A DNA stretch of 64,000 nt from Chitinophagaceae bacterium 26-R-25 (lineage in GTDB: Bacteria > Bacteroidota > Bacteroidia > Chitinophagales > Chitinophagaceae). The notes beneath the pieces were generated by a model. The model saw only the letters and a list, made by a program, of their open reading frames with translations, had not been told where the DNA came from and ran no database searches. The stretch lies in the NCBI GenBank assembly GCA_029906195.1, contig JARWSJ010000002.1:124001-188000 (forward strand), written 5' to 3'. A program made the translations under genes and the position numbers. Below are positions 1 through 64,000 of the stretch, one piece after another (within the stretch, counting starts at the first letter, position 1; each line of letters begins with the position of its first letter).

Positions 1-1784
1 CTGTCCATTGGTGACGGCGCTTCCATGTCACGCTTCACATCTGCCGTTGCCTTGCTCTGGTCGGGAGTATCTTCATAAATAAAAGATGCTTCCAGCTCCG
101 TTTGCATATAAGTGTCTGGTGTGTGTGCAAAACCCGGTTGGGCTTTACGCTGCGCATATAGTTTGATAAGGTCAAATGCGATTTCTTTAACCTTAACTTT
201 TGTTTTTTCTTTTAATTTGTTCCAAACATCGCTGCCGAGTTTATTCACTTTCGGTACACTTCCTTCCTTGCCGGTGTATTTGGCAATCTTATGCAGCGAG
301 TTGATGTTTACGTACAGGATGTCGCTGTCTTTATAAATAATACGAACGGCTTCCTGCAGTTTGCCGTTTACCTCTAGTTTTTGCAAACCACTGTACACAC
401 CCACACCGTGGTCGATGTGTGTTACATAGTCGCCGGGCTGCAACTCACGCAATGTGCGTATCGTAAGCGCTTTGCTCTTATTGTAAGCCTGCTTGACCTT
501 ATACTTATGATAACGCTGGAAAATCTGGTGGTCAGTATAACACACCGCTTTTACATCTTCATCTATAAAACCTTTGTAAATAGAAATAGCAACGGGAACA
601 AATTGTATCTCCACTTTCAAATCGGTGAAGATGCTGTACAGCCTTTCGAGCTGGCGCGGATTTTCAGCAAAAATGTAAATGCCGTATTTCTTCGTTTCCC
701 AACTTTTCAGATCTCTTATCAGCAGATCAAATTGCCTGTTGAACGAAGGCTGCGATTTTGTGTTGAATTCTATTTCATGCGTAAGACCTGATGGCATGGT
801 GTTTCTGCCGCCGAACTCCGCAATATGTCGTGTAGCAAGTTGTTTCTCGATTTCTTCACCGGGAACGAAATCTTCTTTTGTAATGTTGGTTTTCTCCAAC
901 ACTTCATCATCGCTGTCTGGTTTCTTAGCTGTAGGTTGTACATTGGTGATGTACAGTTCCAGGTCCTCTTCCTGGGTCAGAATTTTATCTTTTATCACAT
1001 CCCAGTCCTGTACCCAGCAAACGGTATTTTCCGGAAGAAACTCAAACAGTGAAACCTTGTCGCCCGTTTCGAATTGCGTTTCCACGTTGGGAATAATATT
1101 TACCTGCAGCAATTTCCGCTCACTCAACTGTGTTTCCGGGTCGAATATGCGGATGGAGTCAACATCATTGCCAAACAATTCTACCCGGTAAGGTTTTTCG
1201 TTACCAAAAGAATAGATGTCCAAAATGCCACCGCGTATTGCAAATTGTCCCGGCTCATACACGAAATCTGTTCTCGTGAAACCGAGATCTACCAATAGTT
1301 CCAGCAGGCTGTTAACATTCAGCGTATCATTTGTTTTAATGGAAATGATATTGCCGCTTAATGTTTTTGGAAGCACTACTTTTTCAAACAATGCCTCGGG
1401 GTAAGTGATCAATATTTTCTTATTGCCACCTGCTGAAATCTTTGTCAGCGCCTCTGTTCGCAGCATCACGTGACTGCTGTTCAGCAACCTGAAGTTTTTC
1501 CTGTTCTTAAACGAGGAAGGAAAATAAAACAGGTCAAGCGCATTGGTAAGATTCTCCAGTGTATTGTGGAAGTACGCCGCTTCTTCTGCATCATTCAATA
1601 CGACAACATGGTTCAGTTGCTCGCATGCAGGATGCTGAAAAATAGAAGTAATTACAAACTCGGGGGAACTGCCGTAAAGATTTTTTAGAAAAAGTCGCTG
1701 AGGTTGCGACATAGTAAACCTGTCCGCAATCTGAAAAATGCGGGGGTTATCCTTGTACTGTGCTAACAAATTATCCAGATTCAT
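1..1784 (-). CDS. mfd: Transcription-repair coupling factor Mfd, N-terminal part (runs off the window)
   Basis: About 594 codons of the 5' part of mfd are visible; the 3' end lies beyond base 1. Mfd is the cytosolic DNA translocase that displaces stalled RNA polymerase and recruits UvrA. The translation starts MNLDNLLAQYKDNPRIF and runs through the UvrB-like N-terminal modules. The last visible stretch has the RNA polymerase-interaction/linker signature KLYAQRKAQPGF and then YEDTPDQ and SPMDR, which in the family begin the RecG-like translocase domain. The start is supported by AAGGAG directly upstream of the ATG. The gene is on the same strand as the small secreted protein behind it, separated by a word-type inverted repeat. 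The identification is firm although the helicase motifs are not in view. Confidence 0.93.
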   Translation of the reverse strand, partial: MNLDNLLAQYKDNPRIFQIADRFTMSQPQRLFLKNLYGSSPEFVITSIFQHPACEQLNHVVVLNDAEEAAYFHNTLENLTNALDLFYFPSSFKNRKNFRLLNSSHVMLRTEALTKISAGGNKKILITYPEALFEKVVLPKTLSGNIISIKTNDTLNVNSLLELLVDLGFTRTDFVYEPGQFAIRGGILDIYSFGNEKPYRVELFGNDVDSIRIFDPETQLSERKLLQVNIIPNVETQFETGDKVSLFEFLPENTVCWVQDWDVIKDKILTQEEDLELYITNVQPTAKKPDSDDEVLEKTNITKEDFVPGEEIEKQLATRHIAEFGGRNTMPSGLTHEIEFNTKSQPSFNRQFDLLIRDLKSWETKKYGIYIFAENPRQLERLYSIFTDLKVEIQFVPVAISIYKGFIDEDVKAVCYTDHQIFQRYHKYKVKQAYNKSKALTIRTLRELQPGDYVTHIDHGVGVYSGLQKLEVNGKLQEAVRIIYKDSDILYVNINSLHKIAKYTGKEGSVPKVNKLGSDVWNKLKEKTKVKVKEIAFDLIKLYAQRKAQPGFAHTPDTYMQTELEASFIYEDTPDQSKATADVKRDMEAPSPMD

Positions 1785-1825
1785 CCTCTCCTTATCTTCT
1801 TAAATTACCTCGAAGGTAATTTATA

Positions 1826-1979
1826 ATTTGAGAATTTGAAGATTTGAAAATTTGACAATGGTACGTACATGTCGCGAAAGAGAAACAATCTCTCTGCTGC
1901 ACAAGGGGTTGGAAACAACATTCGAAGCATCTTCGCATGAATGAATTTTCAAATTTTCAAATTCTCAAATTCTCAAATT
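1826..1979. repeat. Word-type inverted repeat (aatttgaaaatttgag family)
   Basis: The left arm (1826-1855) is built from atttgaga/atttgaag/atttgaaa words. The right arm (1943-1979) is the reverse complement type, with caaattttcaaattctc words. About 90 unique bases lie between them. It fills the gap between mfd and the upstream secreted-protein gene and could fold into a long AT-rich hairpin. It is one of about fifteen elements of this architecture in the window. Confidence 0.7.
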
Positions 1980-1987
1980 GCGGGCGC

Positions 1988-2437
1988 TTAGTAAACTGCA
2001 TCATAATCCACATTCATCTTCACCTGCGTGAACTGGCCCGCCAACACTTTTACGGGATTGATATTTTCGCCTTCGAATAGATTGGCATAAAAAAGCGTGT
2101 CTTTTTTTACAAACAAAGAGTAGTCGCCCGGGGGTAATTTCACTTTGAAGTAACCTTCGTCGTTAGATTTTACGGTTTTAACGAGTTTGGTAGAAATATT
2201 GCTGTAGAATGGTGATTGATTAATAGTAGATACCTGGTTGCGATTGGTCAGTTCATAAATAAATAATGTGGTCGAATATCCTGATGGTGGTGCGAGTTTT
2301 ACATCCGGAGATGGCATCCTGTTGCCGGAGATGAAATAGATATGTCCTTCCAATCCTTGTTTGGGCCTGGCTTTGAAGGAGAGGGTAAAAAAGGTTGCAG
2401 CGGCGGTAAAAATCAATGTAAGATGCTTGATATTCAT
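1988..2437 (-). CDS. Small secreted protein, carboxypeptidase regulatory-like fold
   Basis: 149 residues with an N-terminal hydrophobic signal segment (about residues 5-22, ending near FKARP), so it is predicted to be exported. The body has the features of a carboxypeptidase regulatory-like (transthyretin-type) beta sandwich: GLEGHIYFISGNRMPSP near the start, SNDEGYFKVKLPPGDYSLF in the middle, and a closing strand with VKVLAGQFTQVKMNV. Such domains are common in Bacteroidota envelope proteins as binding or spacer modules. No catalytic residues are seen. It lies upstream of mfd on the same strand but a 200-base repeat-filled gap argues against tight co-transcription. The specific function is unknown. 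Confidence 0.7.
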   Translation of the reverse strand: MNIKHLTLIFTAAATFFTLSFKARPKQGLEGHIYFISGNRMPSPDVKLAPPSGYSTTLFIYELTNRNQVSTINQSPFYSNISTKLVKTVKSNDEGYFKVKLPPGDYSLFVKKDTLFYANLFEGENINPVKVLAGQFTQVKMNVDYDAVY

Positions 2438-2574
2438 GACATTAATTTAGTGTTTTTAAAACAATTGTTAACGGCGGTTGTTTCTGGAAACTAATGTAGG
2501 CCAATTGTTAAAGCCTATAAAATTAATCGTACTTTAGGTTTACTAATCTTTTTATATTTATTACCATTCACTTT

Positions 2575-5500
2575 ATGAGAAGGAATCTTTTGCGCGGCCT
2601 TACTTTCGTTTTTTGTTTAGGAATTGTTAGTAAAGGTTTTTCCCAGGTAAACACAAATGCTTCTGTGTTGCAGCAAGGTGCAAAATTACAGGCAGACAAA
2701 GAGCGTTTGACCTTCTCCAAATTACTTACATTATCAAAGGAAAGAAACTGGCCCATGCTCAAACACGGTAAGAACGGGCAGGTAATGCAATTGGTAGGCA
2801 TGGACCATTTAGGATTTCCACTTTATTTAAGCACGCAGAACAATATTATCTCCGCCGCCACAATCGGCACAAGTTCTTTATGGCCGGGAGGTTCCACTGG
2901 TTTGAGTTTGTCCGGGTCATCTGCTAACATGAAGGGAAAAATTGCTGTTTGGGATGGCGATGCCGTTCTGGAAACGCACCAGGAGTTGACCGGCAGGGTA
3001 AACCAGAAAGATTTTCCTGCGAGATCAATAGCGGATATGAATCACTCAACCCATGTGGCGGGCACAATGATAGCGTCGGGTGTAAATCCTATTGCGAAAG
3101 GGATGTCGTTTGGAGCACAGCAACTTATTGCATATGACTTTAATAACGACATGTCGGAAATGATGACCGAGGCGCCGAATCTGTTGCTGTCAAACCACTC
3201 TTATGCATACAACGCGGGCTGGGTTTATAATGATGATAACAAGAGATGGGAGTTCTGGGGTGCACCGGATGCAACGGAAGATTACAAATTTGGATACTAC
3301 GACGACAATACGCAACTCTGGGATTCTATTGCCTACAATGCTCCTTACTACCTGATTGTAAAAGCAGCCGGAAACAGCCGAATAGAAAACGGTCCCGCGG
3401 TGGGCGCTACATACTGGCGCATGGATAAAAATGGCGTTTTTTTCAACGCGGGTAACAGGCCTGCAGGCATAAGCAGCAACAATGGCTACGATATTATTAC
3501 CACGACAGGTGTAGCGAAAAATATTTTGACCGTAGGCGCTGTAAATCCGATTACAAGTGGCTATGGTAAACCGGCAGATGTTGTCATGACCACCTTCAGT
3601 TCGTGGGGACCAACTGACGACGGACGTATAAAACCGGACGTTTGTGCCGATGGGTTGAATGTTACCTCTTCTTTCGCCAGTTCTAATACCGCCTATGGTA
3701 CATTGAGCGGAACGTCAATGGCATCACCTGCTGCAACGGGCTCTCTGTTTCTGTTGCAGGAGTTGTATTCAAAAAGCCACAGTGGTGCGTTCTTACGTGC
3801 AGCTACACTCAAAGCAATTGTGATACATACAGCAGATGAAGCTGGGCCTTCTGCCGGTCCCGATTATCAGTTTGGCTGGGGTTTGATAGATATGGTAAAA
3901 GCGGCTGCGGTCATCACGTCGAATAATACCGATCAACAGATCTATGAAAAGGTTTTGCAAAACGGAAAATCTGATACAATAAAAGTGGTCGCTTCGGGTA
4001 AAGGAAAATTATTGGCAACGATTGTGTGGACAGATCCCAAGGCGACTGTGGACAATACGAACACTTTGAATAATCGGGCCAAGAAGCTGGTGAATGACCT
4101 GGACCTTCGAATCAAAACTGGCAGCACTGCATTTCTTCCCTGGATACTGGATGTAGCAAATCCTGCAAATGCTGCAACGAAAGGAGATAACATTACAGAC
4201 AATGTGGAAAGAGTAGAAGTAGATAATTCAACTCCGGGAGATACCAGTCTCGTTATCGTCACACATAAAGGAACTTTGAACAGAGGCTCTCAGGCATACT
4301 CACTCATCATTAGTGGTGTGGGCGGAAATGCAGCCTGTGCATCAGGTGCAATCAACACTGGTGGTACAAGAATAGAACGTGTGACAATGGGAAGCCTCAA
4401 TTATTCGAACACCACATCCTGCACAACATACACCGACAACAGAGCTTCGATATTAAACCTGGAGCCGAATCAAAGTGTACCATTTAGCATAACAGTGGGA
4501 AGTTGCGACGCAACAAGTGCTTCTTCCATGATCAAAATTTTTATCGATTATAACCAGGATGGTGATTTTGATGATGCTGGTGAAATGGTGGCGCAAAGTG
4601 ATGTGCTGAATAAAGGCGGAACTTTTACAGGCACCATTCAAACACCATTAACCATTACTCCGGGCACAAGTTTCCTTATGCGAATCATTGCACAAGAGAC
4701 TACGAACATCAATGACATCAAAACGTGCGGCACCTATGCGAATGGAGAAACACAAGACTACACAGTGAATGTTGTTTCATCCTCGATTGATGTTGGTGTG
4801 TTGCAAATTGTAGTGCCAAGTTCAGGTTATTGTATTAATCCGGCTCAATACATCACCATACGACTTAAAAATTTCGGAAGTGTTGATGCTAAAAATATTC
4901 CTGTAACTGTCGTGGTGAAAAACGGCGCAACAACTGTAGCTACTCTTACAGGAACATATCCTGACACGATACCGGGGAATAGTTACGAAGACTTTACGTT
5001 ACAAACTCCAGTGGCCCTGGCTACCGCCGGTACCTACACGATCACAGCTTCTACAGCCTTTGCTGCAGATCAGAATACAACGAACGATGCCACAACAACC
5101 AGTGTGATAATAAATGGCAAAACAAATGATGTAGCGGGCAGGGTAGTTATTTGCGGAACGGATAATGTATCTCTTATTGCCGATTCAAGTTCAGGTAGCG
5201 GCAACATATATGATTGGTACACCAGTGCCACATCGACCACGCCAATCGCCACGGGCAGCTATATTACGACGAATGTAATAACGTCGGACAAAAAATATTA
5301 TCTCGCAAAGAACGATACCAAACTGAACATCGGACCGGCAGATAAAAGCACGCTCGGTGTTGGCAGCTACATGACTGAAGGCGGACAGTTTATTGGCTTC
5401 TCTTCCAGTGTTCCACTAACGCTGGAAACGGCAAAACTTTTTGTGGGACACTCCGGTAAGGTAACCTTCATTGTTGCTGATACTTCCAATACGAATGCTA

Positions 5501-6327
5501 CAAACGGTTCCTATTCTTATGTAACACTGTCTACAGCTACAATTGACGTATACGCCACACAGGCCAGTGACAATTCAGATAATGGTGCAGTGTTCAATAT
5601 TGGCCTTTCCATTCCTGCGGGCAATCACGTGATTATTTTTACACTAAGCAACGGAGCGACACTGTATAGAAACAATGGTGTTACTACGAAGCCATATCCG
5701 TTTACGATTCCGGGTGTGTTTTCAATAAATGGCAACAGTGCCGGTTTTACATCTGATTATCAGAATTTCTATTATTACCTGTACGATATGAAGCTGCGCC
5801 TGAGCAATTGTGAAAGCAGTCGTATTGCGATTGATGCCACAACAGCTTCGCCGGTTGCGCCAACCATAACTTTGAATGGAAATATGTTCACCAGCACATC
5901 TTCTGCAGGTGGAAAATTGCAGTGGCTCCTGAATAATGCACCGATAGCAGGCGCAACGGGGCCTACCTATATTGTTAGACAAGCCGGTGCCTATAAACTG
6001 GTGGATACGACAGCAACCGGTTGTATCATGTACTCAAACGAGATCTATTATGGCAGTGCTGCAGATATCGATCCGATCGTGATATGGCCTAATCCGAATA
6101 ATGGCAATTTCAATCTTTCTTTCGTTGCAACACAAACCGGTGATATGAGGGTGGTAATTTTTAACTATATTGGACAAAAGGTGTTTGAACAAACATATAA
6201 TAACGTTTCAGGAAATTACATTCAGCAGATAAATGGAGGCTTGCTTGCGAGCGGTGTGTATGTAGTGAGGATTGAGCAGGGAGGAAAATTGTATGCTAAG
6301 AAAATGATTGTGCATAGTTGGAAGTGA
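2575..6327 (+). CDS. Secreted S8 subtilisin-like protease with GEVED module and type IX sorting domain
   Basis: 1250 residues. A signal peptide (MRRNLLRGLTFVFCLGIVSKGFSQ) is followed by an S8 catalytic domain. The probable triad is Asp127 in AVWDGD, His157 in NHSTHVAGT and Ser381 in LSGTSMASP; Asp129 is an alternative for the acid. A GEVED-type region follows (DYNQDGDFDDAGEM, then GETQDYTV), then CARDB-like and Ig-like segments. The last ~80 residues form a Por secretion system sorting domain (IWPNPNNGNFNLSF, YVVRIEQGGKLYAKKMIV). The protein should cross the outer membrane by the type IX system and be released or surface-anchored after removal of that tail. It is monocistronic, with several hundred bases of non-coding DNA on each side. 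The substrate is unknown; extracellular protein degradation is the likely role. Confidence 0.92.
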   Translation: MRRNLLRGLTFVFCLGIVSKGFSQVNTNASVLQQGAKLQADKERLTFSKLLTLSKERNWPMLKHGKNGQVMQLVGMDHLGFPLYLSTQNNIISAATIGTSSLWPGGSTGLSLSGSSANMKGKIAVWDGDAVLETHQELTGRVNQKDFPARSIADMNHSTHVAGTMIASGVNPIAKGMSFGAQQLIAYDFNNDMSEMMTEAPNLLLSNHSYAYNAGWVYNDDNKRWEFWGAPDATEDYKFGYYDDNTQLWDSIAYNAPYYLIVKAAGNSRIENGPAVGATYWRMDKNGVFFNAGNRPAGISSNNGYDIITTTGVAKNILTVGAVNPITSGYGKPADVVMTTFSSWGPTDDGRIKPDVCADGLNVTSSFASSNTAYGTLSGTSMASPAATGSLFLLQELYSKSHSGAFLRAATLKAIVIHTADEAGPSAGPDYQFGWGLIDMVKAAAVITSNNTDQQIYEKVLQNGKSDTIKVVASGKGKLLATIVWTDPKATVDNTNTLNNRAKKLVNDLDLRIKTGSTAFLPWILDVANPANAATKGDNITDNVERVEVDNSTPGDTSLVIVTHKGTLNRGSQAYSLIISGVGGNAACASGAINTGGTRIERVTMGSLNYSNTTSCTTYTDNRASILNLEPNQSVPFSITVGSCDATSASSMIKIFIDYNQDGDFDDAGEMVAQSDVLNKGGTFTGTIQTPLTITPGTSFLMRIIAQETTNINDIKTCGTYANGETQDYTVNVVSSSIDVGVLQIVVPSSGYCINPAQYITIRLKNFGSVDAKNIPVTVVVKNGATTVATLTGTYPDTIPGNSYEDFTLQTPVALATAGTYTITASTAFAADQNTTNDATTTSVIINGKTNDVAGRVVICGTDNVSLIADSSSGSGNIYDWYTSATSTTPIATGSYITTNVITSDKKYYLAKNDTKLNIGPADKSTLGVGSYMTEGGQFIGFSSSVPLTLETAKLFVGHSGKVTFIVADTSNTNATNGSYSYVTLSTATIDVYATQASDNSDNGAVFNIGLSIPAGNHVIIFTLSNGATLYRNNGVTTKPYPFTIPGVFSINGNSAGFTSDYQNFYYYLYDMKLRLSNCESSRIAIDATTASPVAPTITLNGNMFTSTSSAGGKLQWLLNNAPIAGATGPTYIVRQAGAYKLVDTTATGCIMYSNEIYYGSAADIDPIVIWPNPNNGNFNLSFVATQTGDMRVVIFNYIGQKVFEQTYNNVSGNYIQQINGGLLASGVYVVRIEQGGKLYAKKMIVHSWK

Positions 6328-6507
6328 TAAAACACTGGCACACAGATGACAGGGGTCAGATCGGTTTATAATGATTACATTGATCTTTATGTTGAATAAC
6401 TGAGGAACTAAGTACGGAGAATTCGTCTGCGTACTTTCTAAAGTCCGTACACATTGTTTACCCATGTTATTCGTGCGCCATTAATTTCAAATCACAAACA
6501 TCTAATC

Positions 6508-7251
6508 ATGCTACCTTGGCTTACAGGAAAAGTTATTAAAATTCAGGATGAAACGAATGCCACCAGACGTTTCTGGATTCAAGTACCAGAATTGGAAAAA
6601 TTTGAGTTTGCCCCCGGTCAGTTTGTAACCCTTGACCTTCCTATTCATGAACAAAAAAATAAAAGATGGCGAAGCTATTCAATTGCTTCATGGCCAGATG
6701 GCACAAATGTTATTGAACTGGTGATAGTGCTGCTGGAGGGCGGCCTGGGTACTACATACCTGTTTAACGAGGTAACCGTAGGTTCTGAGCTGATATTGCG
6801 CGGTCCGCAGGGCGTTTTTACATTACCTCCGGTTATAGAAAAAGATCTGTATTTCATTTGCACTGGCACAGGCATCGCTCCGTTCCGGGCGATGGTAAGA
6901 CATATTTACAACCATAATATCCCCCATGGGAATATCTATTTGATCTTTGGATGCAGAAAATGCGGAGACGCCCTGTATAAGAATGAAATGGAGGAACTTG
7001 AGAGCCAGCTCGACGCATTTAAATATTTGCCAACTTTCTCCCGAGAAGAAGGAAACGACCTCGTAAGAAAAGGGTATGTTCATACGGTTTACGAGGACAT
7101 TTGCACCAATAATAAAACTGCTACAGACCAACTATTAAGGCCCGCTCATTTTTATTTGTGCGGATGGAAGAACATGATAGATGAGGCAAAACAACGTATT
7201 TTAAGCCTGGGGTATGACAAAAAGGACATACACCTTGAACTATATGGATAA
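6508..7251 (+). CDS. FAD/NAD(P)-binding oxidoreductase, ferredoxin-NADP reductase type
   Basis: 247 residues from the ATG at 6508. An in-frame TTG further upstream would add 18 residues with no family similarity, so the ATG is preferred. The FAD domain contains RSYSIAS (the RxYS flavin motif) and GPQGVFTL. The NAD(P) domain contains CTGTGIAPFRAM, LIFGCRK and the terminal FYLCGWKNMIDEAK and HLELYG. There is no [2Fe-2S] domain, so it resembles stand-alone ferredoxin/flavodoxin reductases. It would move electrons between NAD(P)H and a small carrier in the cytoplasm. It is alone on this strand and convergent with the two coiled-coil genes downstream. The electron partner is not evident. Confidence 0.85.
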   Translation: MLPWLTGKVIKIQDETNATRRFWIQVPELEKFEFAPGQFVTLDLPIHEQKNKRWRSYSIASWPDGTNVIELVIVLLEGGLGTTYLFNEVTVGSELILRGPQGVFTLPPVIEKDLYFICTGTGIAPFRAMVRHIYNHNIPHGNIYLIFGCRKCGDALYKNEMEELESQLDAFKYLPTFSREEGNDLVRKGYVHTVYEDICTNNKTATDQLLRPAHFYLCGWKNMIDEAKQRILSLGYDKKDIHLELYG

Positions 7252-7258
7252 CTATGGC

Positions 7259-7546
7259 TTAGCTTGATTTGCCTCCTCCGGTTTTTCCGCCATGGATTTT
7301 AGAACTACCGATAGTAATTACCGGAACATCGACTTTGGCGCCTTCATTTTCGAGGCGAGCAAGTTGCTCAGTGAGTTTGAGGATATCTGCGTGGTTCTCA
7401 ACCATTTCGGTTTCGAGTTCCAGGACATTTCTTTTTAATTTGCTTGTTACGGCTTTTCTTGCCACGAACCCAAATAAGAATCCTACGGTCAAGCCAGCAG
7501 TGACGCAAACAATCGTAGATAGATTGATTCCAATGTATAGTAGCAT
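7259..7546 (-). CDS. Small membrane-anchored coiled-coil protein (paralogue A)
   Basis: 95 residues. One N-terminal transmembrane helix (IGINLSTIVCVTAGLTVGFL) is followed by a basic stretch, a short coiled coil (LELETEMVENHADILKLTEQ) and a flexible Gly/Lys-rich tail (GGKTGGGKSS). It shares the EMVExHAxILxL core and layout with the next gene upstream, so the two are paralogues in tandem. Topology suggests an inner-membrane anchor with a cytoplasmic coiled coil. I do not recognise a named family. The stop lies only a few bases from the stop of the convergent oxidoreductase gene. Confidence 0.65.
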   Translation of the reverse strand: MLLYIGINLSTIVCVTAGLTVGFLFGFVARKAVTSKLKRNVLELETEMVENHADILKLTEQLARLENEGAKVDVPVITIGSSKIHGGKTGGGKSS

Positions 7547-7615
7547 AGGGTAAAAATTAGTATCACAAATTAAGGTCAGGGTCTTACAATAACAATAGTA
7601 GAACCACTCAATAAC

Positions 7616-7927
7616 TTATAGTAAACTTTTCAACGCACCACCCGTATTTCCCGAATCTTTCGGCGGGTATTTTTTGGATGTTGAGCTTTCTTTCAGGGAA
7701 ACTACCGGTGCATCTGTAACACTGGAAGCAGCTGCCTGCATGTTGGCAATTTTTTCCTGTAGTTCAAGTATTTCCGCATGGCTCTCCACCATTTCTCTTT
7801 CAAGTAACTCAATTCTCTTTTTCTCAAGAGACTTTTTGTTAAGCCTGAACATAAAACCAATTGCCGGCAAAATAATTACCGCTGCAATAACCCAGACCAG
7901 ATTCAATTTAATAATGATAGCTAGCAT
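7616..7927 (-). CDS. Small membrane-anchored coiled-coil protein (paralogue B)
   Basis: 103 residues. The N-terminal helix (LNLVWVIAAVIILPAIGFMF) is followed by basic residues, a coiled coil (ELLEREMVESHAEILELQEK) and a Ser/Lys/Gly-rich tail ending NTGGALKSLL. It is a tandem paralogue of the 95-residue protein 69 bases downstream. The two probably arose by local duplication and may form hetero-oligomers; that is inference. No enzymatic motif is present and the function is unknown. Confidence 0.65.
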   Translation of the reverse strand: MLAIIIKLNLVWVIAAVIILPAIGFMFRLNKKSLEKKRIELLEREMVESHAEILELQEKIANMQAAASSVTDAPVVSLKESSTSKKYPPKDSGNTGGALKSLL

Positions 7928-8007
7928 CGCTTTCTATAAATGAGTATTAATAATCTTCTTAGGATAGAGAGTGCTAATAGCTTTCATAGAATTACGAACT
8001 TCAAGAG

Positions 8008-8042
8008 TTTAACGGACAGTCCGGATAAAACTGTCCGTTAAA
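8008..8042 (-). terminator. Hairpin downstream of glyS
   Basis: A 13-bp perfect stem (tttaacggacagt at 8008-8020 with actgtccgttaaa at 8030-8042) around a 9-base loop, ending 17 bases before the glyS stop on the minus strand. Only a short T run follows, so termination may be weak. Confidence 0.65.
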
Positions 8043-8059
8043 GTATATTGGCAGCAGGA

Positions 8060-9502
8060 TTATTGGTCGATTGCCTCGTTAATAATTCTGCTGATTTCTG
8101 CGATTGGAATTCTTTCCTGTTGCATACTGTCACGATAACGAATTGTTACAGTATTGTCTTCTTTTGTCTGGTGGTCAACCGTTACACAGAAAGGTGTTCC
8201 AAGAGCATCCATTCTACGATAACGTTTACCAATAGTGTCTTTTTCTTCGTAGAAACAACGGAAGCTTTTTTTACAACCATCCATTATTTCCCTTGCAATT
8301 TCAGGAAGACCATCTTTTTTTGTCAGTGGAAGAACAGCTAACTTAATCGGAGCTAATTTGGCCGGGAACTTCAACACAACACGACTATCTTTTTTATCTT
8401 CTGTACTCAAATCCTCTTCGACATAAGCTTCACTTAGAACCATTAGAACAGTTCTGTCCAGGCCGATCGATGTTTCAATAACATACGGAATATAATTCTG
8501 GTTTATCTCCGTATCGAAATATTGCATTTTTTTCTTGCTGTATTCCTGGTGACGGCTAAGATCGTGATCAGTCCTTGAATGTATACCTTCCACCTCTTTA
8601 AACCCGATAGGGAAATCGTATTCAATATCACACGCTGCATCTGCATAAAATGCCAGTTTAACGTGGTCGTGAAAACGATATTTATCAGGAGATATGCCGA
8701 GGCTATGGTGCCACTTCATCCTCTCTGCCTTCCAATATTCGTACCATTCTTTCTGTGTGCCGGGGCGAACGAAAAACTGCATTTCCATTTGCTCGAACTC
8801 CCTCATGCGGAAAATGAATTGGCGCGCAACGATTTCGTTACGGAAAGCTTTACCAACCTGCGCAATACCAAAAGGTATTTTCATGCGGCCGGTTTTCTGA
8901 ACGTTAAGGAAATTAACAAAAATACCCTGGGCTGTTTCCGGCCTCAGGTAAATTTCATTTGCCTCGTCAGAAACACTTCCAAGCTGGGTAGAGAACATCA
9001 GGTTGAACTGACGAACATCTGTCCAGTTTGCAGTGCCACTGATGCTGCACTTTATGTTGTTGTCTTCAATTAATTTTTTCAGGCCGTCGAAATCATCTTT
9101 GGCAATCAGGTTATCCATTGACTGCAAAAGAGCAGCTTCTTGTTCTTTTTTGCCTTCAAGCGCCAGTTTTTCCGCATGTGCTTCTATGAGATGATCTACA
9201 CGGTAGCGTTTTTTGCTATCCTTGTTATCGATCATTGGGTCGCTGAAATTATCAACGTGCCCGCTCGCTTTCCAGGTGGTAGGATGCATAAAAATTGCCG
9301 CATCGATACCCACGATGTTTTCATGGAACTGCGTCATGCTCCTCCACCAATAATCACGAATATTTCTTTTCAGCTCACTACCATTTTGACCGTAGTCGTA
9401 CACGGCACTTAATCCATCATAAATCTCGCTGGATTGAAAAATGAATCCGTATTCCTTGCAGTGAGAAATGATCGCTTGAAATTTGTTATTATCTGTTGCC
9501 AT
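8060..9502 (-). CDS. glyS: Glycyl-tRNA synthetase (dimeric, class II)
   Basis: 480 residues from MATDNNKFQAI at 9502; a longer open frame exists upstream but its residues are not family-like. This is the single-chain alpha2 enzyme (GlyQS type), which charges tRNA-Gly in the cytosol. Visible class II features include FRNEIVARQFIFRMREFEQME (motif 2), YLRPETAQGIFVNF and SIGLDRTVLMVL (motif 3). The anticodon-binding domain follows (KLAPIKLAVLPLTKK to the C-terminus). A consensus TATATTTG box sits 9 bases before the ATG, implying a very short leader. The neighbouring metallo-hydrolase is upstream on the same strand. Confidence 0.95.
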   Translation of the reverse strand: MATDNNKFQAIISHCKEYGFIFQSSEIYDGLSAVYDYGQNGSELKRNIRDYWWRSMTQFHENIVGIDAAIFMHPTTWKASGHVDNFSDPMIDNKDSKKRYRVDHLIEAHAEKLALEGKKEQEAALLQSMDNLIAKDDFDGLKKLIEDNNIKCSISGTANWTDVRQFNLMFSTQLGSVSDEANEIYLRPETAQGIFVNFLNVQKTGRMKIPFGIAQVGKAFRNEIVARQFIFRMREFEQMEMQFFVRPGTQKEWYEYWKAERMKWHHSLGISPDKYRFHDHVKLAFYADAACDIEYDFPIGFKEVEGIHSRTDHDLSRHQEYSKKKMQYFDTEINQNYIPYVIETSIGLDRTVLMVLSEAYVEEDLSTEDKKDSRVVLKFPAKLAPIKLAVLPLTKKDGLPEIAREIMDGCKKSFRCFYEEKDTIGKRYRRMDALGTPFCVTVDHQTKEDNTVTIRYRDSMQQERIPIAEISRIINEAIDQ

Positions 9503-9511
9503 AAGAATGTG

Positions 9512-9519
9512 CAAATATA
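9512..9519 (-). promoter_or_regulatory. Candidate -7 box of the glyS promoter
   Basis: On the minus strand this reads TATATTTG, an exact match to the Bacteroidota -7 consensus TAnnTTTG, 9 bases before the glyS ATG. No good -33 TTG is seen at the expected spacing, so the call rests on one box. Confidence 0.4.
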
Positions 9520-9611
9520 GATGTTGAGAGCGAAATCCAGCCTTTTTGGTGATTTGCGCAAGGGAAAATGCCTCAATTTTTTGAAAACGATTAAGTGGGA
9601 ACTTCAGAAAA

Positions 9612-10454
9612 TCAGATTTCTGACAACAGGAACGAGTCTCCGGCGCGGATGCCTTTCTCCGTTTGAATAAGCGTACAACACTCGGTTGTAAGGTCGTGCT
9701 CGAAGAAAAGAATGTAACCATTTTGCTGAGCCTCCTGTAAAAAAGCCTTTTTCTCCAGTAAAGTCGTGACCGGGAACATGTCGTAAGCCATTACATATGG
9801 CAAAGGAATATGCCCTGTAGAAGGGAGCAGATCTGCCATGTAAACGATCGTTTTTCCTTTATAAGAAAGCTGCGGCAGCATCATTGCGTCAGTGTGGCCG
9901 TTGGCAAAGCGCACCTTTATATTGTCGGTAAATGGGACCAGCGCGGCGTTATCAGCAATAAATTTCAATTGACCACTTTCCTGTATAGGCAGAATATTTT
10001 CCCGTAAGAAAGACGCTTTTTCGCGTTCGTTGGGTTTTGTGGCCCATTCCCAATGCCTTTCGTTGCTCCAGTAAGTGGCGTTTTTGAAAGCAGGAACGAG
10101 TTTGTCGCCCTCGCGTACAATGCTGCCGCCACAATGGTCAAAATGAAGATGCGTTAAAAAAACATCGGTAATATCATTTCTGTGAAACCCGTGTTTGGCA
10201 AGCGATTTATCCAACGAATCATCACCATTCAAAAAGTAATGACCCATGAATTTGGCATCCTGTTTATCGCCAATGCCATTGTCAACCAGTATCAATCTGT
10301 TGCCGTCCTGAATCAGCAAACAACGCATTGCCCAGTTGCAAAGATTATTTTCATCTGCAGGATTCAATTTGTTCCAAATGCTCTTGGGCACCACGCCAAA
10401 CATGGCGCCGCCATCAAGTTTAAAATTACCAGTATGTATAGAATAGAGTTGCAT
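9612..10454 (-). CDS. MBL-fold metallo-hydrolase
   Basis: 280 residues from MQLYSIHTGNF at 10454; the 15 codons before it are repeat-derived. The metallo-beta-lactamase motif THLHFDH gives zinc ligands His102, His104, Asp106 and His107. Further ligands are expected from ANGHTDAM, YMADLLPS and FFEHD. The sequence resembles N-acyl-homoserine-lactonase-like and other MBL hydrolases of about 280 residues, but the substrate cannot be read from it. It is cytoplasmic, with no signal peptide. It lies between glyS and the UMF1-type MFS gene on the same strand, whose end overlaps a repeat element. Confidence 0.85.
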   Translation of the reverse strand: MQLYSIHTGNFKLDGGAMFGVVPKSIWNKLNPADENNLCNWAMRCLLIQDGNRLILVDNGIGDKQDAKFMGHYFLNGDDSLDKSLAKHGFHRNDITDVFLTHLHFDHCGGSIVREGDKLVPAFKNATYWSNERHWEWATKPNEREKASFLRENILPIQESGQLKFIADNAALVPFTDNIKVRFANGHTDAMMLPQLSYKGKTIVYMADLLPSTGHIPLPYVMAYDMFPVTTLLEKKAFLQEAQQNGYILFFEHDLTTECCTLIQTEKGIRAGDSFLLSEI

Positions 10455-10470
10455 AGTAAGAAGTTTTGTG

Positions 10471-10526
10471 GTCGTGAATAGTGAATGCCGTCTACCCATT
10501 CACGATAGACGATTGCCGATTGACGT
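10471..10526. repeat. Word-type repeat (gtgaat / attcac family) overlapping the MFS gene end
   Basis: Contains gtgaatagtgaatgccg followed by the inverted attcacgatagacgattg words. It overlaps the last codons of the MFS gene, so the protein tail NVNRQSSIVNG is repeat-encoded. Confidence 0.6.
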
Positions 10527-11814
10527 TTGAGGCTTTCAGCGCTGCAAATAGCCAAATCAAGCCGATGACAAAGAAAATAATAAGCGAAAGAACAGAGTTT
10601 TTCATGCTGCCGGTTAGTTCCTCAATAAAACCAAAGCTGAACATGCCGATCACGATCGCAATTTTTTCCGTCAAGTCGTAGTAACTAAAGTATGAGGCGG
10701 TATCTTTTGTTTCGGGCATTAGTTTAGAATAAGTGGAACGGCTAAGGGATTGGATGCCGCCCATGACAAGACCTACAGCAACTGCAAGTCCATAAAACCC
10801 ATATTCAGGGTCCCCGCCATTTTCTTTGAATTGAGCAGTATAATAAGCAGCCACACAAATGCCAATCCAGAACAGCACCACGCCCATCAAAACCTTTATG
10901 TTTCCGTAAACTGCTGACAGGCGGCTCATCATAATCGCTCCCGGTATGGCTACCAACTGGATAAGTACAACGGTGATGATAAGTTTTGTATCGGGCAGTC
11001 CAAGCAATTTGCTTCCGAATAGAGTCGCTGCAAGCATTACGGTTTGCACGCCCATGCTATAGAAAAAGAAGCCGCGCAGAAATCTTTTTAGCACCGGCAT
11101 TTTCTTTATTTCAGCGTATACTTTCTTTACTTCGGTAAAGCCATCTGTGAAAACGTTGATCTTTTTTAAAGACTCCTTGTTCACTTTAGGCAATACAGAA
11201 AAAGTTATTTGCGCAAAACCGATCCACCAAATACCCACAAGCAGGAACGTTATTCGTGAAGCAAGCGCTGAATTGTCTTTCATAAAAACTACCAGCCCAA
11301 ACCCAATCAATTGAAGTATCACACTTCCAATGTAACCCATTGAAAAACCTTTGGCGCTTACGCGGTCCTGATCTTCCGGTGCTGCAATTTCCGGCAGATA
11401 CGCATTGTAAAAAACAAGACTGCCTACGTAACCCATAGCTGCAAGCATGAAGCAAATGATTCCCCACATTAAGTTGGCTCCTTCAAAAAAGTACAGGCAA
11501 GCGCAACCTATAGAACCCATATAGCAAAAGAACCTCATGAAATTTTTCTTATTGCCCCTTGTGTCTGCAATGGAGGTAAGAATTGGGTACAGCAATGCAA
11601 TAAACAAATAAGCTACCGCCAATGTGTAATCGTACAGGGAAGAGTTTACAAAGGTTCTGCCCAGGAAAGGAATATTCTCTGAACCAAAATGGCTTTTCGT
11701 TACAGCCGTAAAATAAATAGGGAAGAACGTTGTAGTGATTACAAGATTATAAACACTGTTGGCCCAATCGTACATGGCCCAACCGTTGATGACTTTTTTT
11801 GATGCTGTTTGCAT
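10492..11814 (-). CDS. MFS transporter, UMF1/Atg22-like family
   Basis: 440 residues with about 12 predicted transmembrane helices. The N-terminal signature WAMYDWANSVYNLVITTTFFP is typical of the UMF1 family, relatives of the fungal vacuolar effluxer Atg22. Later parts include FYNAYLPEIA, the RVSAKGFSMGYIGS loop and GGIQSLSRSTYSKLMP, all family-like. The substrate is not known; amino-acid efflux is suggested only by the eukaryotic relative. The extreme C-terminus (NVNRQSSIVNG) is encoded by an intergenic repeat, so the ancestral stop was probably earlier. It starts 94 bases downstream of the four-helix protein gene. Confidence 0.88.
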   Translation of the reverse strand: MQTASKKVINGWAMYDWANSVYNLVITTTFFPIYFTAVTKSHFGSENIPFLGRTFVNSSLYDYTLAVAYLFIALLYPILTSIADTRGNKKNFMRFFCYMGSIGCACLYFFEGANLMWGIICFMLAAMGYVGSLVFYNAYLPEIAAPEDQDRVSAKGFSMGYIGSVILQLIGFGLVVFMKDNSALASRITFLLVGIWWIGFAQITFSVLPKVNKESLKKINVFTDGFTEVKKVYAEIKKMPVLKRFLRGFFFYSMGVQTVMLAATLFGSKLLGLPDTKLIITVVLIQLVAIPGAIMMSRLSAVYGNIKVLMGVVLFWIGICVAAYYTAQFKENGGDPEYGFYGLAVAVGLVMGGIQSLSRSTYSKLMPETKDTASYFSYYDLTEKIAIVIGMFSFGFIEELTGSMKNSVLSLIIFFVIGLIWLFAALKASNVNRQSSIVNG

Positions 11815-11815
11815 A

Positions 11816-11914
11816 ACGTGAATGGTGAAAAGTGAATCGTGAATACGGCCGCGAAACGTGGATGGAATATCGTTTTGACACCAAGTTTACATTTCGTGAT
11901 TGACGATTCACGTC
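11816..11914. repeat. Word-type inverted repeat (gtgaat family), downstream side of the four-helix gene
   Basis: Left arm 11816-11845 (acgtgaatggtgaaaagtga and so on) and right arm 11893-11914 (ttcgtgattgacgattcacg) are complementary word arrays around about 45 unique bases. It lies just before the MFS start codon and overlaps the last codons of the four-helix gene. Confidence 0.65.
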
Positions 11915-12261
11915 TGAATAAGTTTTGATAATATAGCGAAAACTCTGATTGCTATCATTTCTAAATTCTTTAACTCCTCTTTTCTGCAATAACCTAAATC
12001 GGATGCCAAATCAAACGCCGCGTCAACTTCGATTAGAGAACCTCGTGCAATTTCGTAGAATCTTCTTCTTTCTAGGGGTGATTTCCGGGAAGATCCCTCT
12101 GCGATATTAAGACAAACAGACGCCGCGGCTCTTTTTATTTGCTGAATTAATGCAAATCTTTCATCTGGCGGAAAGGGTTTTATTGCAAGATAACACTCCT
12201 TTACAAACGCTCGTGATAGTTGATACGCGTCGAGTCGTTGATGGTTTAATTGTAAAAACAT
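11908..12261 (-). CDS. Four-helix bundle protein, S23 / 23S rRNA intervening-sequence family
   Basis: 117 residues from MFLQLNHQRLDAYQ at 12261. A longer frame adds 30 residues, but these are encoded by the adjacent repeat and look spurious. Typical family features are LDAYQLSRAFVKECY, then FPPDERFALIQQIKRAAASVCLNIAEGSSR, then RRRFYEIARGSLIEVDAAFDLA and a final helix. Members are small basic helical bundles, found inside rRNA intervening sequences and scattered in Bacteroidota genomes; the Avd accessory protein of diversity-generating retroelements has the same fold. No reverse transcriptase is nearby. The gene is bracketed by two copies of the same word-type inverted repeat, which makes it look like an inserted cassette. 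Its molecular role is unknown. Confidence 0.85.
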   Translation of the reverse strand: MFLQLNHQRLDAYQLSRAFVKECYLAIKPFPPDERFALIQQIKRAAASVCLNIAEGSSRKSPLERRRFYEIARGSLIEVDAAFDLASDLGYCRKEELKNLEMIAIRVFAILSKLIQT

Positions 12262-12280
12262 GGATAAGGTAGGATGATGG

Positions 12281-12378
12281 ATGTGAAAAGTGAATCGTAA
12301 AGCTCGTGAATTGTAAATCGTGAATGTTACATAAAAATTGTGAAGCCACATTCACGATTCACCATTGACCTTTCACCT
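12281..12378. repeat. Word-type inverted repeat (gtgaat family), upstream side of the four-helix gene
   Basis: Left arm 12281-12326 (gtgaaaagtgaatcgtaa, cgtgaattgtaaatcgtg words) and right arm 12349-12378 (cattcacgattcaccattga words). It spans the interval between the four-helix gene start and the uppP stop, and its right edge touches the uppP stop codon. Confidence 0.65.
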
Positions 12379-13172
12379 TACGACCCGATCACTCCCTTCC
12401 ATACGAGCAACAGGATCACAATGCCCGCCAAAATTCTATAGTAACCGAACAGTTTGAAACCGTATTTCTTTAAGTAATCAATGAAAAATTTAATTGCGAG
12501 CATGGCAACAATGAACGCAATAATATTACCTGCGGCAAGAAATTTTACTTCCTCACCACTAATTGCACCTTTTTCTTTGTACCAGTCCAGCAAATCCTTT
12601 GCGGTAGCGGCAAACATCGTCGGCACAGCAAGGAAAAATGAAAACTCAGCAGCAGCACTGCGCGTTAGTTTTTGCTGCATACCTCCGATAATGGAAGAAG
12701 CACTTCTGCTCACGCCGGGAATCATGGCTAAGCACTGCCAGATGCCAATTACAAAGGCTTTTGGATAAGTAATGTGTTGCTCATCTTTAATAACTGGATT
12801 TTTAAATGCATTGTCGATGAAAAGCAAAACAATACCGCCTACAAGCAGGCTGATAGCTACCGTTACATTGCTTTCCATCAGGCTCTTAATTTTATGACTA
12901 AACAAGGCTCCGAAAATAAGCGCGGGAATTACGGCAACAATAAGTTTTATGTAAAACTGCCAGCGGGAGAAATCGAAGAATTTTTTCCAGTATAAAACAA
13001 CTACCGCAAGAATGGCCCCTAATTGAATACATACTTCAAAAAGCTTTACGAAACTGTTGGTCTCAATTCCCATTAAGGAACTGGTAATAATCATGTGGCC
13101 GGTCGACGAGACAGGCAAGAATTCCGTGATACCTTCTACGATGGCAAGAATGATGACTTGAATGAAATTCAT
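12378..13172 (-). CDS. uppP: Undecaprenyl-diphosphate phosphatase UppP/BacA
   Basis: 264 residues, polytopic inner-membrane enzyme that recycles undecaprenyl pyrophosphate to the monophosphate for peptidoglycan and other envelope polymers. Both active-site signatures are present: [15 protein letters not shown] near the N-terminus and [13 protein letters not shown] in the second half, the latter with the catalytic Ser/Arg. Length is normal. It follows ftsX and the DUF3098 gene on the same strand, an order I know from other Bacteroidota, but here a 344-base repeat-rich stretch separates it from DUF3098. Confidence 0.96.
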
Positions 13173-13218
13173 GTGGGTTGTGTTTATAAAGGCATAAAAA
13201 TAATCAAGGAAAGTAAAG

Positions 13219-13260
13219 TAATTAATAATAATTAGGAATTAGGAATTAAAAATTAGGAAT
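13219..13260. repeat. AT-rich word repeat (attaggaa family)
   Basis: Tandem attaataata, attaggaatt, aggaattaaa and aattaggaat words. It is a single arm with no complementary partner seen nearby. Confidence 0.5.
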
Positions 13261-13283
13261 CAGGGCGTGTTGTGGTAATGACT

Positions 13284-13365
13284 TGCCCAGGGAGGGGCAA
13301 GATGTTAGTAGAAATATCGTTAGCGCGGAAAATTTAGAACCAGCCCCATCGGGGCGACATGTTAA
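13284..13365. repeat. Two palindromes of the GCCCC..GGGGC / ATGTTA family
   Basis: Two copies of a motif with a GC-rich palindromic core followed by ATGTTA: gcccagggaggggcaagatg (from 13284) and cagccccatcggggcgacat (from 13341). The ATGTTA words start 57 bases apart, the same spacing as one of the three intervals in the larger array at 47 kb. Outside these the 13173-13517 gap holds only the repeats and hairpins listed here. Confidence 0.7.
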
Positions 13366-13416
13366 ATGATTTTGGTCCTACACAACCTTGATGTTTGCAT
13401 AGACGTCGGGGGTAAC

Positions 13417-13450
13417 AGACCTGACAGGTTTTTAAAAACCTGTCAGGTCT
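13417..13450. repeat. 34-bp perfect palindrome
   Basis: agacctgacaggttttt and its exact reverse complement abut at the centre, giving a perfect 34-base palindrome. It lies in the intergenic gap downstream of the DUF3098 gene. It has no T run beside it and looks like a dispersed palindromic repeat more than a terminator. Confidence 0.75.
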
Positions 13451-13470
13451 GGGTGCTGCCCCTAAACAAA

Positions 13471-13498
13471 AAAAGCGACACCTTCCGGTATCGCTTTT
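13471..13498 (-). terminator. Rho-independent terminator of the DUF3098 gene
   Basis: Minus-strand stem AAAAGCGATACC / GGTGTCGCTTTT with a 4-base loop, followed by a T-rich run (TTTTTTTG), 20 bases beyond the DUF3098 stop codon. One mismatch in the stem. Confidence 0.85.
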
Positions 13499-13517
13499 CA
13501 ATATTATATGAAAAATA

Positions 13518-13781
13518 TTAAGCTTTTGGCTTTTTGAAGATAGCAAACACTTCTACTCCCAAACCAATAATGATCAACAATGGAGCAATGGTAATGCGGC
13601 GTGCGCTATACACTTCATTTTGGTTAAATTCTGCGGGATTACTGCTTTTGCCTCCGGCCATCAGCAACATTCCCAAAGCAATGATGGCAACGCCAATCAA
13701 CATCCACGTGAAATTCTCTTTACCCAGTACAAGGTTGCTTGAGCTGCTTTTTTTGGCAGTAATTACTTTCTTTTCGCTCAT
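13518..13781 (-). CDS. DUF3098 family small membrane protein
   Basis: 87 residues starting at MSEKKVITAKK (13781); 11 additional in-frame upstream codons are not family-like. Two predicted transmembrane helices (FTWMLIGVAIIALGMLLMAGG and ITIAPLLIIIGLGVEVFAIF) are joined by a loop with NPAEFNQNEVYSARR, and the protein ends in FKKPKA. This pattern matches DUF3098 proteins, which in Bacteroidota lie between ftsX and uppP. A role with cell division or envelope synthesis is inferred only from that context. It is 141 bases downstream of ftsX and is followed by a good terminator. Confidence 0.85.
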   Translation of the reverse strand: MSEKKVITAKKSSSSNLVLGKENFTWMLIGVAIIALGMLLMAGGKSSNPAEFNQNEVYSARRITIAPLLIIIGLGVEVFAIFKKPKA

Positions 13782-13812
13782 ATAGATTAAAAACTTAGGT
13801 GCGCAATATAGC

Positions 13813-13922
13813 AATAATTCAATAACTGAGTAACTGAATGACTGAATAATTGAGTGTATTATTATTAAAGGTTTGGTAAAAATATGAACCTTCTGTTATT
13901 CAGTTATTCCGTTATTCTGTTG
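13813..13922. repeat. Word-type inverted repeat (aataactg / cagttatt family)
   Basis: The left arm 13813-13854 has aataactgag, taactgaatg and actgaataat words. The right arm 13892-13922 has gttattcagttattccgtta words. It occupies most of the ftsX-DUF3098 gap, touching the ftsX stop. The same family recurs at 23.1, 32.7 and 52.2 kb. Confidence 0.7.
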
Positions 13923-14795
13923 TTAATACAAGTCGTCCAGTTTCATTTTCAGGTATTTGATCACACTGCGGTGCGTACTTACCAGGGAAATGAAAATGCC
14001 AATCACCAACAAGCAAATGCATAAGATGGTGAACCAGTAAGGGTCGCGAAGTGCTTTCAGCTCCGGAATTTGTTTCTCCATGAAAGAAACCAACCCAAAA
14101 ACGCCGATAAGCGCGAGAATAGCGCTCAATGCGCCATTAATAACGGCACGTATATCCATCGGTTTCGCAATAAACCATCTTGTGGCACCTACCATTTGCA
14201 TGGTTTTAATAAGAAAGCGGTTGCTAAACATGGCCAGGCGGATAGTATTATCAATCAAAATAATTACCACAATGGTGAAGATGATCGCAGCAATCAGGAA
14301 GCCGAGGCTTATCGGTTTCATGTTTTTCAGGATCTTGTCAACCAATGACTGCGGGTATTGAACATCACTTACCGAAATGTTTTGCTCAAGATCTTTTTTA
14401 ATGGTAGCCAGCGTGTCGCTGTTCACATATTCACTTCTTAGCTTGAAATCTATACTTGCAGGCAGAGGGTTTGCATCCAGCACGTTTTTCCAGTCTTCAT
14501 TGCCATCGCCGATGAATTTCCTGCGGGCAAGGTCCTTTGTTACGTATTCATATTCCTTAACGTAAGGCTTATTCGCAATATATTGTGTAAGGGCCACACT
14601 ATCTCTGGATGTGATATTTTCGCGCAGGTATACGCGTACTTCGACATTTTCTTTAAAATACTGGCTGAGCTTATTTGCGTTAATTGCCATCCACCCCCAG
14701 AAGCCTAGAATAAAAAGTACGAGCGATACTCCTAAAATGGACATGAAATAGGACGGTTTGGATCTTTTTGCGGAACTTTTTCCGGTTTGCGCCAT
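13923..14795 (-). CDS. ftsX: Cell-division ABC permease FtsX
   Basis: 290 residues. A first helix (SILGVSLVLFILGFWGWMAI) is followed by an extracytoplasmic domain with ENVEVRVYLRENITSRD, KPYVKEYEYVTKDLARRKF and PLPASIDFKLRSEYV. Three further helices form the FtsX/MacB core (ISLGFLIAAIIFTIVVIILIDNTIRLAMF, the MVGATRWFI elbow, LIGVFGLVSF). FtsX pairs with the ATPase FtsE, not encoded here, to activate periplasmic peptidoglycan hydrolases at the septum. Length and order are typical. The gene is divergent from leuS across a 368-base region with facing promoter boxes. Confidence 0.94.
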   Translation of the reverse strand: MAQTGKSSAKRSKPSYFMSILGVSLVLFILGFWGWMAINANKLSQYFKENVEVRVYLRENITSRDSVALTQYIANKPYVKEYEYVTKDLARRKFIGDGNEDWKNVLDANPLPASIDFKLRSEYVNSDTLATIKKDLEQNISVSDVQYPQSLVDKILKNMKPISLGFLIAAIIFTIVVIILIDNTIRLAMFSNRFLIKTMQMVGATRWFIAKPMDIRAVINGALSAILALIGVFGLVSFMEKQIPELKALRDPYWFTILCICLLVIGIFISLVSTHRSVIKYLKMKLDDLY

Positions 14796-14835
14796 ACTGT
14801 TGATATTTTTCTGGTTAGTATTACGTTGCTAGACA

Positions 14836-14877
14836 GGCAAAAATAAAGGATTTAAATGCTGAATCCGTATTTTTGCC
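14836..14877. promoter_or_regulatory. Facing -7 boxes in the ftsX/leuS divergent region
   Basis: GGCAAAAATA (14836-14845) and TATTTTTGCC (14868-14877) are exact inverted copies. Read outward, each contains TATTTTTG, matching TAnnTTTG: the minus-strand copy points to ftsX (41 bases away) and the plus-strand copy to leuS (289 bases away). Clear -33 boxes are not seen. Apart from a possible leader peptide, the rest of the 14796-15163 gap shows nothing recognisable. Confidence 0.45.
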
Positions 14878-15046
14878 GCCCTAAGTAACGACTAGGTTTT
14901 GCAAAATATTTTTCAAAATGCGTTGATAAAAATAATTGCCGGCTTTTTTTAAGGTTTGTTTAAGGATTTCTATTTTACACGTCAGCAAATTTCGAACCCT
15001 TGAATGAACGATCTTCTATGAAGCTTAGGCTATTATTAAACTAAAC

Positions 15047-15118
15047 ATGAGCCGGAAATTTTCTGCAAGAGCACACAGCTCAAAACTGTTGGCTTCCGGG
15101 GCTTTACTCAGCCGTTAG
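15047..15118 (+). other. Possible 23-codon leader ORF upstream of leuS
   Basis: ATG at 15047 to TAG at 15118 encodes 23 residues ending SKLLASGALLSR, with two Leu pairs written with four different Leu codons, 46 bases before leuS. It could be a leucine-sensing leader or chance. No strong alternative terminator/antiterminator pair is seen. Confidence 0.2.
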
Positions 15119-15163
15119 CAATATAACAAAACGAATAAACATTTTTCTATAAACTGAAGAATA

Positions 15164-17926
15164 ATGGAATACGATTTCAGACGAATAGAGAAAGACTGGC
15201 AAAAGAAATGGATCGATGCCAAAGTCTACAAAGTGAGCAATGATACGACAAAGCCAAAGTATTATGTACTGGACATGTTTCCTTACCCAAGTGGTGCGGG
15301 ATTGCATGTGGGTCACCCGCTTGGTTATATTGCCAGTGATATTTTCAGCAGATACAAAAGATTAAAAGGCTACAACGTCCTCCACCCAATGGGTTACGAT
15401 GCTTTTGGACTGCCGGCTGAGCAATACGCCATCGAACACGGTATCCACCCTGCCGTAAGTACAGATCAAAACATTAAGAATTTCCGCAGCCAGCTTGATA
15501 ATATTGGATTTTGCTACGATTGGGACAGAGAAGTAAAAACAAGCGATTCCAACTATTACAAATGGACACAATGGATATTTCTGCAATTGTTTAAAAGCTG
15601 GTACAACCGCAAAACACAAAAAGCAGAAAGCATTGATGGGCTGATAAAAATATTTGAAACAGAAGGCAACAGCAATAATGTTTGTCCCGGCGATAAAACA
15701 ATTTCTTTTTCAGCAGACGAATGGAGATCTTTCGATGAGAAGCGTCGTGAAGATATTTTGATGGAATATCGTTTATCCTTCTGCGGATACGGTGAAGTAA
15801 ACTGGTGCGAGGCGCTGGGAACCGTGCTGGCTAATGACGAGGTGGTAAATGGCGTGAGTGAGCGCGGTGGTTATCCCGTGGTAAAAAAGAAATTGCGCCA
15901 ATGGTACCTGCGCATTACAGAATATGCTGACCGCTTGCTGACCGGACTTGATAAAATTGAGTTCAGCGAAGCAATGAAGGAAATGCAAACCAACTGGATC
16001 GGCAAGAGTTATGGTGCCGAGATCAAATTTGATATCAGTGGTTCTTCCGAATCCTTGGTAGTTTACACAACCCGCCCTGATACCATTTTCGGCGTGGACT
16101 TTATGGTAATTGCTCCTGAGCATGATTTGATCGAAAAGATCACGTCTGCTGATCAAAAGCAAGCCGTTGACGAATACGTAGCCTACGTGAAAAGTCGCAG
16201 CGACAGGGAAAGACAAGCGGAGAAAAAAATTACAGGAGCTTTTACCGGTGCTTATGCGGTGAACCCATTTAACGGAAAACAAATTCCTATCTGGATTTCA
16301 GAATATGTGTTGATCGGGTATGGAACTGGCGCTATCATGGCCGTTCCTTGCGGCGATGAAAGAGATTTCAAATTTGCACACCATTTCAATATTCCAATCA
16401 CCAACATTATCGGAAGTCATTTTGATGGAGTGGAAGCAAACGCGACCAAGGATGCGCTTTTGGAAAATAGTGATTTCCTGAACGGTGTAAAAATGCGTGA
16501 CGCAATGGACATCGTGATTACGAAGCTGGAAGAAATGGGCATTGGCAAGCGCCAAACCAACTACCGTATGCGCGACGCAGCGTTTAGCCGCCAGCGTTAT
16601 TGGGGCGAACCTTTCCCAATTGTGTGGAAAGATGGTATTGCGCATCCTTTGCCGGAAAGTGAGCTGCCGGTATTGCTTCCGGAAATGGATAAAATTAAGA
16701 ACGGACCGGAAGGTGAGGGGCCATTGGCAAATCTTACTGAATGGAAAAACTATAACGGAGGTGTTCGCGAAGTAAACACAATGCCGGGCTATGCGGGATC
16801 ATCATGGTATTTCCTGCGCTACATGGATCCTGAAAATAACCAGGAGTTTTGCAGCAGAAAAGCCAGCGACTACTGGGGTCAGGTTGATTTATACATCGGA
16901 GGAACAGAACACGCTGTAGGGCATTTGCTGTACAGCCGTATGTGGACAAAAGTATTGTTCGACCTTGGACTGATCGGTCATGAAGAGCCTTACAAGAAAC
17001 TGGTGAACCAGGGAATGATACAAGGGTCTTCAAGATTTGTGTATCGTATCCACGGCACAAGCAAGTTTGTTTCTCATGGTTTGAAAGGAGAGTACCAGGT
17101 TGATGCGATCCACGTGGATGTAAACATAGTGGATGGCGTTGAACTTGATACAGAAGCCTTCAAACAATGGAAGAATGCAGAGTTTGGTGATGCAGAATTT
17201 ATTTTGGAAGGCGATAAATATATCTGCGGCGTGGAAGTGGAGAAAATGAGTAAATCAAAATTCAACACTGTTAACCCGGATTATCTTGTTGATAAATATG
17301 GCGCCGATACTTTCCGCATGTATGAAATGTTCCTTGGTCCGGTGGAAATGAGCAAGCCGTGGGATACAAAAGGCATTGAAGGTGTTCACAGATTTTTGAG
17401 AAAATTTTGGCGCTTGTTTGTTGATGAAAACAAAGGCCTGATTGTTACCAAGGATGCCCCGACAGACGCAGAATGGAAAGTGCTGTACAAAGCCGCTAAG
17501 AAAATTGAAGAGGACACAGAGAAATTCTCTTTCAATACTGCAGTAAGTACATTCATGATCGCGGTAAATGAACTGGGCGATTTGAAATGCCATAAAAAAG
17601 CAATACTTGAAAAATTGCTGATCGCCTTAACGCCGTATGCACCGCATATTGCAGAAGAACTTTGGCACACGATCGGCAACGAGGGTTATATCCTGGATGC
17701 GGCGTATCCGCCAATTGAAAATAAATACCTGGTTGAAACTGCGAAGGCATACCCCGTTGCCATCAACGGTAAAACGAGAACAGAGTTAACCATTGCACTC
17801 GATGCCACACAACAACAAGTAGAAGAAATGGTAATGGCCGATGACATCGTAAAAAAATGGCTCGAAGGCAAAGCACCAAAGAAAGTGATCTACGTGAAAA
17901 ACAAAATGATCAACGTTGTGATGTAG
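15164..17926 (+). CDS. leuS: Leucyl-tRNA synthetase
   Basis: 920 residues, class I aminoacyl-tRNA synthetase that charges tRNA-Leu in the cytosol. The HIGH-type motif lies in FPYPSGAGLHVGHPLGY (about residues 40-56) and KMSKS in EKMSKSKFNTVNPD (about residue 693). The CP1 editing domain is present (YTTRPDTIFGVDFMVIAPEH, GYGTGAIMAVPCGDERDF), as is the catalytic core NTMPGYAGSSWYFLRYMDP. An acidic insertion of roughly 50 residues near residue 150-200 (KAESIDGLIKIFETEGN...) precedes the CP1 region; I believe such inserts are common in Bacteroidota LeuRS. Strong terminator downstream; convergent with the E2 gene. Confidence 0.97.
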   Translation: MEYDFRRIEKDWQKKWIDAKVYKVSNDTTKPKYYVLDMFPYPSGAGLHVGHPLGYIASDIFSRYKRLKGYNVLHPMGYDAFGLPAEQYAIEHGIHPAVSTDQNIKNFRSQLDNIGFCYDWDREVKTSDSNYYKWTQWIFLQLFKSWYNRKTQKAESIDGLIKIFETEGNSNNVCPGDKTISFSADEWRSFDEKRREDILMEYRLSFCGYGEVNWCEALGTVLANDEVVNGVSERGGYPVVKKKLRQWYLRITEYADRLLTGLDKIEFSEAMKEMQTNWIGKSYGAEIKFDISGSSESLVVYTTRPDTIFGVDFMVIAPEHDLIEKITSADQKQAVDEYVAYVKSRSDRERQAEKKITGAFTGAYAVNPFNGKQIPIWISEYVLIGYGTGAIMAVPCGDERDFKFAHHFNIPITNIIGSHFDGVEANATKDALLENSDFLNGVKMRDAMDIVITKLEEMGIGKRQTNYRMRDAAFSRQRYWGEPFPIVWKDGIAHPLPESELPVLLPEMDKIKNGPEGEGPLANLTEWKNYNGGVREVNTMPGYAGSSWYFLRYMDPENNQEFCSRKASDYWGQVDLYIGGTEHAVGHLLYSRMWTKVLFDLGLIGHEEPYKKLVNQGMIQGSSRFVYRIHGTSKFVSHGLKGEYQVDAIHVDVNIVDGVELDTEAFKQWKNAEFGDAEFILEGDKYICGVEVEKMSKSKFNTVNPDYLVDKYGADTFRMYEMFLGPVEMSKPWDTKGIEGVHRFLRKFWRLFVDENKGLIVTKDAPTDAEWKVLYKAAKKIEEDTEKFSFNTAVSTFMIAVNELGDLKCHKKAILEKLLIALTPYAPHIAEELWHTIGNEGYILDAAYPPIENKYLVETAKAYPVAINGKTRTELTIALDATQQQVEEMVMADDIVKKWLEGKAPKKVIYVKNKMINVVM

Positions 17927-17984
17927 GCAATTTCACGCAAAGGCGCAAAGGGAAAACAAAGAACGCAAAGGGTTATTAAGTATA

Positions 17985-18022
17985 AAAGAGAGACTGTATT
18001 TCTGCAGTCTCTCTTTGTTTTT
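17985..18022 (+). terminator. Terminator of leuS
   Basis: Stem aaagagagactg / cagtctctcttt (12 bp, 17985-17996 with 18005-18016) followed by gttttt on the plus strand, 58 bases after the leuS stop. Confidence 0.85.
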
Positions 18023-18051
18023 AGGGAGCATAGATCCATATTATTAAAACG

Positions 18052-18083
18052 AAAAAGGGTATTCTGCATTACAGAATACCCTT
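18052..18083 (-). terminator. Terminator of the E2 gene
   Basis: Stem aagggtattctg / cagaataccctt (12 bp) with a 5-base loop. On the minus strand it is followed by TTTTTCGTTTT. It lies about 60 bases past the stop of the dihydrolipoamide acetyltransferase gene. Confidence 0.85.
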
Positions 18084-18141
18084 ACATATATTGAACACCT
18101 TTGCGTTCTTTGTTTTCCCTTTGCGCCTTTGCGTGAGATAC

Positions 18142-19791
18142 TTAAACCAACATTCTCAAAGGCTCTTCCAGGAAGCTTTTCAGCGTTTGCAGGAAAGCTG
18201 CGCCGGTTGCACCATCTACTACGCGGTGGTCGCAACTCAAAGTAACTTTCATGATGTTTCCTGGTTTTACGACGCCGTCTTTCACTACAGGCACCTGGCT
18301 GATACCACCTACTGCAAGTATACAAGCATCTGGTGGGTTGATGATCGCTGTGAATTCGTCTACACCAAACATACCCAAGTTAGAGATAGTGAATGTGCTT
18401 CCTTCCCAATCTGAAGGTTGTAATTTTTTAGCTTTTGCGCGGGCAGCGAAGTCTTTTACTTCTGTGCCGATCTGCGTTAGGGATTTAGTATCTGCAAAAC
18501 GAACAACCGGAACCAGCAAACCTTCGTCAACTGCAACGGCAACGCCGATGTTCACGTGATGGTTCACACGAATTTTATCGCCCAACCAGCTGCTGTTGAT
18601 AGCAGGGTGTTGTTTCAGTGCAATAGCACAAGCTTTTAATACCAGGTCGTTGAATGAAATTTTTACAGCTGCTTTCTCATTGATCTTCGTACGTGCTGCA
18701 ACAGCGTTATCCATATCGATAGCCATTGTTACATAGAAGTGAGGAGCAGTGAACAAGCTTTCACCAAGACGTTTCGCAATTACTTTACGCATTTGAGAAA
18801 CCGGTACTTCATCAAAGCTTACTTGTCCGGCAGGAGCAGAAGCCACGGCAGGTGCGCTTTTCGCAGCAGGAGCCGCTTGTTGTGCAGCAGGTTTGTAGCT
18901 GTCAACATCTGCTTTTATAATGCGTCCGCCATCACCACTTCCCGGAACTTGTGAAAGATCGATACCTTTTTCTTCTGCTACTTTTTTAGCAAGCGGAGAA
19001 GCTTTTACTCTTCCGTTGTCTGTGGAAGATAGTGCAGGTGCGCCTTGTGCCGGAGCAGCCTGTGCAGCTGGAGCTGCTTGTTGAGCAGTTGCAGCCGCTG
19101 GTTGAGAAGCGCCCGCAGATACAGTGCCACCGCCTTTTGCAGCGGCAACAATTTTATCAACGTCTACTTTTCCTTCTTCACCAATGATACACAGCAACGC
19201 ATTCACAGGAACTTTGTCGCCTTTTTGTGCACCTATATATAATAACTTACCATTCTTGTAGCTTTCCAGCTCCATGGTAGCTTTATCTGTTTCGATTTCA
19301 GCAAGCAGGTCGCCTTTTTTAACGTCGTCGCCTACTTTTTTGTGCCACTCAGCGATCACACCTTCAGTCATGGTATCGCTAAGGCGAGGCATCAAAATAA
19401 CTTCTTCAATTTTAGAAAGATCAACCGAGCCGCCACTTGCAGGAGCTGCTTGCGGAGCCTGCTCTTGTTTAGGAGCTTCTTCTTTCTTCTCAGCCGCTGG
19501 AGCTGCAGCCGGAGCACCACCTTGTTTATTTAAAATTCCGGAAATATCTTCACCAGGAGCGCCGATGATGGCTAACAAATCATTCACCTGCAATTTTCCG
19601 CCGTTCTGCACGCCAATATGTAATAAGGTACCGTCTTTATAGCTTTCCAGCTCCATGGTGGCCTTATCTGTTTCTACTTCAGCTAACAGATCACCCTTCT
19701 TCACAGTATCGCCTACCTTTTTGTGCCATGCAGCAATTACCCCTTCTGTCATGGTATCACTCAAGCGGGGCATTAATATCTCTTCTGCCAT
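18142..19791 (-). CDS. pdhC: Dihydrolipoamide acetyltransferase (E2) of pyruvate dehydrogenase
   Basis: 549 residues. Two N-terminal lipoyl domains each carry ETDKATMELES, whose Lys is lipoylated (about residues 42 and 172), joined by Ala/Pro/Gln-rich linkers. A peripheral-subunit binding domain follows (VKASPLAKKVAEEKGIDLSQVPGSGDGGRI), then the catalytic CAT domain with FTISNLGMFGVDEFTAI and the active-site DHRVVDG near the C-terminus. It transfers acetyl groups from E1 to CoA in the cytosolic complex. E1 and E3 genes are not in the window. Two lipoyl domains and pyruvate specificity fit the Bacteroidota PDH E2; branched-chain or 2-oxoglutarate E2 are less likely. Confidence 0.93.
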   Translation of the reverse strand: MAEEILMPRLSDTMTEGVIAAWHKKVGDTVKKGDLLAEVETDKATMELESYKDGTLLHIGVQNGGKLQVNDLLAIIGAPGEDISGILNKQGGAPAAAPAAEKKEEAPKQEQAPQAAPASGGSVDLSKIEEVILMPRLSDTMTEGVIAEWHKKVGDDVKKGDLLAEIETDKATMELESYKNGKLLYIGAQKGDKVPVNALLCIIGEEGKVDVDKIVAAAKGGGTVSAGASQPAAATAQQAAPAAQAAPAQGAPALSSTDNGRVKASPLAKKVAEEKGIDLSQVPGSGDGGRIIKADVDSYKPAAQQAAPAAKSAPAVASAPAGQVSFDEVPVSQMRKVIAKRLGESLFTAPHFYVTMAIDMDNAVAARTKINEKAAVKISFNDLVLKACAIALKQHPAINSSWLGDKIRVNHHVNIGVAVAVDEGLLVPVVRFADTKSLTQIGTEVKDFAARAKAKKLQPSDWEGSTFTISNLGMFGVDEFTAIINPPDACILAVGGISQVPVVKDGVVKPGNIMKVTLSCDHRVVDGATGAAFLQTLKSFLEEPLRMLV

Positions 19792-19974
19792 AGATTATGA
19801 TTGTTGATTTGAGGGTTCGAAATTAGGGCAAAATGAGGAAAAATCAGCAAAATAGCTTGAGCATCACCCAATAACTCCGATGCACCCCGGTTAACGCATT
19901 TTATTTTCCAGCGATTTCAACAAAAAACCGGTTTTAGTCAAACCGGTTTATGATAAATATCAGTGTTAAGTAAA

Positions 19975-20068
19975 ATATCAAAATTAAAAATTCAAAAAGT
20001 GGCTGCGAAAGAATGATCGGACAAACCGCGACGTTTTGACTTTTAACTTTTGATTTTTTACTTTTTAC
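19975..20068. repeat. Word-type inverted repeat (aaaattaaaaattcaaaa family)
   Basis: The A-rich left arm (19975-20000) and T-rich right arm (20034-20068, ttttgacttttaacttttga and so on) surround about 30 unique bases. It lies just past the stop of the DUF937-like gene. The rest of the 19792-20064 gap, including an aaaccggttttagtcaaaccggttta hairpin near 19928, shows no gene. Confidence 0.6.
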
Positions 20069-20505
20069 AGGCCAAATTTACCCAGCAGGCTCGACAATCC
20101 TCCGCCACCACCGCCGGTAAATGCGCCGATGATGTTTTGGAAATTGAAGCTTTGATCGTTGGGGTCATTTGTTTTGTGAATGAATTTTGCCATTACCATT
20201 GGAATGATAGCAGCAGCGATGCTTTGCGCCTGCGTTCCGCTGATGCCAAATTTTGAAGTGATGGATTCAACAAAATTGCTCGAAATGCCCTGCACCGCTG
20301 GATGATCTGCGGAAACGCCGCTTTGCGATTGGAACAACTGCATGATGCCCTCTGCATTTCCCTGCCCATAGCTTTGCAGTCCGTTGGTGATGGAACTTAC
20401 TGCCTCGTTCATCACGTCCTGATTGTGCTCATTGGGAATAGCAGTATTATCAACAACGGCTTCCTGGCTGTGCTGTTGAACCAGTTGTAATAATTCTTCA
20501 AACAT
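20065..20505 (-). CDS. DUF937/YidB-like protein
   Basis: 146 residues from MFEELLQLVQQHSQ at 20505; the 24 extra upstream codons come from a repeat. Alpha-helical with NAEGIMQLFQSQSG, FVESITSKFGISGTQAQSIAAAIIPMVMAKF and a Gly-rich C-terminus (GGGGGGLSSLLGKFGL), which is the pattern of DUF937/YidB-type proteins. No signal peptide or membrane helix. It is the last of three small same-strand genes (BON lipoprotein, SH3 protein, this one), suggesting an envelope-associated set. The function is unknown. Confidence 0.7.
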   Translation of the reverse strand: MFEELLQLVQQHSQEAVVDNTAIPNEHNQDVMNEAVSSITNGLQSYGQGNAEGIMQLFQSQSGVSADHPAVQGISSNFVESITSKFGISGTQAQSIAAAIIPMVMAKFIHKTNDPNDQSFNFQNIIGAFTGGGGGGLSSLLGKFGL

Positions 20506-20539
20506 AAAATTTGTTTTAATGAAAATAGGAGTTAAAAAA

Positions 20540-20625
20540 GAGTTTTGAGTAATAAGTTTTGAGTTCTGAGTTATCAATTTATGAAATTCGATGTCCTACA
20601 ACTCATAACTCAAAACTCATAACTC
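20540..20625. repeat. Word-type inverted repeat (gagttttgagt / actcaaaactc family)
   Basis: Left arm 20540-20575 (gagttttgagtaataagttt words) and right arm 20599-20625 (actcataactcaaaactcat words) between the DUF937-like gene start and the SH3 gene stop. Confidence 0.65.
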
Positions 20626-20626
20626 G

Positions 20627-21046
20627 CTAGGCCGGCTGCAAATACTGCGCATATGCATAACCTTCAGCACCGCCGTCAGTTCTGATAAGGTACCATTGGT
20701 CGCTTGTTTTATTTACCAATGTTACGATCTCATTGTGACCTGCTTTGCCGACGATAGGTTGGTCCGTGCCCGGGCCTTTGCGAATGTTCAGGTTGCTGCT
20801 TTCTGTAACCACTTTCAGTTTGCCGCCATCTACTGCGCCGCCAACATTAACATTCAATACAAGGTCGCCGGCGCGAAAATCCGGATCAATTTTGTTGTAA
20901 ATGTTCCAAAGATTGTCTTTAGCGCTGCCGCTTGGTGCATCACCGTCAACGTATAAAACACCATCCTGCTCTCTTACCTGCAGGTTAGACACGCCTGATG
21001 AATTCGCTGTATCGATCAGCTCTTTGTATTTATCCTGTAGTGCCAT
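20627..21046 (-). CDS. SH3b-domain protein with BON-like N-terminus
   Basis: 139 residues. The N-terminal half (YKELIDTANSSGVSNLQVREQDGVLYVDGDAP, then AGDLVLNVNV) looks like a BON or LysM-associated fold. The C-terminal half is a bacterial SH3 domain (SSNLNIRKGPGTDQPIVGKAGH, then GEGYAYAQYLQPA-type ending, observed as GGAEGYAYAQYLQ). There is no obvious signal peptide. It begins 6 bases after the stop of the BON lipoprotein, so the two are almost certainly co-transcribed. SH3b domains often bind peptidoglycan peptides; that role here is inferred. Confidence 0.8.
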   Translation of the reverse strand: MALQDKYKELIDTANSSGVSNLQVREQDGVLYVDGDAPSGSAKDNLWNIYNKIDPDFRAGDLVLNVNVGGAVDGGKLKVVTESSNLNIRKGPGTDQPIVGKAGHNEIVTLVNKTSDQWYLIRTDGGAEGYAYAQYLQPA

Positions 21047-21052
21047 GATATT

Positions 21053-21568
21053 TTATTTTATGGTTAATTTGTTTTCAACTTTTTTTGGTTTCAGCGATTG
21101 AACCTTCTGCATGAGCTTAGGAAGGTCGGCTCTTTTGATTTCTCCTGTCAATGTAACAACGCCGTCTTTTACCGAAGCCATAACGCCCGCATTGTCTTTA
21201 ATGGCATCAGTTACCATTTTGCTTAAATTGTCATCCGGAGAAATAGTAACAGGAGCGGCTGGTGGCAATGGTGGAGGCGGAGGCGCAACCGTTACATTGT
21301 TAACCACTTGTTTTACTCCTTTTATCCCCTTCACAACATTTTCACTGCTTACTTTGCACGCATCGTCTTTGCACTCACCGCTAATGGTTGCAACTCCACC
21401 TTTCACGCTCACCTGGAGCGCAGATGTTGTAGGGTCGCCTGCGAGCGCGGTAGCTGCAGCAGATTGAACATCTGCATCTTTAGGACCGCAGGAAGCAATA
21501 GTTAACGAAATGATCACAGCCGTTCCGAGCACGGCAAGGTTTTTTAGCCAGTTTTTTTTCATATTCAT
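21053..21568 (-). CDS. BON-domain lipoprotein
   Basis: 171 residues. Lipoprotein signal peptide with lipobox TIASC (Cys27). Two BON domains follow: DADVQSAAATALAGDPTTSALQVSVKGGVATISGEC, and, after a PPPPPLPP linker, NLSKMVTDAIKDNAGVMASVKDGVVTLTGE. BON domains bind phospholipid or other envelope surfaces (OsmY family), so a periplasmic envelope-protection role is likely. It is the first gene of the pair with the SH3 protein. An ATG two codons further in is an alternative start. Confidence 0.85.
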   Translation of the reverse strand: MNMKKNWLKNLAVLGTAVIISLTIASCGPKDADVQSAAATALAGDPTTSALQVSVKGGVATISGECKDDACKVSSENVVKGIKGVKQVVNNVTVAPPPPPLPPAAPVTISPDDNLSKMVTDAIKDNAGVMASVKDGVVTLTGEIKRADLPKLMQKVQSLKPKKVENKLTIK

Positions 21569-21805
21569 GATGTTTAATTCTTGTATTCAGCAATTTATCA
21601 ATGTTGCTGTTTCCACATTGTTACTATCAAAAAATGAACCTTTTGTACTAGTAATTGAGTTTTTAACAGCTACAGAAAACAAAATGCCTCATGATCTAAT
21701 GCATTTTGCGTGCCACTTGCAGGCAAGCACAATTAAACAACCATTCAGGCTAAAAGGTTTGTTGCGTTTTTAAGAAAATTGAGCGTTTGAAAGTAATGTG
21801 ATGTG

Positions 21806-22369
21806 CTAAAATGCGTAGGCAGCTTTTAATACCCAAATGCCGTAGCCACCTTTCGTTAAAGTGTTTGCTTCCGGCGTTCCATAACCGGGTAAAGTATTTA
21901 TGAGCCGTAGGCCAACATCGATGCCATGTTGTTTTGCAATCTCAAATTTATAACCAGCAGAAGGAGCGAGCGAAAGGTGAGTGCTGGTATTGCTGCTGCC
22001 TTGAATCATTGCGCCAATTTCAGCACCGAGAAATAATTTTTTCCAGCAATAATATCTTAAGCCTGCAAACAAAGGAATGTTGCCATAGCTGGTTATGCTG
22101 GTATCATGAGCGTAGCTCGAATAGTTGATGTAGGTGTATGTGCCCGAAAAATGGATGTAGCCAAGACTTGCTGTGCAGGAAAATTTTCGCGAAAAAAGAC
22201 GTTCGGTTTGTATCTCGAGACCAACGCCTGTAGTGTTATTGCTTTCTGTATTGGAAAAATAAGCAGGTTTTGAAAGCAACAAACCTGCGGAGTATGTCGT
22301 CTTTTTAGATTGTGCGAAAGAAGAAATAAATGTGAAGCCTGTAACCAATAAAAGCAACAACTTTTTCAT
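21806..22369 (-). CDS. Outer-membrane beta-barrel protein
   Basis: 187 residues. Signal peptide MKKLLLLLVTGFTFISSFAQ. The mature part alternates hydrophobic and polar residues with strand-like segments (FSCTASLGYIHFSGTY, PLFAGLRYYCWKKLFLGAEIGAMI, PSAGYKFEIAKQHGIDVGLRL) and ends in an aromatic residue (YGIWVLKAAYAF), as expected for a small OmpA/OmpX-type barrel. It stands alone on the minus strand with about 240 bases of non-coding DNA upstream. The ligand is unknown. Confidence 0.75.
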   Translation of the reverse strand: MKKLLLLLVTGFTFISSFAQSKKTTYSAGLLLSKPAYFSNTESNNTTGVGLEIQTERLFSRKFSCTASLGYIHFSGTYTYINYSSYAHDTSITSYGNIPLFAGLRYYCWKKLFLGAEIGAMIQGSSNTSTHLSLAPSAGYKFEIAKQHGIDVGLRLINTLPGYGTPEANTLTKGGYGIWVLKAAYAF

Positions 22370-22428
22370 CGATGGTTTTTTGTAATTGACCTTGAAGGTG
22401 TTTGAGTCGTTGCATGGCTGAATGCGAA

Positions 22429-22530
22429 GTTGTTAGTTGATGGTTGTTAGTTGTTAGGCTTTAAGCGCGATATTCCTCAATAGGAATTTTAGTCCCAATG
22501 TCTAACAACTAATAACTAACAACAAACAAC
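22429..22530. repeat. Word-type inverted repeat (gttgttag / ctaacaac family)
   Basis: Left arm 22429-22457 (gttgttagttgatggttgtt words) and right arm 22501-22530 (ctaacaactaataactaaca words) between the barrel gene start and the next upstream gene's stop. Confidence 0.65.
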
Positions 22531-22534
22531 TTTT

Positions 22535-22873
22535 CTAGTCCCTGCTGAAACCTTGCATTACATAAAGCTGGTAAAGCCCAACTGGAATATATATTTGTAA
22601 TAATCTTGCTTCTGTGCAATCGCGGCTGATAGCCTGCTTGAGAGCGGGGATATAAACACGTTCAATGAGTGTTTTTAATTCGGCGTCTCCGTTGGCATAA
22701 AGTTCCTGCGCTACGCTCATGCATTTTTTAATTTGGGAAATATCACATTCCTGTGCAGATTGGCGTGTATAGGTGGCAAAGGCAAGCATGGCGCCTTCAA
22801 TGCCATTTTCTTTAGTAGTAATTTTAGGGATGCTTTTCAATAATAAGCCGTTTGCCTCTTTACTTGTAATCAT
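22535..22873 (-). CDS. Small hypothetical helical protein
   Basis: 112 residues, no signal peptide or membrane helix, predicted mostly alpha-helical (EANGLLLKSIPKIT, MLAFATYTRQSAQECD, QIKKCMSVAQELYANGD, IERVYIPALKQAISRDC, LLQIYIPVGLYQLYVMQGFSRD). I do not recognise a family with confidence. It is the last minus-strand gene after redox cluster A but is separated from it by a 300-base gap with a word-type repeat, so it is probably not part of that operon. Composition looks like a real protein and not a shadow frame. Confidence 0.55.
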   Translation of the reverse strand: MITSKEANGLLLKSIPKITTKENGIEGAMLAFATYTRQSAQECDISQIKKCMSVAQELYANGDAELKTLIERVYIPALKQAISRDCTEARLLQIYIPVGLYQLYVMQGFSRD

Positions 22874-23054
22874 AGTCGGTGCTCTTTCTCTGTTTTTGTT
22901 TAAAAGTTAACCAGTAAACACAATCGTTAGCATTTTTCCGGAGCTCGTATTGCGGGCATTTGGAAAAAACGTTATCCAATAAATTTACTGAAGTTTCAGG
23001 TTTCAGACAAAAGTTTTTTGAAAATCCAAATCTTTTGAACAGAATTTCAGGTAA

Positions 23055-23168
23055 CGAATAACTGAATAACTGAATAACTGAATGACTGAATAACTGAATG
23101 TTCCTGTTTGACAAGCATTTTCGCCATTGAACACTCAGTTATTCAGTCATTCAGTTATTCAGTTATTG
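23055..23168. repeat. Word-type inverted repeat (aataactg / cagttatt family)
   Basis: Left arm 23055-23100 is six successive aataactg/aatgactg words. Right arm 23132-23168 is the matching cagttatt/cagtcatt series. About 30 unique bases lie between. It follows the cluster A 3' end and is the clearest example of this family in the window. Confidence 0.75.
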
Positions 23169-23174
23169 AAACGG

Positions 23175-23741
23175 CTATGCTTTTCCTAATCGATTTATTT
23201 TTACGAGTTGAGATAACATATACAAAATGATTCCCCACACAAGCGCGACTAACGACACAACTGTTACCACGAGCGGTATTGGAGCATTGGCCGCGGGCGA
23301 CCAAAGGGTCCTTTGATCAAACTTGTCTTTTACAGTTGTCGGCACGCCCCAGTTTGTGACTTTTGAAGCGAGAAGCTCTCCGGTTTGATCGTTCTCTTCT
23401 ACCTTGGCAAGCACTGTTATATTGCCTTCATGATCACCGGGCATGTCAGTTGGAAAGTCTGCTACTGCTTCGCCATTTTCATCGGTTGTAACCGCATCAC
23501 CCAAAGGGAGTGAGCCGAAACTTTTCTTAATTAAAAACACAACATCTACGCCTTTTAGCGGAGTATGATTTTTTGTAACAACGGCTTTCGCTTGTTTAAC
23601 GCTGTCCTGTTCGCCGAAGGTGAGCGTAATTTGCGCTTCTGCATTTGTGCTATCCTGCGCAGACACACGTTGCGCGGAAAACACAAAGAGACAACAGCAC
23701 AGTGCTAAACTGCGGATGATATTATTATGCTTGAGCTTCAT
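23175..23741 (-). CDS. Membrane-anchored Ig-like/carboxypeptidase-regulatory protein of redox cluster A
   Basis: 188 residues from MKLKHNN at 23741; an earlier in-frame ATG at 23762 is possible. Signal peptide (SLALCCCLFVFSAQRVSAQ), then a beta-rich domain with VVTKNHTPLKGVDVVFLIKK and TTDENGEAVADFPTDMPGD, as in carboxypeptidase-regulatory or bacterial Ig folds. A C-terminal membrane helix follows (IPLVVTVVSLVALVWGIILYML). The start overlaps the end of the NrfD gene by 17 bases, so translation is probably coupled. No haem or metal motif. It may stabilise the membrane complex of cluster A; that is inference from context. Confidence 0.7.
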   Translation of the reverse strand: MKLKHNNIIRSLALCCCLFVFSAQRVSAQDSTNAEAQITLTFGEQDSVKQAKAVVTKNHTPLKGVDVVFLIKKSFGSLPLGDAVTTDENGEAVADFPTDMPGDHEGNITVLAKVEENDQTGELLASKVTNWGVPTTVKDKFDQRTLWSPAANAPIPLVVTVVSLVALVWGIILYMLSQLVKINRLGKA

Positions 23742-25083
23742 ACAAATTCGTTTGTTCATCAATTTGAGGAGATTGCTGCTCTTCTGTCATTTCCCAAATT
23801 GAAATGATAGGAAACAGTCTTACAAAGAAAGTAATAACCAGCAGCGCACCGGCGAGTGATGCCGATGTAATGGCCCATTCTTCCCAGGTTGGCATATAGG
23901 TGTGCCACGACGCAGGAACGTTCTGAATAGGAATGAAAGGGTGAAGAAGGGTAGGTACAACAATCAGGAAACGCTTGAACCATGCGCCAACAACCACCAA
24001 GAGGGAAACAATAAAAACCGGAAGCGGCGCTCTTCCTTTTTTAAACAGCATAACGACTATCGGAACTACCATTCCGAATATCTGCACGCTCCAAAACAGC
24101 GGCGCGTAGTGACCGGTGAACAAGGATTTCAAATGTTCGCCATCTACCGTTTTCATTTTATATCCGGGAACTAAATATTCATTAATGTTGAAATATAGAT
24201 AGACCAATGACAACAGCACCAATAGTTTTGCCATATTATCAAAATGCTTGGTGGTGATGTATTTTTTTAAGTTGTAATGATTTCTCAAAACATATGTAAC
24301 GGCAATTACACCTCCACATCCAGCCTGGAACGCACCCGCCACAAAATAAGGCCCGAAGTTGGAGCTGTCCCAGCCGGCTCTGTAGGTTGTTGCAAACAAC
24401 CATGAAGTAACGGTGTGAATACCCAACGCAAGGGGAACAACAAGCACTGCAAGCACATTGATGCATTTGTGTATAAGAGCGTATTGTTGCGAAGTACCTC
24501 TCCAGTTTAAGGCGAGGAAAGTGTAAAACCATTTTTTGAATTTTAAAGATGCAGGAGTCAGGTCGCGACAAATAGCAATGTCCGGAAGTAACGGAATGTA
24601 AAGTAACAGACTGCTTACAACAAGATAAGTGGTGATAACAATAACATCCCAAAGAATAGGCGATTGAAGTCTTCCAAATGCGAACAGATGCCAGAATCTT
24701 TCCGGGCGTCCCATGTCCACTATGATGATGATAGCGGCGAAGAATATTGCAGCCACAGCAATTATTTCAGAGATGCGCACAAGTGGTGTGCGCCATCTTA
24801 CGTTGGCCAGCTTAAGAATGGCACTTACGAGCGAACCAACAAGGCTTATGGCAACAAAAAAAACGAAGTTGGATATGTATATTCCCCACGAAGTAAAATC
24901 GCGCATATCGGTTACAACAAGGCCCTTCTGCAATTGGCGGATGTAGGCATAAAAGCCGATAACAACTATTACCAGCAGCACGCCCACCCATAACTTACCC
25001 GAAGCGTTGAATTTTTTTGGCATCAAATCCGTGAGCAGTTGATTCGATTTATCCAACTTTATTTTTACAGGTTCCATTTGCAA
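23725..25083 (-). CDS. nrfD: NrfD/PsrC-type quinone-interacting membrane subunit
   Basis: 452 residues with about 8-10 transmembrane helices. Family-like stretches include SWGIYISNFVFFVAISLVGSLVSAIL, DMGRPERFWHLFAFGRLQSPILWDVIV, WLFATTYRAGWDSSNFGPYFVAGAF and YAPLFWSVQIFGMVVPIVVM. NrfD/PsrC/DsrP proteins anchor a ferredoxin subunit to the membrane and exchange electrons with the quinone pool. The gene follows the Tat ferredoxin gene (57 bases) and overlaps the next gene, so these form one operon. No molybdopterin catalytic gene is present in the cluster, so the pair resembles DsrOP or ACIII-type modules more than a complete reductase. Confidence 0.88.
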   Translation of the reverse strand: MQMEPVKIKLDKSNQLLTDLMPKKFNASGKLWVGVLLVIVVIGFYAYIRQLQKGLVVTDMRDFTSWGIYISNFVFFVAISLVGSLVSAILKLANVRWRTPLVRISEIIAVAAIFFAAIIIIVDMGRPERFWHLFAFGRLQSPILWDVIVITTYLVVSSLLLYIPLLPDIAICRDLTPASLKFKKWFYTFLALNWRGTSQQYALIHKCINVLAVLVVPLALGIHTVTSWLFATTYRAGWDSSNFGPYFVAGAFQAGCGGVIAVTYVLRNHYNLKKYITTKHFDNMAKLLVLLSLVYLYFNINEYLVPGYKMKTVDGEHLKSLFTGHYAPLFWSVQIFGMVVPIVVMLFKKGRAPLPVFIVSLLVVVGAWFKRFLIVVPTLLHPFIPIQNVPASWHTYMPTWEEWAITSASLAGALLVITFFVRLFPIISIWEMTEEQQSPQIDEQTNLYEAQA

Positions 25084-25105
25084 TTAATAATTAATAATTA
25101 ATAAG
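25081..25105. repeat. Short tandem aattaata repeat
   Basis: Three and a half attaata/aattaata words directly upstream of the NrfD start codon, in the gap after the ferredoxin gene. No inverted partner. Confidence 0.5.
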
Positions 25106-25140
25106 TTCGGCGCTGTTTACCACTTCGATCATCAAGCTGT

Positions 25141-26097
25141 TTAATGGCCTGATTCATGGGTGGTTTGTCCTTCTGCTTCTGTTGGTACTTCGGCGTCTTT
25201 AAATGGAAATTGTCTGTTTACAGGAGGCAGATAATAAACCCTTGGTTTGGTTCCCAGATCTTCGAGGTACCTGTAACCAGACTTGTCTTTTAATAACTGG
25301 CTCAGTCGAACAGTTTCGTCGCCGTTGCTTACCACATCTTCTACTTCGTCGCCAAAATAGAATACGCCGTTGGGGCAGGCTTGCACACAATCCGGTAGTT
25401 CATCTTTGGCTGTGTTGGTCGGACAGAAATCGCATTTCTCTACTGTGCCTGAAACGTGTGTGCTGCATGCTGCGTGTGGCTTTATTTCATTCATTTGGGT
25501 AATGTTCAACTGGTACTCGGTGTCCCAGTTAAAAACCCGTGCAGAATATGGACAGGCTACCATGCAAAACCTACAACCGATGCAGCGTTCATTATCGATG
25601 CCTACAATGCCATCCGTCAATTTAAAAGTGGCGCCCACTGGGCACACTTTTACACACGGCGGATTGTCGCAGTGAAAACATGGAGTAGGCATCCAGTAAG
25701 GAGCAGCCTTATCTGAATCCTGCATTTTGTTGATCTTGATGTAGCTGCGATTGTCTGGCAAATAGTGCATCTTTGAGCATGCGCTCTTGCATTTACCTGC
25801 ATTCCTGCACCTGGAGAGATCAATCACCATTACAAACTTTTTGCCGGGCACACCCTCACGCACATTGTGTTTGGAAAGGAGTGAGTCCGGTATTGCAGGA
25901 TTGATCATTGAAGAATCTACTTCCACTATTTTGCCATCAGGAGAAAGCAGCTTCACCTTATCACCTGTTTTGGGCTTTGTTTCTTTGCACGCCGTTTCCA
26001 CAAGTCCCAGACCCGTCGCTACAGCGGCAGTAGCCACAAAACCTTTTCGCAGGAAATCTCTACGCGAATCATTCGATTCGTTATTATTTGAATCCAT
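25141..26097 (-). CDS. Tat-exported 4Fe-4S ferredoxin subunit (DsrO/NrfC-like)
   Basis: 318 residues from MDSNNNES at 26097. Twin-arginine signal SRRDFLRKGFVATAAVA, so the folded protein is exported with its clusters. A PDGKIVEVDSS segment precedes the ferredoxin domain. Four Cys groups are visible: C97-x2-A100-x2-C103-x3-C107, then CFHCDNPPCVKVCP, then CIGCRFCMVACP, then CSTHVSG...CDFC...CVQACP. The first group lacks its second Cys (Ala100, codon GCA), so it may hold a 3Fe-4S cluster or have lost it. It should pass electrons between the NrfD subunit and the cytochromes of the same operon on the periplasmic side. Confidence 0.88.
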   Translation of the reverse strand: MDSNNNESNDSRRDFLRKGFVATAAVATGLGLVETACKETKPKTGDKVKLLSPDGKIVEVDSSMINPAIPDSLLSKHNVREGVPGKKFVMVIDLSRCRNAGKCKSACSKMHYLPDNRSYIKINKMQDSDKAAPYWMPTPCFHCDNPPCVKVCPVGATFKLTDGIVGIDNERCIGCRFCMVACPYSARVFNWDTEYQLNITQMNEIKPHAACSTHVSGTVEKCDFCPTNTAKDELPDCVQACPNGVFYFGDEVEDVVSNGDETVRLSQLLKDKSGYRYLEDLGTKPRVYYLPPVNRQFPFKDAEVPTEAEGQTTHESGH

Positions 26098-26103
26098 GGA
26101 ATA

Positions 26104-26241
26104 CAAATTGAAAGTTGAAAGTTGAGAATGAAATTGAAAATTGAAAATTGAAAGTTGAAAATGATTGTTCTATAATCTTAATTGGTCTTTTCGACCGCCA
26201 ACAACCCTCATTTTCAACTTTCAATTTTCAATTTTCAACTA
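26104..26241. repeat. Word-type inverted repeat (gaaaattgaaagttg family)
   Basis: Left arm 26104-26163 (aaattgaaagttgaaagttg and similar) and right arm 26209-26241 (attttcaactttcaattttc and similar), filling the gap between the cytochrome c stop and the ferredoxin start, inside the probable operon. The same words recur at 53.6 kb. Confidence 0.7.
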
Positions 26242-26649
26242 CTTCTTAAAAGTGCGTATGTAGTTTACGAGACTCCATATTTCATCTTCATCAGAAATTT
26301 TCTTTTTAAACGCTGGCATGTCGTCTCTTCCTTCGCTTATTTTATAATACAGTGCTCCGTCTGATTGACCTTGTGTTGCTGCAGCTGAAAAATCGCCCGG
26401 ATGTGTAGTTAATTTCGCAGCTTTTGATCCATCTCCCTTACCCATTTTGCCATGACATGAAGCGCAGTTCTTCGCCCATGAAGCTTTGCCTGTATTAATA
26501 GAGGCAGCATCAGATTTAATAGGGTTGGCCATCTTCGCGTTCTTTTCAGGAACGTTCCATGGCTTAGGTTGTTGTTTTGAAAAAGTAAAACTTACAACCA
26601 CGATAAATGTTGTCATCAGTAAAAGGACACTTAGTGTTTTTGTTTTCAT
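26239..26649 (-). CDS. Monohaem cytochrome c of redox cluster A
   Basis: 136 residues from MKTKTLSV at 26649. Exported by an N-terminal signal (LLLMTTFIVVVSFTF). Haem motif C62-A-S-C65-H66 in WAKNCASCHGKMGKGDG; axial Met111 likely in GRDDMPAFKKKISDEDEIWSLVNYIRTF. This is a class I cytochrome c6/cbb3-CcoP-like fold. It is located between the DUF5777 barrel and the Tat ferredoxin genes, so it probably carries electrons for the NrfD complex in the periplasm. Length is normal. Confidence 0.88.
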   Translation of the reverse strand: MKTKTLSVLLLMTTFIVVVSFTFSKQQPKPWNVPEKNAKMANPIKSDAASINTGKASWAKNCASCHGKMGKGDGSKAAKLTTHPGDFSAAATQGQSDGALYYKISEGRDDMPAFKKKISDEDEIWSLVNYIRTFKK

Positions 26650-26687
26650 AAACTTGTTTTGAGGTGTATTGATAAAGAATATTGTTT

Positions 26688-27647
26688 CTACCAGTTCCAA
26701 AGCCGCGTCATGTTAAAGCCGATCAACCACTGCCCATCCTTGTAGTCATTGTTGTTATAGTAATTATTTCTCGAGGGTGTTATATAACGATAGTTGCCCA
26801 CCAATACCTGGAACGTGTGTCCTGTGGTGTTGATTTCAAGCCCAGCGGAAAGGTTTGGATTTGGGTTGTTTGTCAAATGTTTTGTGATTGGCTGGTCATA
26901 GTTCAGCAGCAGGTTAAGTGTGTTGTTCAATTTTACTTTTCCTGAAAAAGCGATCGCGAAATGATCGTGTTTCATTTCTTTGCCGAGCACGCTTTTGCCA
27001 TCTGCTGTGGTATCTCCCCCGTAATAGCCTTGCACCACGTTCACGTGTGTAAGGCTGGGTGCCACCTGTATGGAAAATCTATCGCCGAACTTCCTGGCAA
27101 TAATTATTTGGTTAAAGAACATCAGGCGATCACTTCCATGGGGGTAAAGACCGCCGGTAGGATCTGATCTTGTATCAACAGCCATGTTGCCGTAGTAGGT
27201 TACACTCACGGGAATTTTATCATCTTTTGTTTGCTTGAGCCCCGCATATTTTACATATCCCTCCCAGGTTAGGTTGTACTCTGTTAGTGAAAGTCCGACC
27301 ATCAAATCTTCTCTTGGCACATAATCAGCTCCAATGCGGATATTGATGCCACCAAAAAGACCAAACAGACTTTGGTAGCCACCATCAATAGTTCCGAAAC
27401 GGTGCATGAAATCAAGCTGGAATGACCCTTTGGTGGGCACCATTACACTCTGATTATCCAATAGCCAGATGTTTTCAAATGTATTTGGCACCGGCTTGCT
27501 TTTTTTGGGAGCTGCGGGGGCTTCTGTCGCTGCCTCTTTAACTCCAGTTGAGTCTTGCGCATTCAAAAAATTCAGGCATCCCAGCAAGCAAAACAATACT
27601 AAAGCAGCTTTAGGTGACCGGTTATATAGTGTTGTGTGTGCTTTCAT
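26688..27647 (-). CDS. DUF5777 family beta-barrel protein (cluster A)
   Basis: 319 residues. Signal peptide (ALVLFCLLGCLNFLNAQ), then an Ala/Pro/Lys-rich linker, then a barrel with many amphipathic strands. It shows the family pattern: QSVMVPTKGSFQLDFMHRFGTIDGGY, LFGGINIRIGADYVPREDLMVGLSLTEYN, VKYAGLKQTKDD, PVSVTYYGNMAVDTR, IIIARKFGDRFSIQVAPSLTHVNVV and a final GQWLIGFNMTRLWNW. It is paralogous to the barrel at 42-43 kb, with the same motif order. It is predicted to lie in the outer membrane. In both loci it sits next to a haem lipoprotein and a YceI protein. Function undescribed as far as I know. Confidence 0.85.
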   Translation of the reverse strand: MKAHTTLYNRSPKAALVLFCLLGCLNFLNAQDSTGVKEAATEAPAAPKKSKPVPNTFENIWLLDNQSVMVPTKGSFQLDFMHRFGTIDGGYQSLFGLFGGINIRIGADYVPREDLMVGLSLTEYNLTWEGYVKYAGLKQTKDDKIPVSVTYYGNMAVDTRSDPTGGLYPHGSDRLMFFNQIIIARKFGDRFSIQVAPSLTHVNVVQGYYGGDTTADGKSVLGKEMKHDHFAIAFSGKVKLNNTLNLLLNYDQPITKHLTNNPNPNLSAGLEINTTGHTFQVLVGNYRYITPSRNNYYNNNDYKDGQWLIGFNMTRLWNW

Positions 27648-27670
27648 TTGTGCGTTTTTTTAGGATGTAG

Positions 27671-28051
27671 TTAGTTATTAGGAGCTCCTATTTTGATCCA
27701 GTCCAGCACCATTTGAATCTGAACCTGTGGCAGCTTACCTGTTGGAGGCATCAGGCCACTGTTTATCTCTTTATACAAAATACTTTCTGTGGGAATGGTT
27801 GTATTTACAAAGCCTCCCGACATCAGTGCATTGTAGGACTTATCTGCCGTTAAGGTTGGATTATGCCCCCCATCGCCATGACATCCGGGTGTGGCACAAC
27901 TTGTGTTAAAAATGGGCTGGAGGTCGTTACTGAAGCTTACGTTTTGTGGCGGTGCGTTAGGATCGGGCGGAGTGATAACATCGTAGTAACAGCCTGTTGT
28001 CAATGCCATTATTAACATTGCCATCACCCAATATATTTTTCTGACTTTCAT
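27671..28051 (-). CDS. Haem-binding lipoprotein with CX4CH motif (cluster A)
   Basis: 126 residues. Lipobox ALTTGC (Cys21). A cytochrome-like domain contains C52-ATPG-C57-H58, a CX4CH haem motif in place of the usual CX2CH. It then has SGLMPPTGKLPQVQIQMVLDWIKIGAPNN, where the Met is a likely axial ligand. The closing pattern MPxx...L....I..WI..GAxNN is shared with the cluster B haem lipoprotein. It is predicted to be a membrane-tethered periplasmic electron carrier. Gaps to the neighbouring DUF5777 and YceI genes are short, which supports one operon. Confidence 0.82.
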   Translation of the reverse strand: MKVRKIYWVMAMLIMALTTGCYYDVITPPDPNAPPQNVSFSNDLQPIFNTSCATPGCHGDGGHNPTLTADKSYNALMSGGFVNTTIPTESILYKEINSGLMPPTGKLPQVQIQMVLDWIKIGAPNN

Positions 28052-28109
28052 AATTGATAATTTGCGTTAGTCATTAAATGGTGTTTAATATGGGTTTTAG
28101 CGTCAATAC

Positions 28110-28778
28110 TTATTCGGTGTACTTAATTGCCGCATTACAGATAATGTCGACGTTATCGCCAATACTGGTTGATACAATGCCGAAATCAGAAATGGCCAGG
28201 ATGGAAAAATCCAGGCTGAATCCGTATTCGTCCTGTGTTCCCAATTCTGCTTTTCCATCGTAGCTTAGCTTGGCAGTAATTTCTTTGGTCACACCGTGAA
28301 ATTTAAAATCGGCAGTTATGATGTAGCCTTTATCTGTCGTGCTGAAAACTGCCTTCTTGCTGGTGATTACCGCCATGTTACTATCTGCTGCACCAGCAGT
28401 CGGTCCTGTTCCAAATGTTGCAAGCAAACAACCCCCGTCTCTTGCTGGTTCACTGGTGTTTACTGAGTTTAACCATACATCCGCTGTGAAATAGATGCTG
28501 TCTGGGTTGTCTTCCTTAAAATAGAATCGGGTGACATGGAAGGTATTGAAACGTCCGGTTAAGCCTGAAATTTGACCTAAGTACTTGGTTGACCAGTTAA
28601 CGTTGGAGTGTGCTTTGTCAAAGGACTCTAACTTAACGCGCTGGGTACCCCGGGTGATAGGACCTCCGCTGCCTCCACTTGGCACAATTTCATCCTTATG
28701 TGTACAGGAAATAACGTAAAGCAAGATGGTTAATATAAGCGTAACGCTTATTGCCGAGATTTTTACTTTTAGGTTCAT
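28110..28778 (-). CDS. YceI-like lipoprotein (cluster A)
   Basis: 222 residues from MNLKVKIS at 28778; lipobox LYVISC (Cys25). The domain has the YceI lipocalin-like pattern: ESFDKAHSNVNWSTKYLGQISGLTGRFNTF, then TADVWLNSVNTSEPARDGGC, then ADFKFHGVTKEITAKLSYDGKAE, ending GDNVDIICNAAIKY. YceI proteins bind long isoprenoid chains such as quinones in the periplasm. It is the second gene of cluster A. The cluster B locus carries a shorter, soluble relative, so the pairing of YceI with DUF5777 and a haem lipoprotein is repeated. Confidence 0.87.
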   Translation of the reverse strand: MNLKVKISAISVTLILTILLYVISCTHKDEIVPSGGSGGPITRGTQRVKLESFDKAHSNVNWSTKYLGQISGLTGRFNTFHVTRFYFKEDNPDSIYFTADVWLNSVNTSEPARDGGCLLATFGTGPTAGAADSNMAVITSKKAVFSTTDKGYIITADFKFHGVTKEITAKLSYDGKAELGTQDEYGFSLDFSILAISDFGIVSTSIGDNVDIICNAAIKYTE

Positions 28779-28827
28779 GGCGGTCAATTTGGATATGAAC
28801 AATTTTAGTTAAACTCTTAAAAGCAGG

Positions 28828-29070
28828 TCATTTTTTGTGTGCATCATTCATCCAGTCGAAGACTTCTTTTTCCGTGGCTTTTTTTGCGACGGTACTTTGC
28901 TCAAGGACTGACTTATTTACCATTACTAGCTTGCCGTCCGGCATCATCATTGGCACCAGGGAAGTATCCTCCGACGTTAGATGATGCAACAGCGGAGCGC
29001 CAACGCCTACGGTGGCACCCGCGACAATGACCGACTTGATAAACTTTCGTCGATTTTTTGAAGTAGACAT
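28828..29070 (-). CDS. Stand-alone Tat-signal peptide related to the ferredoxin N-terminus (cluster A)
   Basis: 80 residues. Tat-like signal NRRKFIKSVIVAGATVGVGAP, then MMMPDGKLVMVNKSVL and a helix KKATEKEVFDWMNDAHKK. The arrangement signal-then-PDGKxxxVxxS is the same as in the first 65 residues of the cluster A ferredoxin (RRDFLRKG..., SPDGKIVEVDSS), but there are no Cys residues and no ferredoxin domain follows. It is the first gene of the cluster, 49 bases before the YceI gene. Function unknown; it may be an exported chaperone or an assembly factor for the complex. Confidence 0.65.
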   Translation of the reverse strand: MSTSKNRRKFIKSVIVAGATVGVGAPLLHHLTSEDTSLVPMMMPDGKLVMVNKSVLEQSTVAKKATEKEVFDWMNDAHKK

Positions 29071-29509
29071 ATGATTAGAGATTGCTATTGACTATTTGAT
29101 CCGTGCAACATAGACGCGGATATATAAATCCACTGAAATCAATGGGCAGCGGCTCTGGGGCATGCTAATCAGTTTGTTGAATTTTCTCAAGAACTTGCCG
29201 ATACAACGTGCAAGTTCAGTTTTGAAGTTTGCAAAAGGGATGGATTTAGCTGTAAATCAGTTCGTGGAACTGCCTTTTTTCCCGTCCGTATAACCGCTCA
29301 TATTCCGTTTTTTGGAAACAAAAAGGCCATTCCTGACGATTCTATGACTCTTCCTAGAATAAGACAACCTAGGTCCGTAATTTGTTTACGAGATTGGAAA
29401 AAAAGATTTTGGCCGATTTGGCTCATTTAGATTAGATGTGTTGAGGACAAAAAAGAGCCATCTCAAAAATGAGACAGCTCTTTTGTTTTTAGCGAACGTT
29501 CCTATTTTT
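29071..29509. promoter_or_regulatory. Upstream region of redox cluster A with an inverted repeat
   Basis: No gene is seen in these 439 bases. GAACTTGC (29191-29198) and GCAAGTTC (29210-29217) form an 8-bp inverted repeat with an 11-base spacer, about 120 bases before the first cluster A gene, a possible operator. The remainder towards 29452 is unremarkable. Confidence 0.35.
29452..29490 (-). terminator. Terminator of the efflux operon
   Basis: Minus-strand stem AAGAGCTGTCTCA / TGAGATGGCTCTT (two mismatches) with a T-rich loop, followed by TTTTTTGT, 20 bases after the stop of the RND pump gene. Confidence 0.8.
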
Positions 29510-32500
29510 TTACTTCCTGCTAATCAAGCCTGCTTTTCTCAGCAGTCTTCTATTCTGACTTCTATGCATGAATTTGAATACCAATGCATAAATGATAGGG
29601 AGAATGAGTAAAGTAAGCAATGTTGAAGTGATCAAACCGCCGATTACTACGATCGCCAATGGTTTTTGTGTTTCAGAACCGATGCCTGTAGAAATCGCTG
29701 CCGGCAACAAACCGATCATCGCCATAAGTGCGGTCATTACCACTGGACGCACACGCGAGTGAACGCCCTCGAGAATCGCTTCGTTTAGGTGCATCCCTGC
29801 CTCAAGGTTTTTCCGGAAAACGGATATCATGATCACGCCATTCTGGATACAGACACCAAACAAGGCGATGAATCCAATACCCGCGGAAATGCTAAAGTTG
29901 ATGCCCGTTACGTGCAGTGCAAGGATACCGCCGATCAACGCAAACGGTACGTTCATTAACGTAAGGATCGCATCTTTTGAGTTGCCAAACGTTACAAACA
30001 AGATCAGGAATATCACGAGTAAACAAATCGGTACCACGCGAGCCAATGTCTTAGTGGCACGCTGTTGGTTTTCAAACTCACCGTTCCATGACATTTTATA
30101 TCCATCAGGCAATTGTGTTGCTGCATTTACTTTTTGCTGTGCCTCTGCAATGGTGCTTCCAAGGTCACGGCCACGAACAGAGAATTTCACTGTGATGTAA
30201 CGCATGTTGTTATCACGGTAAATGAATGCCGGGCCTGTTAAAGTTCGGATGCTGGAAATTTCTTTCAGCGGAACTTTAGCGCCGTCTGTTGCAGGCACCA
30301 TCAGGTTTTCGACTGCTTCACGAGTTGCACGGTAATCTTTTTGATAACGAACACGCACATCAAATTTTCTTTCACCCTCGAACAATTCAGTAGCTGCCTT
30401 ACCGCCAATGGCCATTTCAATAACAGCATTGGCGTCTGCAGTGGAAACACCGTAGAATGCCATTTTCTGTTGGTCCAACTCTATACGAAACTCGGGCTGA
30501 CCAAGGTTTCTGATCACTCCCAAATCTTCAACACCCTGAACGCCTTTCAAAATATTCATCACATGTGTTGCACTTGTATCAAGCACGTTGAAATCCTGGC
30601 CAAAGATCTTCACTACCAACGCTGCAGGCACACCGGCTACGGCTTCCGCAACGTTATCGCGAATCGGTTGTGAATAGTTGAATACGATGCCCGGGAACTT
30701 TTGCAGCTTGGCATCCATCTGATCAACGATCTCATCAGTGGTGAGTTTATCTATTCTTTCTTTTTTAGGAGTAAGATCAACTGCGATCTGCACGTTGAAG
30801 AATCCTTTTGGATCAGTACCATCATTTGTACGGCCCACCTGCGTCAAAGTATTTTTAACATCAGGGAAAGTTTGGATCACTTTATTCATTTCCGCAGCTA
30901 TACTATCGGCTTCGTTCAATGACACGCTTCGCGGTAACTCTGCAGACACCCAAAGAGCGCCTTCATCCAATTGCGGTAAGAATTCCGAACCGAGAAATTT
31001 GAAGGAAAAGAATGAAATGATCATTATGATGAATGCAACAATCACACTCATCTTTTGACTTGCATACAATCTCTTCAGACCCCTTAGTGTGATGCTTTCG
31101 AAGAAGATAACGATCGGGTTGTGTTTTTCACGTACGTTCTTTTTCAGCAAAATACTTGCTAACGCAGGCACTAGCGTAAGTGTTAGGATCAACGCTCCCA
31201 ACAAGGCAAAACCTAAAGTGTAGGCCAAAGGAGAGAACATTTTACCTTCTACTTTCTGGAATGCGAAGATTGGGATCAAACAGGTAATGATGATCAACTT
31301 AGAGAAGAAGATGGATTTACCCATTTCAGCGCCGGTGTTCTTGAATAGGCCAAGCTTTGCCAGCTTGTTGAACTTCTCCATGCCCACTTCATGCGCCCGC
31401 TTGTCGAGTGCCACAAACAAGCCTTCCACCATTACCACGGCTCCATCTATGATGATACCAAAGTCAATCGCTCCCATCGAAAGCAGGTTGGCGTTCATGC
31501 CTTTGATGCGCATACAGATGAAGGCGAACAAAAGCGACAGCGGAATGATGATACTTACGATCACCGTTGTGCGCCAGTCAGCCATGAAAAGAAATACGAT
31601 CACAGTTACGAGCACGATACCTTCAATAAGATTGTGGATGACCGTTTCCTGCGCAAAATCCATCAGCGTGGTGCGATCGTAGAATGGAACGATCTTCACA
31701 TCTTTTGGCAAAATGTTCTTGTTAAGTTCCGCTATTTTTTCGTGTACGCGATCTAAAACCTCGCTTGGATTTTCTCCCTTGCGCATTACCACAATACCTT
31801 CGATCTGGTTACGTTTATTGTTAAGCGCAACAGTTCCCAGGCGGGGTTTACCGGCTTCCATAACGTTGGCAACATTCTTTACCAGCAACGGCACGCCGTT
31901 TATTTTCGTGATAATAATGTTTTCAATTTCATCAATGTTATTAAGCAAACCAATACCACGTACTATATAAGCCTGGCCATTTCTTTCAATCACATCACCA
32001 CCCACGTTTACGTTGCTTTTTGAAACAGCCTCATATACATCGAGTGAGCTCAGGTTGTATTTGATCAGCAACTCAGGGTTCACACTTACTTCAAATATTT
32101 TTTCTTCACCACCAAAACTGTTTACATCGGCAACACCCGACACCGATTTGAACTGGCGATCAAGTACCCAATCCTGCAAAGCTGTAAGCTCGTGTACAGA
32201 TTTGGTTGCACTTTGCAATGTGTAGCGGTAAATTTCACCCGTTGGTCCGTAAGGCGGCTGCACTTCCGGCTGTATGTTGTCAGGAAGATCAGCGTTAATG
32301 ATGCGGCTCATAACCTGCTGCCGTGCAAACGCATCATCTACTCCGTCATCAAATATCAAAGTGATATAACTAAGTCCAAATGAAGAGTTGGTGCGAAGAT
32401 TCGCTTTCTTCTGCACTGAGTTCAACACAGTTTCAAGTGGAATGGTAATAAACTTCTCTACCTCCTCGGCACTTCTTCCAGGCCACTGCGTAATAATAAC

Positions 32501-32650
32501 GATCTGTGTATTGGTAACATCCGGAAATGTTTCAATAGGGGTTTCCTTATAACTCCAAATTCCTATTGCCACCAGCACTACTGTCATGAAGAAAACGAAG
32601 TAGCGGTGGCGTAGTGAAAAATGGATAATACTTTTTATGAACTTATTCAT
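29510..32650 (-). CDS. Heavy-metal-type RND efflux pump, CusA/CzcA family
   Basis: 1046 residues, about 12 transmembrane helices and two large periplasmic loops. The HME-RND signature DFGIIIDGAVVMVE lies in the fourth helix (about residue 400), with its acidic proton-relay residues. Other family stretches are ETPIETFPDVTNTQIVIITQWPGRSAEEVEKFIT near the start and LGSEFLPQLDEGALWVSAELPRS in the middle. It would export metal cations (Cu/Ag or Co/Zn/Cd) through the outer-membrane channel encoded two genes upstream. The exact metal cannot be read from the sequence. Last gene of the operon, followed by a terminator. Confidence 0.93.
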   Translation of the reverse strand: MNKFIKSIIHFSLRHRYFVFFMTVVLVAIGIWSYKETPIETFPDVTNTQIVIITQWPGRSAEEVEKFITIPLETVLNSVQKKANLRTNSSFGLSYITLIFDDGVDDAFARQQVMSRIINADLPDNIQPEVQPPYGPTGEIYRYTLQSATKSVHELTALQDWVLDRQFKSVSGVADVNSFGGEEKIFEVSVNPELLIKYNLSSLDVYEAVSKSNVNVGGDVIERNGQAYIVRGIGLLNNIDEIENIIITKINGVPLLVKNVANVMEAGKPRLGTVALNNKRNQIEGIVVMRKGENPSEVLDRVHEKIAELNKNILPKDVKIVPFYDRTTLMDFAQETVIHNLIEGIVLVTVIVFLFMADWRTTVIVSIIIPLSLLFAFICMRIKGMNANLLSMGAIDFGIIIDGAVVMVEGLFVALDKRAHEVGMEKFNKLAKLGLFKNTGAEMGKSIFFSKLIIITCLIPIFAFQKVEGKMFSPLAYTLGFALLGALILTLTLVPALASILLKKNVREKHNPIVIFFESITLRGLKRLYASQKMSVIVAFIIMIISFFSFKFLGSEFLPQLDEGALWVSAELPRSVSLNEADSIAAEMNKVIQTFPDVKNTLTQVGRTNDGTDPKGFFNVQIAVDLTPKKERIDKLTTDEIVDQMDAKLQKFPGIVFNYSQPIRDNVAEAVAGVPAALVVKIFGQDFNVLDTSATHVMNILKGVQGVEDLGVIRNLGQPEFRIELDQQKMAFYGVSTADANAVIEMAIGGKAATELFEGERKFDVRVRYQKDYRATREAVENLMVPATDGAKVPLKEISSIRTLTGPAFIYRDNNMRYITVKFSVRGRDLGSTIAEAQQKVNAATQLPDGYKMSWNGEFENQQRATKTLARVVPICLLVIFLILFVTFGNSKDAILTLMNVPFALIGGILALHVTGINFSISAGIGFIALFGVCIQNGVIMISVFRKNLEAGMHLNEAILEGVHSRVRPVVMTALMAMIGLLPAAISTGIGSETQKPLAIVVIGGLITSTLLTLLILPIIYALVFKFMHRSQNRRLLRKAGLISRK

Positions 32651-32655
32651 GCTAA

Positions 32656-32760
32656 TGATTGAATAACTGAATTATTGAATTTTTAAGTAAAAAATCAAAA
32701 ATCAAAAGTCAAAAATTTGTGACCCGTTTTGAATTTTGAATTTTTACTTTTTACTTTTTC
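32656..32760. repeat. Compound word-type repeat inside the efflux operon
   Basis: The left part 32656-32715 mixes aataactg words with aaaaatcaaaagtcaaaaat words. The right arm 32727-32760 has ttttgaattttgaattttta words. It separates the adaptor and pump genes. Confidence 0.6.
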
Positions 32761-33858
32761 CTATTGCTGTGATAGCGCTCTAAAGAACAACACCTGGTTC
32801 TTAGAGATCACTTTATCTCCCAGCTGTACGCCATCTTTAATAAATGCAGGGCCGCCTTCCGTTGCTTTGATCACTTTTACTTCGTGTAGCTTCAAATCGC
32901 ACTGGCCTTTGTATGTAACCACATAGCTTTTGCCATCGTCACTTACCAATGCGGAAGCTGGAATGCTCATTGCTTTTCTTCCTTCTTTATTTTCTATCAG
33001 TACATTGGCAAACATTTCAGGTTTCAATGCAAGTCCCTTGTTAGGCAAATCAATTCTCACTTTCATCACTTTGGTTTGCGGATCAAGGATCTGATTGATC
33101 ATGTCTACTTTTCCTACAAACACAGAATCAGGATAAGCGAGCGTAGTTACTTTAGCGGTGTAGCCTTCTTTAATGCGAGAGATGTCCGACTCGTACACGT
33201 TTGCAATTACCCACACATCAGTAATGTCACCAATGGTGAACATGTTTTCAGTATTGTCGGCTCTGATAAAGCTTCCCGGATTTATTTTTCTTTCCAGTAA
33301 ATAACCGCTTCTTGGAGCAATGATGGTAAAGTTTCCGTTTTTATCGGTGCGTCCGCTACCATTGATACGCAAAGTTTCTTTGATCTTTGTTTCTGCTGAA
33401 GTTGCTTTCTGCAAATTTTGTTTTGCTTCTTCAAATTCACGCTGGCTGCTTATACCGTTGTTGTATAAAGCTTCAGCGTTTTCATATTGTCTTTTCGCAA
33501 TAGCAACATCAGATTCTGCAGCTACGAGGTCGCTGTAGTTTCCAGCGATCTCAGCACTTTTAATCACTGCCAATACCTGCCCTTGTTTGATTCGGTCGCC
33601 AAGGTTTACTTTTACTTCAGCCACCTGCCCGCTGCTGAAAGGATATAGTTTCACCACTTTACTTTCATTAAAACTGATCTCACCTGAAAGCTTCAGTTGG
33701 TCATCGATGTTGGCTATTTTAACAGAATCTATGGTGATCATAGGCAACATAGAATCGCTTACGCAAACCTGTTTTGATACCGGGTCCGGCTGTTTTTTTT
33801 CTTTACACGCAAATAAGAATATTGGTAATCCTAATGTCGCTATTATTAATTTGTTCAT
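32761..33858 (-). CDS. Efflux RND periplasmic adaptor subunit (CusB/CzcB type)
   Basis: 365 residues. Lipobox FLFAC (Cys18) tethers it to the membrane. A typical membrane-fusion layout follows: SGEISFNESKVVKLYPFSSGQVAEVKVNLGDRIKQGQVLAVI (lipoyl half), a coiled-coil hairpin (SDLVAAESDVAIAKRQYENAEAL...), the second lipoyl half (FTIIAPRSGYLLERKINPGSFI), then beta-barrel and membrane-proximal domains. It links the inner pump to the TolC-type channel. The stop and start are close to the flanking operon genes; a repeat separates it from the pump gene. Confidence 0.92.
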   Translation of the reverse strand: MNKLIIATLGLPIFLFACKEKKQPDPVSKQVCVSDSMLPMITIDSVKIANIDDQLKLSGEISFNESKVVKLYPFSSGQVAEVKVNLGDRIKQGQVLAVIKSAEIAGNYSDLVAAESDVAIAKRQYENAEALYNNGISSQREFEEAKQNLQKATSAETKIKETLRINGSGRTDKNGNFTIIAPRSGYLLERKINPGSFIRADNTENMFTIGDITDVWVIANVYESDISRIKEGYTAKVTTLAYPDSVFVGKVDMINQILDPQTKVMKVRIDLPNKGLALKPEMFANVLIENKEGRKAMSIPASALVSDDGKSYVVTYKGQCDLKLHEVKVIKATEGGPAFIKDGVQLGDKVISKNQVLFFRALSQQ

Positions 33859-33878
33859 ATTATCGGGTTGAAGAGTAC

Positions 33879-35159
33879 TTATTGAATAATGTTTTTGCCC
33901 ACTGTGAAATTTAATTCCGCTATTGCATTGCGTAAATTAAGTTCCTGCTCCATGCGGTTTGATTTTGTTTCCTTATACGAATCGAAGAAGTCGACAAACT
34001 CGATCAGGCTCACTTGTCTTTCTTTATAGCTCTTGATCATGTTTTGCAGCAAATTATCGTAAGGCTGGTCAAGCACACCGGCGCCTTTGCCAACGATCTT
34101 TTGCGAAATGAGCCACTTGTTGTAAGCAGCCTGCACTTCCTGGTCAATCTGTGATTGGTATTGTGTTACCTGCACCTGAGCTTGTTCAATACTTTTTTGC
34201 GCAGCGTTGATGTTGCCTTTGTTGCGGTTTAAAATGGGTAATGGCAAGCCGACACCCAACCCCCAGTAGTTGAACTGGTAGCTTGATGCATGGTCGTACT
34301 CCACGCCAACAGTTACATCTGGGGCCTTCAATGATTTTTGATAAGCAAGATTATGTTGTTGGTTGAGAACGTTTGTTTGTGTAAGCAAATAATCAGGTCT
34401 TGTAGCACGGGCCGTATCCAGCAGGTTTATTAGAGGAAGAGGCGTGCCGAAGTCGGTAGTCATTTGCGGCATGTCCACCACAATTGTTGAATCGCCACCC
34501 ATTTGCAACAAAACACGCAGATCTCTTTGTACATCTGCCATTTGCGTTTCCAGCGATGCCTGGGCTGTTTGCAGTGAATACAGCAAAGCTTTTACACGGA
34601 TATTTTCTTTTTGCGAAATGTTACCGGCTTTGTACTCTGCATCCATTGCAGCAACCATTTGTTCAAGCGAGGTCAATTCTTGCTGGTATAGCTGGAAAGT
34701 TGATTGCTGCTGGTACAAAGTGTTCATGCTCGTATGCAGCACAAAGCTCAGGTTACGCAACAGGTCGTTGAATTGTTGTTCAGCAGAAAGAACCTGGTCA
34801 TTCGCAAGATGTATCAGTTTGTTTCTTTTACCGGCAGTAAGAATAACCTGTTGTAATTGTACATCAAGCTGGCCGCCGTGACCGAGATTGTCTTCTTTTA
34901 CCAGACCCTGCCTGATTGTCTTCAGGTCGAGGTTCTGCGAAACCGTCAGTGTTGGATTTTGCCAATACTTCGCTTGCTGTACAAGAGCCTTGTTGATATC
35001 AATGTTGTACTTCTGGGCGATCAGCGAAAGGTTCCGCGTAACGAACATTTTTTCTGCGTCGGGTAGGGTAAGGTGTATGCTGTCGGGTTTATTTTGCGCC
35101 CTCAAGAAAGAGGTGGCAAAACATAGGATAAACAGCAAACTGTACGAGTGCTTCTGCAT
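33879..35159 (-). CDS. TolC-family outer-membrane efflux channel (CusC/CzcC type)
   Basis: 426 residues. Signal peptide (SLLFILCFATSFLRAQ). Two repeats of TolC-type helical hairpins and strands: LTLPDAEKMFVTRNLSLIAQKYNID, PTLTVSQNLDLK near the start and APDVTVGVEYDHASSYQFNYWGLGVGLPLP in the middle, ending LNLRNAIAELNFTVGKNI. First gene of the channel-adaptor-pump operon, 20 bases before the adaptor. Its upstream region holds four GTTAA words phased at 10-11 bases, a probable binding site of the adjacent response regulator. Confidence 0.92.
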   Translation of the reverse strand: MQKHSYSLLFILCFATSFLRAQNKPDSIHLTLPDAEKMFVTRNLSLIAQKYNIDINKALVQQAKYWQNPTLTVSQNLDLKTIRQGLVKEDNLGHGGQLDVQLQQVILTAGKRNKLIHLANDQVLSAEQQFNDLLRNLSFVLHTSMNTLYQQQSTFQLYQQELTSLEQMVAAMDAEYKAGNISQKENIRVKALLYSLQTAQASLETQMADVQRDLRVLLQMGGDSTIVVDMPQMTTDFGTPLPLINLLDTARATRPDYLLTQTNVLNQQHNLAYQKSLKAPDVTVGVEYDHASSYQFNYWGLGVGLPLPILNRNKGNINAAQKSIEQAQVQVTQYQSQIDQEVQAAYNKWLISQKIVGKGAGVLDQPYDNLLQNMIKSYKERQVSLIEFVDFFDSYKETKSNRMEQELNLRNAIAELNFTVGKNIIQ

Positions 35160-35209
35160 ATATTATAATACTGGTTTACAAAATGAGTGCAAAGATGTTT
35201 TCGTATTTA

Positions 35210-35246
35210 GTTAAGCCGCGATTAACATCTGTTAACTGCTGGTTAA
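35210..35246. promoter_or_regulatory. Phased GTTAA repeats upstream of the efflux operon (putative operator)
   Basis: GTTAA-type words start at 35210, 35221 (ATTAA), 35231 and 35242, spacings 11, 10 and 11 bases, so all face one side of the helix. They lie 50-90 bases before the channel gene ATG. The same words occur upstream of the sensor/regulator operon at 37461-37505. OmpR-family regulators bind such direct repeats. Confidence 0.6.
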
Positions 35247-35347
35247 CTAACGAATTGACAATTATTTGATCTGATTTGTTTAACATTTCCGGATCAAAAT
35301 GGCAAGTAAGCTCGTTAGAGTGGTCGAGAGGGGCGGGCGTTGACGTA

Positions 35348-35428
35348 AATGGTCAATCGTCAATGGTGAATGTTGCACCAGGGATTATAGTCGAACTTGC
35401 GGTAGGGTTAAGCATTCACGATTCACGA
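35348..35428. repeat. Word-type inverted repeat (gtcaat / gtgaat family)
   Basis: Left arm 35348-35372 (aatggtcaatcgtcaatggt) and right arm 35412-35428 (cattcacgattcacgac) between the channel gene and the response-regulator stop. Confidence 0.6.
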
Positions 35429-36121
35429 CTTCACCGGCACATTAAACCGGAAACCGACACCGTGTATAGTTTCCAGGATAACATCGGGATCTGTCTTGAA
35501 ATGCTTACGTACTTTGGTGATAAAAACGTCCATGCTTCTTCCAAGGAAATAGTCATCTTTTCCCCAGACATTTAAAAGCACTTCTTCGCGTTTCAATACT
35601 TTGTTAGGGTGCTGGCAAAGAAACAGCAACAACTCCGCTTCTTTTTGGGTGAGTGTACTGTTGCCTTCCGGAGAGGTTATTGTAAGGTTAGCAAAAGAAA
35701 ATTTGAGTTTACCGATCTGGTAGTCCTGTACTTGCTCTGAATACATTTTTTTGGTTCTCCTTAAAAACACATCCATGCGTAGCAATAATTCCGGCATACT
35801 GAAGGGCTTGGTAATATAATCATCTGCGCCGCTTTGGAAACCTTTAATCTTATCTTCTTCCAGCGATTTGGCAGTGAGAAAGAGAATAGGAACAACGTCT
35901 GACTGCTGTCTTATTTTTTTAGCAACTTCAAAACCATCTTTATGTGGCATCATCACATCCAGTAAACAGATGTCAAATTCATTTTTGTTGAACCTTTCAA
36001 TCGCTGTTTGTCCATCAGCACACAAGATTACCTCGTATCCGGCTTCTTCGAGACTGTCTTTGATTACAAAACCCAACGCTGCATCATCTTCCGCCAATAG
36101 AACTTTTGCTTTGTAACTCAT
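35423..36121 (-). CDS. OmpR-family response regulator
   Basis: 232 residues. Receiver domain with acidic pocket LLAEDD, phospho-acceptor Asp55 (ICLLDVMMP), the Thr in FLTAKS and the Lys in DDYITKPFS. The C-terminal winged-helix DNA-binding domain has LTITSPEGNSTLTQKEAELLLFL, VLKREEVLLNVWG and RSMDVFITKVRKHFK. It sits 3 bases after the histidine kinase gene, forming one two-component operon, and just upstream of the efflux genes it probably controls. The phased GTTAA repeats upstream of both operons are the likely target. Confidence 0.93.
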   Translation of the reverse strand: MSYKAKVLLAEDDAALGFVIKDSLEEAGYEVILCADGQTAIERFNKNEFDICLLDVMMPHKDGFEVAKKIRQQSDVVPILFLTAKSLEEDKIKGFQSGADDYITKPFSMPELLLRMDVFLRRTKKMYSEQVQDYQIGKLKFSFANLTITSPEGNSTLTQKEAELLLFLCQHPNKVLKREEVLLNVWGKDDYFLGRSMDVFITKVRKHFKTDPDVILETIHGVGFRFNVPVKS

Positions 36122-36124
36122 TGA

Positions 36125-37390
36125 TTATAATTTGGGTAAAACAATTTTAAATTCTGTACCAATTTCCGGGATACTGTTTACCGTGATTTTTCCATGGTGC
36201 GCATCCACTACTTTTTTTACGAAGTTCAATCCCAGGCCAAAACCTTTCACGTTGTGCACATCACCGGTTGGGATGCGGTAAAACTTCCTAAATATATGTT
36301 TTAAATACTCCTTTTTAATGCCTACGCCGTTATCTTTTACCGAAAGTGTGAAGTGGCCGTTTTGTGCACTGGTTGAAATTATGACTAACGGGTGTTCGGA
36401 ATACTTGATCGCGTTCTCCACAAGGTTCACTACAACAAGCGACATATGCGGCTTGTCTGCCGATATAACAACGTGTTTCGGGTCGAGCTGCAAATCGATC
36501 TTTGCATTTTTCATCTTGATCAGGGGGTCCAGTTGGAGGATTACCTCGCTGATCATGTCATTCGGATCGAAATTGGTTTTTTCCAGCGTCAGAAAGTTTT
36601 CATCCGTGGTTGCTGTTTTTAGAAGCCTTTCTACCTGGTATTGTAAGTGTTCGGTTTGCTGCTTAATGATCAGGCTGTACTGCTTCAACCGGTCGGGCTG
36701 GTTGAGTATTGCCGGTCCCACAAGCACGTCCGATGCAAGTTTCATCACGGCAAGAGGCGTTTTGAATTCGTGGGTAAAGTTGTTCACGAAGTCCTTTTGC
36801 AGTTCATTCAGCGTTTTTTGTTTGTACAAATAAAATAGGGTTGCTGGCAACGCGAGCAGCACCACAAAAAGCAGTATGGTGGCGCTTATCCACCAGCCGA
36901 GCTTTTGAACGATGTATTGCCTTCTATGCGGAAAATAGAGGTATATGTAGGAGTGGTCAAGGGCAAGCTCCGGAAGGTCGATCTCTGTTTCCCTGGGATT
37001 AAGCGATGCTGCTGTGGGCAGGTATAATTGGTACAAATATTTTTTTGATCCCACATCATACAGTGCCATTTTACAATCTGCCAGTACTTCAAAGTCCTCA
37101 AACTCGCTGATGAGAAAGTGCGAGAGCGAGTCTTTTGGCGGAATGCTGTCTATCTCGATGATGAATGTATTGAGGTCGGGATGCTCAATGAGCTTCTGCA
37201 ACTGGGTTCCGGGGTAATCTGCGATATCAATGTCTTCAAAAAGACCACGGACTGCTTTTACAACATTGTTGTTAAATTCCCGTTCTTCAAACTTATAGAC
37301 CTTATTCAACCAATACAACTGCACACCAATGATGATGACAATTATTACGGTGGAAAGGAGTAAAATCCATTTTAAAGTTTTTGAACGCAT
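36125..37390 (-). CDS. Sensor histidine kinase
   Basis: 421 residues from MRSKTLKW at 37390; an upstream in-frame ATG at 37429 would add 13 residues. Two membrane helices (WILLLSTVIIVIIIGVQLYWL and WWISATILLFVVLLALPATLF) flank a periplasmic sensor domain of about 130 residues without an obvious metal-binding motif. The kinase core has His207 in NNFTHEFKTPLAVMK, the N box NLVENAIKYS, G1 VKDNGVGI and G2 GFGLGLNFV. It phosphorylates the adjacent regulator. Co-location with a metal-type RND operon suggests metal or envelope sensing; this is inference. Confidence 0.92.
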   Translation of the reverse strand: MRSKTLKWILLLSTVIIVIIIGVQLYWLNKVYKFEEREFNNNVVKAVRGLFEDIDIADYPGTQLQKLIEHPDLNTFIIEIDSIPPKDSLSHFLISEFEDFEVLADCKMALYDVGSKKYLYQLYLPTAASLNPRETEIDLPELALDHSYIYLYFPHRRQYIVQKLGWWISATILLFVVLLALPATLFYLYKQKTLNELQKDFVNNFTHEFKTPLAVMKLASDVLVGPAILNQPDRLKQYSLIIKQQTEHLQYQVERLLKTATTDENFLTLEKTNFDPNDMISEVILQLDPLIKMKNAKIDLQLDPKHVVISADKPHMSLVVVNLVENAIKYSEHPLVIISTSAQNGHFTLSVKDNGVGIKKEYLKHIFRKFYRIPTGDVHNVKGFGLGLNFVKKVVDAHHGKITVNSIPEIGTEFKIVLPKL

Positions 37391-37460
37391 ACGAAAAATT
37401 GGTACTGGAACGTTTGTTACAAAATTCATTTCAAATATTGAATGAAGCTGTGTTATCCTT

Positions 37461-37505
37461 GTTAAGCCGTAGTTAAGCTGTTAACACTGGTTAAGCTGAA
37501 GTTAA
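37461..37505. promoter_or_regulatory. Phased GTTAA repeats between the kinase operon and the lysine-rich peptide gene (putative operator)
   Basis: GTTAA words start at 37461, 37472, 37480, 37490 and 37501 (spacings 11, 8, 10, 11). The first six bases are mostly GTTAAG or GTTAAC. The site lies between the divergent kinase and peptide genes, so one regulator bound here could control both. Confidence 0.6.
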
Positions 37506-37571
37506 CACAAAAAAAAAATTTTTCGGGTTAAAAATTGTTGTTCATTTTTACACCATCAAACAAATCCATAC

Positions 37572-37832
37572 ATGAAAAAATTAGTTCTTGCCGCTGCAAT
37601 GTTGTTATCCGTAAGTGCTTTCAGCTTTGCGCAAACAAAGACTCCAGCTGCGAAAACGCAGACGAGCCAACAACAAGCAAAAAAGGATACTGCTCATACT
37701 AAGAAAGATGGCACTCCTGATAAGCGTTATAAAGAAAATAAAACTGCAAAAGATACTGCTGTAGTACACGCCAAAAAAGATGGTACTCCAGACAAAAGAT
37801 ATAAAGAAAACAAAGATGCTCAAAAGCATTAA
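37572..37832 (+). CDS. Small exported lysine-rich repeat peptide
   Basis: 86 residues. Signal peptide MKKLVLAAAMLLSVSAFSFAQ, leaving a mature peptide of about 65 residues that is very basic. Two near-exact copies of KKDGTPDKRYKENK are separated by TAKDTAVVHA, and a Gln/Thr-rich stretch precedes them. No Cys; His residues are few. It is divergent from the two-component operon and shares its phased GTTAA operator, so it probably belongs to the same stress or metal regulon. A strong terminator follows. The family is not known to me; the DGTPDKR motif I believe recurs in other Bacteroidota exported peptides. Confidence 0.75.
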   Translation: MKKLVLAAAMLLSVSAFSFAQTKTPAAKTQTSQQQAKKDTAHTKKDGTPDKRYKENKTAKDTAVVHAKKDGTPDKRYKENKDAQKH

Positions 37833-37865
37833 AAGATAGTAATAGAGGGTTTTTTAGGGTTAATG

Positions 37866-37896
37866 ACGCTGCTTTTCCAAGCAGCGTTTCTTTTTT
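37866..37896 (+). terminator. Terminator of the lysine-rich peptide gene
   Basis: 9-bp stem acgctgctt / aagcagcgt with loop ttcc, followed by ttctttttt, 34 bases after the stop codon. Confidence 0.88.
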
Positions 37897-37913
37897 GCCT
37901 ATTGCCGAAAAAC

Positions 37914-38027
37914 GGAACGCAGATCTTCATGATTCTGATGATTTAGTAAGATTTTTTTATCCAGTCAATCACGTGACTTGATTTTTTTTAATCATAATTA
38001 TCATCACAATCATGAGAATCTGCGTTC
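37914..38027. repeat. MITE-like inverted-repeat element, copy 1
   Basis: The arms start ggaacgcagatcttcatgat and end atcatgagaatctgcgttc. They are about 40-bp imperfect inverted repeats around 35 variable bases. Copy 2 in the same orientation lies at 38617-38735. The two copies flank the YcxB-like gene. Confidence 0.75.
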
Positions 38028-38056
38028 TCCCTCGTTTTCAAATTAGCACATTGTTG

Positions 38057-38533
38057 TTACTGCTTTATATGTTCCTTGAGCAAACTCCTTGCACTCTGCA
38101 TATCAGGAATGTCCTTAAACGCATCTTTTGGGATTAAGAAAAATGAGCGGGGATCGAAGTAGAGATGGAAGAAATAAGGCGTTTCCAAAAAATTACTGAA
38201 GAGATTCCACTCCCATTTTTTAGAGCCTCTGTCATTGGAAAGGGTGAGGCCATCGTCTTTAAAGTCTACGGAGAATTCATCTTTAAATGTATGTGCCCTT
38301 CTGTAGATGCTGGCTGGCAGCACACTCCATATCACCACCATTAGTACAAGCCACAACAGGGAAAAGATCAGGAATGAGATGGGTTGTATCTTCTTGAAAT
38401 AAAACAACCCCGCAGACAGCAATGCAAATACATTGATGATGATGATCAAAAATTTTATTTCCGGTCTTGTGAAAAAATGATATCGCAAGCCTTGTATCAC
38501 CTGTTTCTTGTTGTAATTGAAATGGATGGTCAT
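38057..38533 (-). CDS. YcxB-like membrane protein
   Basis: 158 residues. Two central helices (IKFLIIIINVFALLSAGLFYF, ISFLIFSLLWLVLMVVIWSVL) are followed by a PH-like C-terminal domain (FSVDFKDDGLTLSNDRGSKKWEWNLFSNFLETPYFFHLYFDPRSFFLIPKDAF), which is the YcxB-like C-terminal pattern. Inner-membrane protein of unknown function. It is flanked on both sides by copies of the same inverted-repeat element. A consensus -7 box (TATTTTTG on the minus strand, 38538-38545) ends 4 bases before the ATG, so its mRNA may be leaderless. Confidence 0.75.
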   Translation of the reverse strand: MTIHFNYNKKQVIQGLRYHFFTRPEIKFLIIIINVFALLSAGLFYFKKIQPISFLIFSLLWLVLMVVIWSVLPASIYRRAHTFKDEFSVDFKDDGLTLSNDRGSKKWEWNLFSNFLETPYFFHLYFDPRSFFLIPKDAFKDIPDMQSARSLLKEHIKQ

Positions 38534-38537
38534 AGCG

Positions 38538-38545
38538 CAAAAATA
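38538..38545 (-). promoter_or_regulatory. Candidate -7 box directly before the YcxB-like gene
   Basis: Minus strand reads TATTTTTG (TAnnTTTG consensus) 4 bases before the ATG, which would put the transcript start at or within the start codon. A word repeat of the gaaaatttg type follows at 38557-38594. Confidence 0.3.
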
Positions 38546-38616
38546 GAGGTAATGTGGGAATTTGAAAATATGCTAATTTGGAAATTTGAAAATGCTGCAA
38601 GTGCAGCAGAAAACAG

Positions 38617-38735
38617 GAACGCAGATCTTCATGATTCTTATGATTTATTAGGATTTTGTATCGAGTTGGTCAGCGTTGACTTTGTGTTTTCAAAAATCAT
38701 AATTATCATAACGATCATGAGAATCTGCGTTCTCT
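38617..38735. repeat. MITE-like inverted-repeat element, copy 2
   Basis: Same arms as copy 1 (ggaacgcagatcttcatgat... / ...atcatgagaatctgcgttc), different inner 40 bases. Its right edge abuts the stop codon of the ABC ATPase gene. Confidence 0.75.
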
Positions 38736-39383
38736 CTACTTGTAGTCGCTAATGGAAATTTTTGCGGTGCAAAAGCCGTATTCTTCAATGTCGTTGCTGC
38801 TTACAATGATCAGGCGGTTGTTGCCGAATTCGCTGATCATGCGCTTGTACAGTTCGTAACCAGCATCATCAAAGTTTGTGCAGGGTTCATCAAGCAACAA
38901 TAAATGTGTGTTCGAGAAAATCGCCTGCGCCAATTTTACACGTTGCTTCATGCCGCTGCTATAATAGCGGATCTGCTTGTGGGCCGCTTTTTCAAGGCCA
39001 ACATATTCGAGGATATTCTTTTCGTTCCATCCATCGAGCAAGGGCTTAAATGTTTGGTGAAAGGAAAGGAATTCTATTGCTGTCATTTCCTCAATGAGTT
39101 CGAGGTATGGAGCGCAAATGGAAAGATGTTTGTAAAGATTTTGTTCGCCGATGGGAGTGGGTTTTTGAGTTTCGGATTTACCAGCTGGTAAATCCGAAAC
39201 TTCTATTTTCCCTTCACTGAAAGCTGTTGCGCCTCCAATGCACTGTAGTAATGTAGATTTGCCGGAACCATTTGGCCCCACTATGGCGTAAGCGTTGCCG
39301 CTTGTAAATGTGTGATTGACGTGACGAAAGATCCAATCGCGGTTGAACCGTTTTCCAGCATCAGATAGCGAGATCGTCATCAT
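38736..39383 (-). CDS. ABC transporter ATP-binding protein
   Basis: 215 residues from MMTISLSD at 39383. Walker A VGPNGSGKST, signature YYSSGMKQRVKLAQA, Walker B HLLLLDEPCTNFD and a terminal switch region with NRLIIVSSND. The Q-loop region carries an insertion, SDLPAGKSETQKP, whose DNA is a 34-bp perfect palindrome. The short chain resembles CcmA-type export ATPases. No permease gene is adjacent. The start overlaps the end of lpxA, so it is translated from the same message; an envelope-lipid role is possible but not shown. Confidence 0.88.
   Translation of the reverse strand: MMTISLSDAGKRFNRDWIFRHVNHTFTSGNAYAIVGPNGSGKSTLLQCIGGATAFSEGKIEVSDLPAGKSETQKPTPIGEQNLYKHLSICAPYLELIEEMTAIEFLSFHQTFKPLLDGWNEKNILEYVGLEKAAHKQIRYYSSGMKQRVKLAQAIFSNTHLLLLDEPCTNFDDAGYELYKRMISEFGNNRLIIVSSNDIEEYGFCTAKISISDYK
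39168..39201. repeat. 34-bp perfect palindrome inside the ABC ATPase gene
   Basis: agtttcggatttaccag at 39168-39184 is followed at once by its exact reverse complement. It is in frame and encodes about 11 residues between the Walker A half and the signature motif. Confidence 0.85.
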
Positions 39384-40167
39384 TGTTGCCTTTGGTATAT
39401 CTTTTAATAATGCCACGGCCACTTTCTCTCACAAATGTCAAAATATCATCGCGCTCATCAGTTGCCGGATATTCTTCTTCAATGAACTCAAGCGCCTGGG
39501 ACGTGTTGAGACCTTTGTTATAAAGAACTCTGTAAATATCAAGAATGTGATTGATGCGCTCGATCGTAAATCCGCGACGTTTTAAGCCTACAGAGTTTAC
39601 ACCTGCATAGCTAAGCGGGTTTCTTGCGGCCTTGATAAAAGGAGGAACATCTTTGCTTACCAATGAGCCACCGCCGATGTAAGAGTGCTGACCAATCTGA
39701 ACGAATTGGTGAACTGCACACATACCCGCAAGAATAGCCCAGTCACCCATTACTACGTGACCAGCCATTTGTGTATTGTTAGTAAGAATGCAATTATTAC
39801 CTATGACACAGTCGTGTGCAATGTGGCTGTATGCCTGGATAAGACAATTAGATCCAACAGATGTTTTACCTCTTTCCTTTGTACCGCGGTTGATGGTAAC
39901 AAATTCGCGGATAGTTGTAGAGTCTCCAATCTCAACCAGCGAGTCTTCGCCTTCAAATTTCAGATCTTGCGGAATAGCGGAAATAACGGCACCAGGAAAA
40001 ATCCTGCAATTTTTTCCGATTCTTGCGCCTTCCATGATAGTAACATTAGAACCGATCCATGTTCCTTCCCCAATTTCTACATTAGGATGGATAACGGAAA
40101 ATGGGTCAACTTTTACGTTGGGAGCTAGTTTTGCACTAGGATGAATATATGTATGCGGGTGAATCAT
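39361..40167 (-). CDS. lpxA: UDP-N-acetylglucosamine acyltransferase LpxA
   Basis: 268 residues. A left-handed beta helix of hexapeptide repeats runs through the N-terminal two-thirds (IHPSAKLAPNVKVDPFSVIHPNVEIGEGTWIG...). The catalytic His lies in AYSHIAHDCVIGNNCILTNNTQMAGHV. The helical C-terminal domain has NSVGLKRRGFTIERINHI. It catalyses the first step of lipid A synthesis in the cytosol. It follows lpxC-fabZ across a 113-base leader with a terminator-like hairpin, and the ABC ATPase start overlaps its end. Confidence 0.96.
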   Translation of the reverse strand: MIHPHTYIHPSAKLAPNVKVDPFSVIHPNVEIGEGTWIGSNVTIMEGARIGKNCRIFPGAVISAIPQDLKFEGEDSLVEIGDSTTIREFVTINRGTKERGKTSVGSNCLIQAYSHIAHDCVIGNNCILTNNTQMAGHVVMGDWAILAGMCAVHQFVQIGQHSYIGGGSLVSKDVPPFIKAARNPLSYAGVNSVGLKRRGFTIERINHILDIYRVLYNKGLNTSQALEFIEEEYPATDERDDILTFVRESGRGIIKRYTKGNNDDDLAI

Positions 40168-40182
40168 AAAGACATTATAAAA

Positions 40183-40228
40183 GAGCCAGTTTTGAACTGG
40201 CTCAAATAAAAATTTATTTGCAAAAGTA
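40183..40228 (-). promoter_or_regulatory. lpxA leader: -7 box followed by a terminator-like hairpin
   Basis: On the minus strand TACTTTTG (40221-40228, consensus TAnnTTTG) is followed by a 9-bp stem GAGCCAGTT / AACTGGCTC with a 3-base loop (40203-40183), then TTTTAT, 16 bases before the lpxA ATG. It may end lpxC-fabZ transcripts or attenuate lpxA. Confidence 0.5.
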
Positions 40229-40279
40229 GGTTGGCCAAACCATATAACCTATTTAATTGATACTAAGAACTTGCTAATG

Positions 40280-41686
40280 TTAACTTCTCTTTACTAATTG
40301 GGCTACTAAATCAGCTTCTGTAGCTACCTTGTTTCCGACATACACAGTTCCTTTCATTTCGCAAATGCCACGACGGATCGGTGCTGCCAGTTCCATTTTA
40401 AGTATCATTGTATCGCCAGGCACAACCTTTTGTTTAAACTTACAGTTGTCAATTTTGATAAAGTAAGTATCATAGCTACCACCGCCTAATGCGTTGATTG
40501 CCAAAATGCCGCCAGTTTGTGCCAGCGCCTCAATCTGCAATACACCTGGCATTACAGGATTTCCCGGGAAGTGACCTGTGAAGAACGGTTCGTTGAACGT
40601 TACATTCTTAATACCGATAATACGTTTGTCAGTCAGCTCAATAATTTTATCTACCAGCAGAAACGGATATCTGTGTGGTAACGTTTTTTCAATTTGCTGA
40701 GTGGTATATACTGCAGGCATTGCAGGATCATAAATTGGAATGTCCTTTACGTGCTTGTTTTTTTTAATATACTGTTTGATCTTTTTCGCAAACTCAACGT
40801 TTGTGCTGTGACCAGGACGATTAGCTATAATTCTTGCTTTGATAGGGTAACCGATCAGCGCCAGATCTCCCACAATATCAAGTAGTTTGTGGCGAGCTGG
40901 TTCATTTGGATAGCGCAGCTCAAGGTTATTTAAGTAACCTTCGCTTTTCACTTCCATTTTATCTCTCTTGAATATTTTTGCCAATCTGCCCATTTCTTCT
41001 TCAGTAACCGGCTTGTCTACAACAACAATTGCGTTGTTAATATCACCGCCTTTGATCAGGTTGTGTGCCAGCAATGCTTCCAATTCATGCAGGAAGCAGA
41101 AGGTACGGCAGGGTGCAATTTCCTGTTTGAAGTCACGCATATGTTTTAAACCTGCGTGCTGTGTACCCAATACCGGAGAATTAAAATCTATCAATGTAGT
41201 GATCTGATAACCAACCGAAGGCATGGCTACCATTTCTACTCTTTTTTGTTCGTCGTAATGGTGAATGTTTTCATCGATACTGTACCAGATTTTTGTAGCA
41301 TCTTGCTCCAGCACACCAACTTCTTCAATCATTTCTACAAATGGTTGAGAACTGCCGTCCATAATAGGCGTTTCTGGTCCGTTGATTTCGATAAGGCAGT
41401 TGTCAACGCCCAAACCAACAAGAGCCGCCAAAACGTGTTCTACCGTACTCACTTTTGCTCCATTGTCTTCAATGGTAGTACCTCTGGAGGTATCTGTTAC
41501 TAAGTCGCAATCTGCTTTAACAATAGGATGTCCGGGCAAATCAACACGTTGAAACTGAAGGCCAAAACCTGGATTTGCAGGTTTCAAAGTCATGTCAACA
41601 CTTATTCCTGTGTGTAGTCCTGTACCTGAAATGCTAACTTCCGCACCAAGCGTATGTTGTTTGTCGGGATTGAAATTTAAGTCCAT
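40280..41686 (-). CDS. lpxC-fabZ: Bifunctional UDP-3-O-acyl-N-acetylglucosamine deacetylase / 3-hydroxyacyl-ACP dehydratase (LpxC-FabZ)
   Basis: 468 residues. The N-terminal LpxC part (to about residue 310) has ISGTGLHTGISVDMTLKPA, the zinc motif VEHVLAALVGLGVDN and PARHKLLDIVGDLALIG. The C-terminal FabZ part has HRYPFLLVDKI, then GHFPGNPVMPGVLQIEALAQTGG with the catalytic His and Glu. The fusion joins the committed lipid A step with hydroxyacyl-ACP dehydration and is characteristic of Bacteroidota. A TATCTTTG box lies 18 bases before the ATG. Confidence 0.96.
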   Translation of the reverse strand: MDLNFNPDKQHTLGAEVSISGTGLHTGISVDMTLKPANPGFGLQFQRVDLPGHPIVKADCDLVTDTSRGTTIEDNGAKVSTVEHVLAALVGLGVDNCLIEINGPETPIMDGSSQPFVEMIEEVGVLEQDATKIWYSIDENIHHYDEQKRVEMVAMPSVGYQITTLIDFNSPVLGTQHAGLKHMRDFKQEIAPCRTFCFLHELEALLAHNLIKGGDINNAIVVVDKPVTEEEMGRLAKIFKRDKMEVKSEGYLNNLELRYPNEPARHKLLDIVGDLALIGYPIKARIIANRPGHSTNVEFAKKIKQYIKKNKHVKDIPIYDPAMPAVYTTQQIEKTLPHRYPFLLVDKIIELTDKRIIGIKNVTFNEPFFTGHFPGNPVMPGVLQIEALAQTGGILAINALGGGSYDTYFIKIDNCKFKQKVVPGDTMILKMELAAPIRRGICEMKGTVYVGNKVATEADLVAQLVKRS

Positions 41687-41704
41687 TCGATTTTCTTAAG
41701 TCCG

Positions 41705-41712
41705 CAAAGATA
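41705..41712 (-). promoter_or_regulatory. Candidate -7 box of lpxC-fabZ
   Basis: Minus strand TATCTTTG, exact TAnnTTTG match, 18 bases upstream of the lpxC-fabZ ATG. No convincing -33 box. Confidence 0.4.
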
Positions 41713-41840
41713 GCTATTAACGGTGAATAGATTGGCCTACAATCTGGATGATTTATTTACAAGCATTTATACTATAAAAAAAGAAAGCCATAATCGTAAT
41801 GTTACGTTTATGGCTGCAAAAGCTCAATGAAAAAAGTATT

Positions 41841-41957
41841 TTATCTCAAATTGCGACAACCCCTGTAATGGTGGTTTGCAGCATCTGAAGTGGTAATTGT
41901 TCTGGCGCACGAGGACAGGAATGCGACTACAATTGCAAGGGTAATAACTGTTTTCAT
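41841..41957 (-). CDS. 38-residue predicted lipoprotein
   Basis: ATG at 41957 to TAA at 41841. The peptide starts MKTVITLAIVVAFLSSCAR, with a clear lipobox LSSC (Cys17), and has a short mature part ending NHHYRGCRNLR that is rich in His, Arg and Cys. Too short for ordinary gene finding, but the signal sequence and lipobox are convincing. It lies alone in the 404-base gap between lpxC-fabZ and redox cluster B, the rest of which shows nothing else. Function unknown; the His/Cys pair could bind metal. Confidence 0.6.
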   Translation of the reverse strand: MKTVITLAIVVAFLSSCARTITTSDAANHHYRGCRNLR

Positions 41958-42091
41958 GTATGGATTAAATGTTTGATACGCTAACTGTAACGTAAAACAG
42001 GTTGAAATAGTATAAAAAAATCTAAAGTTTACGCAAAGAACAATCAGTTAATCAAATATTTGCGGGGACTCTGACCGGGGCACGGTAAAAA

Positions 42092-43006
42092 TTACCAAGA
42101 CACCTTATTCTTTGCCTTCTTCGTGATATTAAAGCTTCGTGAAATATTGAAACCGAAATAAATTGCTCCGTCGCTCCATTTACCCAATGTTCTTCCAATG
42201 TATTGTGTTTCCACCATTCCCTGTGAATTGGTAAATACCAGTTGGAACACGTGGCCACCGGTTTCTATATCCCAGCCAAGAGAAAATGAATTGTAGACGT
42301 CCATGGAATTTACCTGGTTAGGCAGGAGATAGTTATATTCCGCGGTAATGGCCATTCTTTTGGTAAACTTCACGCGACCACCGGCAGAGATTGCAAACTC
42401 GTTGTTTTTATCTTCCGCTGTTGGAACAATGTTATAATGAAGAAAAGTAGGAGCCAATTGAAAAGAGATATTGCGATTGAATTTTCTCGCGATCAGCAAT
42501 TGCGCGGTGTATGCAGTGCGATAGGTTGCATCTAAATATGGTTTTTCATCATAGTGCTGTGTGAAGTGATTGATGGACCCTAAGAGGCTTACAGAAACAG
42601 GCATGTTCACTGCACCGGTTGACTGTCGTAATAATTTATATTTCACATAGCCATCAAACATCTTTTCATAAGAACTTCTGCCGATGCCAATTGCAAGTCT
42701 TGACGAAATGCCGTAATCAAGACCTAAGCGCAATGTCGCATTGTCCAATCCCCATAAATTGTAAGCGCCGCTGTTAAGCTGGCCAAAACGGTGCTGTATC
42801 ACAAAGTTCAACACACCTGCTCCGGGGGCTTCAACAGTTTGCATATTGACGATGTGCAACGCTTTGAATGTACCGGTAGTGTAATTGACACCAGTGCTGG
42901 CCTGCATAGAATCATTCAATGATTTTAAAAGAGAAGAATCCTGTGCATGCAATTCCCCGATTGTTATGATGATGATCAGCGAGCAAAAAATTTTCTTTAG
43001 AGACAT
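42092..43006 (-). CDS. DUF5777 family beta-barrel protein (cluster B)
   Basis: 304 residues. Signal peptide (KIFCSLIIIITIGELHAQ). The family motif order matches the cluster A barrel: QTVEAPGAGVLNFVIQHRFGQLNSGAY, LGLDYGISSRLAIGIGRSSYE, VKYKLLRQSTGAVNMPVSVSLLGSINH, LLIARKFNRNISFQLAPTFLHYNIV, GGHVFQLVFTNSQGM and YFGFNISRSF. Predicted outer-membrane barrel. Together with the YceI and haem-lipoprotein genes upstream it repeats the module of cluster A. Confidence 0.83.
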   Translation of the reverse strand: MSLKKIFCSLIIIITIGELHAQDSSLLKSLNDSMQASTGVNYTTGTFKALHIVNMQTVEAPGAGVLNFVIQHRFGQLNSGAYNLWGLDNATLRLGLDYGISSRLAIGIGRSSYEKMFDGYVKYKLLRQSTGAVNMPVSVSLLGSINHFTQHYDEKPYLDATYRTAYTAQLLIARKFNRNISFQLAPTFLHYNIVPTAEDKNNEFAISAGGRVKFTKRMAITAEYNYLLPNQVNSMDVYNSFSLGWDIETGGHVFQLVFTNSQGMVETQYIGRTLGKWSDGAIYFGFNISRSFNITKKAKNKVSW

Positions 43007-43019
43007 GGAAGTTTGATTT

Positions 43020-43156
43020 ATGGTGAATGGTGAATCGTCAATCGTGAATGTGAAACCCTAAAAAGCGTGATGCATTGTGAACGCAAATCGTCAATAGTGA
43101 ATGTAAAATATAGTGCTCGCATCTACATTCACCATTGACCATTCACGTTTCACGAC
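43020..43156. repeat. Word-type inverted repeat (gtgaat / attcac family)
   Basis: Left part 43020-43103 has two blocks of gtgaatcgtcaatcgtgaat-type words; right arm 43125-43156 has acattcaccattgaccattc words. It fills the gap between the DUF5777 start and the YceI stop. Confidence 0.65.
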
Positions 43157-43157
43157 C

Positions 43158-43697
43158 TCACTTTGCGCTGCAGTCCAGCTTTACAACCACGTTCATCTCT
43201 TTCGCTATTTTATCACGCACAAGAGAAGGAATGGTAATGTTGTAATCCTCAGGTTTCATTTTGAATTCGGCTTGTCCTACTATTCTTCCCTGTTGCATTT
43301 GTAACGTAGCCGGTATTTCTACGGGACGGGTTACATTGTGCAGGGTCATGTTACCCTTGATGGTTACTTTGTAAATGCTGTCGCTTCCCGGTGGTACATT
43401 GATGGTGTATGTTCCGGTAAAGCTCGCTTTAGGATATTTGTCACTCTCCACATAATTTTCGTTGAAGTGTTCCTGCATTAATTCTTTTGTGAAAATGAAC
43501 CCTTTCAGCAGCAGTGTAATGGCCATGTTTTTGTTGCCGGCATCAATGATGGCATATACTTGTTTGTTTTCTGCTCTGATATCTTCCAATGGTGTTTTTC
43601 CATAAAAGCCTATAAAGCCGGAACGTGTCATATACTGCTGGCTATGTGCCCAATAGCAGTTTATAAGAAGGATAAGGAAGATGCTAATCTTTTTCAT
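43158..43697 (-). CDS. YceI family periplasmic protein (cluster B)
   Basis: 179 residues with a cleavable signal peptide (SIFLILLINCYWAHSQ). YceI pattern: SGFIGFYGKTPLEDIRAENKQVYAIIDAGNKNMAI, LLKGFIFTKELMQEHFNENYVESDKYPKASFTGTY, then VTIKGNMTLHNVTRPVEIPATLQ and EFKMKPEDYNITIPSLVRDKIAKEMNV. Probable isoprenoid/quinone-binding lipocalin-like protein. It is shorter than the cluster A relative and not a lipoprotein. It lies between the DUF5777 barrel and the haem lipoprotein genes. Confidence 0.87.
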   Translation of the reverse strand: MKKISIFLILLINCYWAHSQQYMTRSGFIGFYGKTPLEDIRAENKQVYAIIDAGNKNMAITLLLKGFIFTKELMQEHFNENYVESDKYPKASFTGTYTINVPPGSDSIYKVTIKGNMTLHNVTRPVEIPATLQMQQGRIVGQAEFKMKPEDYNITIPSLVRDKIAKEMNVVVKLDCSAK

Positions 43698-43845
43698 CTG
43701 TATCTTTTTATTTTATTTTGGTCAGATGCCCGCCTGAGTGACACTAGTCGGGCAGGGAATTTGCATGAAATAATCATCTCTTTTTGCGGCAAGAATCTCG
43801 TCACGCTCATTTCATCGTCACTAATTTTTCAATTGTTCTTAATCG

Positions 43846-44226
43846 CTAGTTATTCTTTGCTCCCTGGTTAACCCATGCAGTTATCTTATTGATTGAACAA
43901 TCATCCAGCTTGGGTCTTCCATAAGGCATTGCCGGAAATCCGGGTGCATGTGTAACAACGCCCACCAGGTGGCCCGCATCTGCATGAAATTTAAGATTGC
44001 TGTAGGTGCTTAGGTCAATACCCCCGCTGCCGGCGGTGCTACCTGCGCCGTGGCATTCATAACAATTATTGGAAAGTATGTTCACGATATCTGTGCTATA
44101 CTTTACCGCTGTTGTGTCACACGTGATGCCATCGCTCAGGCTTTCTTCATTAGCTTTGGAACAGGAAATTGCCATACATGTTATTACTGCTGCAACAACT
44201 AATGTGGATGAAATGTACTTACGCAT
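43846..44226 (-). CDS. Haem-binding lipoprotein, CX2CH (cluster B)
   Basis: 126 residues from MRKYISST at 44226; an earlier ATG at 44250 is also possible and would directly follow the OB-fold gene stop. Lipobox MAISC (Cys22). A normal haem motif CYECH occurs in LSNNCYECHGAGSTAGSGGI, then HAPGFPAMPYGRPKLDDCSINKITAWVNQGAKNN, which shares its closing pattern with the cluster A lipoprotein. Predicted membrane-tethered cytochrome c. Confidence 0.82.
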   Translation of the reverse strand: MRKYISSTLVVAAVITCMAISCSKANEESLSDGITCDTTAVKYSTDIVNILSNNCYECHGAGSTAGSGGIDLSTYSNLKFHADAGHLVGVVTHAPGFPAMPYGRPKLDDCSINKITAWVNQGAKNN

Positions 44227-44251
44227 AGAGTGCTTCTTTTTTCGTTTCATT

Positions 44252-44662
44252 TTATTCAATAACACAATCCACCACATTTACATCGAGCAGAAAACCTGTG
44301 CATCTGCCTTTAATGGTTATGAGTGAATTGACTTCAGGAACTTTTAGTGAGTGTGCATTGTAAAAGCTGCAATTGATACCTCCCGGAGCCTTTTCGCCTG
44401 CGTTAAGTAAAATGCTTATGGTAGTGCTGTCTTTCTGAACGGCGTTCACAGTGCCCTTGATGCTTATTACTTTTCCTGTGTAATTTTTATCTGCTTCTGT
44501 TTCGTTTGAGAGATAAGCGTTGAATAATTCAGCTGCACTGATGTTTGCTGAAGGTGCAATATCTCTGGCATCTGTGTGTGGTTTTTGATAGGCATAGTAG
44601 GCCCAGGCCGCGACGCATATCAACACAATGCCCGCTGCGAGAAAAAGCACTTTCTTTCGCAT
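44252..44662 (-). CDS. Membrane-anchored OB-fold (tRNA_anti-like) protein
   Basis: 136 residues. One N-terminal membrane helix (VLFLAAGIVLICVAAWAYYAY), then a helix (AAELFNAYLSNETEADKNYTGKVISIKG) and OB-fold strands (TISILLNAGEKAPGGINCSFYNAH, NSLITIKGRCTGFLLDVNVVDC). This is the pattern of the tRNA_anti-like/OB-fold family found in Bacteroidota. It sits next to the haem lipoprotein, as the probable first gene of cluster B. Nucleic-acid or oligosaccharide binding is not established. Confidence 0.8.
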   Translation of the reverse strand: MRKKVLFLAAGIVLICVAAWAYYAYQKPHTDARDIAPSANISAAELFNAYLSNETEADKNYTGKVISIKGTVNAVQKDSTTISILLNAGEKAPGGINCSFYNAHSLKVPEVNSLITIKGRCTGFLLDVNVVDCVIE

Positions 44663-44694
44663 ATACTTAAATGTTACTGTAAAGAATGATTAAA

Positions 44695-46125
44695 TCAGAA
44701 GTGATGCGTAATGCCCACTTGAAGCCCTATACTGGAGATAGGGAGGTTGCCAATACCAACTCCTGTTAAAGGGAGTCTTAAATACGGCTCTGTTCTTAAG
44801 CTGCCTATTTTGCCAAGTTTGTATTCGTAACCAGCACTTAGAGTCATAACTGAGAACAAGTTGTTGCCCGAGTTATTATAAGTTCTTTCGGCTCCGTAAT
44901 AGCTACTGCCATGTTTTGCATAGTAATAGTATTCCTCTTTCTTCATAAAATAAGAGGTAAGCCCGGCCGTTGCGAAAAAGTTTCCTTTTTTCTTGAAAGA
45001 GAAATTGTAACGTGCACTTACTGGAACTTCAAACATGTTACATGCACCGTCTACGTTTAGAACCTGGACAGCAGGGGGGATGCCTGTGTTTTTTGTATCG
45101 AAATATTCTCCATCACTATAATATTGCTTTTTATCCCAGAGCACCCCACTTTCTATTGCCCATTTTTTATTGAATTGATAACCCACCAGTATGCCTGCTC
45201 CAAAGCCTATATGTTCTACTGTTTGCATTTTGATGGTGCTTACATCAGCGGCGCCTAATATACTGATGTAAATCCCATGCTGTTTTCCTTTCTCTACTTT
45301 AATTTCGTTCTTTTTTGTAGCAGCAACGGTGTTGTTGATTGCAATCGAGTCTTTATGTTTTTCGACTAAAGGACCTGGTTGCGGATTTGTGTTTTTTAAC
45401 GGGATATTGGATATGTTCTGCTGATCATTGGATATGGATGCTTGATCTTCATTGGATTTGGATATGGATGGTTGATCATTATCGGATATGGATCTGTTGG
45501 ATACGGATTTGTTGGATATGGATTGCCGGTCGTTTCTGGATATGGATTCTTGGTTTCGGTCGGATATGGATATTATATTGCCGGACTTTTGGTTTTTCCT
45601 GGATTTGGATTTTGATCTCTGGTTATCATAGGTAATATCTTGTGCATTCCTTGGATTGGAACTGCTCGTATTTGTTGTTAGGTCATTTGTTTCTGTTTTA
45701 GGGTGATTAAATAGTTTTCCGGATTGTTTTTCATTTTTCAAAGAGATTGGATTGTCATTGGTTTTCCTTTCTAAGGAAATTGGATTTTTGTCAGAAGCTT
45801 CTGTTTTATCTGGATATTGGATATTGCTATTCGTTGTTGCTAGTTGTTGGCTAGCTGGTGTACTGTTTTTCTCATCACCGCTTTTACCTGCCGCTACTGT
45901 ATTTATTTTATTTACTCCACTGCCTGATTTGATATTGTGTGTAAACACAAAGCCAAGCGGCAGAATCAACAGGAACCAGAAGAATCGTCTGCGATCATTT
46001 TTGTCTCTGCCTGCACGCAAAGGGTTATTGTTCCCTGATTGCAGTGCAGATTCAATTCTGCTCCAGTCTGGTTCAGGTGTTCTTAAAGGATACTCTTCAG
46101 CAGCCTTTCTAAACAGTTCGTCCAT
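44695..46125 (-). CDS. Inner-membrane-anchored protein with C-terminal beta-barrel, partner of the ECF sigma factor
   Basis: 476 residues from MDELFRKAAEEYPL at 46125, after the sigma gene stop; a start at 46146 would overlap it. A cytosolic N-terminus of about 45 residues resembles anti-sigma segments, then one helix (FFWFLLILPLGFVFTHN). A long Ser/Asn/Gln linker follows with repeated ISxS words (SISRNDRQSISNKSVSNRSI...). The C-terminal 190 residues look like an OmpA-type beta barrel (HIGFGAGILVGYQFNKKWAIESGVLW, ISSIGLQVGITHHF). The linker DNA has many ggatatggat words. Probable anti-sigma/sensor. Confidence 0.75.
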   Translation of the reverse strand: MDELFRKAAEEYPLRTPEPDWSRIESALQSGNNNPLRAGRDKNDRRRFFWFLLILPLGFVFTHNIKSGSGVNKINTVAAGKSGDEKNSTPASQQLATTNSNIQYPDKTEASDKNPISLERKTNDNPISLKNEKQSGKLFNHPKTETNDLTTNTSSSNPRNAQDITYDNQRSKSKSRKNQKSGNIISISDRNQESISRNDRQSISNKSVSNRSISDNDQPSISKSNEDQASISNDQQNISNIPLKNTNPQPGPLVEKHKDSIAINNTVAATKKNEIKVEKGKQHGIYISILGAADVSTIKMQTVEHIGFGAGILVGYQFNKKWAIESGVLWDKKQYYSDGEYFDTKNTGIPPAVQVLNVDGACNMFEVPVSARYNFSFKKKGNFFATAGLTSYFMKKEEYYYYAKHGSSYYGAERTYNNSGNNLFSVMTLSAGYEYKLGKIGSLRTEPYLRLPLTGVGIGNLPISSIGLQVGITHHF

Positions 46126-46133
46126 ATTGTCGT

Positions 46134-46709
46134 CTATATACTGCATAGTTCTATTGCCCCACTGTCTTTGTTAATAAATTTTTGCAGTAATGCCCTTGCT
46201 TTCGATAAGTTAGATTTAGAGGTTCCAACAGAAATACAAAGAGACTCTGCTATCTCGTGGTGCGTGAAGCCGTCTATTACAAACATGTTGAACACAATCC
46301 GGTAAACCGGCGGTAACTTTTTTACGTAAATCATCAGCTCTTTATAGAGCACCCGCTGATCGGCATTCGCACTTCTATCGGGTTCCTCCCATACATGATC
46401 AGCGATACCGCCGATTTCCGGCATAAGGTCATTTTTACGTAAAGCATCAATTGCTGTGTTCACCATAATTTGTCTCAACCATCCCATGAACATTTTCTCT
46501 AAATGTTCTTCGTTTTCACATTTGAAGGTTGAGAACTTCATAAACAGTTTCACATACCCATCATTTACTACATCTACCGCTTTGTCATAGTGATATATAT
46601 AGCGGAACACTATCTTCAAGGCATAGCCGTAATACTTCTCATAAAGAGCCTTCTGACTCCTTGCGTCTTGCTTTAAGCAACCCGATATTATTTGTGCAAT
46701 GCCTATCAA
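46134..46709 (-). CDS. ECF-type RNA polymerase sigma factor
   Basis: 191 residues. Region 2 has YYGYALKIVFRYIYHYDKAVDVVNDGYVKLFMKFSTF with the DxxxDGY-type helix and WLRQIMVNTAIDALRK. Region 4 has LPPVYRIVFNMFVIDGFTHHEIAESLCISVGTSKSNLSKARALLQKFI. Sigma-70 family, extracytoplasmic-function type. It is followed by the membrane/barrel protein gene, whose start nearly overlaps its stop, the usual arrangement for sigma and its regulator. The upstream 46710-47030 stretch shows nothing recognisable. Confidence 0.92.
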   Translation of the reverse strand: MIGIAQIISGCLKQDARSQKALYEKYYGYALKIVFRYIYHYDKAVDVVNDGYVKLFMKFSTFKCENEEHLEKMFMGWLRQIMVNTAIDALRKNDLMPEIGGIADHVWEEPDRSANADQRVLYKELMIYVKKLPPVYRIVFNMFVIDGFTHHEIAESLCISVGTSKSNLSKARALLQKFINKDSGAIELCSI

Positions 46710-47030
46710 AATTCTTGTTGTGTTGTGCTATTTGAAAGTATATACGAAAGGTACAAAAAAAGGTTGCCTGCAGGGGGCGAATAAATGAACAATTGGGTGA
46801 CAGGATAATTTAGACAGTTGGTTTTCAATGGTTTGCAGTTTTAGGTTTTTAAGGAAGAAAAATGAGAAACCGGGGTTTTAATGAGAGAACGTTGTTAGAA
46901 CGAAGCTGTGAGTACTATTATTATGTGCTGGTATCCGTCCTGGATTGATTTTACGGGATGCGCAGTGGTGATTTATGTCCAATATTGAGATATAGCCCTT
47001 CATAAAGCAGGCAATTCGGGGTGCCAGGCT

Positions 47031-47604
47031 CTTCGCTTCGCGATGTTTAACATGCCGCCCCTCTGGGGCTGGAATTTGACTCCACTATGTTGTTGCGATG
47101 TTTTTACTAACGTGTCGCCCCGCTGGGGCTGGCTCTAATGTGCTAAATTCTTTCGTTTTCTGCTACTAACATCTCGCCCCTCTGGGGCTGGAATTCGGTT
47201 CACTGTGGGTCTATAATTTCTACTAACATGCCGGCCCTACCGGGCTGGAATTTGACTCCACTATGTTGTTGCAATGTTTCTACTAACGTGCCGCCCCTCT
47301 GGGGCTGGCTTTAATATGGTAAATTCTCTCCTTTTCTGCTACTAACGTGTCGCCCCTAGGGGGAGGGTATTCGGTTTACTGTGGGTCTATAATTTCTACT
47401 AACGTGTTGCCCCGCTGGGGCTATTTGCAACATTCGCGAGGTTAACAATAGCCCAAGCGGGGCAACACGTTAGTAGCAGCATGCATTGTTGAGCCCACGT
47501 AGATGCCAGCCCCAGAGGGGCGAAACGTTAGTAGAATAGAAAACGGTTTGGGATATGTGTTTGCCAGCCCCGTAGGGGCGACATGTTAAACATCGCGAAG
47601 CGAA
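47031..47604. repeat. Palindrome array with 60-59-57 bp rhythm and 23-bp outer inverted repeat
   Basis: Seven units, each starting CRTG then a gccccNctggggc palindrome, begin at 47051, 47111, 47170, 47227, 47287, 47346 and 47403, spacings 60, 59, 57, 60, 59, 57. So a 176-bp block of three units is tandemly duplicated with divergence. At 47401-47425 and 47447-47471 a 25-bp inverted repeat (one mismatch) reverses the orientation; two more inverted units follow. The ends are a perfect 23-bp inverted repeat (47032-47054 / 47582-47604). No coding frame. Confidence 0.85.
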
Positions 47605-47681
47605 ACGCTCCGGAGCGCTTTGTTTGAAAGCAACGGCGGAGATCGAACCACCCGCCATACGGTCAATTATTAAAAACAAAA

Positions 47682-47707
47682 ATCCCGATAGTGGAAACTA
47701 CCGGGAT
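47682..47707 (-). terminator. Terminator of nrdJ
   Basis: Minus-strand stem ATCCCGGTAGT / ACTATCGGGAT (one wobble pair) with a 4-base loop, followed by TTTTGTTTTT, about 40 bases after the nrdJ stop. Confidence 0.85.
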
Positions 47708-47747
47708 GAGTTTTTGGTTGGTTTATTGTAAAAAAAGATCGATCAAT

Positions 47748-50700
47748 TTAGCTGCAACCCATGCTATTGCCACAGTTCAGGCATTTGTAGCAAGTGCCAC
47801 TGCGTAGAGTAATGTGTCCGCACACATTGCAAGAAGGCGCATCGCTCTGCATGTTTTTCGCTGCTGCATTTACCGCATCCAGGCCACTTTCCACTTTAAT
47901 AGCTGCTTTCTGAGGCTTGTGTGAATGAGAGTGATGAGGCTGGGGAGCAGGCGCACTTGCTGCTGCCACGATTCTTACATCGCTCAGCTTTGGCGTTTTT
48001 TTATCGTACTCCAATGTAGTTGGAATTTCGTCCCAGTCATCGGTGCCTGTGTTGGCTACTTCCGGTCTGTCAAGCACGTGCACAAGGTCAGTTCTGCCCA
48101 GGTATTCGTAAGCCAATGAACGGAACAGGAAGTCTACAATAGAAGTAGTGGTTTTGATATTCGGGTGATCTACCATGCCAGCCGGATCGAAGCGGGTGAA
48201 TACAAATTTCTCTACGAACTCTTCTAATGGAACGCCGTATTGTAAACCGATAGAAACAGCTATAGCAAAGCAGTTCAACATGCTGCGCATTGTAGCCCCT
48301 TCTTTCGCCATATCAATGAAGATTTCACCTACCGTGCCGTCGCCGTATTCACCTGTACGTACAAATAAGGTCTGGCCGTTTATTTTAGCTTTCTGTGTAA
48401 AACCTCTGCGCTTAGCCGGAAGCGTTTTTCTTTCTACAATGCGTGAAAGCTGACGTTTCAATTTAGTATCAGGAGAAGCCTGAACACGTTTTTGAACTTC
48501 TTCCAGCAAATCTTCAACAGTTAATTTGCCAAGATCCACAATTACAGATTCCTGAGAAGGAGTTTCTTCCGCTTTTTCTTCCTCTGCTTCTGCCGTTTTT
48601 GACTTTTTATCGCTCTTGGTGCTTAACGGCTGGCTCATCTTACTTCCGTCACGGTATAAAGCGTTCGCTTTAAGACCAAGTTGCCAGCTCAGCATATACG
48701 CATCAGCAATTTCTTCTACGGTAGCTTCGTTTGGAAGATTGATTGTTTTAGAAATCGCACCGCTGATGAATGGCTGTGTTGCGCCCATCATGCGGATGTG
48801 ACCGTGAGCATGAATGTAACGTTCGCCTTTTTTACCGCATTTGTTTGCGCAATCAAATACTGAAAGATGTTCTGCTCTTAAGTATGGAGCTCCTTCAACA
48901 GTCATTGTTCCGCATACATAATCATTTGCTTCTGCAATTTGCTCATCTGTAAAGCCGAGTGCTTCCAGCAAGCTCCATTCGAAGTTGAAGTATTGCTCTG
49001 GTTTGAAGCCAAGACGTTGTAAACATTCTTCGCCCAAATTATATACGTTGAATACAAAACCAACTTCAAAAGCTGAACTTACTGCTGTGTCGAGTTTTTT
49101 AATTTCTTCCGCAATAAATCCTTTTTCGCTCAGTGATTGGTGATTGATGTGTGGAGCCCCGGCAAAGTTTGCCGTACCTACTGCGTATTTCACTATGGCA
49201 TCGATCTCTTTTGCATTGTATCCGAGATTTCTCAATGCAGTAGGAACGCTTTGATTGATAATTTTGAAGTATCCGCCGCCGCTGAGTTTTTTAAATTTCA
49301 CCAAAGCGAAGTCTGGCTCTACACCTGTTGTATCGCAATCCATAACCAGACCAATTGTTCCCGTAGGAGCAATTACGGTTGTCTGGGCATTTCTGTAGCC
49401 AAATTTTTCACCCAGCTGAACCGCTTCGTCCCATGCTTTGGTAGCAGCTTTCAAGAGGTCTTCAGGGCAATATTTTGCATTGATACCTTGTGGCGTAAGG
49501 CTCAAGCCTTCATAAGCTCCGTTTGCGTCGTATGCAGCAGCACGGTGGTTGCGCATTACGCGAAGCATGTGTTCTTTGTTTTCTTCGTAGCGAGGGAAAG
49601 CGCCCAACACTTCGGCCATTTCTGCAGAAGTTGAATAAGCAACACCCGTCATGATTGCAGTGATAGCACCGGCAATGGCTCTCGCTTCTTCGCTGTCATA
49701 GGCAATGCCTTTTACCATTAGCATGGTGCCAAGGTTTGCATAGCCAAGACCAAGTGTTCTGTAGTCATAAGAAAGCTGGGCAACCTCTTTAGAAGGGAAC
49801 TGCGCCATCAATACAGATACTTCCAGTACCACTGTCCATAAACGGCAAGAGTATGCGTAACCTTCAATATCGAAAATGTTGGTATCGATATCGTAAAATT
49901 TCATCAGGTTGGCAGATGCAAGGTTACAAGCCGTGTTGTCCAGGAACATATATTCTGAACATGGGTTAGAAGCACGGATAGGGCCGCCTTCAGGGCAAGT
50001 GTGCCATTCGTTGATAGTGGTGTCGTATTGAGTGCCCGGATCTGCGCAGCGCCATGCAGCGTAGGCAATTTTGTTCCAAAGCTCACGGGCTTTTATTTTT
50101 TTCATTACACGACCATCCATTCTTGCTTTCAGTTCCCAATCTTCATCCGCTTCAAGTTTTGCGAAGAAGTCGTTGGGAATGCGGACAGAGTTGTTAGAAT
50201 TCTGCCCGCTTACGGTTCTATATGCTTCGCCTTCGTAATCTGATGGATAACCTGCAGCGATCAATGCACCCACTTTCTTTTCTTCCTCTACTTTCCAGTC
50301 GATAAAGTCAATAATTTCAGGGTGGTCAAGGTCAAGACAAACCATTTTAGCAGCACGGCGCGTAGTTCCGCCGCTTTTAATGGCACCTGCAGAGCGGTCG
50401 CCAATTTTCAGGAAGCTCATCAAGCCGCTGGAGGTACCCCCGCCGCTTAATTTTTCTCCTTCGCCGCGAATGCTGCTGAAGTTGGTACCAACACCGCTAC
50501 CGTATTTAAAGATGCGTGCCTCACGGATCCAAAGGTCCATGATACCGCCGTCATTTACTAAATCATCCTCTACGCTTAAGATAAAACATGCGTGGGGTTG
50601 TGGACGCTCGTAGGCAGAGGTTGATTTTTTCAACACACCATCTCTTGCATCAACAAAGTAATGGCCCTGTGGTTTACCGGTGATGCCGTAGCTTTCATGT

Positions 50701-51128
50701 AAGCCGGTGTTGAACCATTGCGGACTGTTGGGAACACAGGCCTGGTTCAAAATACTAAATACAAGTTCTTCGTAGAAAACCTGTGCATCTTTTTCTGAAG
50801 CGAAATAACCGTAACGTTCGCCCCATACGCGCCAGCAATTGGCCATACGGTGAGCTACCTGTTTTGCGGAAGTTTCGCGGCCGAGTGAGCCGTCAGCCTG
50901 GGGAACACCAGCCTTACGAAAATATTTTTGGGCAAGAATATCCGTTGCAATCTGGCTCCATTGTTTCGGTACTTCAACATTCGTCATTTCAAACACTACT
51001 TCGCCGCTTGGGTTACGTATTACCGAGGTACGGTAATCGTATTCGAACTGGTCAAACACGCTCACTTCATCTTTCGTGAAGCGACGGCTGAACTGCAGTC
51101 CTTTTACAGATTGCTTTTTGGTTGCCAT
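47748..51128 (-). CDS. nrdJ: Vitamin B12-dependent (class II) ribonucleoside-diphosphate reductase
   Basis: 1126 residues. It reduces ribonucleotides using adenosylcobalamin in the cytosol. Visible features are QACVPNSPQWFNTG, the catalytic RASNPCSEYMFLDNTACNLASANL, substrate-site stretches FKYGSGVGTNFSSIRGEGE and VIAPTGTIGLVMDCDTTGVEPDF, a long C-terminal extension with VEKFVFTRFDPAGMVDHP, and a terminal zinc-type Cys cluster (CNVCGH...CYKCLNCGNSMGC). Length fits the large bacterial NrdJ type. Monocistronic with a terminator; no cobalamin riboswitch is seen in the leader. Confidence 0.96.
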   Translation of the reverse strand: MATKKQSVKGLQFSRRFTKDEVSVFDQFEYDYRTSVIRNPSGEVVFEMTNVEVPKQWSQIATDILAQKYFRKAGVPQADGSLGRETSAKQVAHRMANCWRVWGERYGYFASEKDAQVFYEELVFSILNQACVPNSPQWFNTGLHESYGITGKPQGHYFVDARDGVLKKSTSAYERPQPHACFILSVEDDLVNDGGIMDLWIREARIFKYGSGVGTNFSSIRGEGEKLSGGGTSSGLMSFLKIGDRSAGAIKSGGTTRRAAKMVCLDLDHPEIIDFIDWKVEEEKKVGALIAAGYPSDYEGEAYRTVSGQNSNNSVRIPNDFFAKLEADEDWELKARMDGRVMKKIKARELWNKIAYAAWRCADPGTQYDTTINEWHTCPEGGPIRASNPCSEYMFLDNTACNLASANLMKFYDIDTNIFDIEGYAYSCRLWTVVLEVSVLMAQFPSKEVAQLSYDYRTLGLGYANLGTMLMVKGIAYDSEEARAIAGAITAIMTGVAYSTSAEMAEVLGAFPRYEENKEHMLRVMRNHRAAAYDANGAYEGLSLTPQGINAKYCPEDLLKAATKAWDEAVQLGEKFGYRNAQTTVIAPTGTIGLVMDCDTTGVEPDFALVKFKKLSGGGYFKIINQSVPTALRNLGYNAKEIDAIVKYAVGTANFAGAPHINHQSLSEKGFIAEEIKKLDTAVSSAFEVGFVFNVYNLGEECLQRLGFKPEQYFNFEWSLLEALGFTDEQIAEANDYVCGTMTVEGAPYLRAEHLSVFDCANKCGKKGERYIHAHGHIRMMGATQPFISGAISKTINLPNEATVEEIADAYMLSWQLGLKANALYRDGSKMSQPLSTKSDKKSKTAEAEEEKAEETPSQESVIVDLGKLTVEDLLEEVQKRVQASPDTKLKRQLSRIVERKTLPAKRRGFTQKAKINGQTLFVRTGEYGDGTVGEIFIDMAKEGATMRSMLNCFAIAVSIGLQYGVPLEEFVEKFVFTRFDPAGMVDHPNIKTTTSIVDFLFRSLAYEYLGRTDLVHVLDRPEVANTGTDDWDEIPTTLEYDKKTPKLSDVRIVAAASAPAPQPHHSHSHKPQKAAIKVESGLDAVNAAAKNMQSDAPSCNVCGHITLRSGTCYKCLNCGNSMGCS

Positions 51129-51230
51129 AATGAAAAGTCTTTAGAAGTTTTTAGTAAGTAAAGTCCAATATCCTTTGTGGTAGAAAACGAAAGTATTTTT
51201 TACAATTGACAAACGCTAGTCTTAAATATT

Positions 51231-51275
51231 AACAGGTTGTGGAAAAAACAAGTGGATAATTCCACAAGTCTCTCG
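51231..51275. promoter_or_regulatory. DnaA-box-like sequences upstream of nrdJ
   Basis: AGTGGATAA (51251-51259) matches the reverse complement of the DnaA box TTATNCACA at 8 of 9 bases, and tgtggaaaa precedes it. GTGGA and TCCAC also form a small inverted repeat here. Weak evidence of cell-cycle control. The remainder of 51129-51422 shows nothing definite. Confidence 0.25.
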
Positions 51276-51422
51276 GGTCGTGCATTCCTTAAAAACAAGG
51301 GAAAACAATGATTTTTGTTAGTAAGAAATTTACGATTTTTTATGGAATAAATTTTGAAATTTGCCATACTTTTTTATATTAAGAGGGATACGGAACTCTA
51401 TTACTAATACTATACCAATTTA

Positions 51423-52148
51423 TTGATGAAGAAGATTTTATTGATCCTGATAGTGGTACTTACTTGTTCTTATGCAGGGTTTACCCAGTCTGCATTTTCC
51501 GGATGGTTTGCATCGTTTAACACCGTTAAATTAAATTCGAAATTCAGCCTGCATACAGACCTCGCAGCCCGCTCTACCAACAAATGGGAACACGTTGCGA
51601 CATATATAGTAAGGCCCGGACTGAACTACCACATCAATAAAAAGATGGTTGCGACAGTGGGTTACGCCTATGTGGCACACAGGCGCACCATTGATGGCGT
51701 AAATGGGTATACGCCCGAGCATCGTATATGGGAGCAATTTATTTTTAATCAGCCCGTTGCGTTTACCACATTGCAGCATAGATTGAGACTGGAGCAGCGT
51801 TTTATAGCAACCCCTCAACTTAAAGAAGGGAAAATCACAAGCGATGATCATGTTTATGCAAACAGGCTTCGTTATTTCTTCCGCGATGTAATTCCCTTCA
51901 GCGGACAGAAGCAATTTACCAAAGGGATGTTTGCTTCTGTTCAAAATGAAATCTTCGTTAATCTTGGGGACAAGTCAAACGTGAATGGGAAATTTTTTGA
52001 CCAAAACAGGGCCTATATTTCCATCGGCTACCGTTTCGTAAAAAGTTTTGATGCGGAAATTGGCTACATGAACCAATACGTTTCGGGTAAGGGAAGCAGT
52101 TATGTGAATAATAGCATTCTGCAATTAGCGACGTACTTGAGATTATAG
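51423..52148 (+). CDS. DUF2490 family outer-membrane protein
   Basis: 241 residues. Signal peptide (KILLILIVVLTCSYAGFTQ), then barrel-like strands: FASFNTVKLNSKFSLHTDLAARSTN, YIVRPGLNYHINKKMVATVGYAYVAHRR, LQHRLRLEQRFIATP, YANRLRYFFRDVIPF and FVKSFDAEIGYMNQYVSG. The LRxEQR and NRxRY motifs and length fit DUF2490. Predicted outer-membrane barrel of unknown function. Convergent with the truncated haemoglobin gene across a word-type inverted repeat. Confidence 0.85.
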   Translation: MMKKILLILIVVLTCSYAGFTQSAFSGWFASFNTVKLNSKFSLHTDLAARSTNKWEHVATYIVRPGLNYHINKKMVATVGYAYVAHRRTIDGVNGYTPEHRIWEQFIFNQPVAFTTLQHRLRLEQRFIATPQLKEGKITSDDHVYANRLRYFFRDVIPFSGQKQFTKGMFASVQNEIFVNLGDKSNVNGKFFDQNRAYISIGYRFVKSFDAEIGYMNQYVSGKGSSYVNNSILQLATYLRL

Positions 52149-52263
52149 CTGAATAACTGAATAACTGAATAACCGAGTTGTGGAATGATTGAATTATCGA
52201 ATAATTGAACTTATGTGGGAACGTTGCCTTTGAGCTTCAGTTATTCAGTTAATCAGTTATTCG
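52149..52263. repeat. Word-type inverted repeat (aataactg / cagttatt family)
   Basis: Left arm 52149-52208 (aataactgaataactgaata and weaker copies) and right arm 52237-52263 (cagttattcagttaatcagt) between two convergent genes. It directly follows the DUF2490 stop and ends next to the haemoglobin stop. Confidence 0.7.
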
Positions 52264-52264
52264 T

Positions 52265-52648
52265 TCATTTCCCCGCCCTCTCCGCAATTTTAATTTGCAT
52301 GATAGTTGCTATAGATTGTGCCCGTTGTATTGCAAGGATGGCAATATCGCCTTCAAAGTATTCATCAACGGTATCGTGGAATAGTTTCAACCATCGGTCG
52401 AAATGAGCCTTGGTAAGGGGAACTTTTTCATTAAGCGATATATGCAAAGGCATTGGGTTGCCGGAATATTTATTGTTTTGCAACAGCACATTTTCCCAGA
52501 AGTCAAACATTATGGGAAGATGCGCTTCCCAGTTTACTTTTGCCACGTCATTGAAAATAAAACCGATCATTTCATCGTTAATTACTTTGTCGTAAAAATT
52601 TTTTACAAGTATTTCGATGTCTTTTCTTGATTGTATTGTTTTCTTCAT
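52265..52648 (-). CDS. Group III truncated haemoglobin
   Basis: 127 residues. It has the group III pattern: FYDKVINDEMIGFIFNDVAKVNWEAHLPIMFDFWENVLLQNNKYSGNPMPLH, then LTKAHFDRWLKLFHDTVDEYFEG with the likely proximal His in AHFDRWL, then a final helix. Such proteins bind haem and react with O2, NO or peroxide in the cytosol. The role here is not indicated by neighbours. Length is normal. Confidence 0.9.
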   Translation of the reverse strand: MKKTIQSRKDIEILVKNFYDKVINDEMIGFIFNDVAKVNWEAHLPIMFDFWENVLLQNNKYSGNPMPLHISLNEKVPLTKAHFDRWLKLFHDTVDEYFEGDIAILAIQRAQSIATIMQIKIAERAGK

Positions 52649-52810
52649 ACAGGTGTAAAGCCTAACTATTTAAGGAATAATGCATAGCTGCTTTTCGTTG
52701 TAAAGTTATTTTAATCCTTTTTGATAAATAGCTGGCCAACAAACTTTAGCATTAATAACTGTTAAACCCAAAAAGTTTTGCATTTTTGTAAATCGGCAAC
52801 CAGTAAATAG

Positions 52811-53572
52811 ATGCGAAATAGTATATATCAATCATTAGTGGAGAAGAAAAAACAAGGGAAGAAATCCTTCGCCGTGTTAATCGACCCTGATAAAGTGGAT
52901 ATCGCTTTGCTGGATCAGTTAATAGCGCTGTCCCTTGAGGCAAAGGTGGATTACTTGCTCGTAGGCGGCAGTTTGGTCGTGAGCAACCACCTTGACGAAT
53001 GCATTCAGCATATTAAAGAGAATTGTTCCATCCCTGTTATATTGTTTCCGGGCAGCCCCTCACAGATATCCAGAGACGCAGATGCTCTATTGTATCTTTC
53101 ATTGATATCTGGCAGAAATCCTGAATTATTAATTGGTCAGCACGTTATTTCCGCGCCATTTGTAAAGCAAAGTGGCCTTGAAATTATGAGCACCGGTTAT
53201 ATGGTAATTGATGGAGGAGCGCCCACTACTGTTTCCTACATAAGCAACGCATCACCCATTCCGGCTGACAAAAATGAGATTGCCCTGTGCACGGCACTGG
53301 CAGGCGAAATGCTGGGCATGAAACTAATCTACATGGATGCCGGTAGTGGAGCAAAACGTGCCATTACAGAAGGCATGATAAAAAAAGTAGCCTCAAACAT
53401 TGAAGTGCCATTAATAGTTGGCGGCGGAATAACCACTCCCGAGAAAGCATACCTTAATTGTAAAGCTGGCGCCGATGTAATTGTGGTCGGCAACGCAATT
53501 GAAAAAGACATTTCGCTTATAAGAGAAATGAGTGAGGCAGTGCACAGAGTGCAGATGGGAATTGAAAATTGA
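52811..53572 (+). CDS. Geranylgeranylglyceryl/heptaprenylglyceryl phosphate synthase family (PcrB/GGGPS)
   Basis: 253 residues, TIM-barrel prenyltransferase that couples a polyprenyl diphosphate to sn-glycerol 1-phosphate. Motifs: FAVLIDPDKVD, LLVGGSLVVSNHLDECI, PVILFPGSPSQIS, STGYMVIDGGAPTTVSYIS, LIYMDAGSGAKRAI, LIVGGGITTPEKAY and VVGNAIEKD. Bacteroidota carry group II GGGPS homologues, so a prenylated glycerol lipid may be made; chain length cannot be read here. Its last three codons lie in a repeat element, so the tail GIEN is repeat-encoded. Confidence 0.9.
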   Translation: MRNSIYQSLVEKKKQGKKSFAVLIDPDKVDIALLDQLIALSLEAKVDYLLVGGSLVVSNHLDECIQHIKENCSIPVILFPGSPSQISRDADALLYLSLISGRNPELLIGQHVISAPFVKQSGLEIMSTGYMVIDGGAPTTVSYISNASPIPADKNEIALCTALAGEMLGMKLIYMDAGSGAKRAITEGMIKKVASNIEVPLIVGGGITTPEKAYLNCKAGADVIVVGNAIEKDISLIREMSEAVHRVQMGIEN

Positions 53573-53738
53573 AAGTTGAAAGTTGAAAATGGTAGGGGCG
53601 AATCGCATTCGCCCTGAAGCTATAAAATGCAAAAGGTCGAACATTATTAATATGTTCGACCTTTTGCATTTTATAAAAATGGGATGAAGCTCATACTTAG
53701 CACCCCATTTTCAACTTTCAACTTTCAATTTTCAATTA
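53558..53738. repeat. Nested inverted repeats between convergent genes
   Basis: Outer arms 53558-53591 (aattgaaaattgaaagttga words) and 53705-53738 (ttcaactttcaactttcaat words) enclose a gggcgaatcgcattcgccc palindrome (about 53596-53614) and the bidirectional terminator. The same word family occurs at 26.1 kb. Confidence 0.75.
53621..53675. terminator. Bidirectional terminator
   Basis: A 24-bp perfect stem (53621-53644 with 53652-53675, starting tataaaatgcaaaaggtcga) around a 7-base loop, between the convergent synthase and metalloprotease genes. A/T runs on both sides fit termination in both directions. Confidence 0.88.
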
Positions 53739-53748
53739 CTTGCCTCTC

Positions 53749-56298
53749 TTATTTTTTTGGATCGAGAGCAGTTGTCAGTCTGTCAGCAACATCCTGCAAA
53801 TGAGCTTTAGTAATAGCGTCCGGTGCAGTCGCAGCAGCAGCGCGTACTTCAGAAGCAAGCGTTCTTGCGTGCGCTTTGGCAAGCGAAGTAACATCGCTAG
53901 GTTTGATCTGAGAACCACCCATCATTTGGTTTTGATCGCCCTGAGGAACAAATAGTGCGATCAATCTTTCAACATATACTTTTTGAAGATTTCTTCTGTA
54001 GATGTCAATTTTTTGATGTGTTGCAACCTCTGTCCAAATGCCTTTTTTCAGGTCAGAGAACATATCTGTAACAGTATAAGCTTCGGTGCCCAATTGAGCT
54101 TCGGCCCTTACCAATGAATTTAAAATGCCTGGATTAAGAAGCCTGTTCAATTGATTTTCCTGCAATTGCCCAATAGTGCCTACAGGATCGCTTCCGGTAA
54201 CAGAAGAGTACTTTTTATTTATCAGCCAGGTAGGTGTTTTAAACAATTGAGTTTGTAAGAAAGCCATAGCTTCTTTTTGTTTTGCTTTAGAAACAAATTC
54301 AAACACGGCACCGTTCTGTTCAACCGTTTTAGGCGTTGTCATAACACCACCAATGTTTTTAGATACGTGGCCCATGTAGCGACCAAATTGGCCGGTGAGC
54401 TCGCGATACATTGTGGTCAGGTTGTTGTAGCCATCATTTGGTTCTTTTGTCCACTCTTCAAGATTTGGCAAAATGCGCTGAAGGTTCTTGATACCATAAG
54501 CACCTGCTTTCATAGCATCATCACCAAGGTCCTCGTTTTGACAGCGAGGGTCCAGAGGATCAGATTCTGTACCAAACCAAAGACGTTTGTTTGAATTTAG
54601 GCTGTCGATGATCCATTTGTTAAGAATAGGATCTTCCGCTTCTGATGTTTTTGCATCAGGGAACCATCTGTAACCCCATTGGATAGCCCACATATCGTAG
54701 TCTCCAATGCGAGGGAACAAGCCTTTTTCTGAAATGTTATCTTCCGGCTGAGCTACGTAGTTAAAACGTGCGTAGTCCATGATAGAAGGAGTGTGGCCGT
54801 TTGCTTCCACCCATTTTTTATCTCTGAGTTTTTCAACAGGTACAGTAGAAGAAGAGCCGAAGTTGTGGCGCAGGCCCAACGTGTGTCCTACCTCGTGAGA
54901 AGATACGAAACGGATAAGTTGTCCCATCAATTCATCATCAAAACGCATTTTTCTTGCTTTCGGATCAACTGCAGCAGTCTGTATCATATACCAGTTGCGA
55001 ACAAGCGACATTACGTTGTGGTACCAGTTAATGTGCGTTTCGATAATTTCCCCGCTGCGTGGGTCATGCACGTGAGGACCGCTCGCATTAGGAACATCAG
55101 AAGGCTTGTAAACAATAGCAGAGTGGCTCGCATCTTCAAGGCTCCATTGAGGATCATTGGTTGGTGCTTCTTTCGCTACGATGGCATTTTTCCAGCCTGC
55201 TTTTTCAAAGGCAACCTGCCAGTCGTTTACACCCTGGATCAAATAAGGAACCCATTTTTTAGGTGTAGCCGGATCGATATAGAAAACGATTGGTTTTTTG
55301 GGTTCAACCAGTTCTCCGCGTTTGTATTTTTCAACATCTTCCGGTTTCGGCTCCAATCTCCAGCGTGTGATCATGCTGATGTTTTTTACACCTTGTGGAT
55401 CTGCGTCGAAATCCACATAACCTGTAGCAAAATAACCTACACGGGAATCGAAATAACGTGCCTGCATTGGTGCAGAAGGCAACAATACCATAGAACTGTT
55501 AAGCTCGTAAGTAGCAGGTGTAGCAGAAGGAGGAATACCCGGGAATTGCGGTCCGGATTTGATATACGTTTTAACTGTTCTGATCTCAACATTCATTGGG
55601 AAAGAACGCACATTCTGGATGTACGATTTGTCTCCCTGATACATGCCCAGTTTGAAAATGTTCTTTGCGGCAGGTTCAAAAAACAAAATGTCGTTATCAC
55701 CACTGATGTAGTCAGTAAAATCAATTACCGAAGAAGTGGGAGTCTTGCTGGTGCTGTCTTTGTAAGCATAGGCTTTAACATCGAATGCAGCAACAATGGG
55801 CTGCAGGTTAGAGTTCAGCACCGAACGGTACATACCGTTTGCAGAAGTATCTTTAGAAACTTCCTGGAACGAAATGCTTTTAATGAAGATTTTATTGTTA
55901 GGTCCTTTTGCAAATTGGATAACATTATCGCCAATCTGGTCGCCGGCATATCCATAGAAACCTGCGCGGGCACCGGATGCAGCTTTGGTGATCCTGTTTA
56001 CGATAAGGATATCCCTCCCTAATAAGGAGTCAGGTATTTCAAAGTAGAATTTGTCCTCTACTTTATGCACTTTGAACAAGCCGGTATCGGTAATGGCCTT
56101 GGATGTGATAACCTCTTTGTAAGGTTTTGGTCCTTGTTTAGGAGGTCCTGGTGGCATTGCCGGAGGCATTTGTGGTGCGGTTGCTGGTGCGGGGGTGGGT
56201 TGCTTTTTCCCTGGTTTTTCCTGGGCAATAGCTGCGCCGGCAAGAGTGGTGCAAGCTATCGTGGAAAGTAATACGGTCTTAAACCTGGTCATTTTCAT
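53749..56298 (-). CDS. Secreted zinc-dependent metalloprotease (DUF5117/DUF4953 type)
   Basis: 849 residues. Signal peptide (VLLSTIACTTLAGAAIAQ), then a Pro/Ala-rich linker and a DUF5117-like domain (FKVHKVEDKFYFEIPDSLLGRDILIVNRI). The zinc site SSHEVGHTLGLRHNF (HExxHxxGxxH, metzincin-type) lies near residue 475, followed by PSIMDYARFNYVAQPED with the Met-turn-like MDY. The C-terminal half is helical. Probably periplasmic or secreted; no sorting domain is seen. Monocistronic, with a bidirectional terminator downstream. Confidence 0.9.
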   Translation of the reverse strand: MKMTRFKTVLLSTIACTTLAGAAIAQEKPGKKQPTPAPATAPQMPPAMPPGPPKQGPKPYKEVITSKAITDTGLFKVHKVEDKFYFEIPDSLLGRDILIVNRITKAASGARAGFYGYAGDQIGDNVIQFAKGPNNKIFIKSISFQEVSKDTSANGMYRSVLNSNLQPIVAAFDVKAYAYKDSTSKTPTSSVIDFTDYISGDNDILFFEPAAKNIFKLGMYQGDKSYIQNVRSFPMNVEIRTVKTYIKSGPQFPGIPPSATPATYELNSSMVLLPSAPMQARYFDSRVGYFATGYVDFDADPQGVKNISMITRWRLEPKPEDVEKYKRGELVEPKKPIVFYIDPATPKKWVPYLIQGVNDWQVAFEKAGWKNAIVAKEAPTNDPQWSLEDASHSAIVYKPSDVPNASGPHVHDPRSGEIIETHINWYHNVMSLVRNWYMIQTAAVDPKARKMRFDDELMGQLIRFVSSHEVGHTLGLRHNFGSSSTVPVEKLRDKKWVEANGHTPSIMDYARFNYVAQPEDNISEKGLFPRIGDYDMWAIQWGYRWFPDAKTSEAEDPILNKWIIDSLNSNKRLWFGTESDPLDPRCQNEDLGDDAMKAGAYGIKNLQRILPNLEEWTKEPNDGYNNLTTMYRELTGQFGRYMGHVSKNIGGVMTTPKTVEQNGAVFEFVSKAKQKEAMAFLQTQLFKTPTWLINKKYSSVTGSDPVGTIGQLQENQLNRLLNPGILNSLVRAEAQLGTEAYTVTDMFSDLKKGIWTEVATHQKIDIYRRNLQKVYVERLIALFVPQGDQNQMMGGSQIKPSDVTSLAKAHARTLASEVRAAAATAPDAITKAHLQDVADRLTTALDPKK

Positions 56299-56695
56299 TT
56301 CAGTAAATAATTAAGCGCCGAAAATAGTTGAAGCGATCTCCAGCAAAAAATAAATTACAGCAACGGAAGAAATACAGGGACGAAACGGCAAAATACGTGA
56401 TCTGATTAGCAGAGGTATAATATATTATAATATTATCTAAAAAGCTGTATCTTACTATGAAGTTTTCGTTAAGACTACGACTATCGAACCGAGCCCGAAT
56501 TAGCTAAAATCAAGACCTGATAAAGTTATTTCGAACTTTATTTACCAAAAATTCCTATTTTTTCGGTGTTTCTTAAATATTTCTGATCCTAATTTGGTTT
56601 TTGAAAAAGTTTTTTCGTTAGAATTGTGTCCCTTAAATTTTGTGTATTAAAATTTGTAAATAAAAATTTGTTTAAAAACTAAAAAACAAACGATC
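56299..56695. promoter_or_regulatory. AT-rich divergent region before the TonB operon
   Basis: No gene is seen in these 397 bases between the metalloprotease and exbB starts. Several TAnnTTTG-like words (taaattttg, taaaatttg near 56635-56660) precede exbB, with a ttg about 20 bases upstream of one of them, so the operon promoter is probably here. An AT-only stretch lies near 56415-56440. Confidence 0.35.
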
Positions 56696-57559
56696 ATGGC
56701 TGAAACAAAACCTACAGCGACAGTTAAGGCTGCTACTACATCCGTTCAGGTTCAGAAGAGAAGTAACTCAATTTCATGGCTCGCTCCAGTGTGTTGTATT
56801 ATCGCCGGTTACATTATTTGGCGATTTGTACTAGGCAACGCAAGTAATTTTAAAGTTCCAGATCCTAATGGTGGATTTTGGCCTAACCACAAAGGACCAA
56901 TCGGTACATTCACTAAAATGTACGAAGGTGGTATCATCGTTCCAATCTTGATCGGTTGTTTGTTGACTGTGGTAACTTTCGTTATCGAAAGATTACTTAC
57001 TATTTCAAAAGCAGCAGGTACTGGTAACAACGCAGAATTCATCCGCAAAGTGCAATATCACCTTGCTAACAGAAACGTTGACGCTGCTCTTTCTGAGTGC
57101 GACAAACAAAAAGGTTCTGTAGGTAACGTAATGAAAGCTGGTCTGCGCAAATACAAAGAAATGATCAATGTTACAGAATTGGATACAGAGCAAAAAGTAT
57201 TGGCTATTCAAAAAGAAGTAGAAGAAGCTACATCTTTGGAATTGCCTATGCTTGAGAAAAACCTGGTATTCCTTTCAACAATCGCTTCAGTAGCTACATT
57301 GTTGGGTCTGCTGGGTACGGTAATGGGTATGATCCGTTCATTCTCTAAACTGGGTGATGAAAGTGGCGGAGCTGCTGCAGCACAAGAGTTGTCTCAAGGT
57401 ATCTCAGAGGCCCTTTACAACACAGCATTGGGTATCGGTACTTCTGCGGTTTCTATCATCATGTACAACGTATTTACTACTAAAATTGATAGTATCACTT
57501 ACGGCATCGACGAATCTGGATTTACTTTGACTCAGAGCTTCGCTTCTTTGTACAAATAA
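56696..57559 (+). CDS. exbB: ExbB/TolQ/MotA-family proton channel subunit
   Basis: 287 residues. Three membrane segments: WLAPVCCIIAGYIIWRFVL, IIVPILIGCLLTVVTFVIERLL and the C-terminal pair around LSTIASVATLLGLLGTVMGMIRSF and ISEALYNTALGIGTSAVSIIMYNVF. It has the MotA/TolQ/ExbB signature, including the GLLGTV helix and the Thr-containing ALYNTALG helix. It forms the inner-membrane motor with the two ExbD proteins and TonB of the same operon, energising outer-membrane transporters with the proton gradient. First gene of the operon. Confidence 0.95.
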   Translation: MAETKPTATVKAATTSVQVQKRSNSISWLAPVCCIIAGYIIWRFVLGNASNFKVPDPNGGFWPNHKGPIGTFTKMYEGGIIVPILIGCLLTVVTFVIERLLTISKAAGTGNNAEFIRKVQYHLANRNVDAALSECDKQKGSVGNVMKAGLRKYKEMINVTELDTEQKVLAIQKEVEEATSLELPMLEKNLVFLSTIASVATLLGLLGTVMGMIRSFSKLGDESGGAAAAQELSQGISEALYNTALGIGTSAVSIIMYNVFTTKIDSITYGIDESGFTLTQSFASLYK

Positions 57560-57637
57560 GTAAATTTTATTCGCAGGATTTTTTATGGAATCCTGTGAAA
57601 ACAGAATCTAAATAGTGAATATTAATTTTATTAAGTC

Positions 57638-58315
57638 ATGCCTAGAGTCAAATTACCGCGAAAGAGTACGGCTATTGATATGACTGCGATGTGTGATGTG
57701 GCGTTTCTTTTGTTGTCATTCTTTATCTTGACAACGAAATTTAAGCCATCTGAGGCGCTCGCGGTTGTAACACCTAGCTCGGTATCTTCTAAAGCAGCGG
57801 AATCGAAAGATGTTGTTTTAGTAACCATCGATCCTAAAGGAAAAGTGTACTTTTCCGTTTCTGACGATGCGCCTAAAAAAGAGATATTCGAAGCAGTGAA
57901 TACCAGCAGAAACCTGGGATTGACAAGCGGAGAAATAGCGAACTTATCATCAGTCAACGTTCCTTTTATAGGAGTTCCATTCAGCCAATTGAAATCTTTG
58001 GCATCGAAAAACAAAGATGAATTTAAAGGCGTAAACTGGCCAGGAATTCCGGTTCTTGATACTTTGAATAATGAGCTTACAGACTGGGTTGCGGCAGCAG
58101 TATCAGCTTTCCAGGGCCAAAAAATGGCTCTTCAGGTAAAAGGTGATAACGATGCAAAATATCCTTCTTTCCAGGCAGTTATCAGAGCGTTCAAGAAAAA
58201 TGATCAATTGAAATTTCAAATGATTACCAACGCTGAGGGGGTTCCTGAAGGTACAGAACTGTACAAAAAGAACATGTCAAACATGGCTGCAGGAAAATCG
58301 GCATCAGCAGAGTAA
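57638..58315 (+). CDS. exbD: ExbD/TolR-family protein 1
   Basis: 225 residues. N-terminal helix with the proton-carrying Asp in DMTAMCDVAFLLLSFFILTT, then a periplasmic domain longer than the usual ExbD (about 140 residues), with an inserted segment around LTSGEIANLSSVNVPFIGVPFSQL. The C-terminal part (VKGDNDAKYPSFQAVIRAFKKN) is typical. It is 78 bases after exbB and 31 before the second exbD. Bacteroidota commonly carry two ExbD genes in this operon. Confidence 0.92.
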   Translation: MPRVKLPRKSTAIDMTAMCDVAFLLLSFFILTTKFKPSEALAVVTPSSVSSKAAESKDVVLVTIDPKGKVYFSVSDDAPKKEIFEAVNTSRNLGLTSGEIANLSSVNVPFIGVPFSQLKSLASKNKDEFKGVNWPGIPVLDTLNNELTDWVAAAVSAFQGQKMALQVKGDNDAKYPSFQAVIRAFKKNDQLKFQMITNAEGVPEGTELYKKNMSNMAAGKSASAE

Positions 58316-58346
58316 ACCTATTTTTTAACAATAATATTTTTGCGAT

Positions 58347-58886
58347 ATGGCAGAAATGGACACATCAGGCGGCGGTGGCCACAAGAAAGGCCCCGGCGTT
58401 AAGAAAGGTAAGAAACTTTCTACACGTGTTGACCTTACGCCAATGGTGGACCTGGGATTCCTGTTGATCACCTTCTTTATCTTCACTACCACAATGAGCC
58501 AGCCAACGGCTATGAAGCTTAACCTGCCTAAGGATACAGACAAGCCTGAAGAGCAGAACAAGGCGAAAGAATCCGGTGCGCTTACTTTGTTGCTGGGAGG
58601 AAAGGACATGGTGTACTACTACGAAGGTATATTAGCACCAGACGGTTCTAATTTTAAATCAACGACCTTCAAAGATGTACGTGATGTTATCCTGACTAAG
58701 AAGAAATCAACAAAACCAGATGATTTTGTGGTGGTAATTAAGGCAAACGCTGATGCTACTTACAAGAACACCGTGGATATTTTGGACGAAATGACCATTA
58801 ACGACGTAAAACGTTACGCTTTGGTAGACATTTTTGACGTTGAGAATCAACTGATAAAAGCTACAGAAGGTAGTGCTGCAAAATAA
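58347..58886 (+). CDS. exbD: ExbD/TolR-family protein 2
   Basis: 179 residues. Gly/Lys-rich N-terminus (TSGGGGHKKGPGVKKGKK), helix with the key Asp in LTPMVDLGFLLITFFIFTTTM, then a periplasmic domain with TLLLGGKDMVYYYEG and VVVIKANADATYKNTVDILDEM. Closer to the canonical ExbD length than the preceding gene. Part of the ExbB-ExbD-ExbD-TonB set. Confidence 0.93.
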   Translation: MAEMDTSGGGGHKKGPGVKKGKKLSTRVDLTPMVDLGFLLITFFIFTTTMSQPTAMKLNLPKDTDKPEEQNKAKESGALTLLLGGKDMVYYYEGILAPDGSNFKSTTFKDVRDVILTKKKSTKPDDFVVVIKANADATYKNTVDILDEMTINDVKRYALVDIFDVENQLIKATEGSAAK

Positions 58887-58943
58887 TAATGGTTGTTTTT
58901 GTGGAATAACTAACGAAATGAATCTAATTTAAAAAGCTTTACG

Positions 58944-59780
58944 ATGGAAGTAAACAAAATATTAACCGCCGACGTCCTTGACATCATTTTTGATGGCAGG
59001 AACAAGTCGTACGGTGCTTATGAGTTACGCAAGACATACAATAAGCGCATTGTAACAGCTTTGGCCGTTACCGCTGCAATATGTCTGCTGATCTTCCTGG
59101 GTTACTTTGTTTCAAAAGCTCTTGAAAAGAACGCCGACAAAAAAGAAATGGTTGTTCAGGATGTGCAGCTGGAAGAAGTAAAACAAGAAGAGAAAAAGAA
59201 CGAACCGCCTCCTCCGCCTCCACCACCAAAACCAGTGGAGCCACCAAAAGTGGAGATGGCAAAATTTACACCTCCTAAGATTGTAAAAGATGAAGAGGTT
59301 AAAGAAGACGAAAAGCCACCAGAAGTTGAAAAACTTGAAGATGTAAAAATCGGTGCGAAAAATCAGGAAGGTGTTAAAGACGAAGGTGTTGTAGCCCCTC
59401 CTGTATCTGATGCTGGTAAAGGTGTAGTTGAAGCTCCTAAAAAAGTGGAAGAAGACTGGGATAAAACTTTTACAAAAGTGGAAATCGAGTCTGAATACCC
59501 GGGTGGAGCAAGTGCATGGGCACGCTACCTGAATAAAAGCTTAAACTATCCATCTGAAGCTCAGGAAGCCGAAATCCAAGGTACTGTAGTAGTACAGTTC
59601 ATCGTGGACAAAGAAGGTAACGTGAGTGAAGTAGAAGCAATCAGCGGACCGAAAGAATTACAAGGTGAAGCTGTTCGCGTAATTAAGAAAAGTGGTAAAT
59701 GGACTCCAGCCGTTCAAAACGGTCGCCAGGTAAAAAGCTACAAAAAGCAGCCAATTACTTTCCGCTTAGAATCTGAATAA
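58944..59780 (+). CDS. tonB: TonB energy-transducing protein
   Basis: 278 residues. A cytosolic N-terminal segment common in Bacteroidota TonB (LDIIFDGRNKSYGAYELRKTY) precedes the single membrane helix (about residues 35-57). The periplasmic spacer is Pro/Glu/Lys-rich (PPPPPPPPKPVEPPKVE). A C-terminal TonB domain ends it (EYPGGASAWARYLNKSLNYP, GTVVVQFIVDKEGNVSEVEAISGP, GKWTPAVQNGRQVKSYKKQPITFRL). It spans the periplasm to open outer-membrane transporters. Last gene of the operon, with a strong terminator. Confidence 0.95.
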   Translation: MEVNKILTADVLDIIFDGRNKSYGAYELRKTYNKRIVTALAVTAAICLLIFLGYFVSKALEKNADKKEMVVQDVQLEEVKQEEKKNEPPPPPPPPKPVEPPKVEMAKFTPPKIVKDEEVKEDEKPPEVEKLEDVKIGAKNQEGVKDEGVVAPPVSDAGKGVVEAPKKVEEDWDKTFTKVEIESEYPGGASAWARYLNKSLNYPSEAQEAEIQGTVVVQFIVDKEGNVSEVEAISGPKELQGEAVRVIKKSGKWTPAVQNGRQVKSYKKQPITFRLESE

Positions 59781-59805
59781 TTATTTACATTTCAGAAAAT
59801 ACATG

Positions 59806-59836
59806 AAACCTCTCCAGTTTGGAGAGGTTTTTTTAT
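59806..59836 (+). terminator. Terminator of the TonB operon
   Basis: 10-bp stem aaacctctcc / ggagaggttt with a 5-base loop, followed by a T run, 25 bases after the tonB stop. Confidence 0.92.
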
Positions 59837-59838
59837 TT

Positions 59839-59940
59839 GGTTTCGGCAAGCCCAGCCTGACACACCGTTTTCGCTGTCTGGCTGAGCTTGTCGAAGCCTT
59901 CTTGCTATAGATTCACGATTGACCATTCACCATTCTCAAT
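59839..59940. repeat. REP-like hairpin and word repeat before mnmE
   Basis: ggtttcggcaagcccagcct (from 59839) and the near reverse complement ggctgagcttgtcgaagcc (to 59898) form an imperfect hairpin of about 24 bp. Single-arm words of the attcac family follow at 59911-59940. Confidence 0.6.
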
Positions 59941-59965
59941 TACTTTTGTCAATAAATCTTTTTAC

Positions 59966-61351
59966 ATGATTGGAAAATTAGCAGGCTGGGATGATACGAT
60001 AGTGGCGCTGGCAACACCGCCGGGTATTGGAGCAATTGGAGTGATAAGATTAAGCGGTAAAAAGGCGATTGAAATAGTGAACAGTCTCTTTCAATCAAAG
60101 GATCTTGCAAAGCAAGCCGCAAATACACTGCATGTTGGCTTGCTGAAGAATAACAACATTGTTCTTGATGAAGTGGTGCTTTCTTTATTTAAAGCACCGG
60201 CAAGCTATACCGGCGAAGATGTTATAGAAATTTCGTGTCATGGCTCGCCATATGTGCAGCAGCAGGTTATTGCGGCTTGTATGGAAAAAGGGGCTAGATT
60301 GGCAAAAGCGGGAGAGTTTACACAACGCGCCTTTCTCAACGGCAAATTAGACCTCACACAAGCAGAAGCTGTGGCAGATTTGATCGCCAGTAATTCAGAG
60401 GCTTCAAGAAAATCGGCATTGCATAATATCCGTGGAGGTTTTTCCAGCAATTTGAAAGAGTTGCGTGATCAATTGTTGAGCTTTTCTGCATTGATAGAAT
60501 TGGAGCTTGATTTTTCACAGGAAGATGTAGAGTTCGCTGATCGCACCCGTCTGTACGACCTCGTAAAAAGATCTTATGCCACAACAACCTCATTATTGAA
60601 TTCTTTTCAGTTAGGCAACGTCATTAAAAATGGAGTGCAGGTTGCAATAGTAGGAAAGCCCAACGCCGGCAAATCCACTTTGCTCAATACCTTGCTCAAT
60701 GAAAATCGTGCTATTGTTAGTGAGATCGCAGGCACGACCCGCGATACCATTGAAGAAGTATTAAACATCGACGGCATTTTATTCCGTTTGATTGATACTG
60801 CCGGAATCCGTGAACATACAAGCGATATCATTGAATCAATTGGAGTAGAAAGGAGCCGAGAAAAGATTCAGCAGGCGGATGTAGCATTGTATCTGTTTGA
60901 TGTAAACACCAACACAAGAGCAGACATAGAAAGCATCTTACAGGAAATCAAAAAAGAAAACTCCCAAATACTACTTGTTGCCAATAAAATTGATAACACC
61001 AACGAAGAGTCGGTCCGTTTAGCATTTGGCAATTTACCAAACATATTATTTATTTCGGCTAAGGAACACCGTTATATAGAGGTCTTGAAAGAGAGATTGG
61101 TTGATATGGTACTACAAGGAAATGTTCAAACGGAAGGAACCATCGTAACCAATGCCCGCCACTATGAAGCATTGCAAAAAATATCGACGTCGCTTGCAGA
61201 TATTGTTAACGGGATGGACAACAAACTGCCTGGCGATCTGCTTGCTCTTGATATACGCCGCTGCCTTCACTTTTTAGGTGAAATAACTGGTGAGATTACC
61301 AATGAAGATCAACTGGATTATATTTTTAGCAAGTTTTGTATTGGAAAGTAA
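59966..61351 (+). CDS. mnmE: tRNA uridine-5-carboxymethylaminomethyl modification GTPase MnmE
   Basis: 461 residues from MIGKLAGWDDTIVALATPPG at 59966. The frame extends 26 codons upstream, but these are repeat-derived. The N-terminal folate-binding domain (GIGAIGVIRLSGKKAI, TGEDVIEISCHGSP) is followed by a helical domain holding the G domain: Walker A VGKPNAGKSTLLN, the switch AGTTRDTIEE, DTAGIRE, NKID. The C-terminus FCIGK carries the conserved catalytic Cys. With MnmG it modifies the wobble uridine of certain tRNAs. Convergent with the VOC gene. Confidence 0.97.
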   Translation: MIGKLAGWDDTIVALATPPGIGAIGVIRLSGKKAIEIVNSLFQSKDLAKQAANTLHVGLLKNNNIVLDEVVLSLFKAPASYTGEDVIEISCHGSPYVQQQVIAACMEKGARLAKAGEFTQRAFLNGKLDLTQAEAVADLIASNSEASRKSALHNIRGGFSSNLKELRDQLLSFSALIELELDFSQEDVEFADRTRLYDLVKRSYATTTSLLNSFQLGNVIKNGVQVAIVGKPNAGKSTLLNTLLNENRAIVSEIAGTTRDTIEEVLNIDGILFRLIDTAGIREHTSDIIESIGVERSREKIQQADVALYLFDVNTNTRADIESILQEIKKENSQILLVANKIDNTNEESVRLAFGNLPNILFISAKEHRYIEVLKERLVDMVLQGNVQTEGTIVTNARHYEALQKISTSLADIVNGMDNKLPGDLLALDIRRCLHFLGEITGEITNEDQLDYIFSKFCIGK

Positions 61352-61433
61352 CGTCAATCTGTAAACGAAAAATTTATTTCTGAATCCGACAAAAACGCAC
61401 GACCGTCGGTTGGGCTGCCGTACGTTTTCGCCG

Positions 61434-61874
61434 CTAGTTTACATTATTTGGATCAAATTCCACAATCCATTCGATACCATATCTGTCTCTAAAACAACCA
61501 AAATATGAACCCCAGGGACTATCACCAATAGGCCCTTCTATTTCTCCTTCTACTGAAAGGCCGTTGAATAATTTGTCTGCTTCTTCTTTGCTATCTGCAG
61601 AGATTACAATTTTACTTCTGTTCTCATTTTCATTTGTTCTTCCCATGCTTTCCGGAACATCATTTGCCATTAACATATTACACTTACCGATAGGCAAAGC
61701 AATATGCATTATTTTATTTTCTTCTTTTTCCGCTACCGGAAATTCAGGGCTTGCAATGTCTTTGAAACGAATAACTTTTGCAAACTCTCCACCAAATACT
61801 GACTTGTAAAAAGTAAACGCCTCTTCGGCATTTCCGTTGAAATTAATGTGAGGATTGATTAGTGCCATAATCAT
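61434..61874 (-). CDS. VOC-family (PhnB-like glyoxalase fold) protein
   Basis: 146 residues from MIMALINPHINF (61874; a start two codons later is possible). It has the PhnB/3-demethylubiquinone-type VOC pattern: NAEEAFTFYKSVFGGEF, IRFKDIASPEFPVAEKEENKIMHIALPIG, CNMLMANDVPES, then a second half with DGLSVEGEIEGPIGDSPWGSYFGCFRDRYGIEWIVEF-like residues. Probable small cytosolic fold with no assigned substrate. The 233-base gap upstream shows no gene. Confidence 0.88.
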   Translation of the reverse strand: MIMALINPHINFNGNAEEAFTFYKSVFGGEFAKVIRFKDIASPEFPVAEKEENKIMHIALPIGKCNMLMANDVPESMGRTNENENRSKIVISADSKEEADKLFNGLSVEGEIEGPIGDSPWGSYFGCFRDRYGIEWIVEFDPNNVN

Positions 61875-62131
61875 TTTTTTAAGGATTTAAACATACTGCT
61901 TAACCACAAAATAAGTAAGGTGTGATCCCGTCAAAAAAGAGGTTGATTGCGCCAGCGTTATAAGGGTATTCAGTCTGCTCTCAGGGACGTCTTGCTGGAT
62001 GCATAGGCGATGCATCTAATATTTTTGTGCCATAATCATCAAAGGGTTTCTTTTGTCAATATTTGCTTTACTTTGCTTTACTCTACTTGCATTAAACCAT
62101 TAGTAAAATGTTCGACCCAAAGCCGTATTCG

Positions 62132-63517
62132 ATGAAAATTCTTGCTGTTGTTATTGGACTGCTGTTTATGATCTCCTGCTCCCGGAGTTCGCAGGTGAAG
62201 CCTGACCAACACATCCGAAACATTGATAGTTTTGCTGTTGTAGTGGTAGACCGGCAGCCCACCAGTGGCGTCATTCAATGGAGTGTGGCAAAAAATATTC
62301 ACAATGCAGATACCGTTAAATATAAGATTGAACTCAATGGGCGTTTTGTTGACAGCAATCTTCTGCAATTGAGAGATACTATACGCTCGCTGAGCCCGGA
62401 TACAACGTATTATGGCCGTGTCTACGCTTATACGAAGTCGGGTGACACAGCATCTGCGCCCTTTGCGTTGGAGATGGCAAAAGGGTATATCTTTTTGGGA
62501 GGTACCGACAATAGTCTTTACTGTTATGAAATCTATTCAGGGAAAAGAATATGGAAATCAGAAACTCACGTTATCAGCGGCAATGCTATAGATATACCCA
62601 CCGTTGAAAATAATGTATTGTATGTCAATGATGCTAATTCAAGCATCGTGGCATTTGATGCTAAAACGGGTGCAAAAAAATGGAAGAATATATTTGATGT
62701 TTCCCCGCATGTCTTTGCCAACCAGTCCAACCCATTGTACATTAATGGCAGATTGTATACAACCATGAACAACGGCATTTATGCCCTTAACGCTAGTACC
62801 GGGGATACCATATGGCGTTACCCTACGGCCGACAATTTTGCTAATAACCCTGTAATGGCTGGTAATATATTGATAACGTCTACTCCCCATAGTGAAGGTA
62901 CAATGCTGGCGGTGCGGGCAGAAACGGGGGCTAAGCTCTGGGAACGTGAATATTCGACATCCGTTTGTATAAACCCTGTCGTTTACAATAATCTGGTTAT
63001 ATCTTATACATCTGCAGGTACGTTATTTGCCTTCAAGCCCGAAACAGGCGAAGTTGCATGGTCGAAGCAGACTGTACGGGGTTTCGGTGCACCAATAATT
63101 TACAAGGACCTTGTAATCTTGCAAACAGGCGGTCAGGTTTTGGCACTAAAGGCCGCAGATGGAACGAATGTATGGAGCTACTCTTATAGTTCCTCTTCTG
63201 TATCCTCTCCTTGCGTAGGCAATGACATGGTATATTTTTCTGTACCCGGTAAAGCGGTCGCTTTAAAAGCTGCTACTGGTGAGTTGGCCTGGGAGCGACT
63301 GTATGGGTCGCCAGCTGAGTGGTCAACCCCCATCTGTGTGAAAAGCAGAGTTTATTTTGGACATAATGTTCTTTGGGGTTATGGTACGTGGGTATTGAGC
63401 GCTGCCACCGGCGAAGTTGTTGCCAACATTGCGGGTGACGTACAGCAAGAGGGAGGGAACGCGATTGTTTATGACGACACGACCTATTATTTGCCCGAAA
63501 GTGGAATGGTACAATAG
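62132..63517 (+). CDS. Lipoprotein with fibronectin III domain and PQQ-like beta propeller
   Basis: 461 residues from MKILAVVIGLLFMISC at 62132, with Cys16 in the lipobox; a start at 62108 would spoil the signal. A fibronectin type III-like domain (IQWSVAKNIHNADTVKYKIELNGRF, YYGRVYAYTKSGDTASAP) is followed by a propeller with repeated blades (LYCYEIYSGKRIWKSE, IVAFDAKTGAKKWKN, IYALNASTGDTIWRYP, LFAFKPETGEVAWSKQ, VLALKAADGTNVWSY, AVALKAATGELAWERL). This is the PQQ-binding-like repeat pattern without evidence of bound cofactor. Probably surface or periplasmic. Confidence 0.9.
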   Translation: MKILAVVIGLLFMISCSRSSQVKPDQHIRNIDSFAVVVVDRQPTSGVIQWSVAKNIHNADTVKYKIELNGRFVDSNLLQLRDTIRSLSPDTTYYGRVYAYTKSGDTASAPFALEMAKGYIFLGGTDNSLYCYEIYSGKRIWKSETHVISGNAIDIPTVENNVLYVNDANSSIVAFDAKTGAKKWKNIFDVSPHVFANQSNPLYINGRLYTTMNNGIYALNASTGDTIWRYPTADNFANNPVMAGNILITSTPHSEGTMLAVRAETGAKLWEREYSTSVCINPVVYNNLVISYTSAGTLFAFKPETGEVAWSKQTVRGFGAPIIYKDLVILQTGGQVLALKAADGTNVWSYSYSSSSVSSPCVGNDMVYFSVPGKAVALKAATGELAWERLYGSPAEWSTPICVKSRVYFGHNVLWGYGTWVLSAATGEVVANIAGDVQQEGGNAIVYDDTTYYLPESGMVQ

Positions 63518-63567
63518 TGTCTCGAAACAGTATAGCGGTGCTTTATTTACAGTATTTTTCGATTTTT

Positions 63568-63604
63568 AGTCAGCGTATACGCTGACTTTTTGTTTGTTTT
63601 TGTA
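63568..63604 (+). terminator. Terminator of the propeller lipoprotein gene
   Basis: A perfect 20-base palindrome agtcagcgtatacgctgact (63568-63587) followed by tttttgtttgttttt, about 50 bases after the stop codon. Confidence 0.85.
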
Positions 63605-63671
63605 AGAATGTATACTGACATCAATTTTACTTTTGTCAATGTATATGCTTACTTTCATTTTACCTCATTTC

Positions 63672-64000
63672 CTACAACATATTCTTATCAATCAGCTCCA
63701 GCACATTATACGCTCTTTTTTCGAATGAATTTTCAAGAACGGCATTGATGATTTTTGTTACGCCATTCACGTACGAATCATGCCCTAACACTTTTGTTTC
63801 AATGGTAACCTGGTCCGGTCCATCTTCAATGGTTATTTTGTGATAGGCATGTTTGTCAAGATATGCTGCGGGTATGCCAACTTCATTTAACTGAGCATCT
63901 GCTTCTCTTATTGACTTGATATCAGTCGAAGGAAAATTCAATGAATGTGCAAAATTGTAGGCAGTTCCCGGAACAGACTCTTTTGCAGACTGATGAGATT
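63672..64000 (-). CDS. C-terminal part of an unidentified protein, possibly a dihydrodipicolinate reductase-like enzyme
   Basis: 109 codons are open to the window edge; the start lies beyond base 64000. The visible sequence includes SVPGTAYNFAHSLNFPSTD, IKSIREADAQLNEVGIP, DKHAYHKITIEDGPDQVTIETK and VLGHDSYVNGVTKIINAVLEN, ending YNVLELIDKNML. The order of a strand with TIETK, then a xHDxYVNG helix, then VLELI resembles the C-terminal domain of DapB-like reductases (ITHKAxxRxxFANG...VL), which is a weak, memory-based comparison. No catalytic residues are in view. Confidence 0.4.
   Translation of the reverse strand, partial: SHQSAKESVPGTAYNFAHSLNFPSTDIKSIREADAQLNEVGIPAAYLDKHAYHKITIEDGPDQVTIETKVLGHDSYVNGVTKIINAVLENSFEKRAYNVLELIDKNML

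Follow-up and report, generated by a model that had tools for sequence, protein, structure and literature searches.

Soil, sludge, and sediment harbor many Bacteroidota, which are usually regarded as aerobic or fermentative polymer degraders. Known porin-cytochrome barrels are much larger than 12 strands and enclose a multihaem cytochrome. According to PMC13059093, QrcCD reduces menaquinone with electrons from a periplasmic cytochrome; for alternative complex III (ACIII), PMC5928083 assigns Asp169 of R. marinus ActC to the quinol pocket and likewise gives the role of a gate Arg.

Within a stretch of 64,000 nucleotides from Chitinophagaceae bacterium 26-R-25 (the window), we analyzed an operon that looks like an undescribed, putative route for respiratory electrons toward the cell outside. 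No description of it was recognized in the open-access literature searched, judged from listings and abstract openings; these searches returned neither a mention of DUF5777 nor, for Bacteroidetes, an operon of NrfD, YceI, and cytochrome c or a combination of YceI, ethylbenzene dehydrogenase, and cytochrome. The module was present in 53 of 195 family genomes sampled. If the proposed function holds true, an accessory quinol-to-outer-membrane branch would represent overlooked respiratory flexibility in approximately a quarter of them, with FER-NrfD-Ig as a simple marker that makes the branch testable in cultured strains. Cultured carriers include Pinibacter aurantiacus MAH-26, Flavihumibacter profundi KCTC 62290, Solitalea agri MAHUQ-68, and Eudoraea adriatica DSM 19308.

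Gene content, conservation, and operators of the cluster

The eight same-strand genes of the preliminary description were confirmed: all eight frames lie on the - strand (23175..29070) in the order noted, with spacings of -38 to 132 bp between the longest frames, five of which become slightly shorter with ATG-based starts. From the highest coordinates downward, the features are:

28828..29070, - strand: TATP, an 80-aa Tat-type peptide (NRRKF); no Pfam match, homologues in 27 of 40 loci
28110..28778, - strand: YceI lipoprotein, 222 aa from ATG, in an exchangeable slot; PF04264, 54.3 bits (cut-off 23.7)
27671..28051, - strand: HLP, a haem lipoprotein with one CX4CH motif; Cytochrome_CBB3, 24.1 bits (below the cut-off of 27)
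26688..27647, - strand: BAR, a predicted DUF5777 outer-membrane barrel; PF19089, 246.8 bits (cut-off 23.1)
26239..26649, - strand: CYT, a periplasmic monohaem cytochrome c with CXXCH; Cytochrome_CBB3, 49.6 bits (cut-off 27)
25141..26097, - strand: FER, a Tat-exported four-cluster Fe-S protein, DsrO/NrfC/ActB-like; Fer4_11, 64.4 bits (cut-off 26.2)
23725..25077, - strand: NRFD, an NrfD-family membrane protein; PF03916, 115.6 bits (cut-off 25.8)
23175..23741, - strand: IG, with an N-terminal hydrophobic helix (signal peptide), a single beta-sandwich domain, and a C-terminal membrane helix; Big_1, 23.8 bits (below the cut-off of 34.9)

TATP shares a PDGKLV segment with the FER N-terminus, its homologues sit ahead of the ferredoxin gene in relatives, and it is possibly a small anchored subunit. 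The structure model of IG (pLDDT 83.6) had no informative fold neighbour in Foldseek (best E 9e-4, a glycopeptidase). Promoter-like sites in the window operon showed no excess over shuffled sequence (15 vs 14.7); terminator-like sites numbered 20 vs 7.7 and fell mostly within genes.

Conservation of the gene order was evaluated in related loci, of which L031-L150 were picked by FER similarity. FER, NRFD, and Ig lie next to one another in 103 of 113 loci, and six of the ten exceptions are cut by contig ends, showing that the cluster is a conserved gene unit. In the 76 loci with flanks of 6 kb or more on either side of FER, a distance of up to 8 kb from this gene includes CYT in 74, the barrel in 64, HLP in 54, and at least one of YceI, EB_dh, multihaem, or C10-C11 proteins in 64, leaving 12 loci without a barrel and 12 without a slot protein nearby. 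The occurrence of the operon is scattered over Bacteroidota. Seven loci (L071, L072, L096, L105, L106, L126, L128) were left out of the operator, tree, adjacency, residue, and neighbour counts and kept in the slot survey, the motif counts (HLP, CYT, FER Cys, lipobox), and operator discovery. Six of them share a contig with other counted loci; L126 shares one only with the short, uncounted L025, so that its removal was unneeded.

In the relatives, the regions preceding module genes show a roughly tenfold enrichment of Crp/Fnr-type palindromes. The pattern TRTGA-N6-TCAYA, derived from the same data and with its weight resting on control promoters and resampling, has 25 exact sites in the 39 kb that precede module genes (in 23 of 99 loci) vs 5 in 79 kb preceding the other genes of these loci. 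Crp/Fnr-type regulators are encoded within 8 kb in some loci, and the upstream region of the window operon itself contains no such operator with up to 2 mismatches allowed. Regulation may be linked to oxygen, and the module would serve as an accessory branch, probably in use under oxygen scarcity.

The FER-NRFD pair and its putative quinol site

The resemblance of FER and NRFD to DsrO and DsrP claimed in the preliminary description stands insofar as these are the best NCBIfam models; however, the scores (175.9 bits for FER, 138.2 for NRFD) stay below the cut-offs of 200 and 350, and solved structures point to ActC. Membership in DsrMKJOP was rejected on these missed equivalog cut-offs and on a DsrA score in the genome of only 38.9 vs 392.85 bits. 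PF14589, also tried as an NrfD model, was uninformative, with no match either in the genome or in its controls. Compared with solved structures, the NRFD profile retrieved ActC (6f0k_C, 2.7e-80) and ActF (1.4e-14) and nothing else up to an E of 0.01.

The window NRFD contains the ActC-like quinol-site residues Asp146 and Arg371. Across 120 module NRFDs, the position of R. marinus ActC Asp169 is Asp without exception, Arg395 is retained in 119, and Glu326 in 113; none of the three is conserved in the ActF encoded by the same genome. Further pocket and channel residues of ActC are changed in the window NRFD (His139 to Asp, Asp253 to Leu, His97 to Leu, Glu394 to Lys), and the module may consequently depart from ACIII in direction and proton coupling. 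FER has four-cluster motifs with 15 of the usual 16 cluster cysteines. The missing one belongs to motif I, whose second Cys is retained in just 7 of 132 cases.

We propose, with about even confidence, that this Bacteroidota operon encodes a putative complex-III-like minimal quinol dehydrogenase delivering electrons via a periplasmic cytochrome to outer-membrane lipoproteins. NRFD would oxidize menaquinol at the periplasmic face and the Fe-S clusters of FER would receive the electrons, with TATP and IG acting as small membrane-anchored partners. FER would then reduce the monohaem CYT, which in turn would supply outer-membrane haem lipoproteins held by the DUF5777 barrel.

The direction of flow assumed here could be reversed, with an extracellular or outer-membrane donor reducing HLP and CYT and FER-NRFD reducing menaquinone in the manner of QrcABCD, for which menaquinone reduction by QrcCD from a periplasmic cytochrome sets a precedent (PMC13059093). 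The Asp at the ActC His139 position, found in 91 of 120 module NRFDs, and a weak QrcD match (76 bits vs a cut-off of 570) are consistent with such an inward flow. Against these points stand the quinol-oxidizing ActC as nearest solved relative and the Crp/Fnr-type operators of the relatives, which would better suit an anaerobic acceptor branch; we consider the inward flow improbable.

Predicted outer-membrane components and possible catalytic partners

The BAR model (pLDDT 87.6) has 12 predicted strands and its Foldseek neighbours are FapF/NanC/COG4313/OmpG; by sequence, no PDB match was obtained at E up to 1. HLP homologues have CX4CH in place of CXXCH in 71 of 85 cases, and CXXCH is present in 116 of 116 CYT homologues. 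The partner lipoprotein of the barrel differs among relatives, being YceI, a haem-b-like EB_dh protein (69.3 bits, cut-off 33.3), a hexahaem cytochrome, or another haem lipoprotein; the multihaem ones match Cytochrome_C7 above and MtrC-like models below the cut-off. On a quick FER tree with SH-aLRT support only and 42 of 126 rows without slot label, the label switches at least 23 times; fewer changes are forced by the well-supported branches alone (label E 12, Y 9, C 5, multihaem 5). The barrel may be a platform for exchangeable lipoproteins, with YceI in the window and, in other loci, haem proteins of the haem-b-like EB_dh, hexahaem c, or another type.

The outer lipoproteins may be surface exposed. 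The YceI lipoprotein reads CTHKDE from its lipobox Cys, and acidic residues shortly after this Cys make up the LES-type surface lipoprotein motif. Counted without a background set, D/E occurs in YceI at +4 in 55% and at +5 in 65% (31 lipoboxes of 40 proteins) and in HLP at +4 in 53% (68 lipoboxes of 77 proteins). The YceI family is not known to be redox-active or to have a catalytic role, which leaves a single outer-membrane haem in the window operon.

An electron path from inner to outer membrane, as suggested in the preliminary description, remains the best reading and is strengthened by relatives in which a hexahaem or EB_dh haem lipoprotein takes the place of YceI. It is weakened by the distribution of DUF5777, detected in 87 of 98 family genomes including 58 of 69 without the module. 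With two further YceI/haem/DUF5777 sets lacking NrfD in the window genome, this distribution indicates that the barrel can have a function independent of NRFD. Also speaking against the path are YceI as the slot protein of the window, the loci with no barrel or no slot protein nearby, the small size of the barrel, the lack of an operator upstream of the window operon, the changed ActC residues, and a distant Flammeovirga relative linked to napDA. A more specific version appears tentative and somewhat doubtful to us: a Bacteroidota-specific outward route in which a minimal, complex-III-derived quinol dehydrogenase feeds a small outer-membrane barrel platform under Crp/Fnr-type control, with an interchangeable exposed cartridge (EB_dh, hexahaem c, CX4CH haem, or YceI with a possible lipid-soluble quinone as outermost carrier).

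The absence of a catalytic gene from the window operon, claimed beforehand, extended to the close relatives as far as tested, none being found linked. No molybdopterin family is among the 25 commonest families of 110 operon neighbours, a count outside which 79 rarer families fall, or in 20 of these scanned singly. A partner elsewhere in the genome was not indicated by phylogenetic profile either: counting weak PF00384 matches in ActB-length frames as ACIII and all others as Mo enzymes (a class that includes one fragment, in G043, and possibly complex-I subunits among members of about 900 aa), Mo enzymes occur in 15/29 genomes with vs 31/69 without the module (p=0.66), and dependence on a molybdoenzyme was rejected by this profile. 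In 14 of the 29 family genomes with the module, no PF00384 protein occurs besides the ActB type; the window genome has three PF00384 proteins, one of which shares the contig of the operon at a distance of about 1.3 Mb.

A conventional respiratory reductase or dehydrogenase with an unrecognized catalytic protein, in which the exchangeable lipoprotein (EB_dh, multihaem, C10) acts on one particular substrate and slot content tracks substrate choice, would match the variety of slot proteins, and a distant FER-NrfD pair (29.9% identity) on a Flammeovirga plasmid adjoins a napDA nitrate reductase. However, the slot proteins scanned matched no known catalytic subunit, EB_dh is the haem-b gamma part of reductase/dehydrogenase-type enzymes, YceI has the limits given above, and the neighbour and profile data show no Mo-enzyme association, making this explanation quite improbable.

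We rate as unlikely, albeit worth considering, that FER-NRFD-CYT is a quinol:cytochrome c reductase feeding periplasmic enzymes (N2O reductase, peroxidase, oxidase) at low oxygen, with YceI, HLP, and the barrel as a co-regulated separate envelope function, e.g., lipid or small-molecule uptake. NosZ is commoner in module-bearing genomes (21/29 vs 30/69, p=0.014, kinship ignored and partial NosZ in G043, G059, and G078 taken as present), and in G027 a distance of about 6 kb separates the FER gene (C1:2153889-2154779) and nosZ (C1:2160580), but 8/29 module-bearing genomes have no NosZ by this count. Likewise, the loci without a nearby barrel (12/76) and the wide occurrence of DUF5777 apart from the core would agree with separate functions, which leave the frequent replacement of the HLP-barrel neighbour by haem proteins unexplained. 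The commoner NosZ also agrees with the preferred reading of an outward path. In this reading, the module is an extra branch, since a full ACIII set (L152; ActD PF11821, 204.9 bits), followed by cytochrome oxidase genes, is encoded elsewhere in the window genome.

Comparison with described systems

In contrast to CISM molybdoenzymes, the window operon has no linked molybdopterin catalytic subunit. The Flammeovirga NapDA system likewise places its FeS-NrfD pair beside a cytochrome (c3) but includes a Mo catalytic subunit, and its annotation lists no Ig, HLP, barrel, or YceI. DsrMKJOP provides the best models for FER and NRFD, yet DsrM, DsrK, and DsrJ are absent from the window operon. With QrcABCD, the operon shares an Fe-S protein paired with NrfD, which in the former connects periplasmic cytochrome and menaquinone by electron exchange (PMC13059093); the operon differs by lacking QrcA and QrcB and by scores far below the cut-offs (QrcD as above, QrcC 121.5 vs 400 bits). 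MtrCAB-type conduits would be alike in working, combining inner-membrane quinol oxidation, periplasmic haem, a barrel, and an outer haem protein, and multihaem slot proteins of relatives match MtrC weakly; the module barrel, however, has 12 predicted strands, and beside it the window operon has only a monohaem lipoprotein and no multihaem protein.

The likeness to ACIII (ActABCDEF) comprises the ActC-like NRFD with quinol-site Asp and gate Arg, the resemblance of FER to the Fe-S half of ActB, and a weak similarity of CYT to the ActE-like frame of this genome (25% identity, 33.9 bits). In contrast to ACIII, the operon has no multihaem ActA, Mo-like half of ActB, ActD, or ActF, the Cys missing from FER belongs to motif I and that of ActB to motif III, and outer-membrane genes are attached. 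The module may be pictured as a stripped ACIII, a quinol:cytochrome c reductase with its own outer-membrane outlet. If true, this ACIII-like quinol module without the Mo-like domain would help in asking how ActC and the Fe-S chain function by themselves.

Gene content and conservation of the cluster

The minus-strand cluster at 29070-23175 of the window, lying in a genome of 6.5 Mb, has the same gene content as given in the preliminary description: an 80-aa Tat-type peptide (TATP), YceI, a haem lipoprotein (HLP), a DUF5777 barrel (BAR), a monohaem cytochrome c (CYT), a Tat-exported Fe-S protein (FER), an NrfD membrane protein (NRFD) and an Ig-like protein (IG). The following start codons were chosen:

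28778, minus strand: ATG start of YceI
26649, minus strand: ATG start of CYT
26097, minus strand: ATG start of FER
25077, minus strand: ATG start of NRFD
23741, minus strand: ATG start of IG

Three details were absent from the first reading. The haem motif of HLP is CX4CH in 71 of 85 homologues (CX2CH in 13, neither in one), TATP is similar in sequence to the N-terminus of FER itself, and motif I of FER is short. Its second Cys is gone (A 71, L 41, V 7, E 4, C 7, unmatched 2; n=132), so that one cluster may be [3Fe-4S]. The region also carries long intergenic inverted repeats made of short tandem words, one between CYT and FER (26105-26238) and more at 22427-22532, 23057-23171, 20547-20625, 32685-32756 and 43023-43149, the tandem word differing per site, as well as a dispersed, near-identical pair of hairpin-forming repeats (37915-38027 and 38617-38732).

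Relatives of FER at E<1e-90 were found in 53 of 195 genomes of the family, including a same-genus FER (G109) with 96% identity; the remaining matches fell mostly in the Fe-S portion of ~1000-aa frames, which are ActB-like in length, and six genomes gave none. A phylum-wide draw of 148 genomes yielded matches at E<1e-120 in seven, spanning five families (one with a stop within the frame), and weaker ones (4e-54 to 3e-43) in 28 others. The module is therefore patchy and accessory, not universal.

Within the first 40 loci (stretches up to 20 kb, picked by FER similarity), the FER, NRFD, IG and CYT families were each present in all 40, followed by the barrel (33), TATP (27), HLP (26), YceI (18) and EB_dh (12). 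After addition of 80 further loci, all labelled Bacteroidota except a short MAG contig labelled Comamonas (L137; FER 55% and NRFD 57% alike to the window), and removal of seven, the conserved gene order considered in the preliminary description held for the core: FER, NRFD and IG are adjacent in 103 of 113 loci. Six of the ten others stop within 1.7 kb after FER (L086, L092, L094, L112, L117, L131), an additional frame separates FER from NRFD in L053 and NRFD from IG in L111, no IG was recognised in L103 and no NRFD in L143. Among the 76 loci whose flanks on each side of FER reach 6 kb or more, NRFD lies within 8 kb of it in 75, IG and CYT in 74 each, the barrel in 64, HLP in 54 and TATP in 44. 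Tandem duplication of the core was observed, e.g., in L087, L095, L104, L107, L116 and L121, the last with three copies.

The inner-membrane core and the search for a catalytic partner

Compared with solved proteins, FER best matches 6cz7_B (4.9e-37), annotated as a 4Fe-4S ferredoxin and presumably the arsenate reductase small subunit, and also 2vpw_B (9.3e-35), listed as NrfC, which we take to be PsrB. It further matches the Fe-S half of ActB (6f0k_B, 1.3e-28) of alternative complex III (ACIII); ActB misses a ligand in motif III, whereas this motif is complete in FER.

All eight matches of the NRFD profile to PDB sequences (E up to 0.01) are ActC or ActF of ACIII, the best being 6f0k_C (2.7e-80). 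With residue roles taken from PMC5928083, Asp169 in the quinol pocket of ActC aligns with Asp in every one of the 120 module NRFDs; Trp168 is likewise kept in all 120, Arg395 in 119 and Glu326 in 113. Other positions differ: His139 gives way to Asp (91) or Cys (22), Asp253 to Leu or Ile (119), His97 to Leu (80) and Glu394 to Lys (110). ActF, described in that source as devoid of quinol-site residues, lacks these four kept residues in the window genome. The NrfD-family survey PMC8076601 groups ActC, ActF, DsrP and an archaeal DmsC together and reports ActC/ActF and two NhcC for Bacteroidetes, its taxonomic section naming no group like the present module. We consider the core very probably quinone-reactive.

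The absence of a catalytic gene from the operon was confirmed. The 110 same-strand neighbours taken from strict operons in relatives, with L032:13328-13891 omitted from a total of 111, form 104 families, the commonest being those of Crp/Fnr regulators (five members); no molybdopterin family was among the 25 commonest, nor in the 20 of these scanned alone. A molybdopterin partner encoded elsewhere was not indicated by phylogenetic profile over 98 genomes, non-ActB-type PF00384 proteins occurring in 15 of 29 genomes with the module vs 31 of 69 without it (p=0.66) and being absent from 14 module-bearing ones. PF00384 is represented by three proteins in the window genome, only one of them on the window's contig, ~1.3 Mb off. 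One observation speaks against this picture: in Flammeovirga, napDA and a cytochrome c3 family protein accompany a FER-NrfD pair of 29.9% identity, so that distant cousins do serve an enzyme. On plasmid p1 of Flammeovirga kamogawensis (L165), napDA, the cytochrome c3 family gene and this DsrO/DsrP-like pair lie together.

The outer-membrane side and its exchangeable slot

The place beside HLP and the barrel, held by YceI in the window, may instead host a haem-b-like lipoprotein of the EB_dh type (PF09459, 69.3 bits), an EB_dh protein carrying a cytochrome c domain, a multihaem lipoprotein (11 of its 12 members have six haem motifs; Cytochrome_C7 above and an MtrC-like match below cut-off), or C10/C11 haem lipoproteins, often divergent and with the barrel farther away. 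Counting YceI as well, 64 of the 76 loci with long flanks have one or more such proteins and 12 have none. On a quick FER tree the slot label requires at least 23 changes (minimum possible 3, shuffled mean 41.7); it is thus clustered, yet repeatedly swapped. Because unrelated haem proteins occupy the same place, this exchange is the strongest pointer to a putative outer-membrane redox function.

DUF5777 found no relative among PDB sequences (E up to 1). The AlphaFold2 model of BAR (51 sequences) is a confident 12-strand barrel (pLDDT 87.6), placed by Foldseek nearest FapF, NanC, COG4313 and OmpG (best E 1.6e-7, TM by query <0.5), a predicted outer-membrane channel fold. IG is predicted as a single beta-sandwich with a C-terminal helix. 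The barrel set occurs without the core in 58 of 69 module-free genomes, and the window genome itself carries two extra YceI/haem/DUF5777 sets lacking NrfD: one at window 42092-44662, which includes an OB-fold protein and lies downstream of an ECF sigma factor gene, and one on contig C4 (L151:5614-9080) with C10/C11-type haem lipoproteins.

Regulation and proposed function

In relatives, the 39.3 kb upstream of module genes contain 25 exact TRTGA-N6-TCAYA sites (23 of 99 loci), compared with five in the 78.7 kb preceding other genes in the same loci and a mean of 0.13 in resampled module sequence. With one mismatch, 78 sites (50 loci) stand against 34 (24 loci) in the control and 6.9 on resampling; five permuted half-sites gave 3-11 vs 3-14. 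In some loci, Crp/Fnr-type proteins are encoded 0.8-7.8 kb away from FER. Those in L049, L081, L086, L111, L122 and L125 have a Cys-rich N-terminus; those in L039, L047, L109, L112, L127, L134 and L147 are response-regulator/Crp hybrids of ~351 aa. These assignments are by Pfam for L047, L049, L081, L086 and L134 and by clustering with those for the others; a histidine kinase (Pfam) adjoins the L047 hybrid. In the same genus, locus L032 carries a site with one mismatch, 39 bases ahead of TATP. Since sites occur at part of the loci and the window's own promoter has none at up to two mismatches, the putative control applies to some members of the group, the window itself not being among the cases shown.

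The simplest account of the gene set is a quinol-oxidising branch ending at the outer membrane. It would start with quinol oxidation at the NRFD quinol site, run through the four-cluster Fe-S protein, the monohaem cytochrome and the haem lipoprotein, and end with the barrel and its swappable haem-protein partners. For the whole chain from quinol to outer membrane, its direction inferred, we see even chances; an extracellular acceptor is possible but somewhat doubtful. The main doubts concern YceI, which is not known to be redox-active, the occurrence of the barrel set in genomes or gene sets lacking the core, and the direction of electron flow. At another place in the genome (L152), cytochrome oxidase subunits II and I come after a complete ACIII set (ActD, 204.9 bits), which shows the module to be an addition to the aerobic chain. 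NosZ occurs in 21 of 29 genomes with and 30 of 69 without the module (p=0.014, uncorrected for descent), a weak fit to low-oxygen life.

The operon type is real and conserved, and no description of such an operon was found in searches of open-access papers, in line with the preliminary description. What is new is a variant combining known parts, namely an NrfCD quinone module, a monohaem cytochrome and outer-membrane lipoproteins, with chemistry of a known kind.
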